DNA of 64,000 bases, taken from the NCBI RefSeq assembly GCF_013403565.1, contig NZ_CP058627.1:2542001-2606000 (forward strand). The letters run 5' to 3'. The position numbers were made by a program, and so were the translations under genes. This document shows, piece by piece, positions 1 through 64,000 of this stretch; within the stretch, counting starts at the first letter, position 1, and every line of letters starts with the position of its first letter. The stretch is from Chitinibacter bivalviorum (GTDB lineage Bacteria; Pseudomonadota; Gammaproteobacteria; Burkholderiales; Chitinibacteraceae). The notes under the pieces were generated by a model, which was given only the letters and a program-made list of their open reading frames with translations, was not told the origin of the DNA and searched no databases.

Positions 1-1
1 G

Positions 2-358
2 GCTCATGCCTTGGTCGCGTCGCCCTTCAAATCGGCGTATGTCGCCTCCAAACACGCCATTCTTGGACTCACCAAAACCGTTGCCCTCGAAGTGGCCGAG
101 CATGGCATCACCGTCAATGCCATTTGCCCTGGCTATGTCATGACTCCGTTGGTGGAAAAACAAATTCCAGACACCGCCAAAGCGCGTGGCATCAGCGAAG
201 AAGAAGTCATTCGCGATGTGTTGCTGTACGCCCAATCGACCAAAAAATTCGTTGAAGTGGAAGAGCTGGGCAGTTTGGCGGTCTTTTTATGTTCCGATGG
301 GGCCCGTTCGATGACTGGCGTTGCATTGCCCGTAGATGGCGGCTGGACCGCACATTAA
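2..358 (+). CDS. bdhA: 3-hydroxybutyrate dehydrogenase, C-terminal part (cut by window edge)
   Basis: The reading frame is open to the left edge, so only the last 118 codons are present. The piece is the C-terminal half of a short-chain dehydrogenase: the catalytic Tyr-x3-Lys pair is in SAYVASK (fragment residues 13 and 17), followed by the usual NAICPGYV segment and the C-terminal PVDGGWTAH. The AHALVASPFKSAYVASKH stretch and the Lys/Thr-rich insert before the end are typical of NAD-dependent D-3-hydroxybutyrate dehydrogenases, which oxidise 3-hydroxybutyrate from PHB breakdown to acetoacetate in the cytosol. A patatin-like hydrolase follows 66 bp downstream on the same strand, an arrangement I recall from other betaproteobacteria. 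The nucleotide-binding GxxxGxG region is outside the window. Assignment to this SDR subfamily is by motif recognition. Confidence 0.85.
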   Translation, partial: AHALVASPFKSAYVASKHAILGLTKTVALEVAEHGITVNAICPGYVMTPLVEKQIPDTAKARGISEEEVIRDVLLYAQSTKKFVEVEELGSLAVFLCSDGARSMTGVALPVDGGWTAH

Positions 359-424
359 GCCATTACTTAGTAAGGCCGCCAGATCGGCCTGATCGATTTA
401 AGCCAACAATGGGAAGGAAATAAC

Positions 425-1522
425 ATGGCCAAGAAGAAAAAAATCGCGATCACCTGCCAAGGCGGCGGCAGCCAAACAGCATTCACTGCCGGTGCATTAA
501 AAGCGCTTTATGATGCGGGGTTTAGCGAGCATTACGAGCTGGTGAGCATTACCGGCACCTCGGGTGGCGCCCTGTGCGCTACTTTGGTGTGGTATGCCAT
601 GCTTAAAAAAGATGCTTACCTGCCTCAGCGCATGCTCGATCTTTGGGCGGACAATACGGCGCAATCGACAGCAGAGGAGCAATTTAACCACTATGTGGTA
701 GAGTCCATCCGCGCCGTTAATCGCGGTCAAGTGCCGCAATTCAACCTCAGCCCCTACTCGCCACTGATGCAAATGATGTCGAGTATGAGCACGTCGAATT
801 TACGCAAAAACTTCACCGATTTTCGCGGCCTACTCGAAGCGCACATCGACTTTGCCGAGCTGGCGCAGCTTGGCCCACAAGCCAATATGCCTGCGCTCAT
901 TTTAGGTGCGGCTGAAGTGTTAACGGGACAGCTGGCCAAATTTAATTCGCGTCACGAGGCTATTCGCGTCGAACACATTTTGGCGTCTTGTGCGGTGCCG
1001 AATATTTTTGAAGCGGTCGAGTTTGACGGCAAAGCATATTGGGATGGCCTATTTTCCGATAATCCGCCCATCGATGAAGTGATCAAACCTGAATTAGTCG
1101 GCATGGAAAATCTGCCCGAGGAAATTTGGGTGATTAAGATCAACCCCAATGGCAGCCGCGAAGTACCCAAATCGCCAGAAGCGATCTCAGACCGTCGCAA
1201 TGAAATGATCGGCAATATGTCCTTATTTCAACAACTCACCAGCATCAGAACATTGAACGAATTACTGCTCAAAGACGCTTTCAGGCCTGAGTTTCTAGCC
1301 TCTCGTGGGATTAAAGCGCCGGTTCTACTGCCCAAATGCCTCAGCGTAGATGAAACACGCCCCTATCACATTCCATTTATTGAAATGTCGGAAGAAATGC
1401 AGCTCACGCTCGATTACGAAAGCAAACTCGATCGCAGCAAGAAAAACATCTCACGCCTGATGGCCGATGGTGAAAAGCAAGGACGCTTGTTTATCGAAGG
1501 CCGCATTGCCAGCCTCAAATAA
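425..1522 (+). CDS. patatin-like phospholipase family protein
   Basis: 365 aa, a serine hydrolase of the patatin fold. The Gly-rich oxyanion loop (QGGGSQTAF, residues 12-20), the nucleophile elbow GTSGG (Ser46) and the DGLF catalytic Asp (Asp207) are all present, so the Ser-Asp dyad looks intact. There is no signal peptide, so it should be cytosolic or peripheral to the membrane. A GGAAGG-like ribosome site precedes the ATG. It lies just behind 3-hydroxybutyrate dehydrogenase and ends in a strong terminator, so the two probably form one transcript. A role in lipid or PHB-granule turnover is suggested by that context only. Substrate unknown. Confidence 0.85.
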   Translation: MAKKKKIAITCQGGGSQTAFTAGALKALYDAGFSEHYELVSITGTSGGALCATLVWYAMLKKDAYLPQRMLDLWADNTAQSTAEEQFNHYVVESIRAVNRGQVPQFNLSPYSPLMQMMSSMSTSNLRKNFTDFRGLLEAHIDFAELAQLGPQANMPALILGAAEVLTGQLAKFNSRHEAIRVEHILASCAVPNIFEAVEFDGKAYWDGLFSDNPPIDEVIKPELVGMENLPEEIWVIKINPNGSREVPKSPEAISDRRNEMIGNMSLFQQLTSIRTLNELLLKDAFRPEFLASRGIKAPVLLPKCLSVDETRPYHIPFIEMSEEMQLTLDYESKLDRSKKNISRLMADGEKQGRLFIEGRIASLK

Positions 1523-1525
1523 AAC

Positions 1526-1548
1526 ACCCCGCTTCGGCGGGGTATTTT
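1526..1548 (+). terminator. rho-independent terminator after the patatin-like gene
   Basis: Seven-bp stem ACCCCGC / GCGGGGT closed by a TTCG tetraloop, followed by A and four T. It starts four bases after the stop codon of the patatin-like gene. Confidence 0.85.
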
Positions 1549-1604
1549 ATTGAAGATCAATTAAATATTGACCTTGATAGACATACCCACAAAACCATCA
1601 CCAG

Positions 1605-2711
1605 TTAATCATCCTCTTTTGCTTTAGGCAATTCTAGCCACACGCGTAAACCAGCCTCAGTGCGATTTGCTGCCCCGATTCGGCCTCCATGCGCCTCGAC
1701 CACACGTCGCGCAATGGCCAAACCCAAACCATAGCCCGCGGGGGCAGCAGCCTGAGGCCCGCGATAAAATGGCTCAAATATCTGCGCCAAATCGCCCGCA
1801 GGCACACCGGGGCCCAGATCCAAAATCTCGAAATGCCAATATTCGGCTTGCCCGCTGATCGTGAGCAGTACTTCAGCGCCAGCGGGGCTAAAGCGCAAGG
1901 CATTGCGAATGATATTTTCAAATGCCCGCCGCAATAACTCAGCATTACCCCGCAGCCAGATTTCCTCGACGGGCGGCGTCCAAGCAATCAATTTTTGCTC
2001 TGCCGCAGCTTCAAAAGTCGCGTCTTCGATGAGCTCACTCAATAAAGTCGTTGCATCAATTAGATCGGTTTGCTGCGCGGAGTTGGCTTCGATCCGCGAC
2101 AGCGTCAGCAGCTCGCCGATCAGTTGATTGATGCGATTCGATTCGCGCTCGATCCGTGCCAGCAGCCTCGCCTGCTGCTCAGGCTGTTGTTGCGCCAAGC
2201 CAATAGCCAGTTGCAACCTTGCCAGCGGCGAGCGCAGCTCGTGCGACACATCATGTAATAAGCGCCGCTGCCCTTCGAGCAAGGTGCGCAATTGCTCGGC
2301 CATATCATCGTAATCGCGCCCCAAATCGGCTAACTCATCGTTGCGGCGACTCAACAATGGGCTCACTCGCTGCGATAAATCCCCTTTGGCCGCCGCCTGC
2401 ACAGCGCGGCGTAAATGACGGATCGGCTTGGTGACGTACGCGGCCAGCAAGGCGGCGGAGATCAGGCTCGCCAAAGCACCGCCCAGCATTGGCTCAATAG
2501 GGAAATGGTGCCGTTGGTGTGGCGGCGGCGGGGGTTTGTGGCCGACCGAGGGCGGATGTGCCGCATTCGGCGGCCAAGGCGGTGGTGCTTCGCTGCTTGG
2601 TGGCTCGGCAGGCGCACGCGTTCGCAGCCAAATGGAGCTCCCCACAGCAAGGATCGTCAGCAGTTGCGCGACAAAAATAAACAGGAAAAACTTCCAGAAT
2701 AAGCGCCCCAT
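1605..2711 (-). CDS. CpxA-like sensor histidine kinase
   Basis: 368 aa from the ATG that overlaps the regulator's stop codon (TAATG). A longer frame runs 17 codons further up inside the regulator, but this start leads directly into the first membrane segment (residues 5-27). Next come a short Pro-rich periplasmic stretch (about 33-72), a second membrane segment (about 75-95), HAMP, a dimerisation domain with the H-box HDVSHELRSPL (phospho-acceptor His157) and an ATPase domain with the N-box (NIIRNALRF), the G1 box (DLGPGVP) and GLGLAIARR. The small proline-rich sensor region and the divergent Spy/CpxP-like gene point to an envelope-stress sensor related to CpxA. The exact orthology is inference. 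Confidence 0.85.
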   Translation of the reverse strand: MGRLFWKFFLFIFVAQLLTILAVGSSIWLRTRAPAEPPSSEAPPPWPPNAAHPPSVGHKPPPPPHQRHHFPIEPMLGGALASLISAALLAAYVTKPIRHLRRAVQAAAKGDLSQRVSPLLSRRNDELADLGRDYDDMAEQLRTLLEGQRRLLHDVSHELRSPLARLQLAIGLAQQQPEQQARLLARIERESNRINQLIGELLTLSRIEANSAQQTDLIDATTLLSELIEDATFEAAAEQKLIAWTPPVEEIWLRGNAELLRRAFENIIRNALRFSPAGAEVLLTISGQAEYWHFEILDLGPGVPAGDLAQIFEPFYRGPQAAAPAGYGLGLAIARRVVEAHGGRIGAANRTEAGLRVWLELPKAKEDD

Positions 2712-3397
2712 TACAGATCCCGAATCAATTGATAGCCCTGACGAAACACCGTTTGGATGCACGAGCGGCCATCGGGTAGCGTGCCCAATTTGTGTCGAAT
2801 GCTACTCAGATGCACATCAATACTGCGATCAAACTTGGCCAACGGCCGCCCTAGCGCCTGCTGCGAGAGCTGGTCTTTACTCACCGGACGCCCGGCAAAT
2901 TGCGCCAAGACCTCCAGCAAGCTGTATTCGGTACTGGTCAGCTCCAATGGCTTGCCCGCCCATTGCGCACGGCGCTGGGTAGGCCACAATTCAAGCTCGC
3001 CCACCTTGATCCCACTGAGCGTGTCATTGGCCAGACCTTGGCTACGACGCAAAATGGCGCGAATACGCGCGGTGATTTCTCGAGCCGAGCTGGGTTTAGG
3101 GACATAATCATCCGCGCCCAGCTCCAGACCAATAATACGGTCGGCATCATCGCCCATCGCAGTGAGCAAAATCACCGGCAAATTGCTCAGGGTACGAATC
3201 TTGCGCAGCGCCTCGATGCCATTCATTTGCGGCATCATCACATCAATCACCGCAATATCAAATTGCCCACCCAGCGCCGCCTGCGCGCCGCTTAAGCCAT
3301 CGTGGGCCAGCTCGACGCTAAAGCCTTCTTGCTGCAAATATTCGCTCAGCAACTCCAGTAATTCGACATCATCATCAACGAGTAAGACACGCGGCAT
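2711..3397 (-). CDS. OmpR/CpxR-family response regulator
   Basis: 228 aa. Receiver domain with the acidic pair VDDD (residues 7-10), phospho-acceptor Asp52 in VIDVMMP, Thr79 and Lys101 (VPKP). It is followed by a winged-helix DNA-binding domain (about 125-225) with the usual SSIRHKLG and RGxGY-like (RQGYQL) ends. The stop codon overlaps the kinase start by one base, so the two are translationally coupled. Two direct TTTAC elements with 5-bp spacing, matching the CpxR box on the opposite strand, lie 67-81 bp upstream of its ATG. The regulator therefore probably controls itself and the divergent Spy-like gene. CpxR-like is the best match, but other OmpR regulators cannot be excluded. Confidence 0.88.
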   Translation of the reverse strand: MPRVLLVDDDVELLELLSEYLQQEGFSVELAHDGLSGAQAALGGQFDIAVIDVMMPQMNGIEALRKIRTLSNLPVILLTAMGDDADRIIGLELGADDYVPKPSSAREITARIRAILRRSQGLANDTLSGIKVGELELWPTQRRAQWAGKPLELTSTEYSLLEVLAQFAGRPVSKDQLSQQALGRPLAKFDRSIDVHLSSIRHKLGTLPDGRSCIQTVFRQGYQLIRDL

Positions 3398-3463
3398 GGG
3401 TAGTACTTCTTTTAGATTTGTTCAACGCAAGAATAAGGGAACTCAGCCCCAGCATAGAGTGGA

Positions 3464-3478
3464 TTTACCCAAATTTAC
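3464..3478 (-). promoter_or_regulatory. CpxR-type box between the regulator and the Spy-like gene
   Basis: TTTAC-CCAAA-TTTAC on the plus strand, that is a perfect GTAAA-N5-GTAAA on the minus strand, the published consensus for CpxR. A further TTTAC at 3495-3499 is 21 bp (two helical turns) from the second repeat. The site sits in the 168-bp divergent promoter region of the regulator and the Spy/CpxP-like gene. Confidence 0.65.
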
Positions 3479-3565
3479 ATCTACTTAACGCCGCTTTACG
3501 CGGGTAAGTCGCACAATGATTTCCAGACAACACGGCCTTCGCCGCGTTTTTGATGGAGAAAAATC

Positions 3566-4033
3566 ATGACCCGACTTATCACCAATCATCGTAAAGCATG
3601 GATCGCACTGGCCTTAGCCCTTGGCATTGCTAGCGCAGGGTATGCTGCGCAAGAACAAATGGATAATGGCTGCAATCGACATACCCAGCAAGATGGCATG
3701 CGTCAGCATGGCCGATCACCGATGCTGCGCGGCATAGACTTGAGCGATGCCCAACAAGCACAAATCAAAGCACTGCAAGCACAAAACCCACGCCCCGAAG
3801 CCAGTCACATGGCCACGCAACAGAGCGCGCTGATGCAGTTAGTGACCGCGCCGCAGTTTGATAAGGCCAAAGCCGAAAGCCTGATCAACGCGCAGCACCA
3901 GCAAATGAGCGAACACATGCTGGCACATCTGGCGATGGAGCAAAAAATCTATGCTCTGCTGACCCCGGCACAGCAAGAGCAGGCGAAACAAAACCTCAGC
4001 AAAATGCCGCACGGGCCACGCCACCCCGATTAA
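3566..4033 (+). CDS. Spy/CpxP-family periplasmic protein
   Basis: 155 aa with a signal peptide (positive start, hydrophobic residues 11-25, cleavage near AGYAAQ). The mature part is His-, Gln- and Met-rich and helical, with the LTPAQQEQ motif near residue 133 and a related DLSDAQQAQI motif near residue 60. The paired LTxxQ-type motifs are characteristic of Spy/CpxP, ATP-independent periplasmic chaperones that also damp the Cpx kinase. It is transcribed away from the kinase/regulator pair and has a CpxR-type box 88-102 bp upstream of its ATG, so it is a likely Cpx target. A GGAG ribosome site precedes the ATG. A strong terminator follows. Confidence 0.82.
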   Translation: MTRLITNHRKAWIALALALGIASAGYAAQEQMDNGCNRHTQQDGMRQHGRSPMLRGIDLSDAQQAQIKALQAQNPRPEASHMATQQSALMQLVTAPQFDKAKAESLINAQHQQMSEHMLAHLAMEQKIYALLTPAQQEQAKQNLSKMPHGPRHPD

Positions 4034-4074
4034 GTTGGCGCAGCAACGATCGATTTCTATTCTCGCGTGGTTTT

Positions 4075-4102
4075 GGGCGGCGAAATTTGCCGCCCTTTTT
4101 TT
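4075..4102 (+). terminator. rho-independent terminator after the Spy-like gene
   Basis: Perfect 7-bp stem GGGCGGC / GCCGCCC with a GAAATTT loop and seven T. Confidence 0.9.
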
Positions 4103-4256
4103 ACGATCAGTTTTTTAACGCTGATAAAGCGTCAATCTGGCGCTGCAAATCGCGCGGCAATCTTTGCCACGCGGGGTGTTTTTAATCGCGCAGGCTAGCC
4201 TCAAGCCGCTAAATAGCCGCAAAAATCCAAATGACAAGCAGGCCAATCTCAATCGC

Positions 4257-4281
4257 TTTACTTAGATTTACCTGTCTTTAC
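4257..4281 (-). promoter_or_regulatory. three tandem CpxR-type half-sites
   Basis: TTTAC occurs three times at exact 10-bp steps (4257, 4267, 4277) with 5-bp spacers TTAGA and CTGTC. Read on the minus strand this is GTAAA-N5-GTAAA-N5-GTAAA. It lies 136-160 bp upstream of the Ser/Thr-rich gene and repeats the pattern found at 3464-3478 before the Spy-like gene. Confidence 0.65.
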
Positions 4282-4416
4282 ATCTAGCAGGGATAAATTG
4301 CCCGCCAGTTGGCCGATGTTTTGCTAAGTGCGGATTGAAATTGCGGTGTTCAATCATTTCATATCGATTTGCACTGGATTTCACCCCAATTTAATCCATC
4401 ACGAGGAGTATTAATC

Positions 4417-5052
4417 ATGTCGATCAGCAGTGTATCGAGCACGAGCTGGCTTAGCCAATTGAGCCAAACCAGCGCAACGAGCAGTACGACCAACTCGGTC
4501 AGCGCCAACCGACCGCCTGCGCCGCCACCCGGTGGGCATCATGGCGGCGGCAAATTAATGTCTGCCATCAGCAGTACCCTCAGCGAACTCGGATTAACCA
4601 CGACATCCAGCAGCGAAACGAGCAGCACAACGAGCACCGACACCACGAGCAGCGATACCAGTCAGGCCTTAAGCTCATTGATGCAAAACCTGATGGGCGC
4701 GCTGCGCTCACAAAGTAGCGAGACCCAAAGCGCTCGCAATGATCGCGACCAAGACGACGGCCCCGCTGCCACTGGCGCCAGCCAAGGCCCGGGCAAAGGT
4801 CGGCCCAATATCGCCGCGGATTTGCAAAGCCTGCTACAAAAACTGAGCAACTCGTCCAACGCCAGCACCGACTCCAGCAGCAGTAGCGACTCCAGCAGCG
4901 CTATATCCGATTTGGAAAGTAGTTTTAAGCAATTGGTGACGAGCTTGGGCGGCGATAGCAGCAAAACGACGCTGAGCGACTTTTTGACTAAGTTAGCCAG
5001 TAAATTGCCCGAGATGGGCAGCAAGGGCAATGTCGTTCAAACCCAGGTTTAA
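4417..5052 (+). CDS. Ser/Thr-rich protein of unknown function, probable Cpx target
   Basis: 211 aa. The ATG at 4417 has a GAGGAG ribosome site eight bases upstream; a frame opening at 4369 has none and is rejected. The protein begins MSISSVSSTSWLSQLSQ and is dominated by Ser, Thr, Asn and Gln. It has a Pro/Gly/His patch (RPPAPPPGGHHGGGK, about residues 32-46) and three short helical stretches that look alike (LMSAISSTLSELG, LSSLMQNLMGALRS, ISDLESSFKQLVTSLG). There is no signal peptide or membrane segment. The N-terminus resembles proteins exported without a cleaved signal, but that is only an impression. I do not recognise a family. The triple CpxR-type repeat upstream ties it to the stress module. 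Confidence 0.7.
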   Translation: MSISSVSSTSWLSQLSQTSATSSTTNSVSANRPPAPPPGGHHGGGKLMSAISSTLSELGLTTTSSSETSSTTSTDTTSSDTSQALSSLMQNLMGALRSQSSETQSARNDRDQDDGPAATGASQGPGKGRPNIAADLQSLLQKLSNSSNASTDSSSSSDSSSAISDLESSFKQLVTSLGGDSSKTTLSDFLTKLASKLPEMGSKGNVVQTQV

Positions 5053-5059
5053 GTGAGAA

Positions 5060-5094
5060 AAAAGCCACTCCACCTAGCATTCCGAGTGGCTTTT
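5060..5094. terminator. bidirectional terminator
   Basis: Stem AAAAGCCACTC / GAGTGGCTTTT around a 13-base loop. It has A and T runs on both sides, so it can stop the Ser/Thr-rich gene and the converging oxidoreductase gene. Confidence 0.8.
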
Positions 5095-5145
5095 AACACA
5101 TCACGATGTCAGGATCTCGGCGCTCAATGCGCCAAACTTCTGGCA

Positions 5146-6186
5146 TTAGATCACTGCGATCTTGCGGCCTTCTGCGGCACTTTGGCGGGCAAGATCGAGA
5201 ATGCGCATGACATTGCAGGCCTCACTCGCGGGCACTGGATTCGGCCCCAACCCCAAAATGGCATCGCGGATTTTGGCGTAATAGCCCGCATAATCACCTT
5301 GCCCCAAAGGCAATGACTCGCTGCTGATTGCATCATTGAACGAGTGATACACGGTCGCTTCGCGCTGATCCACGCCCCATTGTGCACGATCTGGTCGTAA
5401 ACCCGCTTTTAACCAGCCCTCTTGCAAATCCAGCCCCGAAACACTGTAGGCCGCTTGCGTACCTTGCGCCAGAAAACGCGGTGTTCCGCCATGTACCAGC
5501 GTACTGGCCGCCAAGACGGCGCGCATGGTTTTGTAATGCAAGATGACATTGAAATCATCAACGGCTTTGGCGCCATCACGGCGCAGCACTAAATCAGCGC
5601 TCACCGCCTCAGGCATGCCAAATAGTTGCAATGCCTGATCAATTAAATGCGGACCAAGGTCGTACCATAGCCCCGCCCCAACAACATCATCCTCGCGCCA
5701 GCGCTGGCGCACATCGGGGCGGAAACGATCAAAACGCGAAGTAAATTCAACGACACGACCCAGTGTGCCCGCGGCAATGGTTTGCGATAAATGCAAAAAG
5801 TCGCTATCCCAGCGGCGATTGTGAAATACCGACAAGAGCTTGCCCGCTTCTTCGGCGCGTTGCACCAGATCATCCGCTTCGCGTAGATCAAGCGTAAATG
5901 GTTTATCGATCACCACATGCTTGCCCGCTGCCAGTGCGGCACGCGCCAATGGATAGTGGGTATCGTTGGGGGTAGCAATCACGACCAAATCAAGGCCGGG
6001 ATGGGTAATCAGGCGATCAGGCTCGGTCTTCACCACAATATCCGGCCAATCGGCAATCACATCGGCCGGACGTGAGCTGGCAATGGCGGTGAGTTGCAGG
6101 CCTTGGGTTGCATCAATTAATGGTGCATGCAAGGTTTTAGCCGCATAGCCGTATGCAATTAATCCCACCCGTAACAATTGATCCAC
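5146..6186 (-). CDS. Gfo/Idh/MocA-family oxidoreductase
   Basis: 346 aa from the GTG at 6186, which has AGGGA eight bases upstream. An ATG seven codons earlier (6207) lacks a ribosome site but cannot be excluded. The N-terminal Rossmann motif is GLIAYGYAAKTLHAP, followed by ATPNDTHYPLA and the family's DKPFTLD motif (the Lys of the EKP-type catalytic loop). The C-terminal alpha/beta domain carries substrate-binding residues DLGPHLIDQA. The overall pattern matches the YdgJ/YhhX-like NAD(P)-dependent sugar or polyol oxidoreductases. The substrate cannot be read from the sequence. It stands alone, converging on the Ser/Thr-rich gene. Confidence 0.85.
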   Translation of the reverse strand: MDQLLRVGLIAYGYAAKTLHAPLIDATQGLQLTAIASSRPADVIADWPDIVVKTEPDRLITHPGLDLVVIATPNDTHYPLARAALAAGKHVVIDKPFTLDLREADDLVQRAEEAGKLLSVFHNRRWDSDFLHLSQTIAAGTLGRVVEFTSRFDRFRPDVRQRWREDDVVGAGLWYDLGPHLIDQALQLFGMPEAVSADLVLRRDGAKAVDDFNVILHYKTMRAVLAASTLVHGGTPRFLAQGTQAAYSVSGLDLQEGWLKAGLRPDRAQWGVDQREATVYHSFNDAISSESLPLGQGDYAGYYAKIRDAILGLGPNPVPASEACNVMRILDLARQSAAEGRKIAVI

Positions 6187-6432
6187 TGATTTATTCCCTG
6201 ATTGCATTTGAGACGAATTTATAACTGTTTTTTAATTCAGTGTCAGTACAGTATTTTCTCGATAGGGAATGAAACCGCGTGTTTATTGAGCAAACCATGG
6301 AATAAACTGAATTAATTGCAATTCATTAATTTAATATTACAGCGATTAATAATTAAGCTTGTTTCAAACAAAAACATCAGACAGTGTATTGAAAGAAAAA
6401 CCACCGCACCGCAAATTATTCAATTGTCATTG

Positions 6433-6786
6433 TTAAACCAGCACCTGCCGCACTTCAATAAAGAATTTTTGAATCTGGGCGTCAATTCGAGGATCAATCA
6501 TGACCTCCGGTGCACGGCCGTGCGGACAAGGCAAGCGGGGCGTCGTGCCAAAAAGGCGGCAAATAATCGGGCGCTCGGCATAAACCGTGCAGCCTTTTGC
6601 TCCAAGATGAGGGCACAGATACTCAGCCAGTGCTGCCGCGCGCTCGGCCTTGGTTTTGCTCGGTAAGCGCGAGATTTCTTCGCTTGAGGTTAATACCGGC
6701 CCACAGCAATCATGACAACCTTCGACGCAAGCAAAGCTGGGGATGCGCGAACGAAAATAACGAATTTGATCCCGCTGTTCAAACAT
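6433..6786 (-). CDS. YkgJ family cysteine-cluster protein
   Basis: 117 aa with the cysteine pattern of the YkgJ (CxxCxxCC) family: CVEGCHDCCGPV near residue 20, then CPHLGAKGCTVYAERPIICRLFG (about 57-79) and RLPCPHGR. Such proteins are thought to bind a metal or Fe-S cluster; function is unknown. It starts with ATG overlapping the acetyltransferase stop by one base (TAATG), so the two are translated together. Confidence 0.85.
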   Translation of the reverse strand: MFEQRDQIRYFRSRIPSFACVEGCHDCCGPVLTSSEEISRLPSKTKAERAAALAEYLCPHLGAKGCTVYAERPIICRLFGTTPRLPCPHGRAPEVMIDPRIDAQIQKFFIEVRQVLV

Positions 6787-7241
6787 TATGGGTTCGCCGT
6801 GCGCAGCATATCGACATGAGCAATACCATCTTCATCGTATTCGGCGGAAACGGTGACAAAGCCATGCTGGGCATAAAAGCGCTGCAAATGCGCTTGCGCG
6901 CCGATCCGATTGGCCATCTTAGGGTATTGCTCTTCAAAACCAATCAATGCTTGCTCCATCAAGATATGCCCCACCCCGGTACCTCGGGCACTAGGCGCAC
7001 TAATTACGCGTCCCAGCGACGGCTCGGCAAATTTAAGCCCCGGTGGCACCAAGCGCAAACAGGCGACAATCTGCTCATCATGCCAACCCAGTAAATGGGT
7101 AGAAACCAGATCAAGATCATCAATATCTGGGTAGGCGCAGGCTTGCTCCACCACAAAAACCTCCTGTCGTAAGCGCAAATACTTAAATAGCGTTAGAGAA
7201 TCAAAATCGCCAAAGTGATACCAACGCCACTGAATATGCAT
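6786..7241 (-). CDS. elaA: ElaA-type GNAT acetyltransferase
   Basis: 151 aa, first gene of a two-gene operon with the YkgJ protein. It has the ElaA N-terminus (WRWYHFGDF ... LYKYLRLRQEVFVVEQ-like, then YPDIDDLD) and the acetyl-CoA loop (RVISAPSARGTGVGHILM, about residues 77-94), followed by AQAHLQRFYAQHGF. Members are cytosolic N-acetyltransferases of unknown substrate. Confidence 0.85.
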   Translation of the reverse strand: MHIQWRWYHFGDFDSLTLFKYLRLRQEVFVVEQACAYPDIDDLDLVSTHLLGWHDEQIVACLRLVPPGLKFAEPSLGRVISAPSARGTGVGHILMEQALIGFEEQYPKMANRIGAQAHLQRFYAQHGFVTVSAEYDEDGIAHVDMLRTANP

Positions 7242-7324
7242 AAACTCAACTCAAACCATCGACAGGAATAAGCACCATTTTACCGCTGATCTGCGTTGGC
7301 GATACGCTTTACTCGCGTACCGGC

Positions 7325-9553
7325 TCATTTCTCGGCAGGGCTGCTGACCCGCTCTGGCGCGCACAGCGGTAAAGTCAGCGTAAATTCAGACCCCCGCCCG
7401 ACCTGACTCTGCACTTCGATACGTCCGCCCAAGACCGAGTGGACGATGTTGTAGACAATATTGAGCCCCAAGCCTGATCCACCCTGACCCAATTTGGTGG
7501 TAAAAAACGGCTCAAAGATATGATCCAGATGCTCGGGGCGGATGCCTACACCATTGTCACTGACTATAAGCCTTAGCGTCTGCTCATCGATTAAACGCGC
7601 AGTAATCATCACCAAGCCCGCGTTTTTTTCGGCAAACGCATGTGTTTCAGCATTGGCAATCAAGTTATTTAACACCTGCACCAAGGCGCCGGGAAAGCTA
7701 TCGAGTTTCAATCCTTGCGGGATATCCGATTGCAAGCGATTAGCCCCATACAACACGCCCATGGTTTGCATGACTTGCAACACCAATTCAGCCAGATCAA
7801 ACTCGCGGCGCAGATCGCTGGTTTGATCGACCGCGACCTGCTTAAAGCTGCTGACCAATTGAGCCGCCTGCTCAAGATTGCGCATCAAAATCTGCAAGCC
7901 TTGCTCGGTGACATTCACATAATCGGCCAACACGGTTTTGCGTAGCGTCTGGGCGGTAATTTGCTCAGCCAATTCGCGGTTTTTCTCCTGCAAGGTTGAG
8001 CCCATCGTCACGCTCACGCCAATAGGCGTATTGAGCTCATGCGCCACCCCTGCCACCAAAGAGCCCAAGGCGGCCATTTTTTCAGACTCGACCAGCATTT
8101 TTTGCGTGGTTTTCAACTGCATAATGGTTTGTTGCAAAACATCATTTGCTTCAACCAGCTCGCGGGTGCGTTGGGCGACGGTTTGCTCCAGATGCTCGGA
8201 ATGCCCTTCCACCTCAGTTAAATACGTAGCCCGTTCTTGTGCAGTTTCAGCGACTTGGCTAAAGGATGGCTGCCAAGCTTTGGGCACTTTTGGCGTTTTT
8301 GCCTGCGGGTCGCCCTGCAAACGGTGCAGAAAATCGACCAGACGCAGTGCGGGTAAAGCAAAGAAGTAGGAAATCGCCCAAGCTGCCGCGATCAGCAACA
8401 TCAGCAAACCCAGCAACACAAAAGGCGTCCCCGCCACTTGCTTCGCTTTAGCCTGCTCAAGCTCCAGCTCGGAAAAGTACACCAGCAAATGCCACTGACT
8501 GCCTTGCAGTGGCAAGACCAGCCAATGCCATTGCCCATTGGTTTGTAGCGATTTTTTCTTCGCCAGCATACTGGCCAACGGGATTTGCGTCAGTTGCGCG
8601 GGCAGTACATTACTGCTTTTCAGGATATCCTTACTTTCGATCACCTGCCCCGCATCGTCGGCCAACACATGCCCGAGCGAATCAACAACCAAAGCATGGC
8701 CAAGGTAATTCATATCCACCTTCAGCGTTTCGGCAAACATTCGCAGCGTAACATCTGTTCCCAGCACCCCGACGAATTCATCCTGCACATATTGTGGGCG
8801 CAATAAACTCACCATTGCGCCTTTGCCACCCGCATCGTAATAGGGTGTCGTCCAGCGATTTTCGCGCTGCGGATTTCGATTGGGCGACATCATTTGCACT
8901 GGCCGTGTACCGCCCGCATCAAAGACTACTTTCAACATGGCATCGACCGATTGCGTGCCCGTCGCTTGTTGCAGCTCTTTTTCGGCAATAAACGGGTAAA
9001 TGCTGGAGAAATCTTCACGAGGCGAATAGAAATACGACCATTGGAAATAAGGGTGAGCCTGATGAGCGGCATGCATCGCAGGAAACAGCGCCATAGCGGC
9101 GGCGATTTCTTTCCCCAGATGAGGCTGCGTCAGTGCTGATGAGGCGACAAACAACTCACCAAAACGCTCGCGCCACCATGGATCAAGTTGCGAGCCCAGC
9201 AATCCCCCTGAGCCAGTCCGGCGCACGCCATACTGCGCTAGATGTTTCCACGTGCCCTCATCCAAGCCCAATTCCGGTCGCATCATGGTGTCGCTCAATT
9301 GCAAACTAAGGCGTTGTAAATGACTGGTCGCCACATTAATGACTTGTTCAAACGCCAATTGTTGCTGCAGCGCATGCGACTCGACCGATGCGAGTAAACG
9401 CGACTCCTCGACCGCCTCTACATGGCTTTTATACATCCACAATGCGGCCAACACGGGCACCACGACCGCAACCAGAAATAACAGAAAATGCCGCCGCAAA
9501 CGGCGTAATTGCAGCTTGGTATTTTGCGTTGTATTGCCATCGATCCAGTCCAT
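7325..9553 (-). CDS. membrane sensor histidine kinase with double-cache-like sensor
   Basis: 742 aa. One membrane segment at about residues 22-45 and another at about 375-397 enclose a roughly 330-residue periplasmic domain with cache-like features (FQWSYFYSPREDFSSIYPF, PYYDAGGKGAMVSLLRPQY, VGVLGTDVTLRMF). A coiled coil rich in E/Q/R leads to the H-box GVAHELNTPIG (about residue 500), then the N-box (NNLIANAETHAF), DNGVGI and GGSGLGLNIVYNIV. The kinase core is of the HELNTPIG type seen in orphan kinases. No response regulator lies next to it, so its partner is elsewhere. AGGAGA precedes the ATG. The cache ligand is unknown; small organic acids and amino acids are common for this fold. Confidence 0.85.
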   Translation of the reverse strand: MDWIDGNTTQNTKLQLRRLRRHFLLFLVAVVVPVLAALWMYKSHVEAVEESRLLASVESHALQQQLAFEQVINVATSHLQRLSLQLSDTMMRPELGLDEGTWKHLAQYGVRRTGSGGLLGSQLDPWWRERFGELFVASSALTQPHLGKEIAAAMALFPAMHAAHQAHPYFQWSYFYSPREDFSSIYPFIAEKELQQATGTQSVDAMLKVVFDAGGTRPVQMMSPNRNPQRENRWTTPYYDAGGKGAMVSLLRPQYVQDEFVGVLGTDVTLRMFAETLKVDMNYLGHALVVDSLGHVLADDAGQVIESKDILKSSNVLPAQLTQIPLASMLAKKKSLQTNGQWHWLVLPLQGSQWHLLVYFSELELEQAKAKQVAGTPFVLLGLLMLLIAAAWAISYFFALPALRLVDFLHRLQGDPQAKTPKVPKAWQPSFSQVAETAQERATYLTEVEGHSEHLEQTVAQRTRELVEANDVLQQTIMQLKTTQKMLVESEKMAALGSLVAGVAHELNTPIGVSVTMGSTLQEKNRELAEQITAQTLRKTVLADYVNVTEQGLQILMRNLEQAAQLVSSFKQVAVDQTSDLRREFDLAELVLQVMQTMGVLYGANRLQSDIPQGLKLDSFPGALVQVLNNLIANAETHAFAEKNAGLVMITARLIDEQTLRLIVSDNGVGIRPEHLDHIFEPFFTTKLGQGGSGLGLNIVYNIVHSVLGGRIEVQSQVGRGSEFTLTLPLCAPERVSSPAEK

Positions 9554-9637
9554 TCAGATTCTCCTGAACCCAACATTCCCTAGCAATATAGCTGCCGCAA
9601 TCCACTTTCACATCAGAGACTTAAATTCAAATGGCAA

Positions 9638-9665
9638 TAAAAAACCCCGGCACGCGGTCGGGGTT
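9638..9665 (-). terminator. terminator of argH
   Basis: On the minus strand AACCCCG / CGGGGTT with a nine-base loop, followed by a run of T. It begins 23 bases after the argH stop codon. Confidence 0.8.
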
Positions 9666-9687
9666 GTTGGCGGGTGACGAGTGATAC

Positions 9688-11085
9688 TTACCCGCCAATG
9701 CGCTCACGCCATTTCGCCACTTGCACCAGCACTTGGAAAGGTGCTGTACCACCAATGTGATTGCGGGCGTCGAGCGAGCCTTGCAGCGTCAACACCGATT
9801 GCACGTCATCTTCGATCAATGATGAGAATGATTTGAGCTCAACCAGCGTTAAATCAGCCAGATCTTTTTTCTTGCTTTCCGCATAACGCACGGCCAAAGC
9901 CACGGCTTCGTGCGCATCGCGGAATGGCAGGCCACGTTTCACCAAATAATCGGCCAAGTCAGTCGCAGTGGCAAAACCTTGCTTGGCGGCGCGCTCCATC
10001 GCCTCTGGCTTGACGGTAATACCGCGCATCATGTCGGCGTAGATACGCAGCGTATCGGTCAAGGTATCAACGGTGTCAAATAGGCCTTCTTTATCTTCCT
10101 GATTGTCTTTGTTGTAGGCCAGCGGCTGGCCCTTCATCAGCGTGAGCAAAGCCACCAGATGGCCATTCACGCGACCGGTTTTACCGCGCACCAATTCTGG
10201 CACGTCTGGGTTTTTCTTTTGCGGCATGATGGAAGAGCCGGTACAGAAACGATCGGCAATATCAATAAAGCCGTAACGTGGACTCATCCATAGGATCAGC
10301 TCTTCTGACAAACGCGACAAATGCGTCATGATCAGCGAGCCAGCAGCAGTAAATTCAATCGCGAAGTCGCGATCAGACACTGCATCGAGCGAGTTTTCGC
10401 AAATCGCTTCAAAACCAAGCAATTTGGCAGTGATGGTGCGATCAATCGGGAAAGTCGTCCCCGCCAGCGCTGCCGAGCCCAAAGGCATGCGGTTCACCCG
10501 TTTGCGGGTATCGGCCAAACGCTCGGCATCACGGCCCAACATTTCGACGTAGGCCAGCATATGGTGGCCAAAGGTCACTGGCTGCGCCACTTGCAAATGC
10601 GTAAAGCCGGGCATCACAGTGCTGGCATTTTTTTCAGCCAAATCTACCAGTGAATGCTGCAAATCGCGCACCAAACCAAGCAAGACATCAATCGCGCCCC
10701 GCAAATACAGGCGAATATCAGTTGCCACTTGGTCATTGCGTGAACGGCCGGTGTGCAGACGTTTGCCCGCATCGCCGATTTTATCGGTCAGGCGACGTTC
10801 GATGTTCATGTGTACGTCTTCGAGATCCAGACTCCACTCGAAACGACCCGCGCGAATATCATCGAGAATGTCAGCCATGCCGCCTTGGATGGCGCGCAAG
10901 TCTTCATCCGACAAGACGCCCACTTGGTTCAGCATGCCGGCGTGCGCCAGCGAGCCCTGAATGTCTACTTCCGCCATGCGGTTATCAAAAAACACCGAAG
11001 CGGTATAACGTTTAACCAGCTCGGAAACTGGTTCATTAAAACGGCCCGACCAAGCTTTATTGCTTGGTGTTGCGGAATCAGACAT
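9688..11085 (-). CDS. argH: argininosuccinate lyase
   Basis: 465 aa, the normal family length. It splits argininosuccinate into arginine and fumarate, the last step of arginine synthesis, as a cytosolic homotetramer. The fumarase-superfamily signature [12 protein letters not shown] (catalytic Ser loop) is intact, as are [12 protein letters not shown] and the HTHLQ-type segment ([11 protein letters not shown]). The ATG at 11085 ([16 protein letters not shown]) matches the usual N-terminus; an in-frame upstream ATG at 11121 would add 12 unlikely residues. Monocistronic, with its own terminator. Confidence 0.96.
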
Positions 11086-11583
11086 TGCAAAGCTTCCTGA
11101 AAAAATAGGGGAAATCAGCAAGGATTATACGGTCTAGACAGCAAAGCTGCACCTGCATTCCGACTAGCATCGACTTTCAGCGCCAGCGCAGGGCGTAGAT
11201 TGCGCATGAAAAAACACTACCCAGCTGAAAAACACCGCGGCATATTCGCTGGGGGCTCAGACTTGCAACATGCCCAACAGCATTTGGCCAGCGGCAGTGC
11301 AATCGAGCGAGCGCAAATACATTACTGGGTATAAGGCCAAGAGCATTACCAATGAACAATTATAAGAATATACCCATCAATGCACAATAACTACGGTCAG
11401 CAGGCGCACCCGACTCAAGAGCAACGCGCGACCCATAGTCCGCAAACACACGCCCAACTCAAGACCAGATGAGCCGATTGTCACCCGCAGCCATCCATGC
11501 ACTGGCGGCTGGCAGTTTATGCGTACGCCCAGTCACTTTCTGAGCTTAAATGAATCAATCTATCCCGCACAAAGAGCTTTGCC
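11086..11583. other. 498-bp intergenic region
   Basis: It contains the argH promoter side and one copy of the dispersed palindromic repeat (11326-11376). Short frames on both strands (for example 42 codons from 11206) run into the repeat and show no family resemblance, so no gene is called. Confidence 0.5.
11326..11376. repeat. dispersed palindromic repeat, copy 1
   Basis: Ends TGGGTATA and TATACCCA form a perfect 8-bp inverted repeat 51 bp apart. The inside begins AGGCC as in copy 7. Member of the family described in the findings. Confidence 0.6.
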
Positions 11584-12126
11584 ATGCCCGCCTACGAGAC
11601 CGTTCTAAATTTTTGGTTTGAAGAAATTGAGCCCGCCAAATGGTGGGTAAAAGATCCGCAATTTGATCAACTGATCGTCGAACGCTTTGCCCAAACCCAC
11701 GCCAGCGCGATTCGCTGCGAATTATTTGAATGGCGCGAATCCGCGCATGGGCGATTAGCCGAAATCATTGTGCTCGACCAATTCTCTCGCAATATGTTTC
11801 GCGACACAGCCGAGTCCTTTGCCTACGATGCATTGGCACTGGCCTTAGCCCAGGAAGCCATCAGTGCTGGCGCTGGCGATTTGCTGAGCCCGGTGGAGCG
11901 CAGCTTTTTATACCTGCCGTTTATGCACAGCGAGTCGCTACTGATCCATGAAATCGCCGTCGGGCTGTATCTCGAAAATGGCATCGAAAGTAATTTGAAT
12001 TTTGAGCTCAAACACAAAGCCATTATCGAGCAATTTAATCGCTATCCACATCGCAACGCGATTTTGGGCCGCTCCTCAACACCGGAAGAGCTGGCGTTTT
12101 TACAGCAGCCCGGCTCAGGCTTTTGA
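11584..12126 (+). CDS. DUF924 family protein
   Basis: 180 aa, full family length. Starts AYETVLNFWFEEIEPAKWWVKD and contains the conserved DQFSRNMFR (about residue 60), FLYLPFMHSES (about 103-113) and FNRYPHRNAILGR (about 151-163) blocks that define DUF924, an all-helical TPR-like protein. Cytosolic. Function is not established for the family. Monocistronic. Confidence 0.88.
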   Translation: MPAYETVLNFWFEEIEPAKWWVKDPQFDQLIVERFAQTHASAIRCELFEWRESAHGRLAEIIVLDQFSRNMFRDTAESFAYDALALALAQEAISAGAGDLLSPVERSFLYLPFMHSESLLIHEIAVGLYLENGIESNLNFELKHKAIIEQFNRYPHRNAILGRSSTPEELAFLQQPGSGF

Positions 12127-12157
12127 TTGCACGGGGCAAGCGCCGCAGCGCGAACGC

Positions 12158-12532
12158 TTAATTAAAAAATCGGCGCCACTCGGAGGCTTTCACCAGTTGT
12201 CGACAGTGATTGCGGTCCAGTCGACGGCCTAGATAACGGCCACGTTCATACGCCAAATTTCGTGCCGCAATGGCATCTAGCTTGCGGCGTGATGACATGT
12301 CGTCGACTTCCTTAAAGGCCCGCAAACGCGCCATTTTATAACGGCCTTCACGACCATCATCGTGCTCCGCGCAGTATTTCATGGCCCCCGCAAAGGCGCC
12401 GATGCGATGCGCATCTTGACGGCTATCTGCCCAGGTCGGGCTCGCCATTAACATCAAGGCGGTCAGCGCAAAGACGGTGATTTGAATCCATTTCATAGCG
12501 TTAATCCATTTCATAGCGTTAATCCATTTCAT
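12158..12532 (-). CDS. small exported protein of unknown function, start region triplicated
   Basis: 124 aa from the first of three in-frame ATGs (12532, 12514, 12496) produced by an 18-bp tandem repeat. Only the first has a ribosome site (GGAG, eight bases upstream), so translation probably starts there and the signal peptide carries a MKWINAMKWINA extension before MKWIQITVFALTALMLMASPTWA. The mature part has two Cys (in KYCAEH and NHCRQL), is Arg-rich and does not match a family I recognise. The next gene upstream on the same strand is another small exported Arg-rich protein, 18 bp away. Confidence 0.65.
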   Translation of the reverse strand: MKWINAMKWINAMKWIQITVFALTALMLMASPTWADSRQDAHRIGAFAGAMKYCAEHDDGREGRYKMARLRAFKEVDDMSSRRKLDAIAARNLAYERGRYLGRRLDRNHCRQLVKASEWRRFFN

Positions 12533-12538
12533 AGCGTT
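12485..12538. repeat. 18-bp tandem repeat, three exact copies, over a start codon
   Basis: The unit AATCCATTTCATAGCGTT occurs three times head to tail without mismatch. It contains the start codon (CAT on this strand) and first codons of the 12158-12532 gene, so copy number sets how many in-frame starts and extra N-terminal residues exist. Confidence 0.95.
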
Positions 12539-12550
12539 ACTCCGAATTGA

Positions 12551-12880
12551 TTAGTTCCAGCGATCTTTGCGTATCTCACGACGAATCTCACGTCGTGCTT
12601 CACGCCGTTCGCTACGAACCTCACGTTCGGCCTTACGCTTGGCAGCACGCACTTCACGCGCACCTTCACGAATCGCCTGGCGACGCTCCCATGGGTTATC
12701 CGCCGAGTAATAATCGCGCGCGGCTTCGCGGCGCTCTGCCGCCACTTCACGCGCACCGTCAATTTTGGCCTTGCTCACTTCACGGATACCATCGCGATAA
12801 GCGTCGTGCACGCTTGCCTGAGATGTAACGGTTGCGATACTGAAAATGCCTGCGATCAATCCGATCAATAGTCGAGACAT
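12551..12880 (-). CDS. small exported Arg/Glu-rich helical protein
   Basis: 109 aa. The ATG at 12880 follows GAGGAG by seven bases; an earlier in-frame ATG (12913) lacks one. A signal peptide (MSRLLIGLIAGIFSIATVTSQAS) precedes a mature chain made almost entirely of repeating charged helix (REVSKAK, REVAAERREAARD, REVRAAKRKAEREV and so on), which looks like a single long alpha-helix. No known family. It is probably cotranscribed with the small exported gene 18 bp downstream. Confidence 0.65.
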   Translation of the reverse strand: MSRLLIGLIAGIFSIATVTSQASVHDAYRDGIREVSKAKIDGAREVAAERREAARDYYSADNPWERRQAIREGAREVRAAKRKAEREVRSERREARREIRREIRKDRWN

Positions 12881-12951
12881 AATGAACTCCTCAATTACCG
12901 AGCCAAAAGGCAATGGAGGCCATCATAAGGAAGGAAACGTAAGGATTGAAT

Positions 12952-12975
12952 CGCTTGTGCGTTTTCGCACAAGCG
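12952..12975 (-). terminator. hairpin after the Crp/Fnr-type gene (possible terminator)
   Basis: Perfect 10-bp stem CGCTTGTGCG / CGCACAAGCG with a TTTT loop, 12 bases beyond the stop codon. There is no U-tract on the minus strand, so its role as terminator is uncertain. Confidence 0.4.
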
Positions 12976-12986
12976 CTTTGAGGGGC

Positions 12987-13664
12987 TCAAAATTCGCGTG
13001 GCAAAGGCTGCAAGATCTTAAAAATACCGCGTTCATCTTGCTCCAGATAACCGCCACTGCGCAGTTGAGCCAGCATCCGATTGACCATCTCGCGCGATAA
13101 ACCAATGCGCGCAGCAAGCTCTTGCTGGCTCAGGGCCAAGCCACTTTGTTGATGCTCATTTCGGGCACGACGATCGAGCTGAATCAGCAAACGCCGCAAG
13201 CGGTGATAACCATTTGATTGCGCCAATAAATTGATCGTATTGACTAAATGAAAGACGCCTTGCGCCAGCTCGCGAGCGACGGCTTCCCATGCCGCGGGAT
13301 AGGCTGCCAGCGCTTCGGATAAGGCCGATAAAGGCAATTGCAGATAATGGGCGTCTTCTTGCACCGTTAATTGAACTTGGGCGGCATTAGGCATCTGCAA
13401 TGCATGCAGCCCCGCCACGGAGCCAGCCGCCATATGCCCATATAAAAAGAAACGCCCTGCCGCCTGCGTATTGGAAGTCGCGACCACAATGCCAGAGGAG
13501 ATAAACAATATATCGTCGATACGCTGACCTTCCTCCCAAAGTACCGTGCCTGCCGTTGCGTCATGTTCATGACCAACAGCCAATAGCTTTTCCCGCTCTG
13601 CGACTGGAAAAGCCTGTAGCAATGGGAATAACAGCGGTAACAGGGAATCAATATTCGGAGTCAT
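12987..13664 (-). CDS. Crp/Fnr-family transcriptional regulator
   Basis: 225 aa. Cyclic-nucleotide-binding-type beta barrel (about residues 20-125: GTVLWEEGQRIDDILFISSGIV, FFLYGHMAAGSVAGLHALQM), a long helix, and a winged helix (about 150-222) with LSQQELAARIGLSREMVNRMLAQLRSGGYLE. No N-terminal Cys cluster, so it is not an O2-sensing Fnr. The phosphate-binding cassette differs from cAMP receptors, so the ligand is unknown. It sits at the host side of the tRNA-Thr integration site. Confidence 0.85.
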   Translation of the reverse strand: MTPNIDSLLPLLFPLLQAFPVAEREKLLAVGHEHDATAGTVLWEEGQRIDDILFISSGIVVATSNTQAAGRFFLYGHMAAGSVAGLHALQMPNAAQVQLTVQEDAHYLQLPLSALSEALAAYPAAWEAVARELAQGVFHLVNTINLLAQSNGYHRLRRLLIQLDRRARNEHQQSGLALSQQELAARIGLSREMVNRMLAQLRSGGYLEQDERGIFKILQPLPREF

Positions 13665-13706
13665 ACCAGAGATGGTACTACGAGAGATGTGCGATAGAAA
13701 CGAAAA

Positions 13707-13736
13707 AAGGGTTCCAGCTAAAAAGCTGGAACCCTT
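13707..13736 (-). terminator. original tRNA-Thr terminator, now cut off from its gene
   Basis: Perfect 13-bp stem AAGGGTTCCAGCT / AGCTGGAACCCTT with a four-base loop, followed on the minus strand by six T. It stands just downstream of the tRNA-Thr 3' fragment, so it must have ended the tRNA transcript before the element inserted. Confidence 0.8.
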
Positions 13737-13739
13737 ATA

Positions 13740-13790
13740 TTCTTGGTGCCGACGGCAGGAATCGAACTCGCGACCCCCTGATTACAAGTC
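13740..13790 (-). repeat. attachment-site duplication, left (attL-type)
   Basis: 51 bp identical to 18587-18637. It covers the tRNA-Thr 3' part from the anticodon loop through CCA and five to seven bases beyond. Confidence 0.9.
13744..13790 (-). pseudogene. tRNA-Thr 3' fragment (displaced host copy)
   Basis: Anticodon loop TGT, variable loop, T arm (GGTTCGA-type: GAGTTCGATTC), acceptor 3' strand and CCA, without D arm or 5' acceptor strand. This is the original 3' end of the host tRNA gene, replaced in the functional gene by the element's identical copy. Confidence 0.9.
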
Positions 13791-13886
13791 CAAAATCCAG
13801 ACCTGAAATCACGCGACAAAACCAATAAATTCAACGGTTTGCCATACCCTGCTTTACCTCATCTTACCCTAATTTCACCAAATTGC

Positions 13887-13906
13887 TGCAGCAAAAATGC
13901 AGCAAA
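13887..13906 (+). promoter_or_regulatory. putative integrase arm-type site, left
   Basis: Direct repeat TGCAGCAAA-AA-TGCAGCAAA, 97 bp inside the left attachment core. It matches 18515-18534 in 19 of 20 positions and in the same orientation. Arm-type role is inferred from position near both cores. Confidence 0.5.
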
Positions 13907-13967
13907 GAAATATTGGCCAAACTTGGGGTAACAGCAAGGAACATAGCGCTATACTCTAGGCAGTCAT

Positions 13968-14276
13968 GTGACTGCAAACATGACTTATCCAGATATGGAC
14001 CGCCTCATCGACATCAAAGAGCTGAGCGAAACAATCAGCTTGGCAGAGCAGACTATCTACAACAGATTCAACAAGGGTGGCGATTTACCGCCAGCAATTA
14101 AATTGGGACGCAGTTTGCGCTGGCGTGAAAGCGACGTTGCGGCCTGGATAGCCAGTAAACAGCCGGCAATAGAACCAAAGCCACTTCACACAGCTCCACC
14201 GAAAAGGCGGCGGGGCCGTCCTTCTAAACTTTCGCAAGTGCCGTACCAGCAACACAAAGACTCTGAGTTGCTCTGA
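13968..14276 (+). CDS. AlpA-like helix-turn-helix regulator/excisionase with C-terminal AT-hook
   Basis: 102 aa from the GTG at 13968 (weak TAGG site); an ATG four codons later (13980) is an alternative. It has the AlpA/excisionase winged-helix pattern: DRLIDIKELSETISLAEQTIYNRFNKG, then LPPAIKLGRSLRWRESDVAAWIASK. After residue 70 comes a basic tail KRRRGRPSK, an AT-hook-like motif that binds AT-rich minor groove and is not part of ordinary AlpA. AlpA proteins activate integrase or act as excision factors in satellites and islands. First gene at the left end of the element. Confidence 0.8.
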   Translation: MTANMTYPDMDRLIDIKELSETISLAEQTIYNRFNKGGDLPPAIKLGRSLRWRESDVAAWIASKQPAIEPKPLHTAPPKRRRGRPSKLSQVPYQQHKDSELL

Positions 14277-14486
14277 CAGCATATGTGAAAAGCCGCAGCC
14301 AGGGAGTGCCGCCGAAGGTTAGAGCACCGCTCCCCCTATCCAAAAAATACATACTTTTAGGGATTGGTTATCAGCGAAGGCTTTACCCGACCCTAGCTGT
14401 GTAACACCCTACAAATTGCAGGTGTGACTGAAAGGTCCCCGCCACGCTTTAGACGCAAAGCTGAAAAACAGCGAGAGAAGCCACGT

Positions 14487-15392
14487 TTAGTATTGGTTAC
14501 TTATGCGTTTAAGTAGGCGGGCTGTTTCAATAGAAATCAGTTTTGGATAAATAATGACAGTCCTTTCCCTATCCCCTTCAAACAATGAGTTCAAATAATA
14601 TTCATTTATTAATATATTGTGCTCTTCACTTAGTTCATTATACGAGACATTTCTTATAAAATCTTGCTCGCCATTTCCGAAACTCCCAAAAAAATGAGAA
14701 TCTATTCTTGAAAGCCATTTATCGGAGGACTGTCTATTTCCGTCAAAAAGGCAGTCAGTATACTCCCCGTACAGCATATTCAATGTATTAATATATTGAG
14801 ATGCCTGCATAGGCTTTCCTTTGCAAAATAGAGCAATTGACTCTTGCAAATAATATTTTTCGATGTGCACTGATACCGATGCTGACCTATCACCTTCAAA
14901 AAGTGCATTATTTAGTTGAATTGATTTGCTATTTACCTGATGAACTAAAGAGTTGTAATGACTATTACCTATCTGTAGCTTCAGCGACTCCTCTTTTGCA
15001 ATCTGTTCTGCTTCATTTATTAGCAAATTTGCAAGTTTATCTAATTCATTTCTTACATACGCAGCTTCATCAGTCACCCTTATTAAACTCTCAAGCCACA
15101 GACCAACAAGCAGTAGAGAAAAACAGCTAATCTGGTCAAAATTTCTATGTTTTTTTGACTCGAGATAAAAGCCATTAGCCGCCTCAATAAAACCTTCCCT
15201 TCCCCAATTCCTTATTTTACCCTCTAAATCAATTCTCATAGTTACATAATTAGCAACTATCTTTGAGAGCATATCTTCTGGAATTTTAGATAGTACATCT
15301 TTCGATTCTTTGTATTGATTGAGTAGTCTGTTTCCGCTAGACACTTCATCAACAGCAAACGCCGCCTTTTTAATCCCATCAAAAATACCCAT
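14487..15392 (-). CDS. unknown 301-aa cargo protein, AT-rich, with three LFEGDR-like repeats
   Basis: 301 aa, start MGIFDGIKKAAFAVDEVSSG. Visibly lower GC than the rest of the window, consistent with recent transfer. No signal peptide; one hydrophobic stretch (ISCFSLLLVGLWLESLI, about 88-104) may be a buried helix. The motif LFEGDR / LFDGNR / LFEGDR recurs at residues 164-169, 215-220 and 270-275, spaced 51 and 55, each preceded by a Tyr/Leu/Asn-rich helix (YNSLVHQ..., INTLNMLYGEYTD, LINEYYLNS). That suggests three related helical modules. I recognise no family. As the only real cargo of the element it is a candidate for a defence, interference or fitness function, but nothing in the sequence proves that. 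Confidence 0.75.
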   Translation of the reverse strand: MGIFDGIKKAAFAVDEVSSGNRLLNQYKESKDVLSKIPEDMLSKIVANYVTMRIDLEGKIRNWGREGFIEAANGFYLESKKHRNFDQISCFSLLLVGLWLESLIRVTDEAAYVRNELDKLANLLINEAEQIAKEESLKLQIGNSHYNSLVHQVNSKSIQLNNALFEGDRSASVSVHIEKYYLQESIALFCKGKPMQASQYINTLNMLYGEYTDCLFDGNRQSSDKWLSRIDSHFFGSFGNGEQDFIRNVSYNELSEEHNILINEYYLNSLFEGDRERTVIIYPKLISIETARLLKRISNQY

Positions 15393-15441
15393 TTTGGTAC
15401 TCGCTATAGTTGCTGTTCCAGCTTAACAAATTTACGTTGCC

Positions 15442-15567
15442 ATGAATGGCCAGAAAATCGTGCTGATAAACAAGAAAAATATAAAAGATAACCCTGTTTG
15501 CGGCCTAAGCATCCAGCTTCTTTTTTTCGCAATGTTTCTGCTGTTAAATATTTTCATGGTTTTATAA
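15442..15567 (+). CDS. possible 41-aa membrane peptide
   Basis: ATG start, 41 codons. A basic N-terminal half (NGQKIVLINKKNIKDN) is followed by an almost wholly hydrophobic C-terminal helix (about residues 22-41, with CGLSIQLLFFAMFLLLN). Divergent from the 301-aa gene. There is no convincing ribosome site. It could be a small membrane protein or chance in AT-rich sequence. Confidence 0.25.
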   Translation: MNGQKIVLINKKNIKDNPVCGLSIQLLFFAMFLLLNIFMVL

Positions 15568-15973
15568 AAACCAACTAAAAGATATATGGCAATAACTATT
15601 TCCATGGTTATCCTGTTTACTGAACAAAGATAGTTTGATGCAAGAGCTCACGAAGCGGTTTCAGATTACACATTTTAAGAAAACCAACCTACATCTTAGA
15701 ATAGCAACCTTTCGAACATCTTTGATTGGTATTCATTGGGTAAGCCAACCATCTTAGCGCTTAGTTCTACAACTAACCGACACCTTATTATCCCCGCTCA
15801 AATAAGCTGACGCAAAACTTAGTCGGTCCATGTGGCGATAGAAGCAAATCTATTAGTTATCGCCAAGTACGCACGTTGTTGCTTGCCGTAGGTCGATGCC
15901 AGCCGAAGATAAAACAAACATCACCAAGCCTGCATACATGACAAAACAGCGTCGCGAGGATAGGCAGTTAACA

Positions 15974-16386
15974 CTCCGAAGGAGCGCGCAGGGCGTTCAG
16001 CCCGTAGCAGCCGGCCACGCCCCAGCGGGGACGGTGTGGGGGAGCCGCCAAGGGACAAAAGCAGCGTCCAGCTGCTTTTGAGTCCACCCCAGTGGACGAC
16101 CGTTGGTGGGGGCGGAGCCATCCCCCCGACCAAGGTCGGGAAACCGCGTTGCGCGGGCGTTGCAGGGCCCCGGGCAGTTGCGCAGCAAATGGCAGGGTGA
16201 GCAACGAGTCCGACAGGACCACGACCAGCGGGAGTGCCGCAGCAAGGCGGTTTCCCGAACTTGTGAGGGGGGACCGGTGAGGCTGCCGCCCTAGCGGCAG
16301 AATTTTGGGTAGGGCGTCCAGCCCGTTAGCCAAAATGTCCTCATAAGCAAGGGGATTTATCCCCGCGCAGCAGGCCGCAGGCCTGC
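15974..16386. other. GC-rich hairpin array: candidate transfer/replication origin or structured RNA
   Basis: At least nine perfect or near-perfect hairpins in about 410 bp. Arms: 15974-77/81-84; 15991-94/16000-03; 16020-23/27-30; 16057-65/71-79 (9 bp); 16082-87/92-97; 16125-31/34-40 (7 bp); 16283-89/94-300 (7 bp); 16312-15/21-24; 16351-56/59-64; 16370-76/80-86 (7 bp). Three of them share the apical sequence GC-GTYCA-GC. The block lies just upstream of the winged-helix/nuclease-like gene. Such arrays occur at single-strand or transfer origins and in large structured RNAs; which applies here is open. Confidence 0.55.
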
Positions 16387-16418
16387 GAAGTGAAAGGTCG
16401 GAACGCTTTCGGGGGCTA

Positions 16419-16462
16419 GATGTTTTTGATGTTTGCACACTGCAAACATCGGCACAAACATC
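16419..16462. promoter_or_regulatory. four-half-site operator upstream of the winged-helix gene
   Basis: GATGTTT at 16419-16425 and 16428-16434, AAACATC at 16444-16450 and 16456-16462. The inner pair extends to a perfect 10-bp inverted repeat GATGTTTGCA / TGCAAACATC around CAC. The nested symmetry suggests a dimer-of-dimers repressor site, perhaps for the element's own regulator, 57 bp before the start codon at 16519. Confidence 0.6.
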
Positions 16463-16518
16463 GAATCATGCTAACCCTCCTGAGCTATACGACGTATCAC
16501 TCCCAGCGGAAAATCACT

Positions 16519-17331
16519 ATGGCAATCAACAAACAGCATCAAGGTGAAATCAATCGCCTTCGCGTATTACTTTATGTTTCGAAAGTGGGCTATGCGAGTC
16601 TCAAGCAAATTGCACGCGCTATCTGGCAACGCACAGATGCCAGTGCTTTAGTAATGACGGGCCGGACACTTAAATGGCTAACGGAAGAAAAATACATCGT
16701 CACTCGTCGCGACACGATTAAGTCAGAGCTGCTGGTGACGCTAACAAAAAAAGCTGTTAGATGGCTGACCGAGCGTGACTTCACGCTTCCCGATCATTGG
16801 AAGCACGCTCGGGATTGGCTTCGCAATGCGTACCCTCATCGAACCGCGTGCAATAGCGTGCATGCCTGCTTTTACACAGGTAACTATGACAGTCCCGGAG
16901 TTTGGAGTGAGCTAGAAATCGGTGCACGCGCCTCCCCTATTTTTCAGCAAACATACGAAAAACAGGAAAACGCCTTTGTCCTCAAAGAAGTTCACTGCAA
17001 GATTCCAGATGTCATCGCAGAATCAACGACAGGATTCGAATGGATTGAAGTCGAGAATTGCAGTCGCAGCGAAGCAGACTTCGAAAAACTCATTCTGGCC
17101 ATGCGAGCAATGCGATTTGCAAAAGATAGGCAAATTTCAAACGTACATTGCATTATCGCCAGTACCGCAGCCGAACGATTTAGCACACGCCTAAAGGCCT
17201 ATCTAGTGGATGGGTTGGGCGCGTTTAGTCCAGAACAGCAACAGCTAAATCAGCAATTACTCAAGGAGCAATTTATTAAGATTTCACGGCTCAATCACAC
17301 CGACATAAGCCTCGAAGCACTGCCATTTTAA
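16519..17331 (+). CDS. winged-helix protein with PD-(D/E)XK-like segment (replication-relaxation-like)
   Basis: 270 aa from the ATG at 16519, preceded by GGAAAA; two earlier in-frame ATGs (16420, 16468) fall in the operator region and lack ribosome sites. Residues 8-85 look like a winged helix (INRLRVLLYVSKVGYASLKQIARAIW ... TGRTLKWLTEEKYIVTRRD). The second half contains CKIPDVIAE and, after it, FEWIEVENCSRSEADFEKLI, resembling the PD...ExE nuclease-like segment of replication-relaxation proteins found next to transfer genes of mobilisable elements. That family assignment is tentative. It follows the hairpin block and a strong operator, and converges with the integrase at a bidirectional terminator. 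Confidence 0.65.
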   Translation: MAINKQHQGEINRLRVLLYVSKVGYASLKQIARAIWQRTDASALVMTGRTLKWLTEEKYIVTRRDTIKSELLVTLTKKAVRWLTERDFTLPDHWKHARDWLRNAYPHRTACNSVHACFYTGNYDSPGVWSELEIGARASPIFQQTYEKQENAFVLKEVHCKIPDVIAESTTGFEWIEVENCSRSEADFEKLILAMRAMRFAKDRQISNVHCIIASTAAERFSTRLKAYLVDGLGAFSPEQQQLNQQLLKEQFIKISRLNHTDISLEALPF

Positions 17332-17344
17332 GAACTACCAACAT

Positions 17345-17370
17345 AAAACCCCAGTTGTGACTGGGGTTTT
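17345..17370. terminator. bidirectional terminator between the winged-helix gene and integrase
   Basis: Perfect 11-bp stem AAAACCCCAGT / ACTGGGGTTTT with a TGTG loop, lying between two convergent stop codons. Confidence 0.9.
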
Positions 17371-17388
17371 AACGACATCAGCGATGTC

Positions 17389-18387
17389 TTAATGGGCACG
17401 AACTGCTGCAACAAGTTCAGCATGCGTTGGATTGTAGTAGCGCATGGACATCTGCAGCGTTTTCCAACCCATTACCTTTGCTAACGTCGGTGCTTCCATT
17501 TTTGGGGCTAGCCTTGAAGCAGCTTCGTGACGCAGGTCATGAAAACACAAGCCAGAGATGTTGGCTTTCTTACACGCGAGACGAAATGCTTTGCTTAAGC
17601 CCCGAGTGTCATGAAACGAGTTTACTCGCTCGTTGAGGCTGGCTGGCTCAGGCAGACTCCAGAGAATCTCTTCCGCCGCTTTTGTCAGTGGCACCACTCG
17701 CTTGCAGCCATTTTTAGTTACCCCTAAGCGAATGATTTCAGCATCAAAATCGACCTGGTGCCACTTCAAACTGGCAATTTCACCGGCCCGCATGCCGGTT
17801 TCAATCGCGAGGCGAATCGCAACGACAAGCCCCCTGTTACCGCTCACGCACAATTTAGCGGCAGCAATGAGACGGTCTTCTTCATCGCCCACTAAACGAC
17901 GGTCGCGACCTTCCGGTAACTTTGGCTTACGAATGCCTTCAATCGGATTTTGAACTGGGATGCTCCACTCGGTTTTAGCGCAGTTAAACAGATGTGAAAA
18001 CAGTGCCAGTTCAAGACGAACTGTATTTGCACCGACTTCTGCCAAGCGCTCATCACGATAGCGTGCAAAATCAACATTGCGCAGACTCGCTAAACCGCGC
18101 AAAGCCAAGGGGTGCTTTTGCAAGCGGGCAATCATCAAAAGCTCATTGGCCGCACTCTTTTTACTGGGGGAGATTTCTTTACCGTAGCGGGTCAATGCCT
18201 GACCCAGCGTTGTCGTCTCAGCTTCTCGCCGGTCAACGAAAATGCCACGAATCATTTCAGACTCAACGACACTCGCCCAACCCTCAGCTTCGGCGCGCGT
18301 TTCAAACGTCGCAGTCTGACTGGGATAGCCCACTCGACGCACAATGACTTGATATTGGTAGGGTCCACGTTTTTGGATGGTTGCCAT
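17389..18387 (-). CDS. int: tyrosine-type site-specific integrase
   Basis: 332 aa. N-terminal arm-binding segment (MATIQKRGPYQYQVIVRR, residues 1-55), core-binding SAM-like domain (about 60-150) and catalytic domain with Arg200 (TGMRAGE), His283-x2-Arg286 (HDLRHEA), Trp308 in the usual second-His position (MGWKT) and nucleophile Tyr317 (SMRYYNP). All catalytic residues are present, so it should be active. It is oriented toward the interior, with its start 200 bp from the tRNA-Thr attachment core, as usual for tRNA-targeting islands. It catalyses integration and, with an excision factor such as the AlpA-like protein, excision. Confidence 0.93.
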   Translation of the reverse strand: MATIQKRGPYQYQVIVRRVGYPSQTATFETRAEAEGWASVVESEMIRGIFVDRREAETTTLGQALTRYGKEISPSKKSAANELLMIARLQKHPLALRGLASLRNVDFARYRDERLAEVGANTVRLELALFSHLFNCAKTEWSIPVQNPIEGIRKPKLPEGRDRRLVGDEEDRLIAAAKLCVSGNRGLVVAIRLAIETGMRAGEIASLKWHQVDFDAEIIRLGVTKNGCKRVVPLTKAAEEILWSLPEPASLNERVNSFHDTRGLSKAFRLACKKANISGLCFHDLRHEAASRLAPKMEAPTLAKVMGWKTLQMSMRYYNPTHAELVAAVRAH

Positions 18388-18514
18388 GATTACTTGCTCC
18401 TAGGATAGGTCGCGGCACTAAAAATGTGCCTTGGAGCAGAGGTATAGCGTTGACGCATTGGCATGATTGCATCTCGATGCAAAATAAATAGACATCGAGC
18501 CATCACTATCTGAG

Positions 18515-18534
18515 TGCAGCAAAACTGCAGCAAA
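18515..18534 (+). promoter_or_regulatory. putative integrase arm-type site, right
   Basis: Direct repeat TGCAGCAAA-AC-TGCAGCAAA, 53 bp inside the right attachment core. It matches the left site at 13887-13906. Confidence 0.5.
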
Positions 18535-18552
18535 TAATGATTTAAAATGCGA

Positions 18553-18582
18553 AAGGGTCCAGCAATTGCTTGCTGAACCCTT
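18553..18582 (-). terminator. element-borne terminator behind tRNA-Thr
   Basis: Thirteen-pair stem (one G-T pair) AAGGGTTCAGCAA / TTGCTGGACCCTT on the minus strand, with a short T run. It mirrors the sequence and position of the host terminator at 13707-13736, so the element appears to bring its own replacement terminator. Confidence 0.6.
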
Positions 18583-18586
18583 GATT

Positions 18587-18637
18587 TTCTTGGTGCCGAC
18601 GGCAGGAATCGAACTCGCGACCCCCTGATTACAAGTC
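18587..18637 (-). repeat. attachment-site duplication, right (attR-type)
   Basis: 51 bp identical to 13740-13790, forming the 3' part of the intact tRNA-Thr gene. Confidence 0.9.
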
Positions 18638-18666
18638 AGGTGCTCTACCAACTGAGCTACATCGGC
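18591..18666 (-). tRNA. tRNA-Thr (anticodon TGT)
   Basis: 76 nt including encoded CCA. The acceptor stem GCCGATG / CGTCGGC (one T-G pair), D arm AGCTCAGTTGGTAGAGC, anticodon stem-loop CCTGACTTGTAATCAGG (anticodon at 18631-18633) and T arm with GTTCGATTC are all present. It is the target gene of the integrated element. Confidence 0.95.
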
Positions 18667-18724
18667 TAAGAGCTGCGCATTCTACCAGAGCTTTTAATTT
18701 GCGCAAGCCCCTAAACGCATTTTT

Positions 18725-19825
18725 TTAATTTTTTACGAGTACCAGGTGATTATCCCAGCGCGGCGTGCCCTGCATGGGGCACATTGTGAGGGTATCGCCC
18801 CCCATTTGATAATGCGCCAACACACCAGTTTCGCTGCTGATCCACGCCTGCTTACCATCGCTGGCGATCCCTGCTGGGCGGAGCAGATTGAGGCTAGCCA
18901 ACGGTGTACCGTCGCTTTGCCAGCGCGCCAGCTGATTGCCGCGCAAAGCGCTGATCAAAAATTGCGAGCCCAATTGCGCATCGTGCACGGCGGCAATACT
19001 GGCACCATACCCTTGCAGCGCAGGAGCTTGCGCGGCGAGCTGTAATTGATCGGCATTGGGTTTGAGCAGGGCCAGCAAGGGGGCGTTGAGATGCTGCTCA
19101 GCCTTGGCGTATTCGGCCTGCAGCGCGATGCCGATCGTGCCATCGTGACTGCGCGCCAGGTGCCGAATGCTGAGCGCTTTGTCTTCCAATACGTATTCGG
19201 CCAATTTCTTCCCGCTGGGCCATTCCAGCAGCACCAGCGAGGGATTCATTTGCCCGCGATTGATTTTGGCGCGACCCGTTTCGGGCAAGGTCAAAACCCC
19301 ACCATTAGCAATGGCCAGTATCTTGCCAGGAACTAGCCAGATCATTTCATGCGGACCAATACCCCAAGTGGGTAATTCGGCAATACGCTTGAGATTGGCC
19401 ACATCATAGATGCCGAGCAAGCCTTGGCTGCTGTCGTCGTTGTTTTCGGTCGTGATTAGCGTTTTGCCATCGGGCGTTAATATCGCGTGGCCGAAGTAAT
19501 GGCGATCGAATTCGGCCTCGCGCAATTGCACCACCTCACCACGTTGCCAATTGATTTTCGCCAGCCACGAGCCCAGACGGCGGCTCACGACGATGGCTTC
19601 GCCACTCGCAGGCAAGGCAACAATGCCATGCCCACGCCCTGGCAAAGCAATCGGCTGATACGTCTCGCCCGAGATCATGCCCGCCGACATCACCTCGTCC
19701 GACCAACTGGCGCTAAGCAAAGTCGGCACAGCCTGATCAGATGTAGTCCCCGCCTTGCCCGCCACCGCATGCCGCGGCCACGTCGCCAAGGCACTGAGCT
19801 GCAGAAAATGACGCCGATTGATCAT
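18725..19825 (-). CDS. DUF1513 beta-propeller-like protein with Tat-like signal
   Basis: 366 aa from the ATG overlapping the upstream imelysin stop by one base (TGATG). The N-terminus INRRHFLQLSALATWP resembles a twin-arginine (RRxFL) export signal. The rest is repeating beta structure with GRGHGIVALP, GHAILTPDGKTLITTEN, GIGPHEMIW and NPSLVLLEWPSGK, the conserved blocks of DUF1513 proteins (propeller fold, predicted periplasmic). It is the last gene of the imelysin / di-heme oxidoreductase / imelysin operon, a common companion set in proteobacteria thought to act in iron acquisition or redox. Specific function unknown. Confidence 0.85.
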   Translation of the reverse strand: MINRRHFLQLSALATWPRHAVAGKAGTTSDQAVPTLLSASWSDEVMSAGMISGETYQPIALPGRGHGIVALPASGEAIVVSRRLGSWLAKINWQRGEVVQLREAEFDRHYFGHAILTPDGKTLITTENNDDSSQGLLGIYDVANLKRIAELPTWGIGPHEMIWLVPGKILAIANGGVLTLPETGRAKINRGQMNPSLVLLEWPSGKKLAEYVLEDKALSIRHLARSHDGTIGIALQAEYAKAEQHLNAPLLALLKPNADQLQLAAQAPALQGYGASIAAVHDAQLGSQFLISALRGNQLARWQSDGTPLASLNLLRPAGIASDGKQAWISSETGVLAHYQMGGDTLTMCPMQGTPRWDNHLVLVKN

Positions 19826-20826
19826 CAGTCGCCGTCGCCTTCGGTAAAGCCCAAGGTCAGATCCCATTGCTCGGCGATGTCGTTTTGCAAGCGATGCTTC
19901 ACTTGCGTGAGCGCCTTGCTGCAATCTTGTCGCGCCTTGGCGCTACTTTGGCTCAGATCGTCGGGCAAAAGCTGGCAAGTCTTTTGCGCCGCCAGCATGT
20001 CGGCTTTCATCGCGGCGGCCAGCTCGGCGTGACCGTCTTTGCTCAACCATTGATTTAAGCCGCCCATCGCGCGGCTAAAACCGGCGTATTGCGCCAGAAT
20101 CTGCGCCTTGCTGCTGCCACTGCGCCACTCGATATATTGCTCGGGCTTGATCCCCGTGCCCGTTGGAATCCGTTTGATCAGGCTAGTCAGGCTGGCGATC
20201 ATCAAGTTCACATGTTCAGAGAACAAGTTCTGGCGGAAAAACGGGTTTTCAGCGCCCAACTCGGTGTTATACACCCGCCAACCTTCGTCCAGCGCGTGTG
20301 TTTCCTGCGCGACCCATTGACTGATTTTGACCAGATAATCGCAACGCGGCGGCGCTTTCAAGCTTGCCAACACACCCGCAGGCTGCGCATCGCCCCAGAG
20401 TAAATACTCGATCGTGGGCAAGCCACGCGCGGCGACATTGCCCTCGCCCCCTGCGATCGCGGCCTCGACATCCGCCACACGCACAGGGCGAAAATCAATA
20501 TTGCGCCCCAAACGTGCCAGCACCATCGGCCCTGCGGGTGCGCCATCCATCGCGCGCCATGCCTGACTCGCACTCAGCCACGCTGCACGCGCATTTTTCA
20601 ACTCGGCAGCATCGAGTTTTTGGCACAGGTTTTTACTCGCCAGCGCCAACTCGTCTGCAGCGTGATTCAGTGCGGTATAACGGCTCAGATAACCGTCTTT
20701 AAGCCAAGATTGCGCCCAAGCCACATCGGGCACGGGCGCTTTGCTGATCTCGACCGGGTCTGCGGCCAAAGCCGGCACAGCGAGCAAAGCCGAGAAAACG
20801 GCACTTAATGCAAATTGACGCATCAT
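19825..20826 (-). CDS. imelysin-family (M75-like) periplasmic protein, divergent active motif
   Basis: 333 aa with signal peptide (FALSAVFSALLAVPALAAD). Imelysin-like helical repeat protein: NAADELALASKNLCQK, ARAAWLSASQAWRAMDGAP, RGLPTIEYLLWGD. In the family motif GxHxxE the His is replaced here (GLPTIE), unlike the first imelysin of the operon, which has GWHAIE. Binding or catalysis that uses that His is therefore probably altered. It starts eight bases after the di-heme protein stop. Confidence 0.85.
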   Translation of the reverse strand: MMRQFALSAVFSALLAVPALAADPVEISKAPVPDVAWAQSWLKDGYLSRYTALNHAADELALASKNLCQKLDAAELKNARAAWLSASQAWRAMDGAPAGPMVLARLGRNIDFRPVRVADVEAAIAGGEGNVAARGLPTIEYLLWGDAQPAGVLASLKAPPRCDYLVKISQWVAQETHALDEGWRVYNTELGAENPFFRQNLFSEHVNLMIASLTSLIKRIPTGTGIKPEQYIEWRSGSSKAQILAQYAGFSRAMGGLNQWLSKDGHAELAAAMKADMLAAQKTCQLLPDDLSQSSAKARQDCSKALTQVKHRLQNDIAEQWDLTLGFTEGDGD

Positions 20827-20833
20827 TTCTGCC

Positions 20834-22231
20834 TTACAGGGATTTCAAAAATTGTTCCAGATTCGCGCGATCGCTGGCGTTGAGCTTGAGCACCGCCTGC
20901 TTGCTCGCCTCAGCCTCGCCGCCATGCCACAACACTGCCTCCATCAGGCTACGCGCGCGGCCATCGTGCAGATAGCGGCTGTGGCCATTGACCGTCGGCA
21001 CCAGCCCCAAGCCCCATAGCGGCGGCGTTTTCCACTGGCGACCATTGGCGCGACCATCTGGGCGACCGTCGGCCAGACCTTCGCCCATATCATGCAGCAG
21101 CAAATCGGTATAAGGATAAATGGTTTGATTGGCCAATTGCGGCACAGGTGCAAATTCGCCGGTTTTATAGCTCGGCGTGTGGCAACTGACGCAATTGGCG
21201 TCTTTAAATAGCTGCTTACCGCGCAGTACATTGGCCGAGTCGGCATCGCGGCGGGTCGGCACGGCCAGCGTACGGGAATAGAAAATCACCTGCTCCAGAT
21301 TTTTATCGGAGATTTCCGGCTTGCCGCCCGACGGAGCTTTTAAGCAGTCTTTCTGCTTGGCGGTGCATTCCTCATGCGGATTTACCCGCGAGGTAATCCC
21401 CATATCGCCCAGAAACGCCCCCGCGCTTTGATGCGCAATTGTGGCCACATTGGCCTTCCAGCCAAAGCGCCCGAGCATGTCCTTGCCGGCAAAGGCATCG
21501 GGCACATAATTGGGCGTGCCTGCGATACCACGCCCTTCAGCGCGCTGCCGCTCGGCATTCGCCAGAATATCCCTCTCGGGTATTGCCTCTAAAAGCCCTA
21601 AGCCAATCATCTGTGGCGCAATACGGGGGGAGAGCATAATGTCTTTATGCAGCGGCCCATAACCTAAATGATCGAGTTTGTACGTTGGCGACTGCAAACT
21701 ATAGGGCGTGCCATCGGCAAATTGGCCTTTGATTTCACGATATTGAATTTGCACCTGACCTTCGGGCTTTACATGCGGAATCGCGCGATTATTAAACTGC
21801 CCGCCGTAGACTGGGTCGGGCTTCTGACCGGGAATAGACAGTCGAATCAACAAAGCCATCGGCTGCTCTTGCTGAATGCCATTGGCAAAATCGGGCGGCG
21901 CGCCACGCCCGTCCAGCGTATGGCAAGCGCCACAGGATTGCGCAATAAAATGCGGCCCAAGGCCATCGCGCGCGGTCGTCGATGACGGCGCTTCCACCCA
22001 AGGCTTGGTGAAGAAGGCATTACCGATTTCAAATTGCGTCACTTCATCGTCGGTTAGTGCTGGCATGGGCAGCGAAAAAGCATTTTTACCGTGATCATCA
22101 GTCGTACCCGCTTCGCCGCCGGGTAGTAATTCAGCTTGCTCAAGCAGGGCTAATACCGCCGTACTTTCATAGGCCAGCACGCCACCCGCGATCAAGCAGG
22201 CCAGCAGAGGGAGGGAAAATCGGTGCAGCAT
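20834..22231 (-). CDS. di-heme oxidoreductase family (DUF1111) c-type cytochrome
   Basis: 465 aa. The ATG at 22231 has AAAGAG six bases upstream; the ATG at 22237 overlaps that site. Signal peptide/anchor HRFSLPLLACLIAGGVLAY. Two c-type heme motifs: SCGACHTLDG (about residue 108) and NCVSCHTPSY (about residue 344), with HDMGEGLADGRPDG and WKTPPLWGLG typical of the DUF1111 (thiol oxidoreductase-like) family. Periplasmic electron-transfer protein of an imelysin operon. It may oxidise or reduce iron species, but that is inference from context. Confidence 0.88.
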   Translation of the reverse strand: MLHRFSLPLLACLIAGGVLAYESTAVLALLEQAELLPGGEAGTTDDHGKNAFSLPMPALTDDEVTQFEIGNAFFTKPWVEAPSSTTARDGLGPHFIAQSCGACHTLDGRGAPPDFANGIQQEQPMALLIRLSIPGQKPDPVYGGQFNNRAIPHVKPEGQVQIQYREIKGQFADGTPYSLQSPTYKLDHLGYGPLHKDIMLSPRIAPQMIGLGLLEAIPERDILANAERQRAEGRGIAGTPNYVPDAFAGKDMLGRFGWKANVATIAHQSAGAFLGDMGITSRVNPHEECTAKQKDCLKAPSGGKPEISDKNLEQVIFYSRTLAVPTRRDADSANVLRGKQLFKDANCVSCHTPSYKTGEFAPVPQLANQTIYPYTDLLLHDMGEGLADGRPDGRANGRQWKTPPLWGLGLVPTVNGHSRYLHDGRARSLMEAVLWHGGEAEASKQAVLKLNASDRANLEQFLKSL

Positions 22232-22274
22232 ATTCATCTCTTTAGTTATTGCTATTCTTATTGGCGTAAATGCC

Positions 22275-22302
22275 AAACCCCCAGCGCAGAGACTGGGGTT
22301 TT
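22275..22302 (-). terminator. partial terminator/attenuator inside the imelysin operon
   Basis: Stem AAAACCCCAG / CTGGGGGTTT on the minus strand with one bulge and only a short T run, between the first imelysin gene and the cytochrome gene. It probably lets the first gene be expressed at a higher level than the rest. Confidence 0.5.
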
Positions 22303-22322
22303 GCTCACACACATTTAGACGC

Positions 22323-23465
22323 TTACACGCCGGTATTCAGGCGTTTGATGCCCAGCTCTTTGGCTGCGTTCACCAGATCTTTCGATTGTGCTTTCAGTGA
22401 CTCAACAGTGGCCTGCACGCGTTTGCGGCCGGGCGCGTCTTTTTTGCCGACGATTTCCCGATCAAATGGCGCTTGGATGGCTTCGGCCAGCTTGACGCTG
22501 TTATCGATATCGCTGCTGGTTTGCTGCGCGATTTCGGCGTTTTTCTGTGCGACCAATTGTTTCAGGCTCGCGCCTTCAAGCACTTCACCAGAACGGCGCA
22601 CATAACGACCTTCCCACGCGTTTTGGATGCCTTTGGCATCGGTCACAATATCGCGGTGCGTGTTATCACTAAAGCACGAATGCTCGTCTTCCTGATTTTG
22701 CGTATCGAGCGCCACTTCCATGCGCTGACCCGCCAATTCGCCTCGGCTCAAAGTGCCCATACCGGTAAAGATTTTCTTAATACTATCGAGGTCACCCTTC
22801 ACAAATTTGGCGCGATAGTTGTTACCGCTGGCTTGCCATTGCTGCTCCACGCGCGCCAAATCATCGACCAACATTTGCGTTACCAGCTTCAAATATTGCG
22901 CGCGGCGCTCGGCATTCGGTGCCGTGGTGTAATCGGTATAAGGGCGCTGACCGGCGCTGTCTTTGCTCAGATCCTGACCCCAGAGTAAAAATTCGATCGC
23001 GTGCCAGCCCGTCGCGATGTTTTGCTCGCCACCGCGTTCATTCAAGCCACGCAATTGCTTTTCGGTAATGGCGACTTTGGGGTTATTAATAATGCCGCCT
23101 TTGGGCTTGCCTTTCACGTAGTCGATATACACTTCGTCCAGTGGCCATGCGTTGATAAAGCCTTCCAGACCTGCATCGTCGTCAATCGGGCCGGCATAGA
23201 AACGAAACGCTTCGGTCTGGCCGTACCATTCGCGTGCTTCAATCCACGCAGCTTGCGCCGCCTTCAGGCTCTCAGTAGTCGGTTTGGCAAGGAATGCATC
23301 GATCTTGCTTTGCATATCACGCGCGCTGGCGCTGCTGTCTTGATAATTGGCCAATACTACATTGGCGTATTGATCCAATACCTGCTGTTTGCTCACTTCG
23401 GCGGCGTTGACCGCGCCATTCCATAGCATTCCCGCGCAGAGCAGCGCCAAGCTTAGCTTTTTCAT
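22323..23465 (-). CDS. imelysin-family periplasmic protein (canonical motif)
   Basis: 380 aa with signal peptide (KKLSLALLCAGMLWNGAVNAAE). It carries the family motif GWHAIEFLLWGQD (His-x2-Glu) and the conserved FYAGPIDDDAGLEGFINAWPLDEVYIDYV and DEHSCFSDNTHRDI blocks. Relatives include Pseudomonas IcmP and the iron-regulated IrpA-like proteins. First gene of a four-gene operon on this strand and followed by an attenuator-like hairpin. A weak Fur-like site lies upstream. Predicted role: periplasmic iron binding or uptake. Confidence 0.9.
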   Translation of the reverse strand: MKKLSLALLCAGMLWNGAVNAAEVSKQQVLDQYANVVLANYQDSSASARDMQSKIDAFLAKPTTESLKAAQAAWIEAREWYGQTEAFRFYAGPIDDDAGLEGFINAWPLDEVYIDYVKGKPKGGIINNPKVAITEKQLRGLNERGGEQNIATGWHAIEFLLWGQDLSKDSAGQRPYTDYTTAPNAERRAQYLKLVTQMLVDDLARVEQQWQASGNNYRAKFVKGDLDSIKKIFTGMGTLSRGELAGQRMEVALDTQNQEDEHSCFSDNTHRDIVTDAKGIQNAWEGRYVRRSGEVLEGASLKQLVAQKNAEIAQQTSSDIDNSVKLAEAIQAPFDREIVGKKDAPGRKRVQATVESLKAQSKDLVNAAKELGIKRLNTGV

Positions 23466-23520
23466 ACCCCAGACCTTCGCATCGATTCAATAGGGTGAAT
23501 CTTAATCCGCGACCCGACCA

Positions 23521-23539
23521 AATGCAATCAATTCTCAAT
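23521..23539 (-). promoter_or_regulatory. weak Fur-box-like site before the imelysin operon
   Basis: AATGCAATCAATTCTCAAT matches an AATGATAATCATTCTCATT-type Fur box in 13 of 19 positions and lies 56-74 bp upstream of the first imelysin ATG. The match is modest; position and gene content support it. Confidence 0.35.
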
Positions 23540-23689
23540 ACCGTTATCATGTAAGTCCGTTTACTTCACAAATAATCGCAGCATAATTGCAAAGTCCTGC
23601 CAACTGGACTCGTTCAACTGGACAAGCCCTATCAGCGGGGTAGAATCACGCCTCAAAGTAGTTATCTAAGTGCGCGCACCGGAGAAAGT

Positions 23690-24400
23690 ATGAGCCGCGA
23701 CATGAAGCCCAATCATCGCAGCAGCAGCAATCGTTCTAGCAATAACAATAAATCAGGCGGCGGTTCGCTATTTACCGGGCTACTGGTGGGTTTGTTTATC
23801 GGTATTGCCATTGCAGTTGCGTTTGCCCTGTTTTTAAATCGCAGCGGCAATCCATTTGGCAAAGACAAAACCACACCTAACGATATGCTGGCCTCTAGCC
23901 CTGAAACGGCGACCGCAGCACCTGAAATTTTGCACCCCGGCAATGGCAAGGAATCAGTCGCGGTCGTGACCACCGCGCCCGTGGCGAGTAAAACTGCGGC
24001 GAGCAAGCCTGTGGCTGCCAATGCCAGCGAAGATCGTTTTGATTTTTATAAAATGCTGCCTGAAGTGAACGAATCACCCAAAGCCGCACCTAAGGAAGTG
24101 GCAGTTGCTTCGGCCGTGGTGAAACCGAAACCAAGCGCATCGGCGACGGCCACTGCGGAAGCGGCAAAACCGGGCTGGATTCAGGCCGGTGCATTTCAAA
24201 ATGAAAATGATGCCGACAATATGAAAGCCAAATTGGCCTTGATCGGCGTTGAATCGCGGATTCAAACGACAGAAGTGCCTGAAAAAGGCGTTTGGCATCG
24301 TGTACGGATTGGCCCTTTTGCCAACCCGGCCGAGCTGGAAAAAACCCGCAGTTTGCTCAAAACCAATGGCATCGATAGCTCGGTGGTCAAAGGTAATTAA
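23690..24400 (+). CDS. SPOR-domain cell-division protein (FtsN-like)
   Basis: 236 aa. Short cytoplasmic Ser/Asn-rich tail, one membrane helix (about residues 27-49, LFTGLLVGLFIGIAIAVAFALFL), a low-complexity Ala/Lys/Pro periplasmic linker (60-155) and a C-terminal SPOR domain (about 160-234) with GWIQAGAFQNENDADNMKAKL and VRIGPFANPAELEKTRSLL. This single-pass layout is that of FtsN and its relatives, which bind denuded peptidoglycan at the septum. dsbA follows 41 bp downstream, a gene order I know from Neisseriales and relatives. Confidence 0.88.
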   Translation: MSRDMKPNHRSSSNRSSNNNKSGGGSLFTGLLVGLFIGIAIAVAFALFLNRSGNPFGKDKTTPNDMLASSPETATAAPEILHPGNGKESVAVVTTAPVASKTAASKPVAANASEDRFDFYKMLPEVNESPKAAPKEVAVASAVVKPKPSASATATAEAAKPGWIQAGAFQNENDADNMKAKLALIGVESRIQTTEVPEKGVWHRVRIGPFANPAELEKTRSLLKTNGIDSSVVKGN

Positions 24401-24441
24401 AAATAAACGAGGTCCATACGGCCTCAATCATGGAGTGTGAC

Positions 24442-25098
24442 ATGCTGAAAAACTGGATTAAATCGATTGTTTTGACCGCCAGCCTCTTAGCTTCAACTGC
24501 GGCAATGGCCTACACCGAAGGCAAAGACTACAAAGCGCTGGCCAAACCACAGCCCGTTGCCGTGGCTGGTAAGCAAGAAGTGATTGAGTTTTTTTGGTAC
24601 GGCTGCCCGCACTGCTACGCGATTGAGCCTGCGGTAGAAAGCTGGGCTGCTAAATTGCCAGCCAATGTGAATTTCCGCCGCGTCCATGTGATGTGGGATG
24701 GCCGCAATGATATGGAAGGCCACGCCAAGATTTTCCTTGCGCTCGAAGGCATGGGTTTAACCGCCAAACACCAGCTGGCCGTGTTTGACGCAGTACAAAA
24801 AGATCGCATCGAATTGCGCAAAGAAGACGTGCTGTTTGACTGGGTGAAAAAACAAGGCCTTGATCTGGCGAAATTCAAAGCCAACTACAATGGCTTTTCA
24901 ACCCAAATGCAACTCAATAAGCTGACCGAGACGACCAAAACCTATGCGATTGACGGTGTACCTACCTTTATCGTCAACGGCAAATGGGTAACTAGCCCAG
25001 CGATGGTGGGCAAAGAAGATGACACGATCACCAAAGTCATCGATGAATTGCTTGCAAAAACACCCGCAGCCAAAGCGGCAGCAAAACCGAAAAAATAA
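24442..25098 (+). CDS. dsbA: thiol:disulfide interchange protein DsbA
   Basis: 218 aa from the ATG at 24442 (GGAG six bases upstream); the ATG at 24430 is too close to any ribosome site. Signal peptide SIVLTASLLASTAAMAY, thioredoxin fold with active site GCPHCY (Cys55 and Cys58) and the cis-Pro loop DGVPTFIVNG. It oxidises cysteines of exported proteins in the periplasm. The basic C-terminal tail (AAKAAAKPKK) is a minor oddity. Ends in a strong terminator. Confidence 0.95.
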   Translation: MLKNWIKSIVLTASLLASTAAMAYTEGKDYKALAKPQPVAVAGKQEVIEFFWYGCPHCYAIEPAVESWAAKLPANVNFRRVHVMWDGRNDMEGHAKIFLALEGMGLTAKHQLAVFDAVQKDRIELRKEDVLFDWVKKQGLDLAKFKANYNGFSTQMQLNKLTETTKTYAIDGVPTFIVNGKWVTSPAMVGKEDDTITKVIDELLAKTPAAKAAAKPKK

Positions 25099-25121
25099 CG
25101 GCCTTTGCAGCAACGAATTCA

Positions 25122-25149
25122 AAAACACCCCAGCTGGGGTGTTTTTTTT
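25122..25149 (+). terminator. terminator of dsbA
   Basis: Self-complementary ACACCCCAG / CTGGGGTGT stem followed by a run of eight T. Confidence 0.88.
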
Positions 25150-25289
25150 CGCCTTTCGTCTCGATGCAGTGATGCGCTGCAACAAGTAAATGTCATTTGT
25201 AAGTAAGGCACAATTGAATAAACAGGAAAGGACTTCTAAAGTGAAACTTCACGCGATCTATTCGCTTATTGAATTAGGGTATTTCAATT

Positions 25290-28200
25290 TTGTCTGGCGC
25301 TCATCCAACCCATTCAGGCGATCCCAGCTCTAGCGCAGTTGATGCGGCCGAGGTGTTTACGCATGTGTTGCAACATGTCGATGGCTGGGTGTACCGCTGT
25401 CATTTCAATCCGCTACTTACTTTCCAATTTAGCAACGCGGCCAGTCTGGCTATCGCGGGCTATCCGGCCTCGAGCTTAATCGATCATCCCGATCTGGGGC
25501 TGGCCACGCTGATTCACCCTGACGATTTAGTTGCAATTACTCAAAAACGGCAATGGGCTTTAGATCAACAACAAGCCTATCTCAATGAATACCGCCTGAT
25601 TCGCGCCGATGGTGCCATCGTTTGGGTGCAAGACCGGGCGAAAGGTATTTACAGTGAAAATGGTGACCTGATCGCGCTAGAAGGGATGATGCTCGACATC
25701 ACCGCTCAACGTGCGCGTGAGCAAGCACTTTTTAATCAGCAACAGCAATTACAAGACCTTTACGATCAATCGCCCGATATGTTGCTATCGATCGATCCAG
25801 AGACGACATTAGTCATTAACTGCAACCAAACATTACTCAATACCCTGGGGTACGATAGGTCTGAAGTCATTGGCAAATCAGTGCTACAGCTCTATACCCC
25901 CAAGGTTCATGACTATATCCGGCTAGAACTTATCCCGCTTTTTCTGAGTCAAGGCAGACTTGATGGGGTGGAGCTTGAAGTTCAAAGCAAAAACGGCCAA
26001 GTCTTTGATGTACTGCTGATCGCCAGCGCAGTTTACGATGCCGCAGGCCAGATCACCCAAACTCGCTCGCTCTGGCGCGACATCAGCAAAGCCAAAGCAC
26101 TTGAGCGCGCCCAACAGGCTATCAAACATCGCTTTCAGGACATGATTGACGCACTACCCACGCCGGTAGCCATTAACAATCCAAAATTAGAAATTACTTA
26201 CCTCAATCCAGCATTTATCCAATTATTTGGCTACACCAGAGATGAGCTGCCCAACCTGCAGACTTGGTGGCATCTTGCCTATCCCGACCCATTTTATCGT
26301 CAATGGGTCATCGAAGAATGGGGCAAGCGGCTGAAACAGGCGCAGCAAAGCCAGCAGCCTTTCGAGCCAATGGAAGTTTTCATCTACAACCGTGCGGGCG
26401 AAAAGCTGCATATCCAAGCACGGGCACAACCCCTCGATAACGACTGGGCGGATGACCATTTAGTGCTGCTGCTCGATCTGAGTTCACACGACAAACAGCA
26501 AGAAGAATTAAGCCAGCGCGAACATCGTTTCCGTACGCTATTTGATACCGCCAATATTTCGATCTGGAATGAGGACATGTCTGGCCTAGTGACGCACTTG
26601 GCCCAGTTGCGCAGCAATGGCGTGAACGATATCGAACAATACCTCGCAGAGCATCCAAACGCATTGCTGGAGATGATTCCGCTATTTCAAGTAACCGATG
26701 TCAATCCAGCCACGCTACGCCTATTTGGCGCAGGCAAACAAGAGCTGCTGAGCGGCTTTAGCCAATTATTTGGCCCAGGCGCTTTGGAAGTCGTCAAGCA
26801 GGAAATCATCGCCTTTTGGCGAGGCGATCAATTCTTTCGCACAGATCTCAATCTATGCCGCGTAGATAAAAAACCAATTCGAGCCATTCTGTCCTTTCCA
26901 ATCCCTGCAGATATTGAATCCGCGCGCAATGTCCCCGTGAGCGTACAAGACATAAGCGAAAATTATTCATTACAAAATAAATTAGCCCTGCAAGCTGAAA
27001 TACTCGAAAACATTCAGCAAGGCATTCATTTGGTCAGCGCCAGCAATGGTGAAATCATCTATTCCAACCCAAATTTAGAACTGATGTTTGGCTATGAGGC
27101 AGATGAATTAATCGGCCAACACGTAAGTATTCTGAATGCCGCCAATGGACATAGCCCAGAAGAAATAGCCAGCCAAATGATTACTGCACTCCAAACACAG
27201 CCGCACTGGGAAGGCGAGCTACTCAATCAACGCAAAGACGGTAGTACCTTCTGGACGCGAGCCAATGTATCGAGCTTTCAACATCCCGACTTTGGCCTCT
27301 TATGGGTGACAGTACAGCACGACATCAGCGATCGAAAACAGGCACAGCTAGCGCTCAATTTTAGCAATGCTCAATTACAAGCCGTCGCCCGTATTCAGGG
27401 GCAATTCATTGAAACCCAAGATGAACATACCGCATTTGAAACCGTCCTCTCTCAGCTAAAACAACTTACTAACAGCCCCCATGGTTTTGTAAGCGAAGTG
27501 TGTAGCGATGCCAATAAGCAGCCCTATATCTGCACACACGCCATCAGTAATTTGGCGTGGGATCATCCTTCGCGCGAACTTTATGCCGCGCACCAGACTG
27601 GTGGGATTGAGTTTCATAGTTTGGAAAATCTATTTGGGGCTGCACTCAAAACCAAAGACATTGTCATCAGCAACAACCCTAGCCAAGATTCGCGCGCCAA
27701 AGGCGTGCCAGCAGGTCATCCTGCGCTTTCTGCATTTATGGCCATCCCCGTTTTTAGCGGCGAACAGATCATTGGCTTAGTCGGTTTAGCCGATCGGGAA
27801 GGGGGATACACCCGAGCGCTGATTGAACAGTTACAACCTATTTTGCTGACTTATAGTCAGCTAATTAATGCCTTACGTAGCAAACGTGAATACCGCAAAG
27901 CGCATGAAGAATTGCAGCAACGCGATCAACTTTGGAAAGATGCGATCGAAGGCGCAGGGCATGGCGTTTGGGAATGGAATATCGCCAGCAATAAGGTTAC
28001 CTACTCCGAGGCATGGGCCAATTTGGTGGGCTTTTCACTCGCGGAATTAGAAGACTCCCATGCCATCTGGGAAAGCCGAATCCACCCAGATGACATCAAG
28101 CAAACAATGCTGATGCGCGCGAAATATCTACGCGGTGAGTTGCCTCGTTACGAATCTGAATATCGCTTTCTATGTAAAGACGGCAGCTATAAATGGCTGC

Positions 28201-31200
28201 TCGGGCGAGGCACCGTCGTATTGCATGACGCACAGGGTGGGCCTTTGCGCATGATCGGCACCACCACCGATATTAGTCGTCGCAAAGAAGCTGAAGAAGC
28301 CCTGATGGCCAATCGGGCGCAATTAGCCGGCATGATCGATAGCGCAATGGATGCCATTGTGACCACCGATGCTGAGTTTTGCATCATTCTATTTAATCGT
28401 GCGGCGGAGCAAATGTTTGGCTATGCGGCAGCTGAAATATTAGGCGCGCCCATCGAAACGCTTATTCCACTGACTCTAGCTGCGGGTCATCGCCAACTGA
28501 TGCATCAATTTGCCAAACACGGCAATTCCACCCGAAAAATGCGAGGGCATTCGGTTAGGCAAGTGACCGGATTGCGGGCCGACGGCAGTGAATTCCCCGT
28601 TGAAGTATCGATTTCCTACTCAGAAAACTACGGCAACCCAATATTTACCGCGATGGTGCGCGATATCACCGAGCGCAAACAACATGATGATGAAGTGCAG
28701 CAACTCACCACATCGCTGGAAGCCCGCGTAGCCGCCCGAACCATCGAGCTCGAAAAAGCGCGTCAACAAGCAGAAAGTGCCAATCAAGCTAAAAGCGCCT
28801 TTGTCGCCAATATGAGCCATGAAATTCGCACGCCACTCAATAGCGTATTGGGGATGTCGCACTTAGCACTGCAAACCGAATTAAATGAAAAACAGCGTGA
28901 TTACCTGCTCAAAATTAGCAACTCAGGCACGCATCTGCTGGCGCTGATTAACGATATTCTGGATTTTTCAAAAATCGAGGCGGGCAAACTCGATTTAGAA
29001 CATGCCGACTTTGCATTGCAATGCTTGCTGCATGGGATTCATGATGTGATGGAGCCAAGGGCGCAGGAGAAATTCCTCCAGCTCGATTTAGATATCGCCC
29101 CTTCTGTGCCCAAATTTGTTCGGGGCGATGAATTACGATTGAAACAAGTTCTGCTCAATTTACTCAGTAATGCGATCAAATTTACCGAGCATGGTCGCGT
29201 CAGCCTTTGCGTCACCGCCACTGAGCTGGCTCATCAACAATGTGCCATTCAATTTAGTGTGCGCGATACCGGCATCGGTATTTCTGCCGAAGCACAATCC
29301 CGCCTCTTTCAATCTTTTGTCCAAGCAGATGACTCGACCACGCGCAAATATGGCGGCACCGGACTGGGCCTGGCCATCAGTCGCCAGCTCGTTGAATTGA
29401 TGAGCGGCAAGATCGAGCTCAAAAGCCAGCTCAAACAAGGCTCTGAATTTAGTTTTAGCATTACGCTACCGAAAGTCACTTCGGTCAGTAGCGAAACCCT
29501 CGACACAGAGATCGAATCTCAAAACCACTTAGAAGCACTAGCAGGCAAGCATGTATTACTCCATGTATTTAACCAACAAGTGGGCGCTGATTTACTGGCA
29601 GAAGTCGGCGTTGAAGTGACACTGGCCAATCATGGCCGCGAAGCCCTAGATTTAATCGAACAGCAAAGCTTCGACGCCGTGCTCATGGATGTACAAATGC
29701 CCGTCATGGATGGCTTGACGGCCAGCCAGATTTTGCGGGCCAACCCCAGTTTGGCCCAATTGCCGATCATTGCCATGACGGCGAATGTTTCCAACGAAGA
29801 TCGGCAACGCTGCCTAGCGGCGGGGATGAATGCGTTTATTGGCAAACCTGTTCACCCCATCCAACTGTATCGCACTTTAGCGCATTGCCTTGGTGCCTCA
29901 ATGGCCAGCAACAACAGCGCCACAGCCGACCAGCCGCCGCACAGCAATGCGCTGATCGATCGCGAAGTCCTCAATACCATGCTGGGTGACAAGCCCGATC
30001 GACAACGCAAATATTTTGCCAAATTTGCGCAAGCGATGAACGACGGCCTAGCTCAAGTGCAGCAATTACTCGATGAGGGTCAGCTACAAAAAATTGGCGA
30101 ACAATGTCATCGGCTTAAATCAATCGCTCGCACTGTCGGCGCATTGCCTTTGGGCGATCGCCTCGCCGACCTCGATAGCAACAAGATGGGTATACCCGCA
30201 GAAACCCTGTCTAAAAAGATCTTTGAGCTCCATACCCTCTATCACAGCACTTGCCAACATTTAGTGCAAAGCGGTTTGCTCGAGAGCGAATATCTCATTG
30301 AGCCGACGATGCCCGAGCTCGCTCTGGATACTGAGCTGCACATCATGCTGATCGACGATGATGAATTCACGCTCGACTTACTCACACAACACCTGAGCGA
30401 TCTCAGGCTCACCCAGGTGAGCAGCTACCTGAATGCCCATACTGCGCTGGCAAAACTGGCCGCCGGAGTTAAAGCCGACTGGATATTATGCGACTTGCAA
30501 ATGCCCGATATGGATGGCATTGCCTTTTTGCGCCAACTTGGAGTACTTCATTTTCAAGGCCAAGTCGCCATCCTATCGGGCATGGACAATCAAGTGCTCA
30601 AGGCCACCGAGAAACTAGCCCAATCGTATGCACTCAATATTCATGGCGCACTGAGCAAGCCCGTCAAGAAAAGCGATCTGGCTCGACTACTGGGTGAACA
30701 AGCACTCCAAACCCCCGCCCAAGCCCCTGCTAGCAGTAAATTGCCCAATGATTCTCTAGACATTGCCGAGCTGCAGCACGGTCTAGCCCATGGTGCAATC
30801 GAGCTGTATTACCAACCCAAAGTCAGCACCAGCAATCACACGGTGATCGGTGCAGAATGTCTTGCGCGTTGGCGGCACCCTACCCGCGGCCTACTGGGGC
30901 CTGCGCTATTTGTCCCCGCCATTGAAACGCTCGGGCTGGTGGATGAGCTGACCTTTATCGTCTTGCGCCAAGCGGTGCAGCAACTCAAGCAATGGCAGGA
31001 AATGGGCGAGTATTTCAAATTATCGGTCAATGTCTCGATGGACAATCTGTACCGCCTTGAGCTGCCCGAGCTATTTACCGAGATCCTGAATCAATATGGT
31101 GTTGCCGCCGAATCGATCACGCTGGAAATTACCGAAACGCAGCTTTCGCATGATTATGTGCTGAGCTTGGATATTTTGACGCGCTTGCGCATTAAAGGCT

Positions 31201-31538
31201 TTGGCCTGTCGATTGATGACTTTGGCACTGGATTTTCGACCATGGAACATCTGATGCAAACGCCCTTTACCGAGCTGAAAATTGACCGCGCATTTGTACG
31301 CGGTGCCAGCACCGATAAATCAGCGCAAACCATCTTGGAACACAGCGTCATGCTCGGCAGCAAATTCGCCCTCAATCTGGTCGCTGAAGGCGTTGAAACG
31401 CAGGACGATTGGAATATGGTCGTCGCTGCCGGCTGCCATGAAGTGCAAGGTTATTTGGTCTCTCGCCCGATGCCTGCGAGCGAATTTATCGCTTGGAAAC
31501 AGCAGTGGGAACAACAACGCAAGGAATCAGCAAAATGA
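25290..31538 (+). CDS. giant PAS/GAF hybrid histidine kinase with REC-Hpt-REC and C-terminal EAL
   Basis: 2082 aa, begins with TTG at 25290 because an in-frame stop lies just upstream. Approximate order: five PAS domains (15-690), GAF (700-865), two more PAS (880-1130), dimerisation/H-box [11 protein letters not shown] (about 1175), ATPase ([12 protein letters not shown]), receiver 1 ([13 protein letters not shown]), Hpt ([14 protein letters not shown]), receiver 2 ([11 protein letters not shown]) and EAL (1825-2070). The EAL catalytic residues appear present: [43 protein letters not shown]. No membrane segment is evident, so it should be cytosolic. It couples a phosphorelay to c-di-GMP hydrolysis in one chain. 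It overlaps the next regulator by four bases (ATGA), so they are one unit. Confidence 0.9.
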
Positions 31539-32668
31539 GTAATAAACCATTGGTATTGATCGTTGATGATGATCTGTTTATGCTGGATTTTCTCAATGAT
31601 GCGCTCAGTGAGCGCTGCCAGATCATTACCGCAGAATCGGGAGCGGCCGCTTTACAATTGGCTCAGCAACAGCATCCAATCTTGGTCATCACCGATGTCC
31701 AAATGCCGGAAATGAATGGTTATGAGCTGTGCCAACACATCAAAGACGATTTTGATATTTCGGATACCCCTGTGCTGTTTGTTTCTGCGCTTGATGACAT
31801 CGAAGACCGCTTGCAAGGCTTTGAAGTCGGTGGTGAGGATTTCGTCCTCAAGCCCGTCAATCCACAAGTACTAGACGCCAAAGTCGCGCACATTTTGCGT
31901 TTGATCGAAGAGCGACGCCAACTCAAATCGCAAACCCAATACGCCACCAATACCGCCATGCTGGCGATGACCAGCATGAGCGAAACGGGCTTGCTACTTG
32001 AAGGGCTAAAATTATTTAATCAATCCAATACCCCGCTTGAATTGGCCAAAGCAGTGATCCAAGCCCAAGCGATGTACGAGGTTGATGGCGTCGTTGAATT
32101 ATTGCTCCCTGCGGGTCAGCGCTTAATTCAAAATAAACTCGGCCCAGCCAGCGAGCTAGAGGCTTCCGTCATGCAGCACATGGCGGGCATGGATAGAATC
32201 ACCCAATATAAAACGCGGATGTCGATTACCTATCCACATGTCCGCACATTAATTAGCAATATGCCGCTGCACGACCCTGATCGCTGCGGTCGGCTACGTG
32301 ATCATCTGGCGATGTTGATTGAAGCTGCGGATGTCCGGCTAGTATCGATCGTCACCTCTGCGCAAGCCCAACAACAAGGAAGCGCTATTGAAGGAACGAT
32401 TGCATCGCTCACTACCACGCTGGCTAATATTGACGAGCTGCAGCGCTCTGGACGCGCTTCGGCCTCGCTGATTTTGAATAATGTGATGATGCGCGTCGAA
32501 GAAGCGCTGGTCGGTCTGCAACTGACTGAGCGCCAGGAATCATCTTTGATGGGCATCATTCATGATGGGCTGGAAGATGTATCGAGCACTCTACTGGCCG
32601 AAGCGCATTTTCAGGATCAACTCAGCAACGTGATTCGGGACTTACAACGCGCCGTAAAGCAGATATAA
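31535..32668 (+). CDS. response regulator with long unassigned C-terminal domain
   Basis: 377 aa, ATG overlapping the giant kinase stop. Receiver domain (about 1-125) with VDDD, phospho-Asp in VITDVQMPEMNG and LKPVN. The remaining 250 residues are helical with no HTH, GGDEF or HD-GYP motif: TAMLAMTSMSETGLLLEGLKLFNQSNTPLELAKAVIQ, a middle GAF-like part and a C-terminal helix ending LSNVIRDLQRAVKQI. The output activity is unknown. It is the obvious receiver for the kinase upstream. Confidence 0.8.
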   Translation: MSNKPLVLIVDDDLFMLDFLNDALSERCQIITAESGAAALQLAQQQHPILVITDVQMPEMNGYELCQHIKDDFDISDTPVLFVSALDDIEDRLQGFEVGGEDFVLKPVNPQVLDAKVAHILRLIEERRQLKSQTQYATNTAMLAMTSMSETGLLLEGLKLFNQSNTPLELAKAVIQAQAMYEVDGVVELLLPAGQRLIQNKLGPASELEASVMQHMAGMDRITQYKTRMSITYPHVRTLISNMPLHDPDRCGRLRDHLAMLIEAADVRLVSIVTSAQAQQQGSAIEGTIASLTTTLANIDELQRSGRASASLILNNVMMRVEEALVGLQLTERQESSLMGIIHDGLEDVSSTLLAEAHFQDQLSNVIRDLQRAVKQI

Positions 32669-32733
32669 CAGTCGATACGGGGTTATCTATGGCAATGCGT
32701 TTGGGTTCGTTGCGATGGCAGGTCAAAAGTCAT

Positions 32734-32788
32734 TATGGGTATATAGCTAAAAACCTTCTTCAAAAAGATCTTCAGCCATATCCCCATA
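32734..32788. repeat. dispersed palindromic repeat, copy 2
   Basis: Ends TATGGGTATAT and ATATCCCCATA pair over 11 bp with one mismatch, 55 bp overall, 66 bp after the regulator's stop codon. Confidence 0.65.
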
Positions 32789-32897
32789 GATCAATCAATT
32801 TAATTTAACTACAAGCGGCTCGTTAATAACTTCTGCGGCAAGCGAATTGGCTCGCTATTTGATTTTGCATTCCCCACCTCTGCGGGGAATTTGCAAA

Positions 32898-34340
32898 TCA
32901 ATATGCAGCCAGAGCAGTCAACATCGGCGCAGAATTTGGCGTTCCCAAACCTGTAACTTGATCGTACCCCGCTCTGGCATAACAATACGCGCAAGTACCA
33001 TCCGAGCCCGATTTCACATCCAACAAAGAAGCCGCATAGGTGGTGGCGACTGCGCCGATATTTTTATACAGCGCCGTTTGAACCTGACCGAGGACTGCTT
33101 TACCCGCTAAGGCGCGCTGCGCATTGGATATGGCAATCAAACCCGCCCACTGCGGTGCTGCAATACTTGTTCCCCCTACCCCATACCAGTAACCCGTACT
33201 CGAGCCTTGCGGCGTCATATACATATATTGCCCAGTGCTGGGATTAGAGTTAAATGAAATATCGGGCACGGTGCGCATGGGTTTGGTGGCACTTTTGCCT
33301 GGGATAGAGACATAGTTTTGATAAGCGGGCATGGCTAAATAAGCACTGACACCTCCACCCGAACCTGACCAAGCGGTTTCGCTACGCGCCCCCGAGCCTG
33401 AATAGCTCAAGGAAGTACCCCCAACACTCAACACTTTAGATGACACCGCAGGCCAGCTCACGCCAGCACCGTTATCGCCTGATGCCGCCAAATAGGTCAT
33501 GCCTGCGGCACCAAAGTTGGCATCGTAAAAACTCACCCATGAGCCTTCATTCGCGCCAAAACTCATACTCACAGCACCAGCGCCCATTTTATTGGCCACG
33601 CCGACCGCACTATAAAGACTGGTAATCATCGCATCTTGACCTTCGATCAAGACAATTCGTGCCAAAGGTGCGATGGCATGCGCCCATTCTACATCCAGCG
33701 CAATCTCGCCTTGCCAGCCCGAGTTATACGCGGGCGGCGTAGAGCTCAAACCATTGGCAGTATTGGCATAAGCTACGGTTAAATTACATGCGCCCGCAGT
33801 AGGTGCCGCCAAGGGCAATTTGCTGGCGCTATTAAGCACGGTTGTCGTACAGCTGGGCAAGCCAAACTTGGCATTGAATATGGCCAAATCAGTGGCCACA
33901 TTGGGATCATGGTAGGCATCCACGATATAGATCGTTTGCCCTGAACCTAAGCTGGCCAATTGCGCGGCAGTCAGCTTCGTCCCCGCCGCAGGGATAGCAG
34001 GTAAGCCATAGGCTGCGCGAATCTGAGCTGGATTAAAAATCGTAGTCGATGTCGCAGCAAATGCAGTGGTGCTACCCGGCGCTTTATCGGCGGCAGTGAA
34101 GGTACTTGGATGCTGTACTTCATTAGGATCGTTGGGCAGTGCCGCGGTAAACTGATACGTTGGCTTGAGTTCGATGTTGGTTGGTGCATCCGCACTTAGA
34201 TTGGCGCTGGTCGATGTGCTCGCGCTCGTCGTCGCAGCGCCGCCACCACAGCCCTGCAATGTCAGTGGCAAACCCACCGTGAATAAGAACATCAATGGCG
34301 TTGCGACATTTTTGATGCAAGTATCAGTTTGCTTTGACAT
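32898..34340 (-). CDS. S53-family (sedolisin) serine peptidase, predicted lipoprotein
   Basis: 480 aa from the ATG at 34340 (GGAG seven bases upstream). The N-terminus ends in the lipobox LTLQGC, followed by Gly/Ser/Thr-rich linker. The catalytic set of sedolisins is visible: Glu-x3-Asp in GEIALD, the oxyanion Asp in ASGDNGA, and Ser in GVGGTSIAAPQW. VPDISFNSNP and the late GYDQVTGLGTPN match the C-terminal calcium-binding end. Secreted or cell-surface acid-type endopeptidase. Most of the usual N-terminal prodomain is missing; only about 80 residues precede the catalytic core. Monocistronic. Confidence 0.85.
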   Translation of the reverse strand: MSKQTDTCIKNVATPLMFLFTVGLPLTLQGCGGGAATTSASTSTSANLSADAPTNIELKPTYQFTAALPNDPNEVQHPSTFTAADKAPGSTTAFAATSTTIFNPAQIRAAYGLPAIPAAGTKLTAAQLASLGSGQTIYIVDAYHDPNVATDLAIFNAKFGLPSCTTTVLNSASKLPLAAPTAGACNLTVAYANTANGLSSTPPAYNSGWQGEIALDVEWAHAIAPLARIVLIEGQDAMITSLYSAVGVANKMGAGAVSMSFGANEGSWVSFYDANFGAAGMTYLAASGDNGAGVSWPAVSSKVLSVGGTSLSYSGSGARSETAWSGSGGGVSAYLAMPAYQNYVSIPGKSATKPMRTVPDISFNSNPSTGQYMYMTPQGSSTGYWYGVGGTSIAAPQWAGLIAISNAQRALAGKAVLGQVQTALYKNIGAVATTYAASLLDVKSGSDGTCAYCYARAGYDQVTGLGTPNSAPMLTALAAY

Positions 34341-34582
34341 ATGCTTCTCCAATCTGCGAAAGAGCGATCGATCAGACGATCAAATATAAGTAATTGCTAA
34401 TATATATTTTTCCCTTTTAATGTCAACGTCTTAAGTAGAAATTCAAATAGCATATCCGATTGGCGGTAGTGAAATGGCATTTTATTCAAGCTAATTTCAC
34501 AGTCAGAAAGTCAAGTGAAACTTACAAATCCAGATCCAAACCAACTCGAGCAAGAATAATCAAAAAAATTCCTCGGCCATAA

Positions 34583-34610
34583 AAAAACGCAGGCTGATGC
34601 CTGCGTTTTT
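34583..34610 (-). terminator. terminator of the nucleotide cyclase gene
   Basis: Perfect stem ACGCAGGC / GCCTGCGT with a four-base loop and T run on the minus strand (and A/T on the other, so possibly bidirectional). Confidence 0.85.
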
Positions 34611-34633
34611 TGGTCGAAAACACCGCTGAAAAA

Positions 34634-35422
34634 CTACACGGTGCGATAGAGTTTTTTATCTGCGACCTTCATCTTTTCGTATTCGCTACGCAGAATACAG
34701 ACAAGCTCACTCTCGCCGATGCCGCGTATCGTGATCTCACGGGTAATGATGTGATCGGTGAAAAAGCTGGTGGTGCGCTCATCTTCCAAATCAAAGCCAC
34801 GTCGATTAAAGGCAAAGCCGACACCGGGCAGCTTTTGCACCCGAGCTGCCATATTGATGCAAGAGCCTACATAATCGTGCCCCTCGCCCACCGAAAACAC
34901 CGTACCGCGCGCGAGCCCGCAACGCAGACGAGTGGGCGGGTCAACGACCAAAGACTTCAATGTCGGGAGAAAATCCTGCTGGTATTTTTTGCAGATGCTC
35001 CACGCGCTGGCGATCACATTGCGCATCGAGACAGGTGAAATGCCATTGCAATCCCACATCACCAACAAGCCATCGCCCATGAATTTGATAAAAAAGGGCA
35101 ATGGGCACCACAGCGCAACCCCTTCAGGCTCATCTTTTTGCTTCATTTCATTGCGCAATTGCTCCATCAACCAATTGAGAAAGGGATGAAGAAAATTAGG
35201 GACCGACAGATGCGGGTCGATCTGCTTGCAAAACTGAGTGAAGTCCTCCAAATCAAACACCGCCGCCAGCGCGTCGATCGGCTTCGAACGACGAGTCAAA
35301 TCGCCCAAGCCCAACAGCGAAGCATTAAATTGATCAAATGCGTCGTACGTAAGTAACTTGCGGCGGCGCCCGTCAACTTCGAGGCGCACGTAATCAGCAT
35401 TGCGGGGTTTGAAAGTAGGCAT
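34634..35422 (-). CDS. class III adenylate/guanylate cyclase-like protein
   Basis: 262 aa, one cyclase domain and no sensor. Metal-binding Asp residues in VFDLEDFTQF (about residue 57) and KFMGDGLLVMWD (about 116), glycine-rich RCGLARGTVFSV, and the transition-state pair Asn-x3-Arg in CINMAARVQ are all present, so it looks active. Which nucleotide it makes (cAMP or cGMP) cannot be read with confidence. It stands alone; a Crp/Fnr-type protein is encoded 21 kb away (12987-13664), but no link is shown. Confidence 0.8.
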   Translation of the reverse strand: MPTFKPRNADYVRLEVDGRRRKLLTYDAFDQFNASLLGLGDLTRRSKPIDALAAVFDLEDFTQFCKQIDPHLSVPNFLHPFLNWLMEQLRNEMKQKDEPEGVALWCPLPFFIKFMGDGLLVMWDCNGISPVSMRNVIASAWSICKKYQQDFLPTLKSLVVDPPTRLRCGLARGTVFSVGEGHDYVGSCINMAARVQKLPGVGFAFNRRGFDLEDERTTSFFTDHIITREITIRGIGESELVCILRSEYEKMKVADKKLYRTV

Positions 35423-35709
35423 GATTCCAGTGTAAGTGGTCTTTTACTAAACGTGCGGCAAATACCAAGGCAAGATAATAAGGCTTTGTGACAGGAACTA
35501 AAAGCGTTTCCCCCGTCATTTGTATTTGCATTTCATTGCCTTGGCAAAAACAGCGCTAAAATCAACAGGCTGGAGCGGCGTTAACAAGATTGATATGCAT
35601 TAGCAATTTCACCACACCATTCAAGCGCAACACACTTAGATACTGACTATGTTTTGACTTAATCACGAAAAAATCGTCAGCAGTCTTTTACTTTGCAAGT
35701 CGTTGAACC

Positions 35710-36240
35710 CTATAAAATGGATGCTAGAGCTGCTCTAGCACAGCTTAATCTAGCCTTACCATGCCCAGCGATGCGCACGAACACGGTATTTTTCGCTTGC
35801 AAAGCTGACTCATAGCGCTGAAATAGAACATCACGATCGATGGGATTTTCCCGCAATGGATCAGCTTCCCAAGGAAGATCGGGCTCCAATAATAAATGCA
35901 GGGCGTAGTCTTGCGGATGCCACAATGAGGCGAGTTCTTCGGGGCAAAAACCAAATCGCACCTCGGCCCAGATAATGCAAACCAACACACTGGTATCACA
36001 TAGCAGCCATTGAGTCCCTAGCGCCAACTGAGCCTCCAACGCCAATTGGCCGCGTGCAATCGCAATAATATCGTCAAGGTCGTAATGCGTGCGCTGCTGC
36101 GCCGCAAACCACGGCCGCGCAAACTCGGGCACCCAAGGCGCGTGAAGCTCGCGACTTAATTCCTGCGCCAATTGCGTTTTGCCACACGACTCAGGCCCAA
36201 CAATGGCAATCCGCTTGGCTTCCAGACTTGTCACACTCAT
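35710..36240 (-). CDS. NadR-like ribosylnicotinamide kinase (AAA/P-loop)
   Basis: 176 aa. Walker A GPESCGKT (residues 15-22) and the NadR kinase blocks VPEFARPWF, DTSVLVCIIWAEVRFG and DLPWEADPLRENP. It corresponds to the C-terminal kinase half of NadR, without its adenylyltransferase or repressor domains. Phosphorylates nicotinamide riboside to NMN in the cytosol. Overlaps pnuC by four bases (ATGA), forming a riboside-uptake and phosphorylation operon. Confidence 0.88.
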   Translation of the reverse strand: MSVTSLEAKRIAIVGPESCGKTQLAQELSRELHAPWVPEFARPWFAAQQRTHYDLDDIIAIARGQLALEAQLALGTQWLLCDTSVLVCIIWAEVRFGFCPEELASLWHPQDYALHLLLEPDLPWEADPLRENPIDRDVLFQRYESALQAKNTVFVRIAGHGKARLSCARAALASIL

Positions 36241-36800
36241 ACCGAGCCCGCGGCCAATTGCGCGCGCCAGTTACGCCATCCCCAAACTGCCAATGCAGCC
36301 AGCAAGACATACAGTAGCGCAGTCACATACAGCGTCTTATACACATAAACGCCGCTCGCGAGCAGATTGAGCACAATCCAATACGGCCAATTTTCCATCC
36401 GTTTTTTGGCTTGCATCCACTGTGCAATCAAGCCAAAAACAAAAATCGACGAATCGAGAATCGGCACATCAGTAGGCAGAAACTGAATCTGCAAGGTGGA
36501 CACGCCGGCGGTGATCAGAATGCCGACGCCGTTAAGGCACAACCATTCTTTGCGACTTAAATAACGAATCGGCTCAGGCGATGCACTGGCCCCACCCCGC
36601 CATTGCCACCAGCCATAAATCGCCAGTACGGCATACACACCTTGCAAGGTTGCCTCGCCAAACAAGTTGTATTGCAGGAACAATCCGACATACAACAAGC
36701 TGGCCACCAGTTGCAATGGCCAAGTCAGTACATGGGCACGCGCGGCCAAGGCAATGGCCACCAGCGTAATAATAAAACCAATAATTTCAACAATCGACAT
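36237..36800 (-). CDS. pnuC: nicotinamide riboside/mononucleotide transporter PnuC
   Basis: 187 aa, about seven membrane helices, with conserved ARAHVLTWPLQLVASLLYVGLFLQYNLFGEATLQGVYAVLAIYGWWQW and the WPYWIVLNLLASGVYVYK region of PnuC. It moves nicotinamide riboside across the inner membrane; the overlapping kinase gene traps it as NMN. First gene of the operon. Confidence 0.92.
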   Translation of the reverse strand: MSIVEIIGFIITLVAIALAARAHVLTWPLQLVASLLYVGLFLQYNLFGEATLQGVYAVLAIYGWWQWRGGASASPEPIRYLSRKEWLCLNGVGILITAGVSTLQIQFLPTDVPILDSSIFVFGLIAQWMQAKKRMENWPYWIVLNLLASGVYVYKTLYVTALLYVLLAALAVWGWRNWRAQLAAGSV

Positions 36801-36816
36801 AATGACCTACAAAAAA

Positions 36817-36870
36817 TGGGGTATATCCAGCAATGTATTTTATAACAATAACTACTGAGCAATACCCCTA
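36817..36870. repeat. dispersed palindromic repeat, copy 3
   Basis: TGGGGTATATCC ... GCAATACCCCTA, 54 bp. It overlaps the stop codon of the cti gene and lies in the 67-bp gap before pnuC. Confidence 0.6.
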
Positions 36871-39222
36871 TCTATTTTCAAGTCGATTGTAATCAAACAA
36901 TCCATAATTGATACCCAATTTGGCTTTCATCACCTGATGAACTTCATCACTGAAAGCCCAGAATTCATCACTGGTACGGCGCACGCCAAATTGATCCATC
37001 AAGGCGGTGTAATCCGCTTCGCTGTTTAATTGCGCCACCGCTTGCGTCAATTGCGGCAATTGCGCTTCATTCACCACCCAAAATGCATTGGGGTAGGCAC
37101 CGATAAAGCCGTTCACCAAGGTGAGCTTATCTTCCGCTGGCAGACGACGTTTCTGATCAAAAAACAACTGCGCCACATTCTTATACGCACTGTCGTTCAA
37201 CAAAGTCAGCCAAATGGGTTTGCCCTGCTTGGGCAATACTTTAATCACCACATCCTGTGGCAACCATTGCAGACTAACGCCTTTAACTTGCTGCAATTGA
37301 GTCAGTGCATCCACCAGCTTCGGATTCGCAAGATAGCTCAAAGCAAATTGATTTTTAAAATCAGCAGAAATACGCTGCTTAAACCTCTGCAACATTTGCT
37401 CATAAGCTTGCTCGGGCGCTAAGGACGCTGGCACGGTCAGTACAAAATCCTCCAATGGCAAGGCGCTGGCGCTTAAGTACTCTTGGGTATTCTTTGGCGC
37501 ACCACGATACCATTGATTTTGCAGCGCGATGTGCGCGGGATCTGGCAAGGTAGACAAGAAGTTTTGCTCGCCCTCGATGCGCAAAAAGTCCATATAGAGC
37601 CGCGTTTTGAGCTGGTGGCCAATATTGCCGAACACATCAAAACCTGCGACGAGCAGATAGTGAAAACGCTCCAGCAATGGGTAATCAATCACCCATGCCG
37701 TTTGTGGCGGCGCATCACCAAGCAGCCCCTGCTCAACCGTGGCATTGTCGTAATTGCGAAAGATGGTGAGTGCCGCATTTGGATTATGACCATCACCATC
37801 CCAAATAAGCTGCTCGGCCTGCACTTTTTTGCGTTGCGGTCGTTGCTGAATATATTGAACGCGCGCCTTGAGATATTTCAGTTGCGCATCGGCAAACATG
37901 CTCCAGTCGGCCAAGATGGGTGCCGAATTTCCCAATTGGTCTGGCAATGCCATCGCACTGCTATTTTGAATCAGAAATTGCCCCACTTCGCGCTCATTCA
38001 TCGTATCGGGGTCACGGAAAAACACCCAAAATCGATCATTGATCACATTCAAGGCCATGTTGCCACGGCATACAGGGCCTTTAATAAAGCCCATCACCGT
38101 AAATTGCGCTTCTTCGAGCATAAACCGATAGCGAGAATCGATGGGCAGTTGCTCAAATGCAATAAACGGATTGGTAGCTACATCAAGGGTATAACTCGGG
38201 AGCTTGCTGACCGTATAGGGCGCATCAATAAACCACCGTTGCCACTGCTGCATCCGCGCTGTATCCAGGCGATAGGGCATATGGGTTTTATTCAGTATCG
38301 TCTCTTTAACGGGGGTAAGGCGGTAATACACGCGCTCAACGCCTGGATCATCGTAAGGGCGAGCCGTGGCGATCAGATCCACAGACTTGCCGGGGGGCGT
38401 GCGCGAGCGCACTATTTTGAAGAAGGTTTTATCATCGCCAAAATACAGATGGGCCAGAAATAAATGTTCATAAATATAGCGCGATGAAAGCTGTGATTTC
38501 AGTGAGTCACGATTAAGCCATTGTTCCCATTGCGCAATCTGCTGGGTCAAGATGGGGCTCAATGGCGGCTCTGCCTCACGCGGCGCTCCTTGTGAAATCC
38601 ATTTGAGCATGAATTCAGTTTCATTTGACGACAAACCCTGCAAACCAAAAGGCATGCCCCACAATGGGTTTTTATGCGCAAATTTGGCAAAGTTTTCGAT
38701 CGTCGTACATTGCTGCTCTCGGCCTAGCGAGAAATCAAAATCATTCGACAGTACGGCAGTTTTGGGTAGTGGATTTTGCTGCTTGAGCTTGAGCATTTGA
38801 GCTAAGACGCTGCCATCAATATTGCTGATGCCATTGTTTTCATTCAGAACGGCATGAAAACCACGCTCTCGCCATTGTGAAGCCAACATCGCGTCTTCAA
38901 AAAGCCGTGTGGGTGGCACGGCCTTCAGGCGGTCGCCATACACTTGATTCGGGTTTGCGCCGCGGGCAATGCCTTCCCACGCCGTCAGTTTGAGCTGACA
39001 GGGCGCATCATAGCAACCATGACAAACGGCACAACGCGCCTCCAAAATCGGTTGCACATCGTGGTAATACACATCGCCTTTTTTTGGGGTAGCGGGCACA
39101 TCGTAGCGCGTCGTTTCGGCTTGGCCGTATTTCTGCTGCCATTGATATTGGCTTATGGCACTACATGCGCTGAGCAAAGCCAATAGCGCGATGAATGGCA
39201 AATGGCGGACAAGCTGTTTCAT
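36868..39222 (-). CDS. cti: fatty acid cis/trans isomerase
   Basis: 784 aa from the ATG at 39222 (MKQLVRHLPFIALLALLSAC). An upstream in-frame start at 39303 would place 27 charged residues before the signal. The lipobox-like LLSAC suggests membrane anchoring or a signal peptide. The c-type heme motif is in the Cti signature RCAVCHGCYDAPCQLKL; TAWEGIARGA, KNPLWGMPFGLQGLS and FVFFRDPDTMNEREVGQ-like (WVFFRDPDTMNEREVG) follow. Periplasmic heme enzyme that converts cis to trans unsaturated phospholipid acyl chains to stiffen the membrane under solvent or heat stress. Confidence 0.93.
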   Translation of the reverse strand: MKQLVRHLPFIALLALLSACSAISQYQWQQKYGQAETTRYDVPATPKKGDVYYHDVQPILEARCAVCHGCYDAPCQLKLTAWEGIARGANPNQVYGDRLKAVPPTRLFEDAMLASQWRERGFHAVLNENNGISNIDGSVLAQMLKLKQQNPLPKTAVLSNDFDFSLGREQQCTTIENFAKFAHKNPLWGMPFGLQGLSSNETEFMLKWISQGAPREAEPPLSPILTQQIAQWEQWLNRDSLKSQLSSRYIYEHLFLAHLYFGDDKTFFKIVRSRTPPGKSVDLIATARPYDDPGVERVYYRLTPVKETILNKTHMPYRLDTARMQQWQRWFIDAPYTVSKLPSYTLDVATNPFIAFEQLPIDSRYRFMLEEAQFTVMGFIKGPVCRGNMALNVINDRFWVFFRDPDTMNEREVGQFLIQNSSAMALPDQLGNSAPILADWSMFADAQLKYLKARVQYIQQRPQRKKVQAEQLIWDGDGHNPNAALTIFRNYDNATVEQGLLGDAPPQTAWVIDYPLLERFHYLLVAGFDVFGNIGHQLKTRLYMDFLRIEGEQNFLSTLPDPAHIALQNQWYRGAPKNTQEYLSASALPLEDFVLTVPASLAPEQAYEQMLQRFKQRISADFKNQFALSYLANPKLVDALTQLQQVKGVSLQWLPQDVVIKVLPKQGKPIWLTLLNDSAYKNVAQLFFDQKRRLPAEDKLTLVNGFIGAYPNAFWVVNEAQLPQLTQAVAQLNSEADYTALMDQFGVRRTSDEFWAFSDEVHQVMKAKLGINYGLFDYNRLENR

Positions 39223-39551
39223 ATCTCGATCTCTTTTTTCCCGTTTGGCTAATTTATAGCTAGATCTGGCGACATGCACCTGCCTTACTGCGCGATGGCT
39301 CAAAGTGCAATATGCAGAAACTGCACCAGCGCATTTGACCCATCAATTTAAAAGCACACTTAAGCTGACTTCCTACGGTCGCGAAAACTCGGCGAACTCA
39401 CTCGCGTACAAACGATACGGCGCAGATTACTGCCTTTCCGGTGTTGGCTCTCAAGCAAGAATCCCTGTTAAGGTGGGATTTGACACGTAGCAAGACCCTA
39501 GGACGCAAATTCACCTACAATCAGCCTATTCTCAGTGCTCTGGCTGCCCGT

Positions 39552-40337
39552 ATGCAAACCATATCAACCACTCCATTACTGTCTCTGGATGAAATCTTGG
39601 CGCTGTCGCTGCAAGCGGGTTTGCTAATGCATCAATCTGGTGCGGGCACTCATCGTACGTCAATGGCGATGCAAAGAATTGCCAAAGCACTGGGCGCGGC
39701 TCGGGTTGATATTATGATTTCCTCGACCAATATCGGTGCCACCGTCGAGCGTGCGAATGAACTGGGAAACGAAACACTCACCGCCTTTCGCAAAGCGCCG
39801 CATATGGGTGCCAATTTCTCATCACTGACGGCAGTGCGCCATTGGCTGCATCAGCTTGAGCATGGCGAAATCGATGCCAAAATAGCCAAGCGGCAACTCG
39901 ACGAAATTGCCGGTCGTGCAACGCACTACCCCCGCTGGCTAATTACCATTTTAGTAGGTATATCATGCGGCGCCTTTGCTGCACTATTTGGTGGCGATAT
40001 ACCTGCAATTATTTTCACCACCATTGGCGCAGCCTGTGGGATGGCCGTGCGCTTTTTCATGGTTTTGCGTCATTTCAAGCCTTCGATTTTCGCTACGGCA
40101 TCCAGTTTTGTCGCCTTACTCATTACGGGTTTGCTGGCACATCAAGCGAGCAGCACGCCTGATGCAGCACTAGCCGCATCGGTCTTGTTCTTGATTCCTG
40201 GCGTGCCACTCATTAATGGCGCAGCCGACTTGCTCAATGGCAATTACTTAAACGGGATTGTGCGTTTCACAATGAGTGCCGTGATTATTTTTGGCATCGC
40301 CGTTGGCGTGAGCATTGCATTGCGAATTTTGGGGTAA
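39552..40337 (+). CDS. YjjP/ThrE-type exporter, large subunit
   Basis: 261 aa from the ATG at 39552 (no strong ribosome site; a TTG at 39441 would add 37 residues). Soluble N-terminal part with LLMHQSGAGTHRTSMAMQRIAKALG, the conserved ThrE/YjjP segment, then five membrane helices (about 130-260). It pairs with the small subunit 1 bp downstream, as in E. coli yjjPB, a dicarboxylate/amino acid exporter (succinate or Thr/Ser). The substrate is not certain. Confidence 0.82.
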   Translation: MQTISTTPLLSLDEILALSLQAGLLMHQSGAGTHRTSMAMQRIAKALGAARVDIMISSTNIGATVERANELGNETLTAFRKAPHMGANFSSLTAVRHWLHQLEHGEIDAKIAKRQLDEIAGRATHYPRWLITILVGISCGAFAALFGGDIPAIIFTTIGAACGMAVRFFMVLRHFKPSIFATASSFVALLITGLLAHQASSTPDAALAASVLFLIPGVPLINGAADLLNGNYLNGIVRFTMSAVIIFGIAVGVSIALRILG

Positions 40338-40796
40338 ATGATGAATACATGGTTATTGGAACTCTGGGCGGCGCCTGCAGCTTTAGGCTTTGCCTTATTA
40401 TTTAATGTGCCGCCCCGCGCCCTTTGGATGTGCGGCGCACTGGCCATCGTCGGACATGCTTGTCGTAAATTAGTGATGGTATACGGCGGCGACATTGTGC
40501 TAGCGACACTCTGTGCCGCACTGTTGATTGGCCTTGTCGCCGAATGGTGGGGAGCACGGCACAATGAGCCGAGCGCAATTTATGCCGTCAGCGCCGCAAT
40601 CCCGATGGTACCTGGCACCTATATGTACAAAGCGGTACAAGGCCTACTCGGATTGGCACGCTTACCTCATGGCGCAGATGGCTCACAACTTTTGGTGGCA
40701 GCAGGCGTCAGCGGAATTACCGCCTGCATGGTCGTGATTGCACTGGCATTCGGGGTGGCAGCCCCATTGCTGTTGTGGCCCAAATCGAAAGACTAA
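40338..40796 (+). CDS. YjjB-type exporter, small subunit
   Basis: 152 aa, four membrane helices, with GFALLFNVPPRALWMCGALAIVGHACRK and the PAIPMVPGTYMYKAVQGL-like block (AAIPMVPGTYMYKA), the conserved Pro-Gly-Tyr of the ThrE C-terminal domain. Starts directly at the stop of the YjjP-type gene (TAA ATG ATG). Its 3' end overlaps the convergent GGDEF gene by four bases. Confidence 0.85.
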   Translation: MMNTWLLELWAAPAALGFALLFNVPPRALWMCGALAIVGHACRKLVMVYGGDIVLATLCAALLIGLVAEWWGARHNEPSAIYAVSAAIPMVPGTYMYKAVQGLLGLARLPHGADGSQLLVAAGVSGITACMVVIALAFGVAAPLLLWPKSKD

Positions 40797-42139
40797 TCTG
40801 AAGACTGCGCAACACATACTCGGTTGCGCCCTTCTGCCTTGGCCTGATACAAGGCATGGTCAGCGCGTACGAGCGCGTCTTGGATACTTTCATTTTCGCC
40901 GAGTAATGCCACGCCTTGGCTAAGCGTATAGCTAAACAGAATTGCATTCTGGTTCGCACTGACCTTGCTTTGCGCAACCAAGAGGCGAATCCGCTCAGCA
41001 ATCGCCAGTGCATGTTCCAAATCAGTATCAGGTAACAGCACGACAAATTCTTCGCCGCCAGTACGCGCCATTAAATCGCTGGAGCGCAAAGTTTGCCCGC
41101 ACCAGCGCGCTAACAAGATCAAGGCCTGATCGCCGACTTCATGACCGTAGCTGTCATTGATCACTTTGAAGTGATCAATATCCATCGCAATCACCGACAA
41201 AGGCAGCTTTTTGCGCTTGGCCCGATCCCCCTCTTGTTTCGCGCGCTCAAATAAGGCCCGACGATTCAGTAAGCCCGTTAATGGGTCGGTCCGTGCGGCC
41301 ACTTCCAATTGCGCAATCAATTCAGTGTTTTTATTAATCAGTTCGATTAAATTATTGTTCACCAGATTGAGCGCACTGGCGGTTTGTTTTTCAGTGGTTA
41401 AGTCGGTCGCCAATTCAAAAAAGATTTGCTCGGTTTCCGCGGGTGAATTGAGCGCAATTAATAGTGAGCGCACCCAATATTGGCTACCATCGGCTCGCTC
41501 GCCGGTAAACTCCAAGGTCACCGGCGTTCCTTGCTCCGCCAAGGTCAGGTAATAGTTGATTTGCAAACCTTGCGGCTGTAATTCGTAGTTACTGCGCAAT
41601 TGGCCAATTAATGACTTCGACGATTGACCAATCAGACGCCCGAATTGATCGCTCACATAGGTAAATTTACCCTGCCTATCCATCATTGTAATCAGCGCAT
41701 GATCTTGCAAAGCACGCAGCCAACTCGACTGGCTATTGATCTGCGCTTTAAGCTCCTTGCGCAATTGCCTTTCCGTCGTGAGATCGACCGCAAAGCCTGC
41801 AATACCCGTTAGCTCTCCTTGTGGGCTATAGGTACACGAGCGATAACAGCGCACTGTTCGATTTAGATTGCCAACTTTAGGCAAATCAATTTCGCTATTG
41901 CGTCCTTCTTGGCGTGCCAATACGGCTAACTCTTCAAATTGGATTTGCTCAGACATCCAGTCGGGCAATAGATCGAGATCACTTTGCCCCAACAATTCAT
42001 CGCAACTCCGACCCATCAAATCGGCCATCGCTTGATTGACCCAAATATAGCGCGACTGCAAATCCTTCATCCACGCGGCGACAGGCAAGGCAGCGAGCAG
42101 TGCTTCATGGGATACAGTTGGCGTAGTGGGCATAAGCAT
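40793..42139 (-). CDS. PAS-PAS-GGDEF diguanylate cyclase
   Basis: 448 aa from the ATG at 42139 (a second ATG two codons on is equally possible). Two PAS domains (about 15-125 and 145-260), short coiled coil and a GGDEF domain (about 285-445) with GGEEF active site and the RSSD product-inhibition (I-site) motif five residues before it. Cytosolic enzyme making c-di-GMP, with feedback control. It begins 13 bp after the GntR-like gene on the same strand, so the two are cotranscribed. Confidence 0.87.
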   Translation of the reverse strand: MLMPTTPTVSHEALLAALPVAAWMKDLQSRYIWVNQAMADLMGRSCDELLGQSDLDLLPDWMSEQIQFEELAVLARQEGRNSEIDLPKVGNLNRTVRCYRSCTYSPQGELTGIAGFAVDLTTERQLRKELKAQINSQSSWLRALQDHALITMMDRQGKFTYVSDQFGRLIGQSSKSLIGQLRSNYELQPQGLQINYYLTLAEQGTPVTLEFTGERADGSQYWVRSLLIALNSPAETEQIFFELATDLTTEKQTASALNLVNNNLIELINKNTELIAQLEVAARTDPLTGLLNRRALFERAKQEGDRAKRKKLPLSVIAMDIDHFKVINDSYGHEVGDQALILLARWCGQTLRSSDLMARTGGEEFVVLLPDTDLEHALAIAERIRLLVAQSKVSANQNAILFSYTLSQGVALLGENESIQDALVRADHALYQAKAEGRNRVCVAQSSD

Positions 42140-42152
42140 CTTTGCTGGGCGA

Positions 42153-42905
42153 CTAATCGTTAAATTCAACAACGTAGCGATAATAATCGCTACGGAAATA
42201 AGAATAGGTCAGCTCAAAAGCCCGCCCATTGGGCAAGAAGCTCACCCGCGTTAAGCGCAGAAGTGCTTTGTTGAGCTCAAACCCACATAAGGCAGCCATT
42301 GCCGCATCGCAAGAAAATGCGTCAATCTCCTCGACCGCTTTTGCGATAACCAGATTATGTTCATTCATAAATTGGTACAGCGATGTGCCCACCGCATTCG
42401 GGTCAGGCAAGATACTGCTAGGCAGGCTAGTTGATTCATAGCCAATCACGACATCATTAGCAGTTCGTAGCCGCTGCAAACGACTCACTTTGGCGCCTGT
42501 TTGTAACTTTAGTCGCCATTGCTCATCGATATTGGGCGCGGCAATTTCGCGTTTAAGCCACACCGAACCCGCCTTAAATCCTCGGGCGTGTAATAGATCG
42601 GATAAATTACTCAAGCGTGAAACGGGCTGATCTATTTTGGGGGTGATCAGATAATGCCCTTGCTCATCACAGCGCAGCCAGCTCTCGCTCACCAACTGAT
42701 CAAAAGCGATCTGCACTACTGCTTCGGGTAATTTAAATAAAGCGGCAAATTGGGCAATCCCGGGCAAGACCTCATTGGGCAGCCAATAGCCTGCGGTAAT
42801 AGCAATTTTTAATTTTTGGAAGAATTGGATCGCAACAGGCTGCGGCGAAGCCAGATCAGGCTCTAGCGCCAAGAGTTTGCGATCCATTGCTGTGGCTTGA
42901 TCCAT
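42153..42905 (-). CDS. GntR/UTRA-type regulator with degenerate recognition helix
   Basis: 250 aa from the ATG at 42905. The N-terminal region keeps the GntR outline (PVAIQFFQKLKIAITAGYWLPNEVLPGIAQFAALFKLPEAVVQIAFDQLVSESWLR), but the usual SRxTVR recognition segment reads LPEAVVQ. The C-terminal domain (about 80-245) is UTRA-like with GYESTSLPSSILPD, VEEIDAFSCDA and LLRLTRVSFLPNGRAFELTYSYFRSDYYRYVVEF, the classic ligand-domain end. Effector unknown. It sits between the SbtAB-type genes and the diguanylate cyclase on the same strand. Confidence 0.8.
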   Translation of the reverse strand: MDQATAMDRKLLALEPDLASPQPVAIQFFQKLKIAITAGYWLPNEVLPGIAQFAALFKLPEAVVQIAFDQLVSESWLRCDEQGHYLITPKIDQPVSRLSNLSDLLHARGFKAGSVWLKREIAAPNIDEQWRLKLQTGAKVSRLQRLRTANDVVIGYESTSLPSSILPDPNAVGTSLYQFMNEHNLVIAKAVEEIDAFSCDAAMAALCGFELNKALLRLTRVSFLPNGRAFELTYSYFRSDYYRYVVEFND

Positions 42906-43093
42906 CTCATTTATCCCGCAGATTAGGATTTGAGCATAGCAGCCCCCATAAAACTTGCAAAAATACGGTTTGTTTGACTGGTCACACTGCGAAAAATACA
43001 CAATAAAAAAGCCTTCGTTGGGCTAGATCGCCACGTACGAAGGCTTTTTCTGCAGCTCGCCCAGCCGCGAGCGGATTGCATCGATAGATCAGC

Positions 43094-43396
43094 TTAGAAT
43101 TTCTCGGCCCGCAACACCCGCACCTCAGAGAGCCATTGCACCAGCGCGTAATGCTGGCCAAATTGCAGCTGAATCTGCTCAGCCAATTGCTCCGCACGGG
43201 CCGTATTGGTGATTAACTCGATTTGGATATTTTCATTGGCATCAAAATTGCCCCGTTTTTCACCGTGAGCGCCTTTACCGCGCGCAGCAACAATGGTCCA
43301 GCCGCGAATTTGGTTAGCTTCAAATAATTCAACTAAGTCATTTTCCAATACTGCTTCAGTCACAATCGTCAGCATCGTTTTGGCGTGAAAATTCAT
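43094..43396 (-). CDS. sbtB: SbtB-type PII-like signalling protein
   Basis: 100 aa, ferredoxin-like PII fold. MLTIVTEAVLENDLVELFEANQIRGWTIVAARGKGAHGEKRGNF contains the first strand and a T-loop region; QIELITNTARAEQLAEQIQLQF follows. It is encoded 9 bp behind the SbtA-type transporter, as in cyanobacterial sbtAB, where SbtB binds adenine nucleotides and gates the transporter. Here the same regulatory role is inferred. Confidence 0.82.
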   Translation of the reverse strand: MNFHAKTMLTIVTEAVLENDLVELFEANQIRGWTIVAARGKGAHGEKRGNFDANENIQIELITNTARAEQLAEQIQLQFGQHYALVQWLSEVRVLRAEKF

Positions 43397-43405
43397 GGTC
43401 CTTCC

Positions 43406-44350
43406 TTATGCAACAGCACTAGCGAATTGATAATAGAGCGGGATACCCACCAGCAGATTAAATGGAAACGTGATCCCCAACGCCGCGCCAAGCGACAAGG
43501 CAGGATTGGCCTGCGGTACTGCCATCCGCATTGCGGCGGGCGCAGCGATGTAGCTGGCCGAGGCCGCCAAGGTACCCAACAAAGTGAGCCCGCCCAATGA
43601 CAGCCCCATCATCAAGCCAAAACCAATCCCGACCCAGCTAAAAGCCAACGGAACGCCCACGCCAATGGCCAAAATAAATAAACCTTGCTGGCGCAAGACG
43701 CCGATCTTCCCTGCAACCACTAAGCCCATTTCTAACAGGAACAAGGTTAATACGGGTTTAAATAGATCTAAATACAGCTTATCTAGCGGTTTAATCCCTT
43801 CTGGCCCAGCCACCAAACCGATCAACAAGCCGCCCATCAGCAAGACCATGCTTTTACCCAGTAAAACCTCATGCAGCAATTTACCCCAACCATGCCCAGC
43901 TTTCGCTCCGTCGGCTTTGGCGCCAAGACGCGCCAATATCACGCCAATGATCAATGCGGGCATTTCCAGCAAGACTAGAAACAAAGTACTTTGCGACTCG
44001 TAGCTCACCCCAAGACGCGTCAAATAAGCCACCCCGACAGCAAACGTCACCACCGAAGCAGAGCCATAATGCGCTGCGACGCTTGCGGCATCTGGCTGAG
44101 CGAGCTTGAGGCGTAACACCGGATAAGCCAGCAAGGGCAAAATAAAACCCATCGCGATGACCAGCAAAGCCTGCGGCAATATCTCTAAAATTGGTTGTTT
44201 GGCCAACACCAAACCGCCTTTGATACCAATGGCCAGCAATAAAAATACCGATAAGGTGTCATATAGAGCGCTTGGCAGTTTTAAATCTGACTTGGCCACT
44301 CCCGCAGCCAAACCCAGCAAGAAAAATAGGACAACGGGATCGATTTGCAT
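43406..44350 (-). CDS. sbtA: SbtA-type sodium-dependent bicarbonate transporter
   Basis: 314 aa, about ten membrane helices in two inverted halves. QIDPVVLFFLLGLAAGVAKSDLKLPSALYDTLSVFLLLAIGIKGG is the family N-terminus; HYGSASVVTFAVGVAYL and ASASYIAAPAAMRMA are conserved ion-binding segments. Start at ATG 44350; a GTG five codons earlier is possible. It imports bicarbonate with Na+ in cyanobacteria; in a heterotroph it probably feeds anaplerotic carboxylation. Operon with the PII-like gene. A perfect 7-1-7 palindrome lies upstream. Confidence 0.88.
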   Translation of the reverse strand: MQIDPVVLFFLLGLAAGVAKSDLKLPSALYDTLSVFLLLAIGIKGGLVLAKQPILEILPQALLVIAMGFILPLLAYPVLRLKLAQPDAASVAAHYGSASVVTFAVGVAYLTRLGVSYESQSTLFLVLLEMPALIIGVILARLGAKADGAKAGHGWGKLLHEVLLGKSMVLLMGGLLIGLVAGPEGIKPLDKLYLDLFKPVLTLFLLEMGLVVAGKIGVLRQQGLFILAIGVGVPLAFSWVGIGFGLMMGLSLGGLTLLGTLAASASYIAAPAAMRMAVPQANPALSLGAALGITFPFNLLVGIPLYYQFASAVA

Positions 44351-44385
44351 GTAGAAATATTTCACCTTTATCTAGTTGTTTTATG

Positions 44386-44400
44386 AAATGTACTACATTT
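44386..44400. promoter_or_regulatory. 15-bp palindrome before sbtA
   Basis: AAATGTA-C-TACATTT, perfect 7-1-7 symmetry, 36 bp upstream of the SbtA-type start. Likely operator. The core TGTACTAC recurs in the 52325-52345 site. Confidence 0.55.
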
Positions 44401-44447
44401 TTGAAAACAAAAAAACGCCTAAAAACAATAGGGTCTTACGCACCGAA

Positions 44448-44468
44448 ATGTAGTCAAAGTACGTAGTA
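44448..44468. promoter_or_regulatory. shared 21-bp motif, copy A
   Basis: ATGTAGT-CAAAG-TACGTAGTA in the divergent region between the SbtA-type and DedA genes. The same arrangement (ATGTAGT-N5-TACGTAGTA) is found at 52325-52345. Confidence 0.5.
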
Positions 44469-44554
44469 GCCCTAGATATTTATTTAACATACGCAAGGAA
44501 CCTTCAGCCCATATCGGCCTCAAAGCATGGATTTTATTTTTCGCATAGGGCGAT

Positions 44555-45307
44555 ATGGAAACCTGGCTGCATTCATTATTGGCACATTCAAGCGAACTGG
44601 CTTTATTGCTGCTGTTTATCATCGTTCTGGCCGAATCAACCGCGATTGTGGGTTTGCTGATCCCCGGTACAGTCTTAATGCTGGCGATGGGCGCGTTGAT
44701 TGGCAATGGCCAAATGGATTTCTGGGTCGCTTGTGCAGTTGGTTTTATCGCCGCCCTGATTGGTGATGGCTTATCGTACTGGTTGGGTTATCGCTATCGC
44801 AGCCAGCTCCATCGCTTATCGATTATTCGTCCGCATCGCCGTTTATTGATTCAGGCACGGCTTGTGTTGCGCCATCACGGCCCAGTAGGGATTTTTGTCG
44901 GCCGCTTTTTGGGGCCAACTCGCCCAGTATTGCCGATGGTGGCGGGCATGCTGTCGATGCCACGACGTCGCTTCTGGCCCGCCTGTGTCTTGGCCTGCTT
45001 ACTCTGGACTCCCGCGTATCTGATGCCGGGTATTTTGGCTGGCGCCGCAATTGGCTTGGCGAGCGATGGCTTATTTTCCTTCCCGATTCTACTAACGCTA
45101 GCGGCGATTTCAGTCGGCTTGGTGCTGTGGCTCGGCACGCAGGCGGTGCGGCATAGCCTGCGCGCTCGCGCTTTGGCGGGCATGCCAGTTCATCTCAGCT
45201 GGGGAGCGCCGCTCAGTGGCATCGCTTGCGCAGTGGCTGTCTGGCAAATTGCTGTTCATCCACTCGCGCCTATCTATGGCGCACGCGTCTGGCAAGTTTT
45301 GGCCTAA
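44555..45307 (+). CDS. DedA/Tvp38 family membrane protein
   Basis: 250 aa with about six membrane helices and the DedA signature GRFLGPTRPVLPMVAGMLSMPRRRF (about residues 109-133, containing the conserved Arg and Gly-Pro). E-motif LAESTAIVGLLIPGTVLM near residue 25. DedA proteins translocate lipid carriers or maintain envelope and proton-motive force. Divergent from sbtA. Confidence 0.9.
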   Translation: METWLHSLLAHSSELALLLLFIIVLAESTAIVGLLIPGTVLMLAMGALIGNGQMDFWVACAVGFIAALIGDGLSYWLGYRYRSQLHRLSIIRPHRRLLIQARLVLRHHGPVGIFVGRFLGPTRPVLPMVAGMLSMPRRRFWPACVLACLLWTPAYLMPGILAGAAIGLASDGLFSFPILLTLAAISVGLVLWLGTQAVRHSLRARALAGMPVHLSWGAPLSGIACAVAVWQIAVHPLAPIYGARVWQVLA

Positions 45308-45330
45308 TCATTTTGATCTGATTAATAATC

Positions 45331-45355
45331 AAAGGGTGCTGCGGCACCCTTTTTT
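45331..45355 (+). terminator. terminator of the DedA gene
   Basis: GGGTGC / GCACCC stem with TGCG loop, A's before and six T after. Confidence 0.88.
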
Positions 45356-45383
45356 GTGGCGATCAATTTTTAGCGCGCAAAAC

Positions 45384-45413
45384 AAAAAGCCTCATCCGAA
45401 GATGAGGCTTTTT
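45384..45413 (-). terminator. terminator behind the tRNA-Lys pair
   Basis: Perfect 13-bp stem AAAAAGCCTCATC / GATGAGGCTTTTT with CGAA loop, 13 bp beyond the first tRNA-Lys gene. Confidence 0.9.
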
Positions 45414-45425
45414 GCATAATTCGTG

Positions 45426-45498
45426 TGGGTCGGGAGGGATTCGAACCCTCGACCAACGGATTAAAAGTCCGCTGCTCTACCGACTGAGCTACCGACCC
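45426..45498 (-). tRNA. tRNA-Lys (anticodon TTT), no encoded CCA
   Basis: 73 nt. Acceptor GGGTCGG / CCGACCC, D arm, anticodon loop CTTTTAA and T arm GGGTTCGAATCCC are intact. The bases after the discriminator are CAC, not CCA, so the tail must be added by nucleotidyltransferase. The body is identical to the second copy. Confidence 0.95.
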
Positions 45499-45519
45499 AG
45501 AAAGGTGTGTATTTGGCGA

Positions 45520-45595
45520 TGGTGGGTCGGGAGGGATTCGAACCCTCGACCAACGGATTAAAAGTCCGCTGCTCTACCGACTGAGCTACCGACCC
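45520..45595 (-). tRNA. tRNA-Lys (anticodon TTT) with encoded CCA
   Basis: 76 nt including CCA. It lies 21 bp upstream of the other copy on the same strand, so both are processed from one transcript ending at the hairpin at 45384-45413. Confidence 0.95.
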
Positions 45596-45751
45596 GCTTC
45601 GTCACATACAGAGATGCGCATTATAAGGTTATTTCGCCGCCTGTCAACGCCTAATTTGAAGTTTTTTTAAATTACTTTGGCAATATGCTGCACGACTTGC
45701 GGGCACTCACGCGGTAAACTACTGCCACCATTAAGAAAAAAGGATGTTGTG

Positions 45752-46132
45752 ATGCGTATTTTACATACGATGTTGCGCGTGGGTGATCTGGATCGCTCGA
45801 TCGCTTTTTATACCGAAGTACTGGGCATGCAGCTTTTGCGTCGCAAAGATTATGCCGAAGGCCGCTTTACGCTAGCTTTTCTAGGCTATGGCGATGAGGC
45901 GCACCACACCGTGCTGGAATTAACGCATAACTGGGATACTAGCAGTTATGACTTGGGCAATGCTTATGGCCATATTGCACTGGAAACACCCAATATCGTG
46001 GCGACGTGTGATGCCGTTCGCGCCAAAGGGGGCAAAGTCGTGCGCGAGCCCGGCCCGATGAAGCATGGCACTACAGTGATTGCTTTTGTTGAAGACCCCG
46101 ATGGCTATAAAATCGAGTTCATTCAACCCTAA
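45752..46132 (+). CDS. gloA: lactoylglutathione lyase (glyoxalase I)
   Basis: 126 aa from the ATG at 45752 (AAAGGAT ahead). VOC-fold enzyme with the conserved [34 protein letters not shown] start; metal ligands are His5, a Glu in VLELTHN, His of YGHIAL and the C-terminal Glu of GYKIEFIQ, the bacterial (Ni-type) pattern. Converts the methylglyoxal-glutathione hemithioacetal to lactoylglutathione. Confidence 0.95.
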
Positions 46133-46187
46133 AGGGTATAGCCCTAAAGACATTGCATAAATTAATCTTTAGAGCCATACACCCCTA
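46132..46187. repeat. dispersed palindromic repeat, copy 4
   Basis: AGGGTATAGCCC ... GAGCCATACACCCCTA, 56 bp, beginning at the last base of the gloA stop codon. The right end is imperfect. Confidence 0.5.
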
Positions 46188-46215
46188 TGTATCTAAACTA
46201 CGAGACTTATCAAGC

Positions 46216-47613
46216 ATGTTGAAATTTGTTTTGGCATTGGCGAGCTTACTGCCCAGCGTCGCCATGGCGGCAGGTTTGGACGGCAGCAGCATGTCGCTCA
46301 ATTGGATCATTCCCTTTGCAGGGCTGTTATTGTCTATCGCACTGTTTCCTATTTTTGCGCCCCATTTCTGGCACGAAAATTTTGGTAAAGTGGCCGCCTT
46401 TTGGGGCGCGCTGTTTGTGATTCCCTTTGCACTGCACGCAGGCGTAGGTATTACTGCAGAAGTGATCGTTCACGCGCTGCTCGAGGAATATATCCCCTTT
46501 ATTCTGATTTTGTTCGCGCTCTACACCGTCTCTGGCGGCATCTTGGTGTGGGGCAATCTGCATGGTTCACCCAAGCTCAATACTGGCATTCTGGCCTTGG
46601 GAACAGTACTGGCCTCATTGATGGGTACCACCGGCGCGGCGATGCTGCTGATTCGCCCCATCCTGAAAGCCAATGACAATCGACTCCATAATGTACATGT
46701 GGTGGTGTTCTTTATTTTTCTCGTTGCCAACGTCGGTGGCGGTCTAACACCATTGGGCGATCCACCGCTCTTCCTCGGCTTTTTGAAGGGCGTGGATTTT
46801 ATGTGGACGGTTGAACATATGGCTGGTCCGGTCTTGCTGATGAGCGCCTTGCTCTTAGCGATGTTTTACGCCATTGATAGCTATTACTTCAAAAAAGAAG
46901 GCGTACTACCGCGCGACAAAACGCCCGATAGCGCGCTCAAAATCTATGGCAAGCGTAATTTCTACCTGCTTGCGGCGATTATCGGCCTCGTGGTGATGTC
47001 GGGTGTTTGGAAGCCTGGCATCGAATGGGAAGTCATGGGCTCGCACCTTGGCTTGCAAGACATTGTGCGCGATGTGCTATTGCTGGTGATTGGCCTGATT
47101 TCTTTAAAAATCACGCCAGCTCAAGTGCGTGCGGGCAACGATTTTAACTGGGGGCCGATTCTGGAAGTCGCCAAGCTATTTGCCGGCATCTTTATCGCGA
47201 TGGCACCCGCGATTGCGATTTTGAAGGCCGGCTCTGATGGCGCAATGGCCAATCTGGTCGCGCTAGTCAGCAATCCCGATGGCACGCCGCACGACTCGAT
47301 GTATTTCTGGATGACCGGTATTTTGTCGGCCTTCCTTGATAATGCACCGACCTATCTGGTGTTCTTCAATCTGGCGCATGGCGATGCGGCACATATGATG
47401 GGCCCATACGCCTCAACGCTCTTGGCGATTTCCTGCGGTGCGGTCTTTATGGGCGCGATGAGCTATATCGGTAACGCCCCCAACTTTATGGTTAAAGCGG
47501 TGGCTGAAGATCGTGGCGTCAAAATGCCAAGCTTCTTTGGCTATATGGGCTGGTCCATCGCCTGCTTGCTGCCGGTGTGTATTGTGATGACCTTGGTATT
47601 CTTCCACTACTGA
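46216..47613 (+). CDS. nhaD: sodium:proton antiporter NhaD
   Basis: 465 aa from the ATG at 46216, just after the repeat; longer in-frame starts would cross the repeat. About 12 membrane helices with NhaD/ion-transporter blocks GGILVWGNLHGSPKLNTGILALGTVLASLMGTTGAAMLLIRP, NVGGGLTPLGDPPLFLGFLKGVDF and SAFLDNAPTYLVFFNLAHGD. Exports Na+ (or Li+) for H+ across the inner membrane. Own terminator. Confidence 0.93.
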   Translation: MLKFVLALASLLPSVAMAAGLDGSSMSLNWIIPFAGLLLSIALFPIFAPHFWHENFGKVAAFWGALFVIPFALHAGVGITAEVIVHALLEEYIPFILILFALYTVSGGILVWGNLHGSPKLNTGILALGTVLASLMGTTGAAMLLIRPILKANDNRLHNVHVVVFFIFLVANVGGGLTPLGDPPLFLGFLKGVDFMWTVEHMAGPVLLMSALLLAMFYAIDSYYFKKEGVLPRDKTPDSALKIYGKRNFYLLAAIIGLVVMSGVWKPGIEWEVMGSHLGLQDIVRDVLLLVIGLISLKITPAQVRAGNDFNWGPILEVAKLFAGIFIAMAPAIAILKAGSDGAMANLVALVSNPDGTPHDSMYFWMTGILSAFLDNAPTYLVFFNLAHGDAAHMMGPYASTLLAISCGAVFMGAMSYIGNAPNFMVKAVAEDRGVKMPSFFGYMGWSIACLLPVCIVMTLVFFHY

Positions 47614-48098
47614 TCATTTGCTACTCACAAGCTCAGCCCACCCATCGCGGTGGGCTTTTTATTGCCTCAATCATTCACGCCACAAACACGGCAGCGCACA
47701 GTAGCACTACCTCACCAAGCAACAATCGAAATCCTCAAGAACTATCTGCGACAGTAATCACTAGGTAACTTGTAATGTTTACATTGAAAAAAATAGCTCA
47801 AGCTGTATGCTATGACACTGGCAAGTTGAGTGGGTTTGTATTTTCGGCTTGAAGTGCTTGGACATTTGTTGTTTGACTCAACAAAAAAATGCCAAGGCTC
47901 AGTAACAAAATTACAAAAACAGGTCAACTTTTTGCGCTGTATCAAGCAATTTAGCCAGGATGGACTAAAAGCCAACGCAGGATTTGATTTGCATCAGTAG
48001 GCAGAAGCCAGCGCTCCGTATACTGGCTTCATCGGGTGAAGGGAATACAGCCTTTTACCTAGCAATCACTAAACACAACCCAAATAAGAGGTGTTACC
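47614..48098. other. 485-bp region between nhaD and phosphoketolase
   Basis: After the nhaD terminator it is AT-rich with no recognisable gene. A possible promoter (TTGAAA at 47784-47789, TATGCT at 47806-47811, 16-bp spacing) would give a long leader of about 280 nt before the phosphoketolase. A minus-strand frame at 47742-47975 looks accidental. Confidence 0.45.
47635..47660 (+). terminator. terminator of nhaD
   Basis: Stem AGCCCACC / GGTGGGCT with a six-base loop followed by five T. Confidence 0.88.
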
Positions 48099-50498
48099 GT
48101 GGCTCAACCGTTATCTCCAAGCGTATTAGATAGAATGCATCGCTATTTCCAAGCGGCAAACTATTTGTCTGTTGGTCAAATCTACTTGCTCGACAATCCA
48201 ATGCTGAAACTGCCGCTGAAACGCGAGCACATCAAGCCACGTTTGTTGGGTCACTGGGGTACTACACCTGGTCTGAACTTCATTTTTGCTCATGCTAACC
48301 GCATCATTACTGAACGCGAAGTTAACATGATCTACATCACTGGCCCTGGCCATGGTGGTCCTGGTTTCGTTGCGAATACTTGGTTGGAAGGTTCATACGA
48401 AGAGTTCTTCCCAAGCATCGATCGTTCTGAAGCAGGTATGCAACGCCTGTTCAAACAATTCTCTTTCCCACGTGGCATACCATCACACGTAGCTCCTGAA
48501 ACTCCAGGTTCTATGCACGAAGGTGGCGAGTTGGGTTATTCAGTATCACACGCATACGGCGCGGCTTTGGACAATCCAGACCAAGTAGTAATCGCTGTAG
48601 TGGGTGACGGTGAAGCTGAAACTGGCCCATTGGCTGCTTCTTGGCACTCTACTAAGTACATCCACCCGATCAATGACGGTTTTGTACTGCCAATCTTGCA
48701 CTTGAACGGTTACAAAATTGCTAACCCAACACTTCTTGCCCGTATGGACAAAGAAGAAGTAACTAAATTGTTCGAAGGTTATGGCTACGAGCCAATCTTC
48801 GTTGAATTGAAAAACGAAACATTCAACGACAAACCAGAAACATTCGTACAAATCCACCAAGACATGGCTGCGGCAATGGACTTGTGTATGGACAAATTTG
48901 CTGCGATCCGCGCTAAAGCTGAAGCTGAAGTGGCTGCTGGTCAACCAATCGTTCGCCCACGTTGGCCAATGATTGTAATGCGCACGCCAAAAGGCTGGAC
49001 TGGCCCGAAAGAAATCAAAGGCAAAAAAGTAGAAGACTACTGGCGCAGCCACCAAGTTCCATTCTCTGATATCGACGGCGAGAATGTACTGAACTTGGAA
49101 AAATGGTTGGCTTCTTACGACGTTAAATCTTTGTTTAACGACGACGGCTCAGTAAAAGAAGAATTGACTTCATTGGCACCAAAAGGTCAAAAACGTATCG
49201 GCTCTAACCCAGTTGTACACGGCCAAGTGTCTAAAGACCTGAAAATGCCTGACTTCCGTAACTACGAAGTTAAATTTGCAAAACCAGGCACTGAAAATGC
49301 TGAAATGACTCGCGTAATGGGTAAATTCCTGCGCGACATCATGAAAGAAAATGAAGCAGAGAAAAACTTCCGTATCTTCGGCCCAGATGAAACTGCATCT
49401 AACCGTTGGAACGACGTATTCGAAGTTTCAGGTAAAACTTGGTTGGCGAACTACTTCGAAGAAGACAAAACCAATGACTTCTTGCAACAAGATGGCCGTG
49501 TAATGGAAATCTTGTCTGAGCACACTTGCCAAGGTTGGCTCGAAGCGTACAACTTGACTGGTCGTCACGGTTTCTTTAGCTGCTACGAAGCGTTCATCCA
49601 CGTGATCGATTCAATGTTTAACCAGCACGCTAAATGGCTGAAAACAACTCGTCACATCAACTGGCGCAAACCGATTCCATCGTTGAACTACCTGTTGACT
49701 TCACACGTATGGCGTCAAGACCACAACGGCTTCTCTCACCAAGATCCAGGCTTTATCGATCACGTGGTGAACAAAAAAGCTGAAGTGATCCGTGTTTACT
49801 TGCCAGCTGATGCGAACACTTTGTTGTCTGTAACTGACCACGTATTGCGTTCACGTCACTATGTGAACGTGGTTGTTGCCGGTAAACAGCCAGCACTGCA
49901 ATACCTGACTATGGATCAAGCGATCAAACACGCGACCAAAGGTCTGGGTATCTGGGATTGGGCATCAAACGACCAAGACGGCGAGCCAGATGTAGTGATG
50001 GCGTGTGCGGGTGAAATCCCAACCATGGAAGCTTTGGCTGCAACTGATATGCTGCGTCAACACTTCCCAGATCTGAAAATCCGCTTCGTTAACGTCTGCG
50101 ATTTGATGACTCTGCAACCAAACGAAGAGCACCCACACGGCCTGACAGACCGCGAATTTGACGCGATCTTCACTGCTGACAAGCCTGTGATGTTTGCCTT
50201 CCACGGTTACCCATGGTTGATTCACCGCCTGACTTACCGTCGTAACGGCCACGCTAACATCCATGCTCGTGGTTACATCGAAGAAGGTTCTACTTCGACT
50301 CCGTTCGACATGGTTGTGGTTAACCAACTTGACCGCTTTAACTTGGCAATCGACGTGATTGACCGTGTACCAAAACTGCAAAAAATTGGTGCACACGTTC
50401 GTCAGAAACTCACTGACAAACTGGTTGAACACGCTCAGTACATCGCTGATGTGGGCGATGACATGCCAGAAGTTAAAGATTGGAAATGGCCTTACTAA
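48099..50498 (+). CDS. xfp: phosphoketolase (xylulose-5-P/fructose-6-P)
   Basis: 799 aa, full length, GTG start with AAGAGGTG ribosome site. TPP-dependent; [18 protein letters not shown] and [10 protein letters not shown] form the cofactor motif, [24 protein letters not shown] and [30 protein letters not shown] are phosphoketolase signatures. It cleaves xylulose-5-P or fructose-6-P with phosphate to acetyl-phosphate, bypassing pyruvate oxidation. Codon use differs visibly from neighbours (many GGT, GCT, CGT, AAC, TTC, GAA, GTA and few GCC/GGC), typical of very high expression or recent transfer. Monocistronic with a strong terminator. Confidence 0.95.
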
Positions 50499-50813
50499 TC
50501 TAGTCGCTGCGGGATTAGCCACTGCGAGCCCTGCTCGCAGGCTAGTACCCACCGCGTAACTAGAACCATCAAACCCGCACTGATTTCATCAGCGCGGGTT
50601 TTTTTTGGCATACAATCCAAGCTCAACGTTGTAGAGTGAATTTGCGCAGCATTCATACGCAAATCCTGCATGTGAAAATACACCACAACATCGTGGCATT
50701 CACTTATTGGTGCAACGCCGCATAGCAAGTAAACTATTTCCAGTAAACTATTTTGTATCAAACACTTGCCATTGATCGACTCAACAACTGAGCCGATACA
50801 AACGAGATTAAAT
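50499..50813. other. intergenic region after phosphoketolase
   Basis: It holds an extra hairpin (CTGCGAG / CTCGCAG at 50522-50540), the phosphoketolase terminator at 50572-50606 and the leader of the inositol-monophosphatase-like gene. Nothing else recognisable. Confidence 0.5.
50572..50606 (+). terminator. terminator of the phosphoketolase gene
   Basis: AACCCGC-A-CTGAT / ATCAG-C-GCGGGTT with one symmetric internal mismatch and eight T. Confidence 0.9.
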
Positions 50814-51620
50814 GTGAATACCGCAACACCTAGCCCATCGTTACAAGCCCTGATCAATATTGCGCGTGAAGTCGCCGCAACTGAGGTCATGCCGCGCTAT
50901 CAAAAAGTGGTCGCCGAGGTGAAGCACGACGGTAGCTTATTCACAGAAGCCGATCTGGCCGCACAAACCGCATTGCAACGCCTCTTACCGCTGCTCGTCG
51001 ATTGCCCCGTACTGGGCGAAGAGATGAGCCAAAGCGAGCAGGAAAAGCTGTGGGAAGATCACCCTGCTGGCCTGTGGATCGTCGATCCAATTGACGGCAC
51101 CAGCAATTTTGCCCACGGTCTACCCTATTTTGCCGTCTCCATCGCACTCTACCGCGAGCATCGCCCGGTGCTAGGCGTGGTGTATATCCCCGTGCTGGAT
51201 GAATGTTTTGCCGCGGAAGCGGGCTGCGGAGCATGGCTCAATAGCGAGCGCCTACCGCTTTTGAACGACGATAAAATCCTCAAACACGCGATGGCCTCGA
51301 TTGAAACCAAATGGCTATCGGGCCATTTGGCGACACGCGTGGTAACCGTGAACCCTTACCATAGCCACCGCAATTTCGGCGCTTCCACCATTGATTGGTG
51401 CTGGCTCGCGGCAGGGCGCACCGACGTGATGCTGCATGGCGCGCAAAAACTGTGGGATTACGCTGCTGGCGTGCTAATTTTGCTCGAATCCGGCGGCCAA
51501 GTTGGCGCGCTGTTTCATGATAATTATTGGGATGAAAACCCTTGGCACCGCAGCGCAGTAGCCGCGCGTACACCCAGCTTATTCAAAAGCTGGATGGAGT
51601 GGGTACAAAAAAATAAATAG
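50814..51620 (+). CDS. inositol monophosphatase family protein
   Basis: 268 aa from the GTG at 50814 (GAGAT upstream); a frame opening at 50766 lacks a ribosome site. Li+-sensitive phosphatase superfamily: GEEM (about residue 65), the metal-binding WIVDPIDGTSNFAHGLPYFAVSIAL (about 87-111) and WDYAAGVLILLESGG (about 215-229). Cytosolic Mg2+ phosphatase; the substrate (inositol-P, histidinol-P or 3'-PAP) is not defined by sequence. Confidence 0.85.
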   Translation: MNTATPSPSLQALINIAREVAATEVMPRYQKVVAEVKHDGSLFTEADLAAQTALQRLLPLLVDCPVLGEEMSQSEQEKLWEDHPAGLWIVDPIDGTSNFAHGLPYFAVSIALYREHRPVLGVVYIPVLDECFAAEAGCGAWLNSERLPLLNDDKILKHAMASIETKWLSGHLATRVVTVNPYHSHRNFGASTIDWCWLAAGRTDVMLHGAQKLWDYAAGVLILLESGGQVGALFHDNYWDENPWHRSAVAARTPSLFKSWMEWVQKNK

Positions 51621-51672
51621 GGGTATATCCCCACAATCAATAAATTAAAAAGATTACAGGGCAATACATGCC
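51619..51672. repeat. dispersed palindromic repeat, copy 5
   Basis: AGGGGTATATCCCC ... GGGCAATACATGCC, 54 bp. Starts inside the stop codon of the preceding gene; the right end is degenerate. Confidence 0.5.
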
Positions 51673-51765
51673 AATGTATTTGTCATCAACTCACTCAATG
51701 CTCGCTAGAAAAATCTGAATATTTATAATGAGTCGAGCTTAGCCTTGCACCCGACTCATTCTTCC

Positions 51766-52206
51766 TTAGCTGCTCAACACAAGCGCTTGCGTCCCTACTT
51801 TGACGAGCCGCCCACCCTGATCTTGCACATACTGCGCAGCGGCTTCAGGCGTAGCAAACCACAAATTTAGCTTTCCAGCCTCGCTCTCTCGCCATTGGAA
51901 GTGTGCTAAATCATCAGCGCCCAGCGTCAACAGATGTGGCCGCAGCAATTCCCAGCTACTCAATCCCGCCTCTAAGGCCAGCATGCGCAAAAAATGTTTC
52001 CGTTGCAACGTAGCGCGCTGACGAAATAAGACGGTGAGGGAGGTCTCCGCAACCGCGCCGGCATTGATCAACCGACGAAGGATGGGCAATGCCGCTGAAA
52101 TAGACCCCGTATTGGCCAAACGTTGGCAGCGCTTAGCCTGACGCAGCACCAGCTCAACGGCGGCATGATCGGTGGATTTGGAAATAAATTCGGGTGAAGT
52201 TGGCAT
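51766..52206 (-). CDS. hypothetical protein, helical, 146 aa
   Basis: 146 aa from the ATG at 52206 with AGGAGC upstream; a longer frame to 52323 lacks a ribosome site. Helical, Arg/Leu-rich; contains KHFLRMLALEAGLSSWELLRPHLL (about 73-96), a segment resembling the short helix pair at the start of some glyoxalase-related and phage-island proteins, then AHFQWRESEAGKLNLWFATPEAAAQYVQDQGGRLVKVGTQALVL. No clear family. Faces the 75-aa gene across a promoter with the shared 21-bp motif. Confidence 0.65.
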   Translation of the reverse strand: MPTSPEFISKSTDHAAVELVLRQAKRCQRLANTGSISAALPILRRLINAGAVAETSLTVLFRQRATLQRKHFLRMLALEAGLSSWELLRPHLLTLGADDLAHFQWRESEAGKLNLWFATPEAAAQYVQDQGGRLVKVGTQALVLSS

Positions 52207-52324
52207 ACCTGCTCCTAAACACAAGTGGCCAGTCTCGCTGTCGGCCACGGAGGGTATGCAAGCAAGGGCTTGCAAATGACATGCCATCTTTTGGTTACAT
52301 GCGACGTACATAATCACACACAAA

Positions 52325-52345
52325 ATGTAGTTGTACTACGTAGTA
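52325..52345. promoter_or_regulatory. shared 21-bp motif, copy B
   Basis: ATGTAGT-TGTAC-TACGTAGTA, with a perfect 12-bp palindrome TACTACGTAGTA at 52334-52345. It sits between the divergent 146-aa and 75-aa genes. Matches 44448-44468. Confidence 0.55.
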
Positions 52346-52396
52346 AATAGGCATATCATACAGCCATAAACTACAAAACACACCAAGGAGTACACC

Positions 52397-52624
52397 ATGT
52401 TAATGCTGATTTCTTCTCTGATTGAACGCTTTTCAGGCCAATCCTACGATCTTTCAGTCAATACCCGCGTCAATCGCGCAGGCGACTTTTCTGCCGAAAA
52501 ATACGATGGCCGTATTTTGAAAATTGAAGGCAACCAAGCCCGCGTATGCTGGCCTGCTGGTGAAAAAACGGTTGAATATCTGCGCGATTTGGTACAAATC
52601 GACGAAGATCCTGTTTTGCACTAA
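52397..52624 (+). CDS. hypothetical 75-aa protein
   Basis: Excellent AAGGAG ribosome site. 75 aa; the second half (DGRILKIEGNQARVCWPAGEKTVEYLRDLVQIDED) looks like a small SH3/KOW-type barrel. Function unknown. Ends in a strong terminator and starts 52 bp from the shared motif. Confidence 0.7.
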   Translation: MLMLISSLIERFSGQSYDLSVNTRVNRAGDFSAEKYDGRILKIEGNQARVCWPAGEKTVEYLRDLVQIDEDPVLH

Positions 52625-52632
52625 GCCAATAA

Positions 52633-52658
52633 AAAAAGACCGCCGAGGCGGTCTTTTT
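52633..52658 (+). terminator. terminator of the 75-aa gene
   Basis: AAAGACCGCC / GGCGGTCTTT stem with a two- to four-base loop and T run. Confidence 0.88.
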
Positions 52659-52920
52659 GCTTTGTTTCAATTGCAAAAGTGCACCGCAAAAAAACACGCA
52701 GACAGCAAAACGAAGTCTAGCTACCGGGAATGGAAAATATTGAGCTCAATGAGAGCCCTGCAAAAGCATCACCTTCCGCGACAAAACCATGGTTCGCACA
52801 CGAGGCTCGCCTCCATTTGTCTGTCACTCGAGTCTCAGAGCCTATCTATGCAGGATTTGCAGAATATGAACTAGGCCGTTCTGCTAAAATTGTGGGGTTT
52901 TGCTTTTTAGTTTCCGCGCC

Positions 52921-53805
52921 ATGGATTTATCACCACGTACATCGCGCTTGCTCAATACCTGCCTGCAGTTAGAGCAGCAATTGTCCACGCCTTGGCGGCT
53001 TGATGACCTCGCACGAAATGCATCTTATTCGGCCACTCACTTTGAGCGGGTCTTCGCTGAGCTGACCGGTCATACTCCGATTGATTATCTCCAGCAGCGT
53101 CGCTTACTTCGTGCCGCCTTACGCACTCGGCATGAAAATACCCCATTACTCCAAATCGCCCATGAAACAGGGTTTAGCTCAGATAGTGTTTTTTCCCGCA
53201 ATTTTCGCAAAGCTTTTGGCTTTGCTCCTCGCGATTGGCGCAAAGGGGCATGGCTAGAGTTTCACCTCGATATACAGGCGCGTTGGCGGCGATTGCATCA
53301 GAGTGATCCTCAAGGCACCAGCGATGAATCCTTAATGGCATCACTCGAAGCGTGCAAACCAGATATCGCACTCAGCGCAAGAGTTAGATTTTGCCCCCGC
53401 TTACCCATCTGGTGTACCAGACGCTTTGGGCTCTGGGGACGTTACGCCGCAGAATATGGGCAGATACTGAAAAACACCCTGCCTTCGGGTGAGCGTCCAC
53501 CCTTATGGTGCGCCATCACCCGGGAAGATCCAGGTTTTATTACCGGTGAACAAGGATTTGCTGAATGGGCGGTACTGGCAACAGGTGCGCCACCAGAGGG
53601 TTGGCTGGTCGATAAAATGCCAGCAGGATACTATTTATGCCTAGCTTATCGAGGAGCGGGTGCGCAATTTCGCTGGTTATATAGTGACTGGCTCGAATGC
53701 CAGCAACGCTGGATTCCCGATGCCAGTCGACCCCACCTTCATCTTTTTCGCAATAACGGCGCAATCGAACACGGCGAATTGCGCCTACCCGTTAGGCTGG
53801 CTTAA
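52921..53805 (+). CDS. AraC-family regulator with GyrI-like effector domain
   Basis: 294 aa from the ATG at 52921. N-terminal double helix-turn-helix (WRLDDLARNASYSATHFERVFAELTGHTPIDYLQQRRL and IAHETGFSSDSVFSRNFRKAFGFAPRDWRKG, about residues 20-115) followed by a GyrI/SbmC-like effector domain (about 150-290: CTRRFGLWGRYAAEYGQILK, AGYYLCLAYRGAGAQF). This is the Rob/MarA-plus-GyrI layout of AraC regulators that bind small hydrophobic ligands. Target genes are not evident. Confidence 0.85.
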   Translation: MDLSPRTSRLLNTCLQLEQQLSTPWRLDDLARNASYSATHFERVFAELTGHTPIDYLQQRRLLRAALRTRHENTPLLQIAHETGFSSDSVFSRNFRKAFGFAPRDWRKGAWLEFHLDIQARWRRLHQSDPQGTSDESLMASLEACKPDIALSARVRFCPRLPIWCTRRFGLWGRYAAEYGQILKNTLPSGERPPLWCAITREDPGFITGEQGFAEWAVLATGAPPEGWLVDKMPAGYYLCLAYRGAGAQFRWLYSDWLECQQRWIPDASRPHLHLFRNNGAIEHGELRLPVRLA

Positions 53806-54085
53806 AAAACGCAATTTTCGTCAAGTACGTCAGCATCAAATGCGTATGATGACCAAGCATTTTATGACAGGTGAGCCTGATCTTATCCGGCTTTGGGTCG
53901 AAGGCGCTTGCTCAGTAAACCGTGCGTTCAAGGAAAAACCACCCTCCTTTCATGCTGAAGCGGCAGTTCTTCCACGACAAAAACAACACGCAAAAAATGT
54001 GAACAGATGTCCTAATTCGATCTAGCCGACCTGCCAGACCAATTCAGACCCAGCATTAATCTTTGTTCAAAATGAGTCATTTATC

Positions 54086-56488
54086 ATGATAAAAAAAATA
54101 ATAGCAGTCACTGCTCTCATCCTTAGCGCATGCGGAGGAGGCGGTGGCGGGGGAGGTAGTGCAGATCTATCCGTTTCGACAGATCGACAAGCACTCAATA
54201 TCTCATTTGTGGAAGGCAGTAGCGCACCAAGCGGTACGATTGAAGTCAGAACTAGTGGCACAGCCCGCGATGCGGTGTATGTCGGCGGCGCATGGACAGG
54301 CAAAGCCATTAGCAAGATGACCTACACCCTCGGTACGACAACCGCGACCTTTAACACCACGGTCGACCCGAACCTAGCGGCAGGCACCTATTCAGGCATG
54401 ATCACCCTCTTGGCCTGCAAAGATATGAATTGCAACGCCCATTACGCAGGTTCACCGATGAAAATCCCCTACACCATCACGGTGTCAGCGGGCTTGACCG
54501 TCACATCGGGACCGACCACTCTCGCCAGCGTGCCAGGTACTGGCGTCAACGGGAATATTAAAGTGCAACTACCAGCAGGTGCGACAAGCCTGAGCGCAGT
54601 GGTAGCCCCAAATTTGGACGCAACAACACCCTGGCTCAGCGCCAAGGTGACGGGCACAACGGTGGAACTCAGTGCCGCGGCCATGCCAAGTGTGGGCACT
54701 TACAAAAACAACCTCACCTTAACTGCTCGCGATGCAAACCAGCAGGTGATCTCTACCAAAAACATCAGCATTGAGTACACGGTGAATACACCCAATACGC
54801 AATTGATTACCATTGGTGGCGACACTCAGACTGCAGACTTGTTAAAAACTTGGTCCACACCAGCGCAGAGCAATGGGGCAACAGGCACCTGGACAGCCCG
54901 CAGCGATAGCAACTGGCTAAAAATCATCACTCCGACGGGGCAATCTGGCGGCAACTTGAGCTATCAGATCGATCCAGCGCAAATTAGCGCGGTGGGAAAT
55001 TTTGCCGAGCAGCCATTAAGCGGCACAATCACACTCACACCAGATCAAAGCAATCAGCCTGTGCGCCAATTGCAGGTGCAGCTTGAAAAGAAACTACCCG
55101 AGATCACGTCAGCCATGCCGACGGGTCTAGTCAACCAGAGTAATCAATTGATCGTACGTGGCCGAGGGTTTGCCAGCCTGCAAAACCCAGCAGCACGACT
55201 TGTCATCACCCCAAGCTTGAGCACAAACGCGGTGACGGTTGTTAACGATACAGAACTGCGCATTCAGTTGCCAGGCGCGGCAGCGGGTACGTATACATTG
55301 AGCATGGGCAATGCACTTAATGCGACGATGAATAGTTCTGCAAGCTACAACGTCGTTAGTATTCCAAGTTTGACGTATACCGAGCTTCCGGCTGCAACGG
55401 GTCGCTCTACAGCACTGATTTTTGATCCATTACGTCAGGCCATCTTTGCAATATCCAGCGGTATTAACAATACCGACGGCCACATCACGCGCTATGTCAA
55501 AAATGACAGCAGTTGGAATACTCTAGGTACGACAACTATTCCGAATTTGCTCAATGCCAATTTGAGCCCCGATCTAAGTCAACTGATCGTCGCAACGACC
55601 AATGGCGATATTTCAATGCGTGACCCTGTGACACTTGCAGAATTAAAGCGTGTCAATTATCCAGAAGGGCTGGGCAATAAAGCACCCTATATCAACTCAC
55701 ATGGGCTCTCGATCAGCAATGACAATAAAGTTTGGCTAGCGCTAAGCAACGCCGGACAATGGGGAGGCTTGGGCTATTTTGATTTGCAAACACTGACCTT
55801 TAGCAATTTGACATACCGTGATGCATACAATGGCCCCGGCTTTGCTCATTCTGGTAACGGCGAGCGTGTCGTCTTTAGCCCAAGCTATGGGATATCCCCA
55901 GCGTCAACATTGCGCTACTTCAATGCCGCAGATCATACATTGCAAACTGCGCCGCATGATTTAACGACCTCTAGCGATATTCATCTGAATACCGACGGCA
56001 CACGTATGGTTTTCAATGGCCGCATCTATGACGGTGCATTCAATGTGCTTGGCAGCTTGACCTTGCCCGATAGCAATTACTCAATCGAACGGGTCGTACT
56101 GTCGCCTGATGGCAGTCGTGCTTACGTCTTGGCGGTAAATTACAATTTGTACTCGCAAAACTCGACCACAGCACCCGAGCCAGCGAGCAAACCGAAGATC
56201 TATGTCTTTAATACTAGCGCATCTAATGCAGGCGTGCCTGTCGTTGGTAATTTTGATTTAGCCAGTTATCCGATGTGTTGGTATAACGATCTGTATAAAA
56301 CAAACCCTTGCGGTAATACCCCGCTGGAAATTACGCCGGATGGCCTGAATCTGATCATCAGTGGCACGAAAAAACTGATCATTCAGCCGATTCCTGCGCC
56401 ACTTCGCCCAGCGTCTAGTTCTTCGCTCAAATCAGTTCGGCAGCTCGGTAGCAGCAAAGTACAGATGCAGGAATGGAAAATGCATTAA
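54086..56488 (+). CDS. surface lipoprotein with beta-sandwich repeats, IPT domain and propeller
   Basis: 800 aa. Signal and lipobox ALILSAC, then an eight-Gly linker. Three similar Ig/BACON-like modules (about 25-110, 115-215, 220-325; ends such as GTYSGMITLLACKD, GTYKNNLTLTARD and PLSGTITLTPDQ). An IPT/TIG domain (about 335-425, VRGRGFASLQNP ... GTYTLSMGNA) is followed by a propeller-like half (430-770) with SPDLSQLIVATTNGD and SPDGSRAYVLAVN. Probably an outer-membrane-anchored adhesin or binding protein. Monocistronic with a terminator. Specific function unknown. Confidence 0.8.
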   Translation: MIKKIIAVTALILSACGGGGGGGGSADLSVSTDRQALNISFVEGSSAPSGTIEVRTSGTARDAVYVGGAWTGKAISKMTYTLGTTTATFNTTVDPNLAAGTYSGMITLLACKDMNCNAHYAGSPMKIPYTITVSAGLTVTSGPTTLASVPGTGVNGNIKVQLPAGATSLSAVVAPNLDATTPWLSAKVTGTTVELSAAAMPSVGTYKNNLTLTARDANQQVISTKNISIEYTVNTPNTQLITIGGDTQTADLLKTWSTPAQSNGATGTWTARSDSNWLKIITPTGQSGGNLSYQIDPAQISAVGNFAEQPLSGTITLTPDQSNQPVRQLQVQLEKKLPEITSAMPTGLVNQSNQLIVRGRGFASLQNPAARLVITPSLSTNAVTVVNDTELRIQLPGAAAGTYTLSMGNALNATMNSSASYNVVSIPSLTYTELPAATGRSTALIFDPLRQAIFAISSGINNTDGHITRYVKNDSSWNTLGTTTIPNLLNANLSPDLSQLIVATTNGDISMRDPVTLAELKRVNYPEGLGNKAPYINSHGLSISNDNKVWLALSNAGQWGGLGYFDLQTLTFSNLTYRDAYNGPGFAHSGNGERVVFSPSYGISPASTLRYFNAADHTLQTAPHDLTTSSDIHLNTDGTRMVFNGRIYDGAFNVLGSLTLPDSNYSIERVVLSPDGSRAYVLAVNYNLYSQNSTTAPEPASKPKIYVFNTSASNAGVPVVGNFDLASYPMCWYNDLYKTNPCGNTPLEITPDGLNLIISGTKKLIIQPIPAPLRPASSSSLKSVRQLGSSKVQMQEWKMH

Positions 56489-56510
56489 TCTCGACGGTAT
56501 CTGGTACGAA

Positions 56511-56539
56511 AAAAGCGCACTGAAGTGCGCTTTTTTTTT
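56511..56539 (+). terminator. terminator of the 800-aa lipoprotein gene
   Basis: AAAAGCGCACT / AGTGCGCTTTT stem with GA loop and nine T. Confidence 0.9.
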
Positions 56540-56609
56540 GCCATTCTGTCTAAGCGAGCCTTCTCCTCAAAATTCCGACTTGAGGGGATAACGTCGGCAA
56601 GAAACTCAG

Positions 56610-56660
56610 TAGGTATATTACTGAAGGCATTCACCTAAAATAATCACAGCAATATACCCA
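56610..56660. repeat. dispersed palindromic repeat, copy 6
   Basis: TAGGTATATT and AATATACCCA pair over 10 bp with one mismatch, 51 bp overall. It ends one base before the stop codon of the 70-aa minus-strand gene. Confidence 0.65.
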
Positions 56661-56873
56661 TCAGTCTTTTTTCTTTCGCTTTAATAATTCCAGCTCCTGC
56701 TTTTCGAGATAGCGTTGCGCAGCGGCCTCTCTGCCTGCGAGCTTTCTATTTTTCAGCGCATCATTCAAACCTTGCCGACGTTGCTCGTTGATCAAATCAT
56801 CCTCAATATGGCCCGCCTCTTGCATGGCTTTTTTCAGCGCTTTGGCTTCTTGCTTGGCTTGATTGATTCCCAT
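56661..56873 (-). CDS. small charged coiled-coil protein, unknown
   Basis: 70 aa with AGGAGC ribosome site. Lys/Glu/Ala-rich, predicted helical coiled coil ending in LLKRKKKD. No family recognised. Its stop codon abuts the palindromic repeat copy 6. Confidence 0.6.
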   Translation of the reverse strand: MGINQAKQEAKALKKAMQEAGHIEDDLINEQRRQGLNDALKNRKLAGREAAAQRYLEKQELELLKRKKKD

Positions 56874-56934
56874 GATGAGCTCCTAACTTGATTGGAATGA
56901 GCTTGCCTTGCACGGCGCCAAAATGCAATCGCTC

Positions 56935-58011
56935 TTAGCGGCTCGCCATCAACCTGATCGGTTTTCGCTGCGCCCCAAAACAGCCTTGATACACACCAAA
57001 ATGCCCCGCTATCTGTTCTCCACATAGGGGGCATTGGCCACTATTGCTCAGCTGATACGACACGATCTGATACCAGTCCCGCACGATCAGTGGCGCATTA
57101 CACGCAGGGCAATGCGTCGTCCCGCCCTGCGTATCATGCACATTGCCGGTATACACATAATGCAAGCCACAACGGCGGGCGATTTGCGCCGCACGCGTGA
57201 GCGTAGCGGCTGGCGTAGGCGGTAAATCGCGCATTTTGTAGTCGGGATGAAAGGCGGTGAAATGCAACGGTACATCAGGGCCAAGCTCGCGCATAACCCA
57301 TTCGCATTCGGCTTGGATTTCCGCATCGCTGTCGTTCTCACCCGGGATCAGTAGCGTCGTGATTTCGAGCCACACGGCCGTTTCGTGGTACAGATACTTG
57401 AGCGTATCGAGTACCACGGCCAGCTCCGCACCGCAGAGTTTGTGATAAAACCGCTCGGTAAAACCTTTCAGATCGACATTGGCCGCATCCATCAACGAGA
57501 AAAATTCGACCCGCGCTGGGCCATCGATATAGCCCGCCGTTACCGCCACCGTCTTGATCCCTGCCGCGCGACACGCCGTGGCGACATCGACGGCGTATTC
57601 CAGAAAAATCACCGGGTCGTTGTAGGTAAACGCAATACTTTTGCAGCCATGCTGCTGCGCAGCGGCCGCCAGCATCGCGGGCGTGGCGCTATCCATCAGC
57701 GTATCCATTTCCCGCGACTTGGAAATATCCCAATTTTGGCAAAACTTGCACGCCAAATTGCAGCCCGCTGTACCAAAGCTCAACACACTGGAGCCCGGAT
57801 AAAAATGATTCAGCGGTTTTTTCTCGATCGGGTCGATGCAAAACCCCGAGCTGCGCCCCCATGTGGTCAGCACGATTTGCTGGTTTTCACACATACGAAC
57901 AAAACACGCGCCGCGCTGACCTTCGTGCAGTTTGCAGGCGCGCGGGCACACATTGCACTCAATGCGACCATCGTTTAAACGCTGCCAATATCGCCCAATG
58001 ACATTGCTCAT
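56935..58011 (-). CDS. amrS: AmmeMemoRadiSam system radical SAM enzyme
   Basis: 358 aa. Starts with the ECNVCPRACKLHEGQRGACFVR motif (four extra Cys), then the radical SAM cluster TAGCNLACKFCQNWDISKS (Cys-x3-Cys-x2-Cys), and ends with a zinc-ribbon-like CPACNAPL ... CPLCGEQI. This is the radical SAM partner of the MEMO1/AMMECR1 set; reaction still unknown. Overlaps the fused MEMO-AMMECR1 gene by four bases. Confidence 0.93.
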   Translation of the reverse strand: MSNVIGRYWQRLNDGRIECNVCPRACKLHEGQRGACFVRMCENQQIVLTTWGRSSGFCIDPIEKKPLNHFYPGSSVLSFGTAGCNLACKFCQNWDISKSREMDTLMDSATPAMLAAAAQQHGCKSIAFTYNDPVIFLEYAVDVATACRAAGIKTVAVTAGYIDGPARVEFFSLMDAANVDLKGFTERFYHKLCGAELAVVLDTLKYLYHETAVWLEITTLLIPGENDSDAEIQAECEWVMRELGPDVPLHFTAFHPDYKMRDLPPTPAATLTRAAQIARRCGLHYVYTGNVHDTQGGTTHCPACNAPLIVRDWYQIVSYQLSNSGQCPLCGEQIAGHFGVYQGCFGAQRKPIRLMASR

Positions 58012-59402
58012 GGCTCGACTTCCTCAGCAGCCTGCCAGCGCTCAACTTGATAGCGCTGCAAACGAATCTCAGGCGACCAAAAATGCGCACTCAAGCCAGC
58101 TTTGAGTTTCAGTTGCGCCAGAAAATCGCGCGGCTCTGGCAATGACTCCCACACTTGCGGCAAGAAAGTCGCGCGATGATGGTGGTATTCCAAAATCACG
58201 CCATCGCGCAGCGGTACCAGCTGATCACAAGCATCCTGTTCACTCGTCACCTCAAACGGCGCAGGTCGGCTCAAGAGCGACACTTCTATCCTTAAACCCG
58301 CCCACTCGGCGCGACTTAATGGCGCAAAACGCCAATCCTGCGTCGCCGCCGCGCGCGCATTGTGCGCCACGTCGTCAAGCAAGCGGCGAGCACTAGCTAT
58401 TGAGCCGACACAACCACGTAGCCGCCCTTCTCGCTCCAGCGTCACAAAGGTTGAGCCTGCTTCATGCAACTCGGGCAAATCGGGCATATCCACATCAAGC
58501 TCAATCCCCACCGTCGCCGCCACATTAAGACGCGCCAATTGCAACAGGGCGGCGCCCAATGCCTCATGGTGACTGACCGCCTTCTGCTGCACAGATAAAG
58601 TTGATGGTTGTACCGCCCCAAACCAAGCCACCGCGCCATAGCCGACGACGCGTACGCGATCTCCGGCAGTATCGCCTGAATTGCGTAAATCAAGTTGCTG
58701 GGCGACCAAGCCACGCGCTTTGGCGACCACGAGCAATGCATTGAGCGCATGACAACCACAAGCGTCCTCGCCATTGAGCAGTGGCTCGGCGGCCAGTATG
58801 TGTTGCATCGTCTTCGCATCGTGCCGCTGCGCATCGGCATAGGGCGAATAATGCGAAAAGTCGGAGCTAAGGATGACCAACGTTTGCTCATCCCACAAAG
58901 TCGCAATCAGCCGCACCAAATCCTCACGCCGCGCATCGCCGACCACGATGGGCAAGATCGAACACTGTGGCAGTAGCGTCTGAATAAACGGCAGTTGAAC
59001 TTCCAGCGAATGCTCTTGCGCGTGCGGTGCATCATCGAGCACCGCGCCAGACAAACCCAAGGCGATCTGCCGCATTCCTTCATTGACCAGCACATCGCCC
59101 AATGGCGTGTGAAACGCCACAACAGAAGGCAGCGCAAAACCGCGAAACGCCACGCGATGCGCTGGGCCCAGCAACAAAATGCGCTCAAACGCCGCGCCGC
59201 CCGCCAGCAGGCGATACGCGCTGGCCGCAATATCGGCCGAATAGACATAACCCGCATGCGGCACCAACAAGGCGCAGGGCGTAGGCAAATGAGCTTTGGG
59301 ATGGCCAATGCGGTCTTGAATATCACGGCGCAAAACAGCAGCATCGTCGGGATAAAACAACCCCGCGACCGCAGGTGGGCGAATGGATCGCATTGAGAAC
59401 AT
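58008..59402 (-). CDS. AmmeMemoRadiSam fusion: MEMO1-like (AmrB) plus AMMECR1 (AmrA)
   Basis: 464 aa from the ATG at 59402 (GGAGG six bases upstream); an earlier ATG at 59426 lies before that site. Residues about 1-265 form the MEMO domain (RPPAVAGLFYPDD, LLVPHAGYVYSADIAASAYRLL, LLLGPAHRVAFRGFALP, LSSDFSHYSPYADAQRHD, GCHALNALL), and about 285-460 the AMMECR1 domain (GSTFVTLEREGRLRGCVGSIASARRLLDDVAHNARAAATQD, LRIEVSLLSRP). Fused in one chain here, whereas they are often separate. First gene of a two-gene operon with the radical SAM enzyme. Confidence 0.92.
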   Translation of the reverse strand: MFSMRSIRPPAVAGLFYPDDAAVLRRDIQDRIGHPKAHLPTPCALLVPHAGYVYSADIAASAYRLLAGGAAFERILLLGPAHRVAFRGFALPSVVAFHTPLGDVLVNEGMRQIALGLSGAVLDDAPHAQEHSLEVQLPFIQTLLPQCSILPIVVGDARREDLVRLIATLWDEQTLVILSSDFSHYSPYADAQRHDAKTMQHILAAEPLLNGEDACGCHALNALLVVAKARGLVAQQLDLRNSGDTAGDRVRVVGYGAVAWFGAVQPSTLSVQQKAVSHHEALGAALLQLARLNVAATVGIELDVDMPDLPELHEAGSTFVTLEREGRLRGCVGSIASARRLLDDVAHNARAAATQDWRFAPLSRAEWAGLRIEVSLLSRPAPFEVTSEQDACDQLVPLRDGVILEYHHHRATFLPQVWESLPEPRDFLAQLKLKAGLSAHFWSPEIRLQRYQVERWQAAEEVEP

Positions 59403-59718
59403 AACAGCCTCCGTATGGGTGCTCATTTCATTCTAGTTCGCGCCTTTATTTGCATGTTTTTATTCGATGGGCGTGGGTATGGCCACAAAATCAAGCATTA
59501 ATAAAACACATAAAAGCATACCCAGCAGGCTTAACAAGAAATCAGATTATTACCTTTTAAATCAAAGCGATAAAAATACGATCAGTGTCGACAAGATGCC
59601 AAAAATTACCCAGTTGGCATGTGACTTTGTGCCGAGAAGTAAAATGTAAAAGTGCATACACTGCACAGCATGACAAGTGATTAACACTTGATGAAACGAG
59701 ATCAACAGGAGTTACACC
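59403..59718. other. divergent region before the SCPU gene
   Basis: 316 bp, AT-rich. It holds the most perfect copy of the dispersed palindromic repeat (59474-59524) and the promoters of the AmmeMemoRadiSam operon and of the SCPU-domain gene. No other gene seen. Confidence 0.5.
59474..59524. repeat. dispersed palindromic repeat, copy 7
   Basis: TGGGTATG and CATACCCA, a perfect 8-bp inverted repeat 51 bp apart, with GGCC after the left end as in copy 1. Confidence 0.65.
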
Positions 59719-60180
59719 ATGAAACGCACTTTGATTGCTGCCCTTTTGAGTTTGACCACGGTATTGGCCAGCGGTACCGCTTTGGCTGCATCGAAAAACG
59801 TGCAAATCAATGCCAATGTGGTGGGCGCCTGTGAGTTTGTTGATGGCCAAGATGCCACCATCGATATGGGTAATCTAAGTGGTAATGGTTCTGGCAGCTA
59901 TTTGCAAAGTGCTGACATCCATTTTTGGTGTAGCAAAGGCATTTCGTATCAGGTGTCTGCCGATCACGGCCAGCATGCCGTGGGCAACCAGAATAATCTG
60001 GAAGTGGCAGGCCATAAATTACCTTATGAGCTGATATTGAGTGAAGTGTCGGGTACTGGCCGCGGCATTGATTTGCCCCAAGAGCTCCGAGCTTCGGCGA
60101 TGATTCACCAAACCGACGTCGCCAATGCGTATGTCGCCAATGGCTATACCGACACCGTCGTCGTCACCGTTACTTTTTAA
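59719..60180 (+). CDS. exported spore-coat-U (SCPU) domain protein
   Basis: 153 aa with AGGAG ribosome site and signal peptide (KRTLIAALLSLTTVLASGTALAASK). Mature chain NVQINANVVGACEFVDGQDATIDMGNLSG, then one more Cys (HFWCSKGISYQVSAD) and the end TDTVVVTVTF: the SCPU (chaperone-usher type F17-like) pilin pattern. Normally found next to chaperone and usher genes; here it is alone. Confidence 0.8.
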   Translation: MKRTLIAALLSLTTVLASGTALAASKNVQINANVVGACEFVDGQDATIDMGNLSGNGSGSYLQSADIHFWCSKGISYQVSADHGQHAVGNQNNLEVAGHKLPYELILSEVSGTGRGIDLPQELRASAMIHQTDVANAYVANGYTDTVVVTVTF

Positions 60181-60278
60181 GCCGCGCCGCCAATCACCCA
60201 AATCCGGGCTAGGCGGCTGTAAGCGTGTAAAATAAGCCCGCGTCGCCCTGTGGCGACTTTGGTTTATTTGTGAGCGCC

Positions 60279-62189
60279 ATGACTGCCTTTCGTGTTTTAT
60301 CCCTCATCCCGCCGATGACCCAGCTCAATACGCCCTACCCTTCGACGGCGTACATCACGGGCTTTTTACGCTCGACCGCGGGCGGTCAGATCGACGCGGT
60401 ACAGGAAGATTTGGCGCTGGCGCTGGTATTGCGGCTGTTTTCGCGCCAGGGTTTAGCCGAAATTCGCGATGCGGCGGCCAAAATACCGCCACGCAAGCAA
60501 AGCCATCAGGTGCAGCATTTTCTGCTCAATTTCGATCATTACGACGCCACCATCACGCCGACCATTGCCTTTTTGCAGGGTCGCGATAGCACAGTGAGCC
60601 ACCGCATTGTGAGCCGCGCCTTTCTACCCGAAGGCGCGCGCTTTGCGCCGATTGACGCCTACACCATCGACGATCAGGAAGACACGATGGCGTGGGCCTT
60701 TGGTGCGCTCGGCACGCAAGACCGCGCCCGCCATCTGGCGACCATGTATTTAAATGATTTATCCGATGTGATCCGCGAAGCGATTGATCCGCGCTTTGAA
60801 TTTGTGCGTTATGCCGAATCACTGGCGATGTCGCAGCCGACTTTTCAGCCGCTCGCCGCGGCGCTGGCGGTCGAACACAATCTGGTCGATGCGACCTTGC
60901 ACGATCTGACTCTGGCCACGATCGACCAGCATCAACCCAATTTAGTGCTGGTATCAGTCCCCTTCCCCGGGGCGGTATATGCCGCATTTCGAATTGCACA
61001 AAGCATTCGCGCCCAATACCCCGAGATCAAGCTCGCGCTGGGCGGCGGCTTTGTCAATACCGAATTGCGCGAGCTGACCGAGCCGCGCGTATTTGATTAC
61101 TTTGATTTTGTCACGCTCGACGATGGCGAGCGCCCGCTGTTGGCGCTGATAGAGCACCTCAAAGGCAAACGCTCACAGCAGCGTTTGGTGCGTACCTTCG
61201 TGCGCGAAGAAGGAAAGGTCAAGTACATTAACCTAATGGAAGCCGACGTGCCTTTCTCTGAGGTCGGTACGCCGACTTGGGATGGTTTGCCACTCGATCG
61301 CTATCTGTCGCTGCTCGATATGCTCAACCCCATGCACCGCCTATGGAGCGATGGGCGCTGGAATAAGCTGACGATTGCGCACGGCTGCTACTGGAAAAAA
61401 TGTAGTTTTTGCGATGTGACGCTCGACTATATTTCGCGCTATGAAACCACCACCGCCGAAATGCTGGTAGATCGCATCGAGGCGATTATTGCGGAAACAG
61501 GTCAAACGGGTTTCCATTTTGTCGATGAAGCCGCGCCGCCCAAAATGCTGCGCGCGCTGGCCGAGGAGCTATTGCGCCGCAAAGTATCGATTTCATGGTG
61601 GGGCAATATTCGCTTTGAAAAATCCTTCACACCCGAGCTGTGCCAATTGCTGGCCGATAGCGGCTGTATTGCGATTTCAGGTGGGCTGGAAGTGGCTTCC
61701 GATCGCCTGCTCAAATTAATGAAAAAGGGCGTTTCAGTCGATCAGGTGGCCCGCGTGACTTACGGCTTTGCCGAGGCCGGCATTTTGGTGCACGCCTACT
61801 TGATGTACGGATTTCCAACACAAACGATCCAAGACACCGTCGATGCGCTCGAATACGTACGCCAGCTGTTTGGCGCTGGCTGTATTCAATCGGGCTTTTT
61901 CCACCGCTTTGCCTGCACCGTGCATTCACCGGTGGGGCAAAACCCCGAGGAATACGGCATTGAGCTCATTGAGCTGCCGCCCGTTTCATTTGCCAAAAAT
62001 GATGTCGGCTTTATCGACAACACACCGATTGATCACGATTTAATGGGGCGCGGCCTGAATAAAGCGCTGTATAACTTTATGCATGGTATTGGCCTCGATG
62101 AAGACCTGCGTAGCTGGTTTGATTGCAAAGTACCGCGCAGCACCGTGCCGCGCCAATTTATCGAGCGGGCGCTGCAAAATCGGGGCTAA
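60279..62189 (+). CDS. B12-binding-domain radical SAM protein
   Basis: 636 aa from the ATG at 60279 (a GTG three codons earlier is possible). N-terminal cobalamin-binding-like domain (about 180-290: HQPNLVLVSVPFPGAVYAAFRIAQSIRAQYPEIKLALGGGFVNTELRE), radical SAM domain (about 365-570) with GCYWKKCSFCDV. The Cys spacing is C-x4-C-x2-C. SWWGNIRFEKSFTPEL, GGLEVASDRLLKLMKKGVS and MYGFPTQTIQDT follow. Cytosolic; reaction unknown. Monocistronic, followed by a repeat copy. Confidence 0.85.
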   Translation: MTAFRVLSLIPPMTQLNTPYPSTAYITGFLRSTAGGQIDAVQEDLALALVLRLFSRQGLAEIRDAAAKIPPRKQSHQVQHFLLNFDHYDATITPTIAFLQGRDSTVSHRIVSRAFLPEGARFAPIDAYTIDDQEDTMAWAFGALGTQDRARHLATMYLNDLSDVIREAIDPRFEFVRYAESLAMSQPTFQPLAAALAVEHNLVDATLHDLTLATIDQHQPNLVLVSVPFPGAVYAAFRIAQSIRAQYPEIKLALGGGFVNTELRELTEPRVFDYFDFVTLDDGERPLLALIEHLKGKRSQQRLVRTFVREEGKVKYINLMEADVPFSEVGTPTWDGLPLDRYLSLLDMLNPMHRLWSDGRWNKLTIAHGCYWKKCSFCDVTLDYISRYETTTAEMLVDRIEAIIAETGQTGFHFVDEAAPPKMLRALAEELLRRKVSISWWGNIRFEKSFTPELCQLLADSGCIAISGGLEVASDRLLKLMKKGVSVDQVARVTYGFAEAGILVHAYLMYGFPTQTIQDTVDALEYVRQLFGAGCIQSGFFHRFACTVHSPVGQNPEEYGIELIELPPVSFAKNDVGFIDNTPIDHDLMGRGLNKALYNFMHGIGLDEDLRSWFDCKVPRSTVPRQFIERALQNRG

Positions 62190-62198
62190 GCTGATTGA

Positions 62199-62254
62199 TG
62201 GGGTATAAGCCTGAACAGCTTATTCAAAAAGAATTTACAAGTAATACTACTACC
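62199..62254. repeat. dispersed palindromic repeat, copy 8
   Basis: TGGGGTATAAGCC ... GTAATACTACTACC, 56 bp, ten bases after the preceding stop codon. The right end is degenerate. Confidence 0.45.
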
Positions 62255-62287
62255 AAGTATTGCTTGATTTAAGGCAGGACAAAGACC

Positions 62288-62512
62288 ATGAGCGCACCGC
62301 AAAAAAACAACCCGCAACACGGTATTACGCTGGAGCAAATGCTGACTGATCTGGTCGATCATTTTGGCTGGAAAGGCCTGCACAAGCAGATTCCACTGCA
62401 GTGCTTTTTTAACGAGCCATCGATTAAATCCAGCCTGAAATTCCTGCGCCGCACGCCGTGGGCGCGGGAAAAAGTCGAGGCGCTAGATGCCAGCTTGCGC
62501 GGCAAGGGCTAA
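62288..62512 (+). CDS. VF530-type DNA-binding protein (DUF2132)
   Basis: 74 aa. [61 protein letters not shown] matches the VF530/DUF2132 family along its whole length, a small helical protein with a SAP-like DNA-binding fold. Role unknown. Confidence 0.88.
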
Positions 62513-62524
62513 ATCGCACGGCAC

Positions 62525-62803
62525 TTAGTGTTTAAGCGCTTCCAGAATCGACGTCGGCGTTTCGTGCTCGGCCATCACCAAGCGCAAGCGGTTAAACGCG
62601 GCGGCGGCCTCTTCGGGGTATTTCCCAAACGACGTCAGATTGCTGTGCTTCCAGCCTGCGGCGTGCAAGACCTGATTGCGAAATTTAGGGCCATCAAGCT
62701 GCCCTTCGGCCATTTGCAACAAAGCCCGCTCAATCAATACATGCGGAAATGGGTCGCGTGAAATGGTACTGAAATGCTGCGGTAGAATTTCGTTAAATTG
62801 CAT
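62525..62803 (-). CDS. hypothetical protein, 92 aa
   Basis: 92 aa, no signal, helical. Distinct segments FNEILPQHFSTISRDPFPHVLIERALLQMAEGQLDGPKFRNQVL and GWKHSNLTSFGKYPEEAAAAFNRLRLV. Not a family I recognise. Convergent with the VF530-type gene 12 bp away. Confidence 0.6.
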   Translation of the reverse strand: MQFNEILPQHFSTISRDPFPHVLIERALLQMAEGQLDGPKFRNQVLHAAGWKHSNLTSFGKYPEEAAAAFNRLRLVMAEHETPTSILEALKH

Positions 62804-62874
62804 GATGACACCTAGAAACGCGATCGTGAGTATCTGTATCTAAGGCTATTTTCAGGCAATTTGCCAACTCAAAA

Positions 62875-63837
62875 TCAGTTTTTACTGATACTAAAGCGCC
62901 AAGCGACGATGCGGCTGATTTTTTGCCCTTGCGCCATGTCTAGCGTTTTCACATCGTGCGCCCCGACGCCGCGCAGCGCCTTATAAATCGGCGGCAAATT
63001 ATCGATTTTTGACACCAAAGTCGTAAACCAGCCCACCTGCGTGGCAAAGTGTTTGCTTTCCAAAATCATCTGCGTGATGAATTTCACCTCACCGCCTTCG
63101 CACCATAATTCATTGTTTTGGCCAGCAAAATTGAGCTTTGGGGTTTTGTCCGCTTTATTGGCCAAACCTAAATTACGCAATTTGCGGTTCGAACCCGCCG
63201 CCGCATCGGCGGCTGAGGCATGAAATGGCGGGTTGCACAGCGTGAAATCGAAATATTCGTCAGCGCCAATAATGCCGTTAAAAATATGCCGTGTCGCACT
63301 TTGCAGCCGTGCGTCCAAGCCACCCGCCAACACCGCGTTATTGGCAAAAATCTGCGCTGCATTTTTCACCGCCACCGGGTCGATATCCGAGCCGACAAAG
63401 TGCCAGCCATAGCTCGCCCGCCCCAGCATCGGGTAAATCGCATTGGCGCCCACGCCAATATCCAGCCCTCGCACCGCATCGCCCCGTGGAATTTCCCCTG
63501 TTTCACTCGCCAATAAATCGGCTAGGGTATGGATGTAATCAGCCCGTCCAGGAATGGGTGGACATAAATACCCCTCAGGCGTATCCCAAGTCGTAATGCC
63601 ATAAAAATGCGCCAGCAAAGCGCGATTGAGCGCCTTCACCGCCTGCGGGTCGGCAAAATCAATGCTGTCATCGCCATAGGCATTCTTGGCGACAAATTGC
63701 GCCAACTCACTGCTCGCCGCAATCAAGGCGGCAAAGTCATAGCGGCCTTGATGTTGGTTGCGCGAATGCAGGCTTGCTTTATTCGCGGCTTTGGGAGCTT
63801 TGATGGTCGCAGTTTTTTTGGGGGCGAATTTGGACAT
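62875..63837 (-). CDS. rlmF: 23S rRNA (adenine-1618-N6)-methyltransferase
   Basis: 320 aa from the ATG at 63837 (MSKFAPKKTATIK); an earlier start at 63864 is unlikely. SAM-binding GLDIGVGANAIYPMLG (about 135-150) and the adenine-N6 motif NPPFHAS (about 210), with NRALLAHFYGITTWDTPEGYLCPPIPGRADYIH characteristic of RlmF. Modifies A1618 of 23S rRNA. Confidence 0.93.
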   Translation of the reverse strand: MSKFAPKKTATIKAPKAANKASLHSRNQHQGRYDFAALIAASSELAQFVAKNAYGDDSIDFADPQAVKALNRALLAHFYGITTWDTPEGYLCPPIPGRADYIHTLADLLASETGEIPRGDAVRGLDIGVGANAIYPMLGRASYGWHFVGSDIDPVAVKNAAQIFANNAVLAGGLDARLQSATRHIFNGIIGADEYFDFTLCNPPFHASAADAAAGSNRKLRNLGLANKADKTPKLNFAGQNNELWCEGGEVKFITQMILESKHFATQVGWFTTLVSKIDNLPPIYKALRGVGAHDVKTLDMAQGQKISRIVAWRFSISKN

Positions 63838-63971
63838 GGCGGTGTGGAGTACAAAACAAGGCATCAGCCTAACAGAAAAAACGTCCTACTTGCGCCAAAA
63901 CACACACAGTACGCGCACGGGCTGCTAGACTTGTCCGCTATTTTGTTTTGCGAAATGTGAAGGGTATAAAA

Positions 63972-64000
63972 ATGAGCAGCACGCGTGTTTTAACCGGGAT
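63972..64000 (+). CDS. trpS: tryptophan-tRNA ligase, N-terminal start (cut by window edge)
   Basis: Only the first nine codons and part of the tenth are visible: MSSTRVLTG(I), after a GAAGGG ribosome site. The RVLTG start is characteristic of betaproteobacterial TrpS (catalytic loop with TTTGTPHLGN would follow). The call rests on this short stretch alone. Confidence 0.6.

Follow-up and report, generated by a model that had tools for sequence, protein, structure and literature searches.

A small integrative element in tRNA-Thr with a MOBC-related relaxase candidate and a conserved folded block

The window analysed here is a 64-kb stretch of the source genome (G000:C1:2542001-2606000). Within it the 3' end of a tRNA-Thr gene is exactly duplicated over 51 bp (13740-13790 and 18587-18637), enclosing 4.9 kb, and the question is how so small an element could move. 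The initial annotation was right that a full set of transfer genes is missing, but the gene that it had called nuclease-like is itself related to MOBC-type relaxases. In our analysis the element is probably a minimal, helper-dependent integrative mobilizable element (iMOB type) with a MOBC-related relaxase and a folded block working in mobilization. The element itself belongs to a known class (IME); the MOBC-related relaxase together with the conserved folded block is what is new. The features are as follows.

13707..13736, no strand: host terminator hairpin of tRNA-Thr, put on the far side when the element inserted (terminator scan; at L028, the empty site, it adjoins the tRNA)
13740..13790, no strand: att repeat, distal copy, 51 bp (exact repeat)
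13968..14276, plus: AlpA/HTH_17-type protein (PF12728 33.1 bits, PF05930 25.2 bits, both above cut-off)
14487..15392, minus: cargo, ORFan frame, 301 aa (no relative at E<=0.001; no Pfam family above cut-off)
15432..15605, minus: possible small cargo frame, 57 aa (open frame only)
15972..16371, plus: conserved hairpin block, ~400 nt (fold z -5.84; covariation; strand bias)
16419..16462, no strand: GATGTTT and AAACATC, two copies each, ahead of the relaxase-like gene (read from sequence)
16519..17331, plus: MobC-like (MOBC-related) relaxase candidate, 270 aa (winged helix, PD-(D/E)XK-type motif, profile match)
17344..17371, no strand: inverted repeat of 12 bp where the relaxase and integrase genes converge (repeat search)
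17389..18387, minus: tyrosine integrase, 332 aa, open frame (PF00589 85.1 bits)
18553..18582, no strand: replacement terminator-like hairpin beside the restored tRNA (read from sequence; common to sister element L034)
18587..18637, no strand: att repeat, tRNA-proximal copy, 51 bp (exact repeat)
18591..18666, minus: tRNA-Thr(TGT), integration site (ARAGORN)

The 51-bp repeat comprises the 3' part of tRNA-Thr(TGT) plus a few flanking bases, and no further copy was found in the 64-kb window on either strand with up to 8 substitutions. When the whole 5 kb was searched against five other genomes of the genus, only its two ends matched (window 13700-13759 and, at the other end, stretches within 18512-18700); these genomes thus lack the interior. 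An empty site is present in the same-genus genome G003 (L028), where 92 of 92 bp equal window 13699-13790 and continue into the remaining tRNA, which excludes a chance duplication. The second tRNA-Thr of the source genome (L033) is uninterrupted and matches window 13695-13790 at 98%. Sequence resembling the terminator-like hairpin at 18553-18582 is likewise present next to further tRNA-Thr copies in the genus (in G001 and G004, 94% over window 18545-18685), and this replacement hairpin may travel with the element. The border duplication described in the initial annotation is thus borne out, with a repeat unique in the window and an empty site in G003; the comparison of empty and filled tRNA-Thr sites that it had proposed also yielded a filled site, in an uncultured Deefgea MAG (L034). 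Related integrases adjoin tRNA-Thr in G001 and G005, so other elements in the genus use tRNA-Thr too.

The Deefgea element was the sole near relative from a relaxase-alignment scan of genome contigs (one genome per species, 84,980 species), which gave at least nine loci, a lower bound given patterns of two exact peptides. It occupies the same tRNA-Thr site and shares ~90% DNA identity with window 13740-14393 and 15779-18666, a backbone that includes AlpA, block, relaxase and integrase; the intervening stretch is unrelated. The two elements differ by cargo and by an early stop in the sister's relaxase frame, which has the same start and ends 25 codons early (245 versus 270 residues). In L034 the cargo consists of an EamA-like gene (25.5 bits, under the 28.2 cut-off) and of a frame of 139 aa that matches no family. 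Since the backbone is kept at ~90% and the cargo is different, the slot between AlpA and the block is exchangeable. The cargo frame of the window (14487-15392) has a GC content of 0.351, versus 0.511 for the window, and among 5.8 billion proteins a search requiring shared five-residue words returned, at E<=0.001, only the 301-aa ORFan itself. The initial annotation had listed an intact tyrosine integrase and an AlpA-like regulator in a very small integrative element, all of which agree with the open frame and family matches above, the empty and filled sites and the exchangeable cargo; AlpA is likely an excisionase or regulator. Its single unfamiliar AT-rich cargo gene stands as an AT-rich ORFan, and the 57-aa frame at 15432-15605 may be part of the cargo too.

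The relaxase-like open reading frame spans 16420-17331, with a conserved start at 16519. In the predicted protein a winged helix precedes catalytic residues of PD-(D/E)XK type; the match to the C-terminal fold is weak. Profile comparison matched it to CloDF13 MobC (E 1.5e-8), and KxPD followed by ExE occurs with equal spacing in both proteins. An N-terminal winged helix with a restriction-nuclease-type active site is likewise found in CloDF13 MobC and in pAD1 TraX, the latter as described in the consulted part of a review (PMC12857230). The window protein differs from MOBC relaxases in missing both curated models. PF13814 (Replic_Relax) did not match it, and among four relatives P0033 and P0036 pass the cut-off, P0006 falls below it and P0003 shows no match; NCBIfam NF041423 (MobC_subf) matched neither the window protein nor P0003, P0006, P0033 or P0036. 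Where members of the family have been named, they are MOBC relaxases. At E<=0.001 the family occurs in 6 of 399 genomes of the order, the source genome included, and no plasmid relatives of relaxase, block or cargo were found at the limits used. The annotation as a nuclease-like gene is therefore right as to the frame, and the profile relation to MobC adds kinship with MOBC-type relaxases: judged from its sequence, the gene is likely the element's transfer gene, related to the MOBC relaxase MobC of CloDF13. As to the iMOB type, the element has its own integrase and att sites, an empty site elsewhere, and no mating-pair formation families in its five frames; for a relaxase of its own it has a candidate, related to MobC by profile, that does not reach the curated cut-offs.

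In most loci the hairpin block immediately precedes the relaxase-like gene (in L039 it is ~2 kb away). Folded as RNA it reached −214 kcal/mol (z = −5.84), and since 0 of 100 shuffles was as good, the block is more than chance; the complement reached −196.9 kcal/mol (z = −4.47, again 0 of 100). The initial annotation had already seen the hairpins, and to their fold can now be added that the base pairing is conserved across genera in several Burkholderiales. Block sequences of 367–410 nt were aligned from ten loci: the window, L034, L032 (the second copy in the source genome), L035 (Massilia), L036 (an Oxalicibacterium MAG), L037-L039 (Janthinobacterium), and L040 and L041 (Alcaligenaceae MAG). 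The last contig-scan locus, L042, begins within the gene, lacks upstream sequence and was left out. RNAalifold gave 78 pairs, 47 of which showed at least one pair-preserving double change. Pairing was found in 91.8% of 770 cells versus 74.5% in shuffles, and the covariation score was 0.461 versus 0.154 (0/500 shuffles as high), values favoured by a structure derived from the same alignment and by related rows, which inflate the shuffle tests. Sliding the partners by 1–3 columns lowered the pairing to 38.6–49.7%, and with five dissimilar rows only, double changes were still present in 46 of the 78 pairs. Cells of the gene-sense strand contained 45 G-U versus 10 A-C combinations (ten rows; 19 versus 5 in five rows), and this strand was the better folder in all ten block sequences. 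On the G-U excess we lean towards RNA over folded DNA. None of the 4227 Rfam covariance models matched the block in the window at E<=1, and at gathering scores Rfam returned tRNAs only in the nine related loci.

A recurrent hairpin was counted with a fixed rule (C-GUYCA-G plus at least three further pairs, G-T allowed) in 16 loci (267,793 bases). This gave 32 hairpins, compared with about 2 per strand in total after shuffling of 50-base chunks; the counts are not independent, as the 16 loci are partly related. Every one of the 32 is on the relaxase-gene strand and 30 fall within blocks, the exceptions being L032 12819 (inside the gene) and L066 2597 (outside the block); L035 and L069 have none by the same rule. 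At six distant family genes in five other genomes of the order, hairpin-rich stretches were seen by eye upstream in each case, and C-GUYCA-G hairpins occur at five. A covariance model of the last 98 positions of the block (R1), built without these six loci, matched directly upstream of the distant gene L064 (37.4 bits, E 1.3e-8). In L066 (19.9 bits) and L065 (18.6 bits) the matches are in the correct place at scores below the chance-match level, so that the placement alone counts. With strict filters, R1 hits above 30 bits came from three places among the 399 order genomes, of which G000 holds two and G049 one, and among 369 genomes of the class from the same two G000 places only; every one of these places is upstream of a gene of this family. 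In six other genomes, matches scored 26.6–30.0 bits without a neighbouring MobC-like gene and were treated as chance; at L077 there is only a 23-residue match (E 0.001), in sequence that reads by eye as uvrA. With one mismatch allowed, the block motif matched a single place outside the source genome among the 399 (G025/L054), by eye ribosomal-protein DNA; the exact motif was absent from viral contigs. A folded shape kept across distant relatives suggests that the folded molecule itself aids movement of the element, and the block most likely acts in mobilization as a structured RNA or as folded single-stranded DNA.

The arrangement suggests the following route. Acting with AlpA, a likely excisionase or regulator, the tyrosine integrase would recombine the 51-bp att core in the tRNA-Thr 3' end and so excise the element. 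The relaxase (16519-17331) would act on the excised circle by nicking an oriT located within 15972-16519 or adjacent to it; a nicking site is proposed near 16400-16519, at the GATGTTT/AAACATC copies, whose cluster (16419-16462) is a candidate binding or operator site. The type IV secretion system of a helper would export one strand of the nicked circle. The block would function through its relaxase-sense strand, folded in single-stranded form, most probably transcribed as an element-made RNA in, or controlling, relaxosome assembly and less likely as the folded transferred DNA strand. Cargo sits in the gap from AlpA to the block. The type IV secretion families PF02534, PF03135, PF11130 and PF12696 are absent from the source genome, and TIGR03744 gave one 23.2-bit fragment on contig C3, far below cut-off; a helper must thus be external or of another type.

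How the block would contribute allows more than one answer. We tentatively propose a new class of large (~400 nt) structured RNA with recurrent invariant C-GUYCA-G-loop hairpins, forming a working relaxosome part of restriction-nuclease-type (MOBC-like) relaxases in Burkholderiales integrative elements, that is, RNA-assisted conjugative mobilization. Somewhat doubtful, in our judgement, is an elaborate oriT or single-strand initiation site, in which the DNA strand under transfer takes up the fold and the relaxase, or the priming machinery of the recipient, recognises it. An oriT often occupies the position that the block has in most loci, just before the relaxase-like gene, G-T wobble can form in single-stranded DNA too, and the complement also folds well; however, the G-U excess and the better folding of the sense strand in 10/10 sequences fit RNA at least equally, and the distance of ~2 kb in L039 speaks against it. 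That the winged-helix nuclease and the block instead represent a replication initiator and origin of the excised circle appears quite unlikely: the Pfam family is named Replication-relaxation and GC-rich hairpins would be in keeping with an origin, but the relatives that carry a name are MOBC relaxases (see also PMC5357655).

The helper-dependent mobilizable element has also to be weighed against readings of the element as a whole. It could be a decayed remnant, immobile now, with integrase, AlpA and att sites left over. The contig scan gave one near relative only, with its shortened relaxase frame, and no helper was seen in the source genome; on the other hand, the named frames are open here, the att sites are exact, and the backbone stayed ~90% alike while cargo was exchanged, which makes decay unlikely. 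Phage satellites combine an integrase with AlpA at small size, and the initial annotation had left open whether the layout is that of a satellite or of a mobilisable element. Packaging by a helper phage is highly improbable, as in the five frames Pfam and PHROGs revealed no packaging, capsid or capsid-remodelling, primase, terminase or phage-interference family, the one exception being AlpA, which weakly matched a PHROG terminase small subunit (E 0.0025), and no member of the relaxase family was found in viral contigs or 50,697 phage records. The integrative mobilisable branch fits better.

The mobilizable element can be compared with known systems. Two IMEs with a MobC-superfamily relaxase resemble it in having no type IV secretion genes, but they carry serine integrases and a VirD4 coupling protein, whereas the integrase of the window element is of the tyrosine type and a coupling protein was not seen in the frames scanned. 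The CloDF13 MobC plasmid differs in that R1 found no match in CloDF13 or in the MobC plasmid stretch at E<=1. According to the consulted part of PMC9299015, transfer of the mobilizable island SGI1 needs an element-encoded sgm-sRNA beside an atypical relaxase gene and oriT. The likeness would be that of an island with its own noncoding RNA beside the relaxase gene, the block being an RNA candidate; the SGI1 relaxase candidate MpsA is described there as tyrosine-recombinase-like, unlike the MOBC-related protein of the window. We found no published description of such a block for a noncoding RNA beside a relaxase or for MOBC relaxases and their elements, in literature mostly outside subscription journals. 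According to the consulted part of PMC12857230, a covalent DNA intermediate has yet to be observed with MOBC relaxases, and DNA recruitment, transfer and religation are described as open. A conserved folded partner beside a MOBC-type gene offers a concrete handle on this question, block and gene together provide a marker for small mobilizable islands missed by standard relaxase models, and the 4.9-kb system is small enough for testing of the whole element.

The module also recurs near other recombination genes. Within the DNA available for each locus, a relative of the window integrase or AlpA, or the serine recombinase, is found in 9 of the 16 loci; the second module copy in the source genome (L032) adjoins a serine recombinase, which was itself one of the queries. 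Families among the ten neighbouring frames scanned include SIR2-like, KAP NTPase, type I restriction and PP2C.

Relatives of the window integrase adjoin the tRNA-Thr genes of two other genomes of the genus, G001 and G005 (loci L010, L011, L019 and L024); the window integrase is 35% and 43% identical to these tRNA-Thr integrases, over part of the sequence. G001 contains more att-like copies, about 21 and about 58 kb away. In a third genome, G002, the following was located:

L029 9112-9172 and L030 10604-10735 (G002, contig C1, about 1506112 and 1556603): distal terminator (the host hairpin found at window 13707-13736) with first part of the att repeat, at a distance of about 50 kb from tRNA-Thr

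Because the terminator and the start of the att repeat are separated from the tRNA-Thr by about 50 kb, the data suggest that the site in G002 holds a different, larger insertion. From the G001 and G005 loci, tRNA-Thr appears to be an insertion hot spot used by several elements. On the other side of the tRNA, a homologue of the region at window 23.6 kb lies no more than a few hundred bases from the tRNA at the relatives' sites, whereas in the window the distance is about 4.9 kb (intervening stretch 18733-23585), which points to another insertion or rearrangement on this side.

Near each end of the element one copy of a direct repeat was found:

window 13887-13914 and 18515-18542: direct repeat, 86%

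The repeat carries two TGCAGCAAA units and may provide integrase arm sites.

The conserved hairpin block and the MobC-like gene (the relaxase candidate) occur a second time in this genome:

L032 10540-13818 (G000, contig C1, same coordinates): hairpin block and MobC-like gene, second copy

The MobC-like gene of L032 is a family member (57% identical), and the pair adjoins a large serine recombinase, with a cluster of five tRNA genes nearby. Adjacency of block and MobC-like gene is not strict, since in the Janthinobacterium locus L039 about 2 kb, holding one more frame (9151-9864), separates the block (7588-7976) from the gene (9995-10798). By eye, and uncounted, hairpins of a second class, whose loops are C-rich (CCCA, CCTA), were also recurrent in the blocks of the window and of L034-L041, as was a motif resembling GGGGGAGCCG.

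The 30.7-kb contig C3 of this genome looks like a mobilizable resistance plasmid; the locus on it (L076, G000:C3:12000-30683) contains a relaxase-like frame of 889 aa and partition-like genes. Tetracycline-efflux-like and aminoglycoside-phosphotransferase-like genes were noted in L076 by eye only.
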